The notes beneath the pieces are model-generated. The model searched no databases. It saw only the letters and a program-made list of their open reading frames with translations, and was not told where the DNA came from. Source: Methanothrix sp. (GTDB lineage: Archaea > Halobacteriota > Methanosarcinia > Methanotrichales > Methanotrichaceae). Taken from it: 14,876 nucleotides of DNA. The DNA lies in contig JAAZNX010000026.1 of the NCBI GenBank assembly GCA_012798025.1, forward strand, positions 1 to 14,876, written 5' to 3'. The position numbers were made by a program, and so were the translations under genes. This document shows, one piece after another, positions 1 to 14,876 of the stretch (positions within the stretch are counted from its first letter, which is position 1; every line of letters begins with the position of its first letter).

Positions 1-237
1 AACCGCATCCTCCATTCCCACCCTGGGAATATTTACCACGAACTCTTTGGTATGGCGTATGTTCTCCAAGGTGTCGCGCTTCAACCATGAGGCCAAGAGG
101 ACCTCGTCCAATGGGCGCAAGATCGGCGTGAAGTTGGACCAGGGGGCTGCATTCATGATTCCGTCTTTCGAGATGGTAGAGATCAACACCACAGGAAGAG
201 GGAGGATGTTCTCCCTTTGATTTGGTTTCAGTATCAT
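1..237 (-). CDS. Flavin reductase-like domain protein (5' part, cut by window edge)
   Basis: The first 79 codons of a gene that runs off the left edge; its C-terminus is not visible. The frame is open from ATG at 237-235 to base 1. The N-terminus resembles FMN-binding flavin reductase/flavoredoxin domains: a hydrophobic strand (LPVVLISTIS, residues 13-22), then DGIMNAAPWSNFTPI (25-39), the usual flavin-pocket region, and a later strand (EFVVNIP, 65-71). Known members bind FMN and reduce flavin or pass electrons to partner redox proteins. An AGAGGA Shine-Dalgarno-like stretch lies just upstream of the ATG. The gene follows the CooC-like gene by 27 bases on the same strand, so it is probably co-transcribed and may supply reductant to a metallocofactor process; that role is inference. 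The exact reaction cannot be assigned from this fragment. Confidence 0.8.
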   Translation of the reverse strand, partial: MILKPNQRENILPLPVVLISTISKDGIMNAAPWSNFTPILRPLDEVLLASWLKRDTLENIRHTKEFVVNIPRVGMEDAV

Positions 238-264
238 GGAATCCTCTTGCAATTTCAACCCTGT

Positions 265-1014
265 TCAGGCTGCAAGCAGCTTATCGGCGATCTTCTCCAT
301 CTCTGGAATCTGTGGAACCTCTTCTCCTTTCAAGCAGGCCTTGAAGACCTCTTTGTCAAAGGGCAATATCCCGATCACCTTGTTTTTATCTACAAGCTCC
401 AAGAGCTCCTTTGAGTTCTCATCCATTCGGTTTAAGATGAAAAATACCGGCTTTCCAATCTTGTGGCTCATCTCCGAGATCTTGGCGGACAGCTGCACAG
501 ATTCAAAGCTTGGGTCCACCACTACAACGATCTTGTCGCATCCAGCCTCCACACCGCGGCCGAAGTGCTCGATGCCCGCATCCGTATCTACGACAACGTG
601 CTCTCCGTCAGTCTTCAGCTTTTCCAAGAACTCTCGTGCCAGTGCGCCCATGGGACAGGCACAGCCTTCGCCAAAGCTATGAATTTTGCCAATGGCCACA
701 AGCTTTATGCCGTCCTCGCCGACTACAAGCTCTTGAGGTATGTCTTTTATGGAGAACTCATCCAAGATCTTCAGACCTTCTCTCCTTTCGGATCTAAAGA
801 ACTTCATCATTTTTTCACCGAGAGCCTTCTTGCCTCCCAGAGACTCCATGAAATCTTTGGGCTGCTTAAAACCAAGCTGCTTGTAAAGTCCGAAGTTGGA
901 CTCGTCTGTGTCCACTACCAAAACTTCATTTTTTCTTTTCGCAATCTCTTTTGCCATAAGTGCAGAGATCGTGCTCTTTCCGCTTCCACCCTTTCCGCAA
1001 ATAAGTATCTTCAT
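265..1014 (-). CDS. cooC: CooC-type CO dehydrogenase maturation ATPase (MinD/ParA-like P-loop)
   Basis: A 249-residue P-loop ATPase of the CooC branch of the MinD/SIMIBI class. The deviant Walker A motif GKGGSGKST is at residues 7-15, with VDTDESN (34-40) after it and VVVDTDAGIEHFGRG (140-154) as the Walker B/switch region. The CxC pair in EGCACP (Cys118, Cys120) matches the metal-binding and dimerising cysteines known in CooC proteins. In that family ATP-driven dimer changes deliver nickel to the C-cluster of CO dehydrogenase, an enzyme central to acetoclastic methanogens. I chose ATG at 1014 over TTG at 1020 because the AAGGAAGGGA ribosome site is well spaced only from the ATG. The start lies two bases after the stop of the solute-binding protein gene, implying translational coupling. 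A related metal-cluster ATPase cannot be excluded; no CO dehydrogenase genes are in the window. Confidence 0.85.
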   Translation of the reverse strand: MKILICGKGGSGKSTISALMAKEIAKRKNEVLVVDTDESNFGLYKQLGFKQPKDFMESLGGKKALGEKMMKFFRSERREGLKILDEFSIKDIPQELVVGEDGIKLVAIGKIHSFGEGCACPMGALAREFLEKLKTDGEHVVVDTDAGIEHFGRGVEAGCDKIVVVVDPSFESVQLSAKISEMSHKIGKPVFFILNRMDENSKELLELVDKNKVIGILPFDKEVFKACLKGEEVPQIPEMEKIADKLLAA

Positions 1015-1016
1015 TT

Positions 1017-2579
1017 TCAAATCCCTTCCTTCACAAAGGACAGCTTGTTCTGGGCGATGGGAATGCCATTGGCAACTCCCCGCTTGGTGTAGTACATATC
1101 GACCAGGCCGTCATGAGCCCAATACGAATTTGAATAGTACAAGGGCAACGCGGGCAAATCCTGGGCATAGACTGCCTGTACTTCATCTACAAGCTCTTTT
1201 CTCTTCTCAGGGTCCATCTCAGAGACCTCCTTGTCCAGGAGATCGTTGAGCTTCTGGTCAGCAGCATACCGAGCGCTATTAAAGGTATAACCCTCGCCGA
1301 TGATCCTGTTCAAGATCTCGGGGTCGCCGCCCATGCCCCCGTGGCTGTTAAGTGCCAGATCGAAGCTCCACTCTCCAACGAGGCTGTCCAGGGTCTTGGA
1401 ATCCACGCTGCGCAATGTTACCTTGAATCCAGCCTCATCTAGCTGCTGCCTGATCATCTCGCCTACGCGCTCGTTTGTAGAAGTTACAAGCATCTCTATC
1501 TCCAGTGCAGTTCCGTTCTTAGAGAAGTACTGCCCGTCTTTTAAGTAGCCCATCTCAGACATCAGATCCTCAGCCTTTGAAGGGTCGTATTTGTACTGCT
1601 CCACATCGGGATTGTACCACTCATTATCAGGAGCGAAGAGTCCCGGGCTGGCGACTATTCCAAAGCCACGCAGAGCACTGTCTACAAGAGCTTGTCGGTC
1701 AATGGCATAATAGAGTGCCTGTCTGATCCTAGCATCCGAAAAGGGTTCCCTCTTATGGTTAACCATGATCTTGGTGATTCCATCGCGCGGCGAATTTAAA
1801 ACGACGAAGTTCTCCTTCTTGAGTCTATCAACAGCCTCTGCAGGCACGCCGATCGCATCAACATCTCCTTTTTCGAGAGCTGCAGCTGCCATCTCGCTGC
1901 TTACTTTCACAAATTTGAGCTGCTTTACCCTCGGAGCACCAAGATAGTAGCCATCATAGGCCTCGTAAAGATATGTTCCTTGGGTCTTGTCGTAGTTCAC
2001 GAGTTTATACGGTCCAGTGCCAACAAGGGCCTTCTCATCCTGAAACTTCGCAGGGTTGGTGACACTGTTGTAGACATGCTCTGGAAGGATGGGGAGGGTT
2101 CCGGCTACCATATCCAGGAAAGGCGCATAGGAATGGTTCAGATAGATCTTAACTGTATACTCGTCCAGCGCCTCAGCCTTCTTTATAGGCTCGGAGTTGA
2201 CCCACTGATACGGATGCTGCTTGATGTAGTCTACTGTGAATACCACATCGCCTGCAGTAAACTTTTCGCCATCATTCCACGTGGCGTTCTTTCTTAGGTT
2301 GAAGACATAGGCGTCATCTCCATCCATCTGCCAGCTCTCCGCAAGGGCTGGCACATAGCCATTCTGGTCCTTCCAGACGAGGGTATCGAAGATGAGGCTC
2401 ATCCTGATGTAACCTGGGCCGCGAGAGTAGTGTCCATAAGGCGACGGAAATCCCCAGTCGCCTGTGGTATCGCCGATGGTGTAAACCGCCACCTCATCCT
2501 CAGCGCACACGGAGCTGGAGAAGAGCATAATCATGGCGAGTAAAAGAACACCTCTGACAATCGAATTACTCTTTTTCAA
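1017..2579 (-). CDS. ABC transporter family-5 solute-binding protein (peptide/nickel type)
   Basis: A 520-residue exported binding protein of the SBP_bac_5 family (oligopeptide/dipeptide/nickel). Residues 1-27 form a signal peptide: Lys2-Lys3, hydrophobic core, likely cleavage after VCA. No lipobox is evident. Family features include DTLVW (about 63), LAESW (about 75), FNLRKNATWNDGEKFTAGDV (about 90-110), GTGPYKL (about 190) and IRQALYYAIDR (about 285). Such proteins capture oligopeptides, dipeptides or nickel chelates outside the membrane for an ABC permease. The start is TTG: AAAGGGGGT sits 8 bases upstream, and the next Met (residue 16) would destroy the signal peptide. No permease or ATPase genes are in the window, so it is an orphan here or its permease lies elsewhere. 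Its stop is two bases from the CooC-like start. A nickel-related ligand is plausible from that neighbour but not shown. Confidence 0.88.
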   Translation of the reverse strand: MKKSNSIVRGVLLLAMIMLFSSSVCAEDEVAVYTIGDTTGDWGFPSPYGHYSRGPGYIRMSLIFDTLVWKDQNGYVPALAESWQMDGDDAYVFNLRKNATWNDGEKFTAGDVVFTVDYIKQHPYQWVNSEPIKKAEALDEYTVKIYLNHSYAPFLDMVAGTLPILPEHVYNSVTNPAKFQDEKALVGTGPYKLVNYDKTQGTYLYEAYDGYYLGAPRVKQLKFVKVSSEMAAAALEKGDVDAIGVPAEAVDRLKKENFVVLNSPRDGITKIMVNHKREPFSDARIRQALYYAIDRQALVDSALRGFGIVASPGLFAPDNEWYNPDVEQYKYDPSKAEDLMSEMGYLKDGQYFSKNGTALEIEMLVTSTNERVGEMIRQQLDEAGFKVTLRSVDSKTLDSLVGEWSFDLALNSHGGMGGDPEILNRIIGEGYTFNSARYAADQKLNDLLDKEVSEMDPEKRKELVDEVQAVYAQDLPALPLYYSNSYWAHDGLVDMYYTKRGVANGIPIAQNKLSFVKEGI

Positions 2580-2629
2580 AAGATTTACCCCCTTTCAATT
2601 GATTCGTCCTTAGCTTTCTCTTGAAGTGC

Positions 2630-2658
2630 AAAAAAAGCCGCGGGGTTAACCGCGGCTT
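2630..2658 (-). terminator. Hairpin plus T-tract between fmdE-like and solute-binding genes
   Basis: Read on the minus strand this is a perfect 9-bp GC-rich stem (AAGCCGCGG, 2635-2643, against CCGCGGCTT, 2650-2658) with a 6-base loop, running into a seven-T tract (2636-2630). It starts 18 bases after the fmdE-like stop codon and looks like a bacterial intrinsic terminator. Archaeal RNA polymerase is known to stop at U-tracts alone, so the hairpin may instead protect the 3' end of the upstream mRNA. No clear TATA box lies between it and the solute-binding protein gene, so downstream genes may depend on read-through. Confidence 0.7.
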
Positions 2659-2676
2659 GGAAGCTTCGTTCCTATT

Positions 2677-3777
2677 TTACAGGACACCCGCCACCTTCAA
2701 CGGATGCATTCCAGCATTCTGGAGCATGGCCAGCTTGCCTGAGTCAACCTTGAACTCCTTCAGGGTAGTGACGGCAACTTCGGGCTTGTTCCAGTAATCC
2801 ATCATGCGAACATCCATGACCAGCTTGGACGCCCAGGAGGGGCCCTTCCAGTTGGCAGTTCCTGTCAGACCATACATGGACGTCCAGTTGAATCCCAAGA
2901 CCAGGGCGTCTCCCTGCTTGGCAGTGTCATTCCAGCGGATGTAGATGCCTGCAACATCTGTCTGGTTGTACTTGGCCTTGAGCGCGCTCTTCTCTGCGTC
3001 TGTCAGTGCCATGACGAACATGCCGCTCTTGCCGGGCGTCGCATCCCAGCGAATCTGCATCAGGTCATCCTTGCACCACTGTGGAATGGCAACAACCTTG
3101 TAGCTTTCACTGCTGTTGGTAATTGGCAGTTTATCTTCCATGTATTTGGCCAGCATATAGCCGCTGGTAACTCCTGGACAGAGGTGATCATGGAAGCATG
3201 TGGCCTGCAGGAAGTCAAAGGTAGATTCTGGCTGGGCCCAGATATTGGCAATGCTCACCAGGGAGAATTCATTTCCGTTGAAGGCTGCCTTATTGAAGGT
3301 CGCATTTCCTTCATCAGTATGGTTCAGCATGTAATTGAGATCCACGTTGGCCTTGGAGATCTTGCTGAATACCTGATCGTCGCTCAGGGCTTTGAACTCC
3401 TCCAAGGACTTATTCAAGGATTTTCCGTCGACCTGCATATAGACAGCTTCTCCTGTGGATTTGTTGAAGAAGAAGAACCAGAGAGGCTTAAAATACGGTC
3501 GAAGGACTCGAAGAAGATTGCCATCGCCTTCATTTGCTCCCGTTTCCGTCATGATGCCCTTCAAGGCTCGCTGGGTTGTCTGGTCTCCTATCTGAGCGTA
3601 GCCTGCATCGGTCAGCACTAAGATGTTGCTGTCGCCTTTCTCGAACTTTAGCTGATCCATGGCCGCTTTGGCAGCCTTGGATCCCAACTCCTCCATGATC
3701 GTGCTCTCTGCCAGCGCCACTCCGGGCATTATCGCCAAAATAAGCGCCAGAACAAACTTTTTCTCTTTTATATTCAT
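2677..3777 (-). CDS. Exported FmdE-domain protein
   Basis: A 366-residue protein with a clear signal peptide (residues 1-23, cleavage after GVALA) and a C-terminal FmdE-type domain. The core motif is CFHDHLCPG (Cys194, His196, His198, Cys200), the FmdE signature otherwise written HxHLCPG, followed by GYMLAKYM. A second block, WCKDDLMQIRWDATPGKSGM (about 235-255), resembles the C-x-DAIQ-x-GxTxGK block of FmdE, but the cysteine usual in its middle is replaced. Named after the fmd (molybdenum formylmethanofuran dehydrogenase) operon, FmdE-domain proteins have poorly defined roles and probably bind metal through Cys/His. A signal peptide is inconsistent with a cytoplasmic dehydrogenase subunit and suggests an extracellular metal or ligand-binding role. 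The next genes downstream encode a secreted solute-binding protein and a CooC-like ATPase, which fits metal acquisition (inference). A GGTGA ribosome site precedes the ATG. Confidence 0.82.
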   Translation of the reverse strand: MNIKEKKFVLALILAIMPGVALAESTIMEELGSKAAKAAMDQLKFEKGDSNILVLTDAGYAQIGDQTTQRALKGIMTETGANEGDGNLLRVLRPYFKPLWFFFFNKSTGEAVYMQVDGKSLNKSLEEFKALSDDQVFSKISKANVDLNYMLNHTDEGNATFNKAAFNGNEFSLVSIANIWAQPESTFDFLQATCFHDHLCPGVTSGYMLAKYMEDKLPITNSSESYKVVAIPQWCKDDLMQIRWDATPGKSGMFVMALTDAEKSALKAKYNQTDVAGIYIRWNDTAKQGDALVLGFNWTSMYGLTGTANWKGPSWASKLVMDVRMMDYWNKPEVAVTTLKEFKVDSGKLAMLQNAGMHPLKVAGVL

Positions 3778-3860
3778 TTCGGTTCATCTCACCATAATTT
3801 ATTCTACGAACTTCTTTTTAACACAGGGTTTGGTTTCGATCTTCTCATTTATGAATTTTT

Positions 3861-3870
3861 CTATAAAAAA
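3861..3870 (-). promoter_or_regulatory. Candidate TATA box for the fmdE-like gene
   Basis: On the minus strand the bases read TTTTTTATAG, an acceptable archaeal TATA element, 84 bases upstream of the ATG at 3777. Start of transcription about 25 bases downstream would leave a leader of roughly 60 bases. The surrounding 130 bases are AT-rich and non-coding, as expected for a promoter region; no experiment supports the exact site. Confidence 0.45.
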
Positions 3871-3880
3871 TAACACCAAG

Positions 3881-3892
3881 TAACTATCGTTA
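3881..3892. promoter_or_regulatory. Near-palindrome upstream of the fmdE-like TATA box
   Basis: The bases TAACTATCGTTA form a 10-of-12 palindrome with perfect TAAC/GTTA outer arms, placed 10 bases upstream of the candidate TATA box. The position suits an operator or activator site. It does not match the GTATGA-N16-TCATAC pattern of classical NikR operators. Short AT-rich palindromes occur by chance, so the call is tentative. Confidence 0.25.
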
Positions 3893-3954
3893 TTGCCCCC
3901 TTGGATAAAACCACGTCAAATCATCGCTTCATTTCAATGGCTGCAGATGGCCTG

Positions 3955-3964
3955 AGAAGAAAAA
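3955..3964 (-). terminator. T-tract after pyrG
   Basis: About 25 bases past the pyrG stop codon the minus strand reads CCCTTTTTCTTCTC, a pyrimidine run with five consecutive T. Archaeal transcription commonly ends at such tracts without a hairpin. No strong stem is seen. It separates pyrG from the promoter region of the fmdE-like gene. Confidence 0.35.
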
Positions 3965-3989
3965 GGGAGATCTCTTGCTTACGATTATA

Positions 3990-5591
3990 TTATTTACTTC
4001 GTTTCTTCATCGCCTCCACGAATGCCAGGAACGGAGGCGACGGCCTGCCAGGCCGGGACTTCATCTCCGGGTGGAACTGCGATCCAAAGAAAAATGGATG
4101 TTCTGGTATCTCACATATCTCCATCAGGTCGCCGTTGGTGCCAGAAAACAGCATGCCCTTCTCTTCGATGGGCTTGACATAGGCGGGATTGACCTCGTAG
4201 CGGTGCCGGTGCCTCTCGACGATCTCCAAGGTCCCGTAAATCTTGTGCGCCAGGCTGCCCTCTTTCAGGTGCGCAGGATAGTTGCCCAGCCTCATAGTCG
4301 CTCCCATGTTCCTGATCTTCTCCTGCTCAGGCAGGATGGCTATGACTGGGTGAGGCGTGGCCCCGAACTCCGTGCTGCTGGCGCCTTCCAGGCCACAGAC
4401 GTTGCGGGCAAACTCGATCACTGCCAGTTGCATTCCAAAGCATATTCCAAGGTACGGAACCTTCATCTCTCGGGCGTACTGCACTGCCTTGATCTTTCCC
4501 TCCGTGCCCCGCGAGCCAAATCCACCCGGCACAAGGATGCCGTCGACGTCCCGCAAGATGAGGTCTGCTGAGCCGCGCTCCAGCTCCTCGGCATCTACCC
4601 ACACGATCTCCGGCCGGACACCTGCCTCAATTCCAGCATGCTTCAGGGATTCACGAATGGAGAGGTATGCATCCTCCATTGGGTCCGCACACTGCGAGCC
4701 CACTGTGTACTTGCCGACGATCGCCACCTTGACCGCCCTCTGACAGGCGTCCATCTTCTTCACGAACTCGTCCCAGTCCTTGCGCTCCTCCAGAGGAAAG
4801 AGACGCATGGCCTTCATCAGATACCTGGCAAGGCCCTCCGCCTCCATCTGCAAAGGCACCTTGTAAATGTCGTCCGCATTGTGGGCGCTGATGACCGCTT
4901 CCACGGGAACATCACAGAACTGGGCGATCTTATGCTTCGTCTCCGCCAGCAGTGGCCGCTCGCAGCGTACTACGATCATGTCCGGCTGCAGCCCAAGCTC
5001 TCGCATCACCTTGACGCTGTGCTGTGTGGGCTTCGTCTTCTGCTCGCCATCCATGGTCGATGGAGCCAAAGTAACGTGCACGAAAAAGATATTCCCTGAT
5101 TCCTCATACTTGAGCTGCCGCATGGCCTCTAGGAATGGCATGGACTCGATGTCACCCACAGTCCCTCCCACCTCAATGAGGCAGATCTCACATCCGCCGT
5201 CCCTCGATTCCTGACGAATGCGCCTCTTTATCTCCTCTGTGATGTGCGGAATGATCTGCACAGTCTTGCCCAGGTACTCGCCTCGCCTCTCCTTCTCAAT
5301 TACAGTGCTGTAAACCTTACCGGTGGTGATGTTGTGGTCCCGCGTGAGCTCAACGTCCAGGAACCGCTCGTAGTTCCCAAGGTCCAGGTCCACCTCGCCT
5401 CCATCCTTGAGGACGAAGACCTCTCCATGCTGGAATGGACTCATGAGACCTGCATCGATGTTGATGTAGGGATCTATTTTGATGGCCGTTACCTTATAAC
5501 CCCTGTTCATGAGCAGTCTGCCTATGGATGCTGCAGTAATGCCCTTCCCAAGGCCGCTCATAACCCCGCCTGTGACCACGATGTACCTCAT
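3990..5591 (-). CDS. pyrG: CTP synthase
   Basis: A full-length 533-residue CTP synthase, converting UTP, ATP and glutamine to CTP, ADP and glutamate in the cytoplasm. The N-terminal synthase domain begins with [15 protein letters not shown] (residues 3-17), the ATP-binding loop, followed by [11 protein letters not shown] and the [12 protein letters not shown] block (66-77). The C-terminal class I glutamine amidotransferase domain has its nucleophile in GICFGMQ (Cys384) and the His/Glu partners in QFHPE (His507, Glu509), so both halves look active. I chose ATG at 5591 over the in-frame GTG at 5597: GAAGG lies 7 bases before the ATG, and family members begin with M-[KR]-YI. The upstream membrane-protein gene ends at 5594, two bases before this start, so the genes are probably coupled. 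Confidence 0.97.
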
Positions 5592-5593
5592 AT

Positions 5594-6526
5594 TCACGCC
5601 TTCAGGAGCGTTGCCGCTCCGTATATGATAAGGGTGACGATCAAGATGGAAGACGCCAGGGCTCCCAGAAACTCAGGAATGCTCTCGGTGACGAATGTCA
5701 GGCTCAAGACTATGACCAGGGACGAGAAAATAATCATCGGAATTACCTTTAAGGCGCCCAGTTCTTCAGGATTGACAAACAATCCGCCTGAATCCTCATC
5801 ATCTGTGAAGTCCTCTTCTGCTTCATTCATAGTCGATTGGCTCTCGTCCTGGACTGATGAATATGCAACTCGTTCCTTAAAGCGCCTCTGCCCTTCCACA
5901 AAGCCATCTCTAGGAGAATTTTGCGAGCTTTGTGGGTTGTCATCATACAGCTCTACATTTGTATTTTCGTCCTGATCTTTGGGACGGGTTGCAGACTTGT
6001 ACCGCTGAAGGTCGCAGTCCTTGGAGAAGACGATGCGTCTTGGTTCATTCGCCTCATCATCCGCATTATCCTCTAAATCATCATCCAAGTCCTCGACATC
6101 TCTACCTCCCCATCCTTCTGCTTCTGTAGTTTCCAAGTCATCCAGGTCTTCTTCCATCTGCACCTCGGGGTCTTGCAGATCGTCGCCAGGATCCTCCGAG
6201 TCACGCAAAAGAGTTATAGGCACACGACTTTCGCCTTCTTTGCTGGTCAAAAGAATCTCACCATCCAGCCGATCCAAATTTAGGGGCATCCTGGCTATAA
6301 CTGGTATCGTCTCCTCCAAAACGACATAATGATCGGGCCTCCTCAAGCGTACGGCCTTGATTACAGGATCGCTTGCCACCAGGGAGACGTTGGTAGGCTC
6401 GCCGTGATTGACGACCTTGAGGTTGAAGATGGTCTCTTCGCCCGGCAGGAGACGAAGTACGATCGGCCCTGTCTCCATGGAGCCATCATTAATGTGAACA
6501 ACCCGGTCCAATCTCAATCCCCACAA
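5594..6526 (-). CDS. Beta-sandwich protein with acidic linker and C-terminal membrane hairpin
   Basis: A 310-residue protein of unknown function. Residues 1-108 look like an all-beta domain: strands around [31 protein letters not shown] and [10 protein letters not shown] resemble an immunoglobulin-like or CARDB-type fold. Residues 109-255 are low complexity and very acidic, rich in Asp, Glu, Ser and Asn, and probably disordered. Two hydrophobic helices follow (about 261-279 and 287-308), ending at the C-terminus. No signal peptide is present, so the N-terminal domain is probably cytoplasmic, tethered by a C-terminal membrane hairpin. It may relate to archaeal DUF7524-type proteins, which I recall only loosely. 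The start is TTG at 6526: no ATG precedes residue 17, no Shine-Dalgarno is seen, and the TATA box predicts transcription starting at about this codon, pointing to a leaderless mRNA. It directly precedes pyrG. Confidence 0.72.
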
Positions 6527-6540
6527 CGAGGATATAACAT

Positions 6541-6560
6541 AATATTGTATAAATATTTCG
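6541..6560 (-). promoter_or_regulatory. Promoter of the membrane-protein/pyrG unit
   Basis: The minus strand reads CGAAATATTTATACAATATT, with a good archaeal TATA core (TTTATA, 6553-6548) preceded by a purine-rich BRE-like CGAAA. Two AATATT elements (6541-6546 and 6552-6557) flank the core symmetrically. The expected transcription start, about 22-27 bases downstream of the TATA centre, falls at 6524-6528, right on the TTG start codon. Confidence 0.55.
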
Positions 6561-6619
6561 CCTGTAAAGCCTCGATGGAAGACCCCTTCGTAGGGCTTTC
6601 GCAGCCATTGGTGCCCTGG

Positions 6620-6802
6620 CTAGTTCCTCAAGTCTGGCGGGAGCATGTTTGGAATTCCGTCCTCGATGGGGTAGCATTCCTTGCAGGCCTGACAGCAAAG
6701 CTTACCAGTCACGATTTCTTTTTCATTCTCCTCAAAGACCTCAAGGGACAGGTCTCCCTTGCATAGCGGACAGGCCAGAATGTCAAGAAGATCACGTTTC
6801 AT
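6620..6802 (-). CDS. Trm112-family small zinc protein
   Basis: A 60-residue protein of the Trm112/UPF0434 family. The first pair of zinc ligands is ACPLCKGDL (Cys11, Cys14); the second is in LCCQACKECYP (about residues 35-45), followed by the family signature PIEDGIPNMLP. In eukaryotes and archaea Trm112 is an activating partner that stabilises several methyltransferases acting on tRNA, rRNA and release factor. It is full length and ends in TAG. The ATG has only a weak ribosome site (CAGGC), and a TATA-like element about 27 bases upstream suggests little or no leader. It sits between top6A and the membrane-protein promoter, so it is probably a short separate transcript or follows the Top6 operon. 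The methyltransferase partner is not in view. Confidence 0.88.
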   Translation of the reverse strand: MKRDLLDILACPLCKGDLSLEVFEENEKEIVTGKLCCQACKECYPIEDGIPNMLPPDLRN

Positions 6803-6824
6803 CGGCCTGAAGATCTATTGCTAG

Positions 6825-6833
6825 AATATTAAA
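6825..6833 (-). promoter_or_regulatory. Candidate TATA box for the Trm112-like gene
   Basis: The minus strand reads TTTAATATT, centred about 27 bases upstream of the ATG at 6802, the spacing expected for a near-leaderless archaeal transcript. It lies in the 74-base gap after the top6A stop codon. Confidence 0.45.
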
Positions 6834-6876
6834 TCTTTGCACGAGACGATATGAGGATTGATAGGCCGATGACCAT

Positions 6877-7959
6877 TCAGATGATGCCCATCTCTGTAAG
6901 CCTATCAGGCAGATATTTCCTGGTCACAAAGTCCAGGCCCTTGCCTGCGAAAGCCTGCTGCTCTGCCTTCTTCTTGAGATCCATCTGCAGCCTGATCTGC
7001 TTTTCCCAGTAGGGTGTATTGAATCTTGGGTCTGAAAGCTCGCTTCTCAGGGCTTGTATATCCTGATCTGTAAGCTTGTCAGTGGACAGGTTATACTCCA
7101 CGATGTCGCTTGGCTGAACGCCTAAGAACCGCGCCGAGGGCGTGACCAGATGCTCGGAGAGATGAGCGCTCTTGATGGCCCCGTAGGCAATGCTGGCGAA
7201 GATGCGATAGGACCAGGGATCGCCATCAGTGAACACTACGACTGGCAATTTCAACTCAGAGTTCAGCTTCTTTATGATGCGGCGTGTGGAACGTGCTGGT
7301 TGTCCCTTGATATGCACCAGTATGGCGCCGAACTCCTCATCGAAACCGTTCTCGATCAGCCGTGCGTACATTCCACCCGTCTCGATGGCCATGACCATTT
7401 TCGCATCGTGGCTCAGGAACTGGATGTTATCCACATTGAATGGAATCTGGTAGCCTGCCTCGCCCACATCCTCCTGGCAGTGCATCTCCCGCTCGCCGCG
7501 CCTTGTCTGCTCCCTGAGGCGCAGCGGCCCGAAGACCGCCGCCCCGTCCTCCTCAGGCCGGATGTGGAAGTCCTCGCGCTGCAAGGCCGTCACGATCTCC
7601 AGATCCTCGATCAGCCTGTCGCTCTCTGCCTGCTCATGGAACTTTGCGATGTCCCAGTTCTCGGAGATGTAATAGATCTCCCTCAGGGTTGAGCCGCGGT
7701 TGTTCTTCAAATGCTCCTTGATTAGCAGCTCCGACAGATAGACAGTCTTGAGCAAGGTCTTGGCACCGCGCACGGTTTTCACGCTGCGCCTCGTCTCCTG
7801 ATCTCCATAGACCCAGACATCGTCCTTAGTGCTGTATTCGATATTGCCCTTCGTCCGAGAAGGCAGGGAGATGTGAGGCACAATGCCTTCCTGGAACTGA
7901 TTATAAAGGTCGCTGGCCAGGTCCAACAGCTTCTTCTGAGTTATCTTGGTTTTTTCCAT
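6877..7959 (-). CDS. top6A: DNA topoisomerase VI subunit A (Spo11-like)
   Basis: A complete 360-residue catalytic subunit of type IIB topoisomerase VI, which makes and reseals double-strand breaks in an A2B2 complex with subunit B to decatenate and relax DNA. The winged-helix/CAP domain has [13 protein letters not shown] (residues 90-102); the second Tyr (Tyr97) matches the catalytic Tyr of the Spo11 family. The Toprim domain shows its Glu in [11 protein letters not shown] (about 192-202) and the acidic pair in [11 protein letters not shown] (about 244-254). Length is normal. The ATG starts two bases after the stop codon of the top6B C-terminal frame. A perfect GGTGATC ribosome site lies within the final codons of that frame, so the two subunits are translationally coupled. 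No defect is visible here, in contrast to its interrupted partner gene. Confidence 0.97.
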
Positions 7960-7961
7960 TG

Positions 7962-8402
7962 CTAGATCACCCTGGCCCCCGTGACGATCTCCGCCTCCAG
8001 CCCCTCGACCACAGGATCTCCAAAAGTGGCCCCGTCCGAGCGAACGCTGTAGCAGAGGGTTGCGCCTTCGCCCGGCCCCAAAGAGAGCTTCCAGTGGTAG
8101 TCATAGACGTCACCCATGGGAACGACCTTGGCAGCCGGAGAGACGGAGACTGCTTCCTGCCTCAGCACCTCATGCAACTTGAAGGATCTCGTCAGATCGC
8201 TGTGATTTTTTATCTCGATCTTGACGGCAGAAAGGCCATTTTGCATCTCTACATGTCGAAACACAAGAAGGTTGCCCATTATCTTGGCCACCACTGGGCC
8301 GATGTCCGGTTCATCTTTTTCCAGGATATCCGAGAGCTTCTTGGCAATTCTGGGTAGGATCTTTCTTATGATCTCCTCCTTCTCCCGGCGCTCAGAGAGC
8401 AT
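7962..8402 (-). CDS. top6B: Topoisomerase VI subunit B, C-terminal part downstream of in-frame TAG
   Basis: These 146 residues are in the same frame as the N-terminal part of top6B, separated only by TAG and five further sense codons (LSRQS). The N-terminal 50 residues ([21 protein letters not shown], then DILEKDEP and PVVAKIMG) resemble the long helix at the end of the Top6B transducer, which in known structures reaches subunit A. Residues 50-146 look all-beta ([30 protein letters not shown]), matching the extra C-terminal Ig-like domain known in methanogen Top6B. The first possible start within this part is ATG at 8402, preceded only by a weak AGG. It could be a separately initiated fragment, the translated tail of a read-through product, or dead sequence. 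The frame has no other stop and shows no decay. It ends with TAG next to top6A. Confidence 0.75.
7965..7971 (-). promoter_or_regulatory. Strong Shine-Dalgarno of top6A inside the top6B 3' end
   Basis: On the minus strand GGTGATC, complementary to the archaeal 16S 3' tail, lies 5 bases before the top6A ATG and overlaps the last sense codon and stop of the preceding frame. It fixes the top6A start and contrasts with the weak signals before top6B and before the internal Met of its C-terminal part. Confidence 0.75.
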
Positions 8403-8417
8403 GCTCTGCCTGCTAAG

Positions 8418-8420
8418 CTA
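8418..8420 (-). other. In-frame amber codon interrupting top6B (codon 460)
   Basis: The triplet TAG follows VARKLRR and precedes LSRQS. Counting from the ATG at 9797 it is codon 460; without it the frame runs 611 codons, a normal length for methanogen Top6B with a C-terminal domain. From memory of the family, this position often holds Tyr (a LRRYLS-type stretch), so a single TAC or TAT to TAG change would explain it. The alternative of pyrrolysine or other recoding is weakened by TAG being used as an ordinary stop in neighbouring genes. Confidence 0.85.
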
Positions 8421-9797
8421 GCGGCGCAGCTTCCTTGCTACATCTTTCAGTCCCAGATCTATCTCTGCCAGAATTTCGGGCACGTCTGCCACAGCATCCT
8501 TGCTCTCTGATGTGAATGGAATATTTGTCGAGGCGATATGCACAAGTAGCACCGCCGGACCGACGGGGACGCCTGAGCCTGTGGGCTGACCGAGAGAATA
8601 GTTCTTCCAAGAGACGCTCTCAACAGCGTGAGTGATTGCACATGCTCCCTGCTGGTAGACTAAAGGAACGCGATTGGCAAATCTGAGGATCTCCACACGG
8701 CCCTCCTTCTCCAGCTCTCCGCCAAATCCAAGGCCCACCTCAACCAAGAAGGGATTGCCTGAGTAAACTGAGACGGGCCTGACTGTTGTGGCTATGAAGT
8801 CCAGGCTGAACTCCTTCTCCAGGCCCGCCTTGATCAGGTCCTCTCCAATTGGAGACAAGCAGTCTACCGGTGGAGACTTCACCCTGATCTGTTTGAAGGC
8901 CGCCAAAAGGCGTTTCGCCTCATCGTGGTTCAAGTCTGCAGGAGGCCGCTCAGGGTCTAGGTCCGCCAAATTGCATAGCTCCTGGGCTGATATCGTGCCA
9001 ATGCTGGAGAATGTCTCCCTCAAGAAGACGCGCAGCTTCTTCTTGTCAGTGTACCTGAGGAGCTTGATCAGCTCGCCAAGCTCAATTCCTGCGGGATGGG
9101 GTTGAATTGCATAGGCCCTCTTGGGCAAGACCTCTGTAGCCCTCTCGAAGACCTCGACGTTGCCTTCCGGCTCCACCAGGGTTATGCGAGCATGCGGGTT
9201 GACTATGGCAGCGCTCTTCAGTGAGCCGAAGACAGACTGGCGACGGCTTCGAACATAAGAGCCCTCCATCTCCATCTCCACTCTAGTGCCTCGAGGCCGC
9301 TCCCAGTCCACATCTTCTGCCTTGAGTATCTCGGGCTCGTTCTTCATTGTATTTATCATGAGCTCGCAATAATGGGCAGGCCTGCCAGGACCGATCTTGG
9401 AGATCACTTTGGTAGGCTTGCCGCTTGTAAGCTGTGAATAAAGCACAGCCGCAGAGATCCCGATGCCCTGCTGGCCGCGGCTCTGGCGTAACGTGTGAAA
9501 ACGCGAGCCGTAAAGCAACTTAGCAAAAACTCTTGGAATCTCATCGGAGACGATGCCAGGTCCGTTGTCCTCTACTATGACCTGATAATAATCGCCGTTG
9601 CGTTTTACCTGCACGAAGATATCCGGCAGTATTCCGGCATCCTCGCAGGCGTCCAGGGAATTGTCCACTGCCTCTTTCACGCAGGTAATGAGGGCGCGAG
9701 GTGCCGAGTCGAACCCAAGTATCTGCCGGTTTTTCTCAAAAAATTCGGCTACAGAGATGGCCTTTTGCTGCTTGGCCAGCTCCTCGGCAATTTCCAT
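8418..9797 (-). CDS. top6B: Topoisomerase VI subunit B, ATPase and transducer part (ends at in-frame TAG)
   Basis: The 459-residue N-terminal part of the ATP-binding subunit of topoisomerase VI. The Bergerat (GHKL) ATPase is intact: N-box [11 protein letters not shown] (41-51), VEDNGPGI (75-82) and the lid/G2 motif [10 protein letters not shown] (108-117). An H2TH region lies about 230-310, then the transducer, with the switch lysine in [13 protein letters not shown] (Lys433). Translation then meets TAG only 26 residues later, before the end of the transducer helices that contact subunit A; family members continue well past this point. If translation really stops here, the product should bind ATP but would pair poorly with subunit A. 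The ATG start fits the family ([19 protein letters not shown] follows at once), but no Shine-Dalgarno is visible; a pyrimidine tract fills the 19-base gap from the Lrp-like gene. Confidence 0.93.
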
Positions 9798-9801
9798 AGC
9801 T

Positions 9802-9816
9802 AAAGGAAAAAGAGGG
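9802..9816 (-). terminator. Pyrimidine tract between the Lrp-like gene and top6B
   Basis: The minus strand reads CCCTCTTTTTCCTTT, filling nearly the whole gap between the Lrp-like stop (9817) and the top6B ATG (9797). A five-T run can weaken or end archaeal transcription, so this may partly separate the RPA/Lrp transcript from top6. It also replaces any ribosome site. No hairpin is seen. Confidence 0.3.
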
Positions 9817-10047
9817 CTAGAGCTCGGCCCCGACCACAGTCTGGGTGGCAGTGACGTTGTCTATCTCACGAATGACATCCACGAGCTTGTTCAGCATGCT
9901 CAGACCCTCTACCTCGATTATGACCACGAAGTCGAATTCGCCGAATACATGGTAGACGTCTTTGATGCCATCGATATCCTGCAAAGCATTGTAGACAGTC
10001 TTCTCCTGTCCTGGGACCACCTTCACCATCGTTACTCCAATTACCAT
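9817..10047 (-). CDS. Stand-alone Lrp/AsnC ligand-binding (RAM) domain protein
   Basis: A 76-residue protein consisting only of the regulatory alpha-beta domain of Lrp/AsnC factors, without the helix-turn-helix half. Visible features are [18 protein letters not shown] (5-22), the [19 protein letters not shown] centre (about 30-48) and the terminal TATQTVV strand (about 67-73). Stand-alone RAM proteins form oligomers and can bind amino acids; some are thought to pair with full-length Lrp proteins. No DNA-binding function can be claimed. The start is well supported: GGGTGAT sits 5-6 bases before the ATG, with a TATA box about 35-40 bases upstream. It ends in TAG and lies between the RPA operon and top6B, with its own promoter overlapping the end of the RPA-associated gene. 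Confidence 0.85.
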
Positions 10048-10052
10048 GTTAT

Positions 10053-10090
10053 ATCACCCATGTTACAGAGCTTCAGCACATTATATAAAA
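10053..10090 (-). promoter_or_regulatory. Promoter and ribosome site of the Lrp-like gene
   Basis: The minus strand holds TTTTATATAA (10090-10081), a strong archaeal TATA box, followed by GGGTGAT (10059-10053), a near-perfect Shine-Dalgarno, before the ATG at 10047. The predicted leader is about 12-15 bases. The box sits only a few bases beyond the stop codon of the RPA-associated gene, showing that the Lrp-like gene can be transcribed independently. Confidence 0.6.
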
Positions 10091-10094
10091 CTTT

Positions 10095-10916
10095 TCAGCT
10101 CTTTCTGCCTATATGGTAGGTCTCCACCTCTTCGTCGCCCCCTTGCTCGGGCCAGCCATTCAAAGACTCACTTTTTTTGGACCTGGGTCTCTTTGCAACA
10201 GGCCTCTCGGCCTCTTGAAGCTGCTTGATCTTGGCCTCAGGCTTGACTGCGCTCTCTGTCGCCACTTCTGTGCTGCTCTCGGCCAAGTCAGCTCTCAAAG
10301 ATGAGAGGGCGCGAATTACCATTTGCTTGTAGTGCTCAATGTCAGTGTGATAATGCTCCATGGCCCTCTGTGCATCCTGGACCGGTGAGGATGATGAAAC
10401 CCTGTCAGCGGTATCAAAGTCAATGCTGACCGAAACGGGCTTGACGCTCTTCAAGACCTGCAGCCGCTCTGATGTACGCCTGGCTGTGTCCATGATCCAC
10501 TGATCTCTGGTAGCCTTATCCACCTGTTGAATGGACTCGGCGCGCAGGGAGATGATGATGTTACCATCTTCAGTCTGATAGAGATTGGGCTTGCCCACCA
10601 CTGCTACATAGGCCGGAGCCTCGATGTTGGCCAGGATCTGTGCAGCCTCTGGTTGATACTGACCGGCGTAGATCAGGATGCTGCCAGTAGGATCGACCAC
10701 TCTGCCTCGCCAGTACTCAGTGTCACCGCCTATGTCGTCCTTCTCGGTTAAAGTGCCGACAAAGAAGACGCGGTTGCATTTTGCCCCGGTTGGCGTAAGC
10801 AGGTACTGAGGAGCATACTGGTGCTGATCCTCTCCGTCTCGGAAAGAGTAGTTGGAGCTCTTCAGCTCCTCGGCGAAGATCCGGCGCGCTACCTCACGAG
10901 AAAATCCCGCCATCAT
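10095..10916 (-). CDS. RPA-associated protein (COG3390-type OB-fold)
   Basis: A 273-residue partner of archaeal RPA, related to the RPA-associated proteins encoded next to rpa genes in haloarchaea. The N-terminal 30 residues (AGFSREVARRIFAEELKSS) are characteristic, followed by an OB-fold region: NRVFFVGTLTEKDDIG, YWRGRVVDPTGSILIYAGQY and PAYVAVVGKP (about 50-110). Residues 115-155 are helical; the C-terminal 100 residues are charged, low complexity and probably flexible, with a basic patch (KRPRSKK). It likely acts with RPA on single-stranded DNA in replication and repair. Start choice: GTG (10919) and two ATG codons (10916, 10913) are in tandem; GGGGGTG best serves an ATG, and the one at 10916 overlaps the RPA stop by one base. 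Tight coupling implies balanced synthesis with RPA. Confidence 0.88.
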   Translation of the reverse strand: MMAGFSREVARRIFAEELKSSNYSFRDGEDQHQYAPQYLLTPTGAKCNRVFFVGTLTEKDDIGGDTEYWRGRVVDPTGSILIYAGQYQPEAAQILANIEAPAYVAVVGKPNLYQTEDGNIIISLRAESIQQVDKATRDQWIMDTARRTSERLQVLKSVKPVSVSIDFDTADRVSSSSPVQDAQRAMEHYHTDIEHYKQMVIRALSSLRADLAESSTEVATESAVKPEAKIKQLQEAERPVAKRPRSKKSESLNGWPEQGGDEEVETYHIGRKS

Positions 10917-12142
10917 CACACCCCCATCGAGCCAATCAGCTCATCAACCTTGTCTGCAGTCACCGGCGATGCCTCATTTATCGTCTCAACCAGAAGATAG
11001 CGATCGACCCTCGGCCCAGTGACGCTGAAGTATCTGCCCACCAGCTTGCTCTCGATCAAACCGCGCACCACCTCGTGATCGAGCGCTTCCATAGCCATCC
11101 GTCTGGCTTCATCCAGCGTGAGCCCAACCAAGCGCTCCGTGGTCTCACGGTTGATCAGCACATCCTGCACGTGACTGCCATCGTCGATGACAGCTTTTAT
11201 GCGCAGATCGTAGGTGCCTTCCACCTTTCCATGCTCGCTGCAGATGCCCTTGGCCAACGAACGCTTACAAGCGGGACATCGCTTGATCAGGCCTGAGCCC
11301 TTCTGCACATCTACCAGGGCACCAGCGAACTCCACCGCTTGTGATCCCACCTCAATATCGATATCCAGCGGCTCAATTTTGCTTGTGCGGTTTAACTTTA
11401 CGCTAAACCTTCCCTGAAACTCGTCCGTGACCACATTTTTCAGATGGTAGCTCTTGCCCTCCTCCAGATTTGGCAGGTCAGCCTTGGTCCACTTCACGAA
11501 CTTGATGGAACCGGTATCGTCTCCAATCAAACCCGATTGAGAGATGGCATCGCTGTTCGTCTCCCAGAGCTGTGTCACCTTTACAGTCAGATCTATCCAT
11601 CGGCCTGGCTCATCGATCTCCACGACTTTGAGATGTTCCACCGGTCTTATGCTGGGCTTTGCCTCGACTTCGTTTTCCAGAGCCTGGATCTGGCTGGCTC
11701 GGTTCAGCTTTACATTGAACCTGCCTTGAAACTCATCGGTGACCGCATTCTTCAGAAGATAGCTCTTGCCAAGCTCCAGATCTGGCAGGCCTGACTTTGC
11801 CCACTTCACGAACCTTATGGATCCTGAGTCGTCGCCCAAGAGGCCAGTTTGAGAGATGGCTTGCGTTGCGGGTTCCCAAAGGTCCAGAACCTTTACCTCC
11901 AGATCTATCCACTTGCCTGGCCCGTTGATCTCAGAGACCTTGACCATAACAGAACCTGGCCTGGAAAAGGGCATTGCTCCATGCTCCTTCAGAAAATAAT
12001 TCAAAACCGATCTGCGCGCCTCGCCATCCGGCACGCGGAATTCTTCGATGAGCTTCTTTAGGCGAGACTCGATCTCTTCGCTTGGGACATCTATCTTTTG
12101 ATCCCTGAGGCGAGAGGATATCTGATCCACCAGTTCTTTCAT
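10916..12142 (-). CDS. Archaeal RPA-type single-stranded DNA-binding protein
   Basis: A 408-residue replication protein A homologue that coats single-stranded DNA. A helical N-terminus (1-60) resembles that of euryarchaeal RPA. Two highly similar OB-folds follow (about 67-155 and 172-259), each with GxWIDLxVKVxxLWE, GDDxGSIxFVKW and VTDEFQGRFxVKLNR. A zinc motif, CPACKRSLAKGICSEH (Cys289, Cys292, Cys301, His304), sits at the start of a third OB-like domain with YDLRIKAVIDDGSHVQDVLI (311-330). The CxxC-x8-CxxH type zinc finger within the last OB-fold is known in archaeal RPA41-type proteins. The ATG has an AGGGGG ribosome site about 10 bases away and a TATA box about 55-62 bases upstream. It forms an operon with the RPA-associated gene, which begins on its stop codon. 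Confidence 0.92.
   Translation of the reverse strand: MKELVDQISSRLRDQKIDVPSEEIESRLKKLIEEFRVPDGEARRSVLNYFLKEHGAMPFSRPGSVMVKVSEINGPGKWIDLEVKVLDLWEPATQAISQTGLLGDDSGSIRFVKWAKSGLPDLELGKSYLLKNAVTDEFQGRFNVKLNRASQIQALENEVEAKPSIRPVEHLKVVEIDEPGRWIDLTVKVTQLWETNSDAISQSGLIGDDTGSIKFVKWTKADLPNLEEGKSYHLKNVVTDEFQGRFSVKLNRTSKIEPLDIDIEVGSQAVEFAGALVDVQKGSGLIKRCPACKRSLAKGICSEHGKVEGTYDLRIKAVIDDGSHVQDVLINRETTERLVGLTLDEARRMAMEALDHEVVRGLIESKLVGRYFSVTGPRVDRYLLVETINEASPVTADKVDELIGSMGV
11366..11629 (-). repeat. Second copy of the tandem OB-fold unit in RPA
   Basis: Encodes residues 172-259 of the RPA protein, closely similar to residues 67-155: GxWIDL, GDDTGSIKFVKW, VTDEFQGRFSVKLNR. The repeat spacing is about 104 residues. 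Similarity extends to the DNA, for example matching stretches around the EFQGRF codons, indicating an internal gene duplication. Confidence 0.8.
11678..11944 (-). repeat. First copy of the tandem OB-fold unit in RPA
   Basis: Encodes residues 67-155 of the RPA protein. It shares with the second copy the KWIDLEVKVLDLWE, GDDSGSIRFVKW and VTDEFQGRFNVKLNR blocks, differing mostly by conservative changes. Each unit is one OB-fold, so the protein has duplicated its single-stranded DNA-binding surface. Confidence 0.8.
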
Positions 12143-12196
12143 GACATTCTGCCCCCTAATTTTTATTGAGAGGTGACTTCAACTTGGCTGAGATAC

Positions 12197-12204
12197 TATT
12201 TAAA
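12197..12204. promoter_or_regulatory. TATA box in the rpa/nop5 divergent promoter region
   Basis: The minus strand reads TTTAAATA, a consensus archaeal TATA box, placing an RPA transcript start near 12175 with a leader of about 30 bases. The element is almost symmetrical (TATTTAAA on the plus strand), and at the usual spacing would give plus-strand starts near 12228, just ahead of the nop5 ATG at 12246. One box may therefore serve both directions. Confidence 0.5.
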
Positions 12205-12245
12205 GGAGAGCTGTGCGGGGCGAAAGTAATCTATGCCAGGCAGTC

Positions 12246-13175
12246 ATGGAAAGACAGCTGATGCAGATCGCTGCGTGGTTTGGAAAAATTGATCAGGAGA
12301 CGGGTTCCTTCCTCCCAGCAGGAGATACCGGTGCGATGGTCGAGGCGCTACTATGTCAGGAGATACATGCAGCGTGCCCTGCCCAGCAGCCCGATTTGCG
12401 CGCTATGGCGAAGGGTTGCGGATTTGTGGCTGGCGATCGCGAATACAACTTTCTCCTGAAGGAGGTGGCCATGGAGAAGGTCCGCCGCCAGCTCAAACTA
12501 CTGGTTACAGCTGAGCAGGACCTGCTTCAGGCTGTGGAGGCCCTTGATGACCTCAGCAGGGTCGTGAACCTGCTGGACGAACGGCTCTACGAGTGGTCCC
12601 GCCTGCGCCGGCAGGAGATCGTGCACGGGAAAGATCTGGCAGAAGCCCTATCACATGACTCTGTCACAGGCGAGCTGGCAAGAACCATTCTTAGCCTCAG
12701 AAGGTCACATACCGCAATGGAATCTGAGGTGAGCAATACAGTGCAAAGCATTGCCCCCAATCTCTCCAGCCTGGCAGGCCCAATTCTGGCTGCAAGGCTC
12801 ATCTCCAGATCAGGCGGCTTAAGAGTGCTGGCTGAGATGCCCTCCAGCCGCATTCAGCTCATCGGCGCTGAGAAGTCGCTTTTCAAGCATCTGCATGGCC
12901 ATGCCCCTTCGCCCAAGCATGGCATCATCTACCGCCATCCGGCAGTGATCGGTGTCCCAAAGAGGCTCAGAGGCAAGGCGGCCAGGGCTCTGGCTGGAAA
13001 GCTGGCGATCGCCGCCAGGTTGGACTACTACGGCTCCGGGCTTTTGCCTGACCTGAAGGCTGCTTTGGATAGGCGCCTGGCGGAGATAGGCCGCAGTAAA
13101 AGGAGAGCTCCGCAGACGAAGAGCTGGGGATCAGATTTATATTCAAAAGCGCCTTCATACGACCGCAAGGGTTGA
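12246..13175 (+). CDS. nop5: Nop5/Nop56-family box C/D RNP scaffold protein
   Basis: A 309-residue Nop5 protein, which in archaea joins L7Ae-bound box C/D guide RNA to the methyltransferase fibrillarin for 2'-O-methylation of rRNA and tRNA. The N-terminal domain begins with IAAWFGKID (8-16). A long coiled-coil follows (about 75-165). The Nop domain (about 166-275) carries SLAGPILAARLISRSGGL, the signature GAEKSLFKHL (207-216), PKHGIIYRHP (223-232) and GKAARALAGKLAIAARLDYY. It is somewhat short for the family. An in-frame GTG at 12213, with a good AAAGGAG site, would add 11 residues; I prefer the ATG because homologues begin close to the WFG strand. Fibrillarin, normally the next gene in many archaea, is absent here. 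A secreted protein gene follows after 9 bases. Confidence 0.92.
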   Translation: MERQLMQIAAWFGKIDQETGSFLPAGDTGAMVEALLCQEIHAACPAQQPDLRAMAKGCGFVAGDREYNFLLKEVAMEKVRRQLKLLVTAEQDLLQAVEALDDLSRVVNLLDERLYEWSRLRRQEIVHGKDLAEALSHDSVTGELARTILSLRRSHTAMESEVSNTVQSIAPNLSSLAGPILAARLISRSGGLRVLAEMPSSRIQLIGAEKSLFKHLHGHAPSPKHGIIYRHPAVIGVPKRLRGKAARALAGKLAIAARLDYYGSGLLPDLKAALDRRLAEIGRSKRRAPQTKSWGSDLYSKAPSYDRKG

Positions 13176-13184
13176 GGTGTGCAG

Positions 13185-13808
13185 ATGAGATGGTTGCTTG
13201 GATTGCTGTTGGTTTCGGCACTATGTATTGCTGGCACAACATTTTTTGCCTTTACAGCTCATGGGACACCAGTAAACCTCACCGAGCATTCCTGGATTTA
13301 TAGCTCAGGATTCATGACAGACCAGAGGATCTACCAGACCGAGTCGGGCTACCATGGACAGAAGGCTGTGACGGGAACGCGTGGAAGTGGCGTAGTCTCT
13401 CGAACCATTGATGCTCAGGTTTTCGGCGGCTATGGAGATGGCACTGATGACATGTATCTCAATGAATGGGGCGTTTATCAATCTCGGTCATATACCCAGC
13501 CACTTACACAAAGCGATCTTAAAAATGCCCTGTGCGTTAAGAATTACGAGGTCGGATCGGTCTACTCAGAGAGCTACTCAGACCTGAAGGATCTCATCAA
13601 GGATACGACAATTAAGCAGGATGACAACGTCTCTGTGTACGATGTCCATTCCGAAGTCCAGGGCACGGCCAAAGTCGGAGCAATAGTTCGAGGCGGACCG
13701 GGTGGGATCACAGCCTACAGTATGAGCGGAACCTATATGGGATACACAAATATGAGAAATAATATCGAGACAGGAAATGCCTCGATACTGACTTTGCCAT
13801 GTCCCTGA
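13185..13808 (+). CDS. Secreted protein of unknown function
   Basis: A 207-residue protein I do not recognise. Residues 1-27 form a hydrophobic signal or anchor segment (RWLLGLLLVSALCIAG and on), probably cleaved near TAHG. The mature part is rich in Gly, Ser, Thr and Tyr, with alternating polar and aromatic positions (SGYHGQKAVTGTRGSGVVS, VFGGYGDGTDD, YQSRSYTQ), suggesting beta-strands of a surface or extracellular protein. Only two cysteines lie outside the signal (about 115 and 206), possibly a disulphide. The ATG at 13185 is chosen over GTG at 13179 because GAGGTG lies 5 bases before it, overlapping the nop5 stop. It is thus placed in one unit with nop5, an unexpected pairing. The stop is 12 bases from that of the convergent marker 8 gene. 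Confidence 0.75.
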   Translation: MRWLLGLLLVSALCIAGTTFFAFTAHGTPVNLTEHSWIYSSGFMTDQRIYQTESGYHGQKAVTGTRGSGVVSRTIDAQVFGGYGDGTDDMYLNEWGVYQSRSYTQPLTQSDLKNALCVKNYEVGSVYSESYSDLKDLIKDTTIKQDDNVSVYDVHSEVQGTAKVGAIVRGGPGGITAYSMSGTYMGYTNMRNNIETGNASILTLPCP

Positions 13809-13820
13809 AATTGCAGTCCT

Positions 13821-14666
13821 TCACACCAGTGGACGAGGCTGTTTCTTCTCAGGCAGGACCGGCAGCTGCATTGTATTGATTAGCAGCGGCTGATCCACTG
13901 CTTTGGCCCGCTCCACCAGCAGTTCCTTGCCCCATTGGGTCAGGCCAAACAAGGGCACAGCCGTGCCCACCTGTACCAGAGGCTTGACCTGTTCTCGGAT
14001 GTGCTTGGAGGCGCAACCCGTCACGATGTCCGCCACGGCCAAGAGCCTTTCAGCGTCCTCAGAGCTTATGCCCGTGAGGTGAACCCCGATTATCATTATC
14101 CGTATCCCAGCCGCAGTTTCCAGCTCACGAAGTTTCTCTGCCGCTTCTGCGTCTGCTACGGTGACTGCAAACCTCTTATAGCCATTGGACGCCGCCCAAA
14201 TTGCTCCTTTTACTTGGTCGATCTTAGCATCTTGAGCTGAGAGCACATGTCCACCCCTGGCCTCGATTCCTTCCTGCACTTCCAAGATCGGGTCTGTCTT
14301 CGTCAATCCTGATATCCAGCCGCCCATGCCTTGCACGAGATTTGGATTGGATGTTATGACAGTCCCAGCGCCATCGCATACTGTGACTGCAGCATCGATT
14401 ATGTCCTTCTCAAGTCCTGTCATCATCGACTCAGAAGCCCCAAAGCCTACAAATGTCCCCATCTCCAGCCTGCGCCTTGGCGAGAACATGCCGTGCTCCT
14501 TTATTCTAAACTCCATATTCGCTGCAGCTGCCTGTGATGTCACCTTTTTGATTCCTCTGACTTTGTCAAAGAGAGGACACCATTCGATCAATGGTTCGCT
14601 TGCTTCCTGCACCATCTCATTCTCGACCTTGACTTTGGATCTGCCCAGAAGTTCCATGATGTGCAT
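13821..14666 (-). CDS. Methanogenesis marker protein 8 (DUF2099 family)
   Basis: A 281-residue protein of the methanogenesis marker 8 family, found almost only in methanogens and related archaea; its biochemical role is not established. Family-like blocks are HIMELLGRSKV (2-12), EPLIEWCPLFDKVRGI (24-39), NMEFRIKEHGMF (49-60), FVGFGASE (about 72-79), TVCDGAGTVITSNPNLVQGM (about 95-114) with GGWISGL next, and AKIDQVKGAIWAASNGYKRF (about 147-166). Several Cys and the DGAGT/GG stretches hint at a nucleotide or metal site, but that is a guess. The ATG is secured by GGAGG 5 bases upstream and a TATA box about 60 bases upstream. The gene stands alone on the minus strand, convergent with the nop5 unit. 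Its presence is the best single indicator that the organism is a methanogen. Confidence 0.92.
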   Translation of the reverse strand: MHIMELLGRSKVKVENEMVQEASEPLIEWCPLFDKVRGIKKVTSQAAAANMEFRIKEHGMFSPRRRLEMGTFVGFGASESMMTGLEKDIIDAAVTVCDGAGTVITSNPNLVQGMGGWISGLTKTDPILEVQEGIEARGGHVLSAQDAKIDQVKGAIWAASNGYKRFAVTVADAEAAEKLRELETAAGIRIMIIGVHLTGISSEDAERLLAVADIVTGCASKHIREQVKPLVQVGTAVPLFGLTQWGKELLVERAKAVDQPLLINTMQLPVLPEKKQPRPLV

Positions 14667-14725
14667 TTAAGCCTCCAAAATAGGCATGTCTGTAGCCCCT
14701 TGTCTTTGCATCTACGCTTCGATCA

Positions 14726-14732
14726 TATATAA
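14726..14732 (-). promoter_or_regulatory. TATA box of the methanogenesis marker 8 gene
   Basis: The minus strand reads TTATATA within GAGTTATATATGATC, about 60 bases upstream of the ATG at 14666, predicting a leader of about 35-40 bases that contains the GGAGG ribosome site (14671-14675 region). A regular array of G4 tracts begins 7 bases upstream of it. Confidence 0.55.
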
Positions 14733-14738
14733 CTCATA

Positions 14739-14756
14739 CCCCTCTCCCCGAACCCC
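14739..14756. other. Three C4/G4 tracts at 7-base period next to a promoter
   Basis: The plus strand reads CCCC-TCT-CCCC-GAA-CCCC, so the minus strand (the coding strand of the marker 8 gene) carries three GGGG runs with exact 3-base spacers. It lies 7 bases upstream of the TATA box in otherwise AT-rich DNA. Three tracts are one short of an intramolecular quadruplex; a protein-binding site is equally possible. Confidence 0.5.
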
Positions 14757-14876
14757 TTTTTAGAAATTAGGAATTAATGGGCATTTTGGGATTTAGCTCT
14801 AAATGCATAATTTTATTGTGGATCAAGTTATTGGGAACTTTTTAATTAGTAATTAGCGTGCTAATAGAAAGATTTA
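14757..14876. other. AT-rich non-coding edge with two 6-2-6 dyads
   Basis: No coding frame was found in this stretch. It contains two perfect inverted repeats of the same format: ATTTAG-CT-CTAAAT (14791-14804) and ATTAGC-GT-GCTAAT (14852-14865), start to start 61 bases apart, and T/A-rich elements such as TTTTTAATTA between them. It is probably a promoter/operator region for a gene to the right of the window or part of the marker 8 control region. Confidence 0.35.

Follow-up and report, generated by a model that had tools for sequence, protein, structure and literature searches.

The top6B gene of Methanothrix sp. (GenBank assembly GCA_012798025.1, contig JAAZNX010000026.1) is very probably an ordinary archaeal gene for subunit B of topoisomerase VI, with a stop in place of one stalk tyrosine codon owing to a consensus error or a very recent mutation. 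The stop, a TAG, is present in the sequence as given. As to its origin, we infer that a consensus error in the draft assembly has a slightly better than even chance, and that a real, very recent nonsense allele is a substantial possibility with rather less than an even chance. Either way, one base would have changed to give a nonsense codon, at the tip of the lineage and without any function. The draft status of the genome (1.74 Mb in 234 contigs, 87.65% complete) was counted in favour of the error or recent-mutation reading. Caution is in order: before an architecture is built on one nonsense codon in a single draft assembly, the sequencing reads should be consulted. The contig, 14,876 nucleotides long and numbered C140 in our analysis, was examined over its whole length and is called the window below.

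A single TAG interrupts the top6B frame

Translation of the top6B frame (7962-9797, minus strand, 612 codons) revealed one internal stop, the TAG at codon 460, and no second lesion across the 612 codons. The first-pass annotation, which was made from the letters of the window, had described a frame that stays in register around a single TAG at 8418-8420, followed by a stop-free part with a transducer helix and an Ig-like C-terminus. Both descriptions were confirmed, the former by translation and the latter by Pfam, in which the frame read through matched Topo-VIb_trans at residues 309-473 and Top6b_C at residues 493-606. When the frame was split at the stop, each piece matched its own part of these domains. 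The GHKL ATPase was recognized above the cut-off by HATPase_c (residues 33-121), and the NCBIfam model TIGR01052 (top6b) was above its cut-off with both the read-through frame and the cut piece. The TAG is located near the C-terminal end of the transducer domain, and Top6b_C lies entirely downstream of it. As the sequence reads, the stalk, the Top6A-binding hairpin and the Ig-like domain are not carried on the same chain as the upstream domains, these parts following the TAG. The features of the locus are listed in Table 1.

Table 1. Features of the top6B-top6A locus in the window
Feature	Position	Strand	Description and source
top6B upstream piece, stop included	8418..9797	-	459 aa; ORF list
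Domains of the 459-aa piece			GHKL ATPase, most of the transducer, and H2TH (placed from the alignment with M. mazei Top6B); HATPase_c, Topo-VIb_trans 309-458 (both Pfam), TIGR01052
In-frame TAG, codon 460	8418..8420	-	Corresponds to M. mazei Top6B Tyr462, stalk helix
top6B downstream piece from the ATG of codon 466	7962..8402	-	146 aa; ORF list, Pfam
Content of the downstream piece	7962..8402	-	Remaining stalk helix and Ig-like C-terminal domain (Top6b_C)
top6B own terminator	7962..7964	-	Also TAG; same in the two closest relatives
top6A, intact	6877..7959	-	360 aa; ORF list, Pfam, NCBIfam

The top6A gene sits two bases past the end of top6B, and its strong ribosome-binding site lies within that end, with a pairing energy of -10.3 (all pairing energies were computed against an assumed 16S end). 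Compared with the closest genome, top6A was 98% identical over 360/360 residues, with no stops. The window copy was the sole match to top6B in its own genome.

Covering congeners encode tyrosine at codon 460

A search of the genus gave a top6B match in all 26 genomes, the one studied here included. Among the 25 congeners, 21 reach codon 460, and the remaining four are pieces that end short of the site. All 21 covering congeners have Tyr at this position in unbroken frames, the Tyr codons being split 2 to 19. Alignment to related Top6B had been suggested at first as the check on the stop, and the possibility had been raised that Top6B normally ends here. The same TAG occurs in none of the 21 covering congeners, and the frame continues past codon 460 in each of them.

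Wider collections gave a consistent picture. In a collection of named genomes, 80 loci were kept of 180 encoding a relative, and the 79 covering the site, which overlap the genus set (for example, L053 and G004:C61), carried Tyr in 62, Phe in 15, His in 2 and a stop in none. In a protein collection, 119 of the 120 proteins listed among 8000 scored covered the site, with Tyr in 108, Phe in 7, His in 4 and again no stop. Five of the 120 listed proteins were shorter than 600 residues (440, 462, 492, 510 and 579); Tyr or Phe occupies the site in the four of them that extend to it. Plasmid records yielded four distant haloarchaeal matches, three of them annotated as top6B.

Two known proteins illustrate the difference. 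Top6B of Methanosaeta sp. PtaB.Bin018 (L053) is 97% identical, with top6A and the surrounding genes in the same order, but it has a Tyr codon at the site within an open frame of 611 residues, where the present gene has TAG. Top6B of M. mazei (2q2e_B; the same sequence is found in cryo-EM entries such as 9o0g) was aligned over residues 3-612. It shares the GHKL, transducer and C-terminal parts and has Tyr at the site, but, unlike the top6B described here, it is a single continuous chain with no stop.

The stop lies within the transducer stalk

Counted along the alignment with 2q2e_B, codon 460 corresponds to Tyr462 of M. mazei. In an AlphaFold2 model of the read-through protein, whose scores were modest (mean pLDDT 70.6, pTM 0.39) and from which only this feature was used, a single helix of residues 439-491 spans codon 460. 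The alignment and the predicted structure both place codon 460 inside the transducer stalk helix, towards its N-terminal end, rather than in a linker.

Stalk residues of the M. mazei enzyme that contact DNA are described in a cryo-EM study (PMC13040014, 2026) as R457/K458/K460/H461, K465 and K471/K475. The same source gives at least 25-fold losses in supercoil relaxation for each of R457A/K460A/H461A and K471A/K475A, and a loss of at least 10-fold for L469G. Judged from the alignment, the last residue of the 459-aa product would be the match of H461, and the product would lack the counterparts of K465, L469, K471 and K475 as well as the hairpin. The stalk/WKxY region was likewise found to be required for activity (eLife 2018, PMC5922973). 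By analogy with the work on M. mazei, the truncated subunit should therefore lose activity.

The first-pass description needs one small amendment: with the TAG in the N-terminal portion of the stalk helix, the 459-aa piece is deprived of most of the stalk in addition to the Ig-like domain. In a real allele, ribosomes would halt after 459 residues; the ATPase and H2TH domains would be retained, but the greater part of the stalk, the Top6A-holding hairpin and the Ig-like domain would be missing. Strand passage should then fail, leaving the cell reliant on gyrase. As described in PMC9348778 and PMC11302465, the Ig-like domain is reported solely from archaea that possess gyrase, so that this domain by itself is dispensable in the wider family. 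Essential archaeal functions of topoisomerase VI are termed a prediction in PMC9348778.

The stop is isolated among the compared genes

To place the stop in its genomic context, contigs C1-C60 of the draft genome and the window were searched for matches to the ORFs of the closest genome. At the thresholds used, 88 of 599 ORFs matched, giving 29,281 aligned residues. The sequence covered was about 23% of the genome, with some 88 kb compared, and a rate of stops drawn from it carries little information, given that the stop was the reason for choosing the window. Three in-frame stops were found among the 88 ORFs, all of them TAG, and two of these lie outside real genes. In an RNase J ORF, the TAG is in a 5' extension upstream of the likely start Met121, with Pfam matches beginning at residue 193. 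The other is in an ORF that has no Pfam match and runs antisense to three plus-strand ORFs (391, 129 and 145 aa). Over-use or recoding of amber, which three TAG out of three might have suggested, was thus rejected, as these two are not premature stops of genes. On this comparison, top6B is the one case among the 88 compared ORFs in which a real gene is interrupted by a premature stop.

The reverse survey gave six stops among 86 ORFs (four TGA and two TAA), of which four were at ORF ends and two within one ORF that was 87% alike. A reference-free search for split ORFs found 23 same-frame neighbours in the genome's own contigs (13 TGA, 7 TAA and 3 TAG) and 47 in the relative. These are taken as mostly adjacent genes, and terminator counts were used instead. 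One further frame break was seen in contig C36 (L148, at about 15499, versus L224), where a short G run close to the end of a putatively DUF169-like gene holds a one-base insertion. This insertion suits an error or a mutation equally and is not decisive. CTAG, of which the stop makes one, is scarce in the 402 kb covered by the window and contigs C1-C60, with 353 occurrences seen versus 640 expected from shorter words.

Of the 16 ORFs on the corresponding contig of the closest genome, 13 have matches in the window. Beyond codon 460, one stop was found in that comparison, at residue 3 of an ORF and upstream of the start of the FmdE-domain ORF of the window. The FmdE-domain ORF (2677-3777) is 71% identical to the closest genome, and the other ten aligned window ORFs are 84-98% identical. 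In the converse direction, 11 window ORFs were aligned, and the relative has a stop in two of them, at residue 517 (of 520) and residue 14 (of 320), respectively. The second of the two is the Nop-domain ORF (12213-13175), which begins with GTG here; the ORF of the closest genome matches from 12261, indicating that the true start of the Nop-domain ORF is probably further in.

Genes in this draft genome regularly end in TAG

Archaea that encode pyrrolysine have in-frame UAG within conserved genes, a feature they have in common with the genome studied here. A full-length subunit would result if the UAG were decoded as pyrrolysine or passed by programmed read-through, both in line with a first-pass suggestion, or if a suppressor tRNA read it, and the clean and constrained downstream frame would fit. 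If true, this would be an unexpected case of recoding for this genus. We regard it as improbable, and the searches gave it no support. Unlike in pyrrolysine-encoding archaea, PylS was above the TIGR02367 cut-off in none of the 26 genus genomes, with weak matches far below it in 25 of them; among 14 control genomes, one was above the cut-off. Nor do Tyr, Phe and His at this position in relatives hint at a pyrrolysine site.

The use of TAG also speaks against read-through. In 402 kb of the genome's own sequence, TAG terminates 72 of 373 coding segments (19.3%), and in the closest genome 142 of 629 (22.6%), so that TAG terminators are neither rare nor absent as they would be if amber were reassigned to sense. 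TAG closes top6B itself as well. Detection with RF00005 gave 26 tRNAs in the genome and none in the window; ARAGORN assigned anticodons to 24 of the 26, and to the other two when introns were allowed. A CUA anticodon was found in none of the 26, a count that does not decide on a mutant suppressor because the set is incomplete, tRNA-Tyr being absent too. The tRNA or synthetase required for read-through may accordingly be missing from an assembly that is 87.65% complete. Over 180 bases beginning with the stop, eight differences from the relative with the sense codon were counted, the stop included, and a new element is not evident.

A two-piece subunit B finds no parallel in the relatives compared

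The first-pass annotation had also proposed a two-piece subunit B, in which a 459-aa ATPase chain and a 146-aa chain with stalk and Ig-like parts would be made separately and assemble on Top6A. If this were true, ATP use and DNA cleavage could be coupled through a stalk that is not a single chain. Several features agree with it: each piece is open and coding-like, top6A is intact, an ATG stands 15 bases downstream of the stop, and P0018, a protein from a metagenome, has its called start at that Met. Nevertheless, such an arrangement is highly improbable, since no split at codon 460 was found among the 21 congeners, 79 loci and 119 listed proteins covering the site. Just as doubtful is the route to it, namely re-initiation at the ATG of codon 466 to produce the second chain, with a stalk formed by two meeting helices. 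The cut would fall inside the predicted continuous helix, and the ATG is a plain sense codon in the unbroken gene of the closest relative and is replaced by another residue in most others. Its pairing energy with the 16S end was -3.3 kcal/mol, and 82 of 127 internal ATGs in five window genes were equal or better, indicating no ribosome-binding site above background. Because some annotated starts pair poorly (+1.3 for the start of top6B itself), a weak site leaves initiation possible.

Broken Top6B proteins from other assemblies were considered as well. With the 146-aa piece as the query, 38 proteins were obtained among 70 candidates, and 12 of the 38 were examined. P0033 and P0036 are 84 aa each, on contigs of 42,087 and 25,583 bases, and P0037 is 126 aa, on a contig of 37,470 bases; in these three cases, a contig end is no explanation. 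P0115, one of the 120 listed proteins above, is 510 aa, on a contig of 45,433 bases. All four are broken elsewhere than at residue 460. From the protein sequences, such scattered breaks look like errors or chance mutations, not one conserved split.

P0018, of 106 aa on a contig of 3,686 bases, is the sole result that could favour a split on sequence grounds, as its first residue is the counterpart of Met466. However, it holds a frame-shifted stretch that is shared with P0038, which has Tyr at the codon-460 site. Nearby frame errors are thus the likelier cause of the start of P0018.

No sign of relaxed constraint on either side of the stop

Private changes in top6B were counted in this genome and its two closest relatives. 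Upstream of the stop, the synonymous/nonsynonymous numbers were 41/6 here and 21/6 and 24/5 in the relatives. From codon 460 onward they were 10/7 here, with the stop counted, and 5/5 and 6/7 in the relatives. The whole-gene total here was 51 synonymous and 13 nonsynonymous changes, a count into which changes on the stem leading to the other two genomes also enter; at 4 of the 13 nonsynonymous sites, the remaining congeners side with this genome against its two closest relatives. L010, L017, L019 and L021, which a simple frame search missed, are outside this comparison, and all four are in the codon-460 count. These numbers give no sign of relaxed constraint before or behind the stop. With constraint unrelaxed, the stop would be young or unreal, or the downstream part would still be produced. 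The 51/13 ratio holds no excess of random nonsynonymous changes of the kind expected from a generally poor consensus; this lack speaks against many consensus errors, not against one.

An old, decaying pseudogene in a lineage living with gyrase alone is scarcely credible: a gyrase A gene, truncated by a contig end, is present in the genome, and gyrase is described as having taken over from topoisomerase VI in Thermoplasma (PMC9348778), but top6A is intact, no second lesion has accumulated in top6B and constraint is unrelaxed on either side of the stop. A very recent single nonsense allele is not part of this alternative and was counted under the preferred explanation. The initial argument that the clean downstream frame speaks against old decay was thus borne out. 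The accompanying suggestion of a recent nonsense mutation or sequencing error is likewise the one that agrees with Tyr in all covering congeners, the unrelaxed downstream constraint and the isolation of the stop.

The conserved stretch around codon 460 holds two private changes of this genome, at a distance of eight codons from each other: Asp in place of Glu at codon 452 (8442-8444), and the stop itself.
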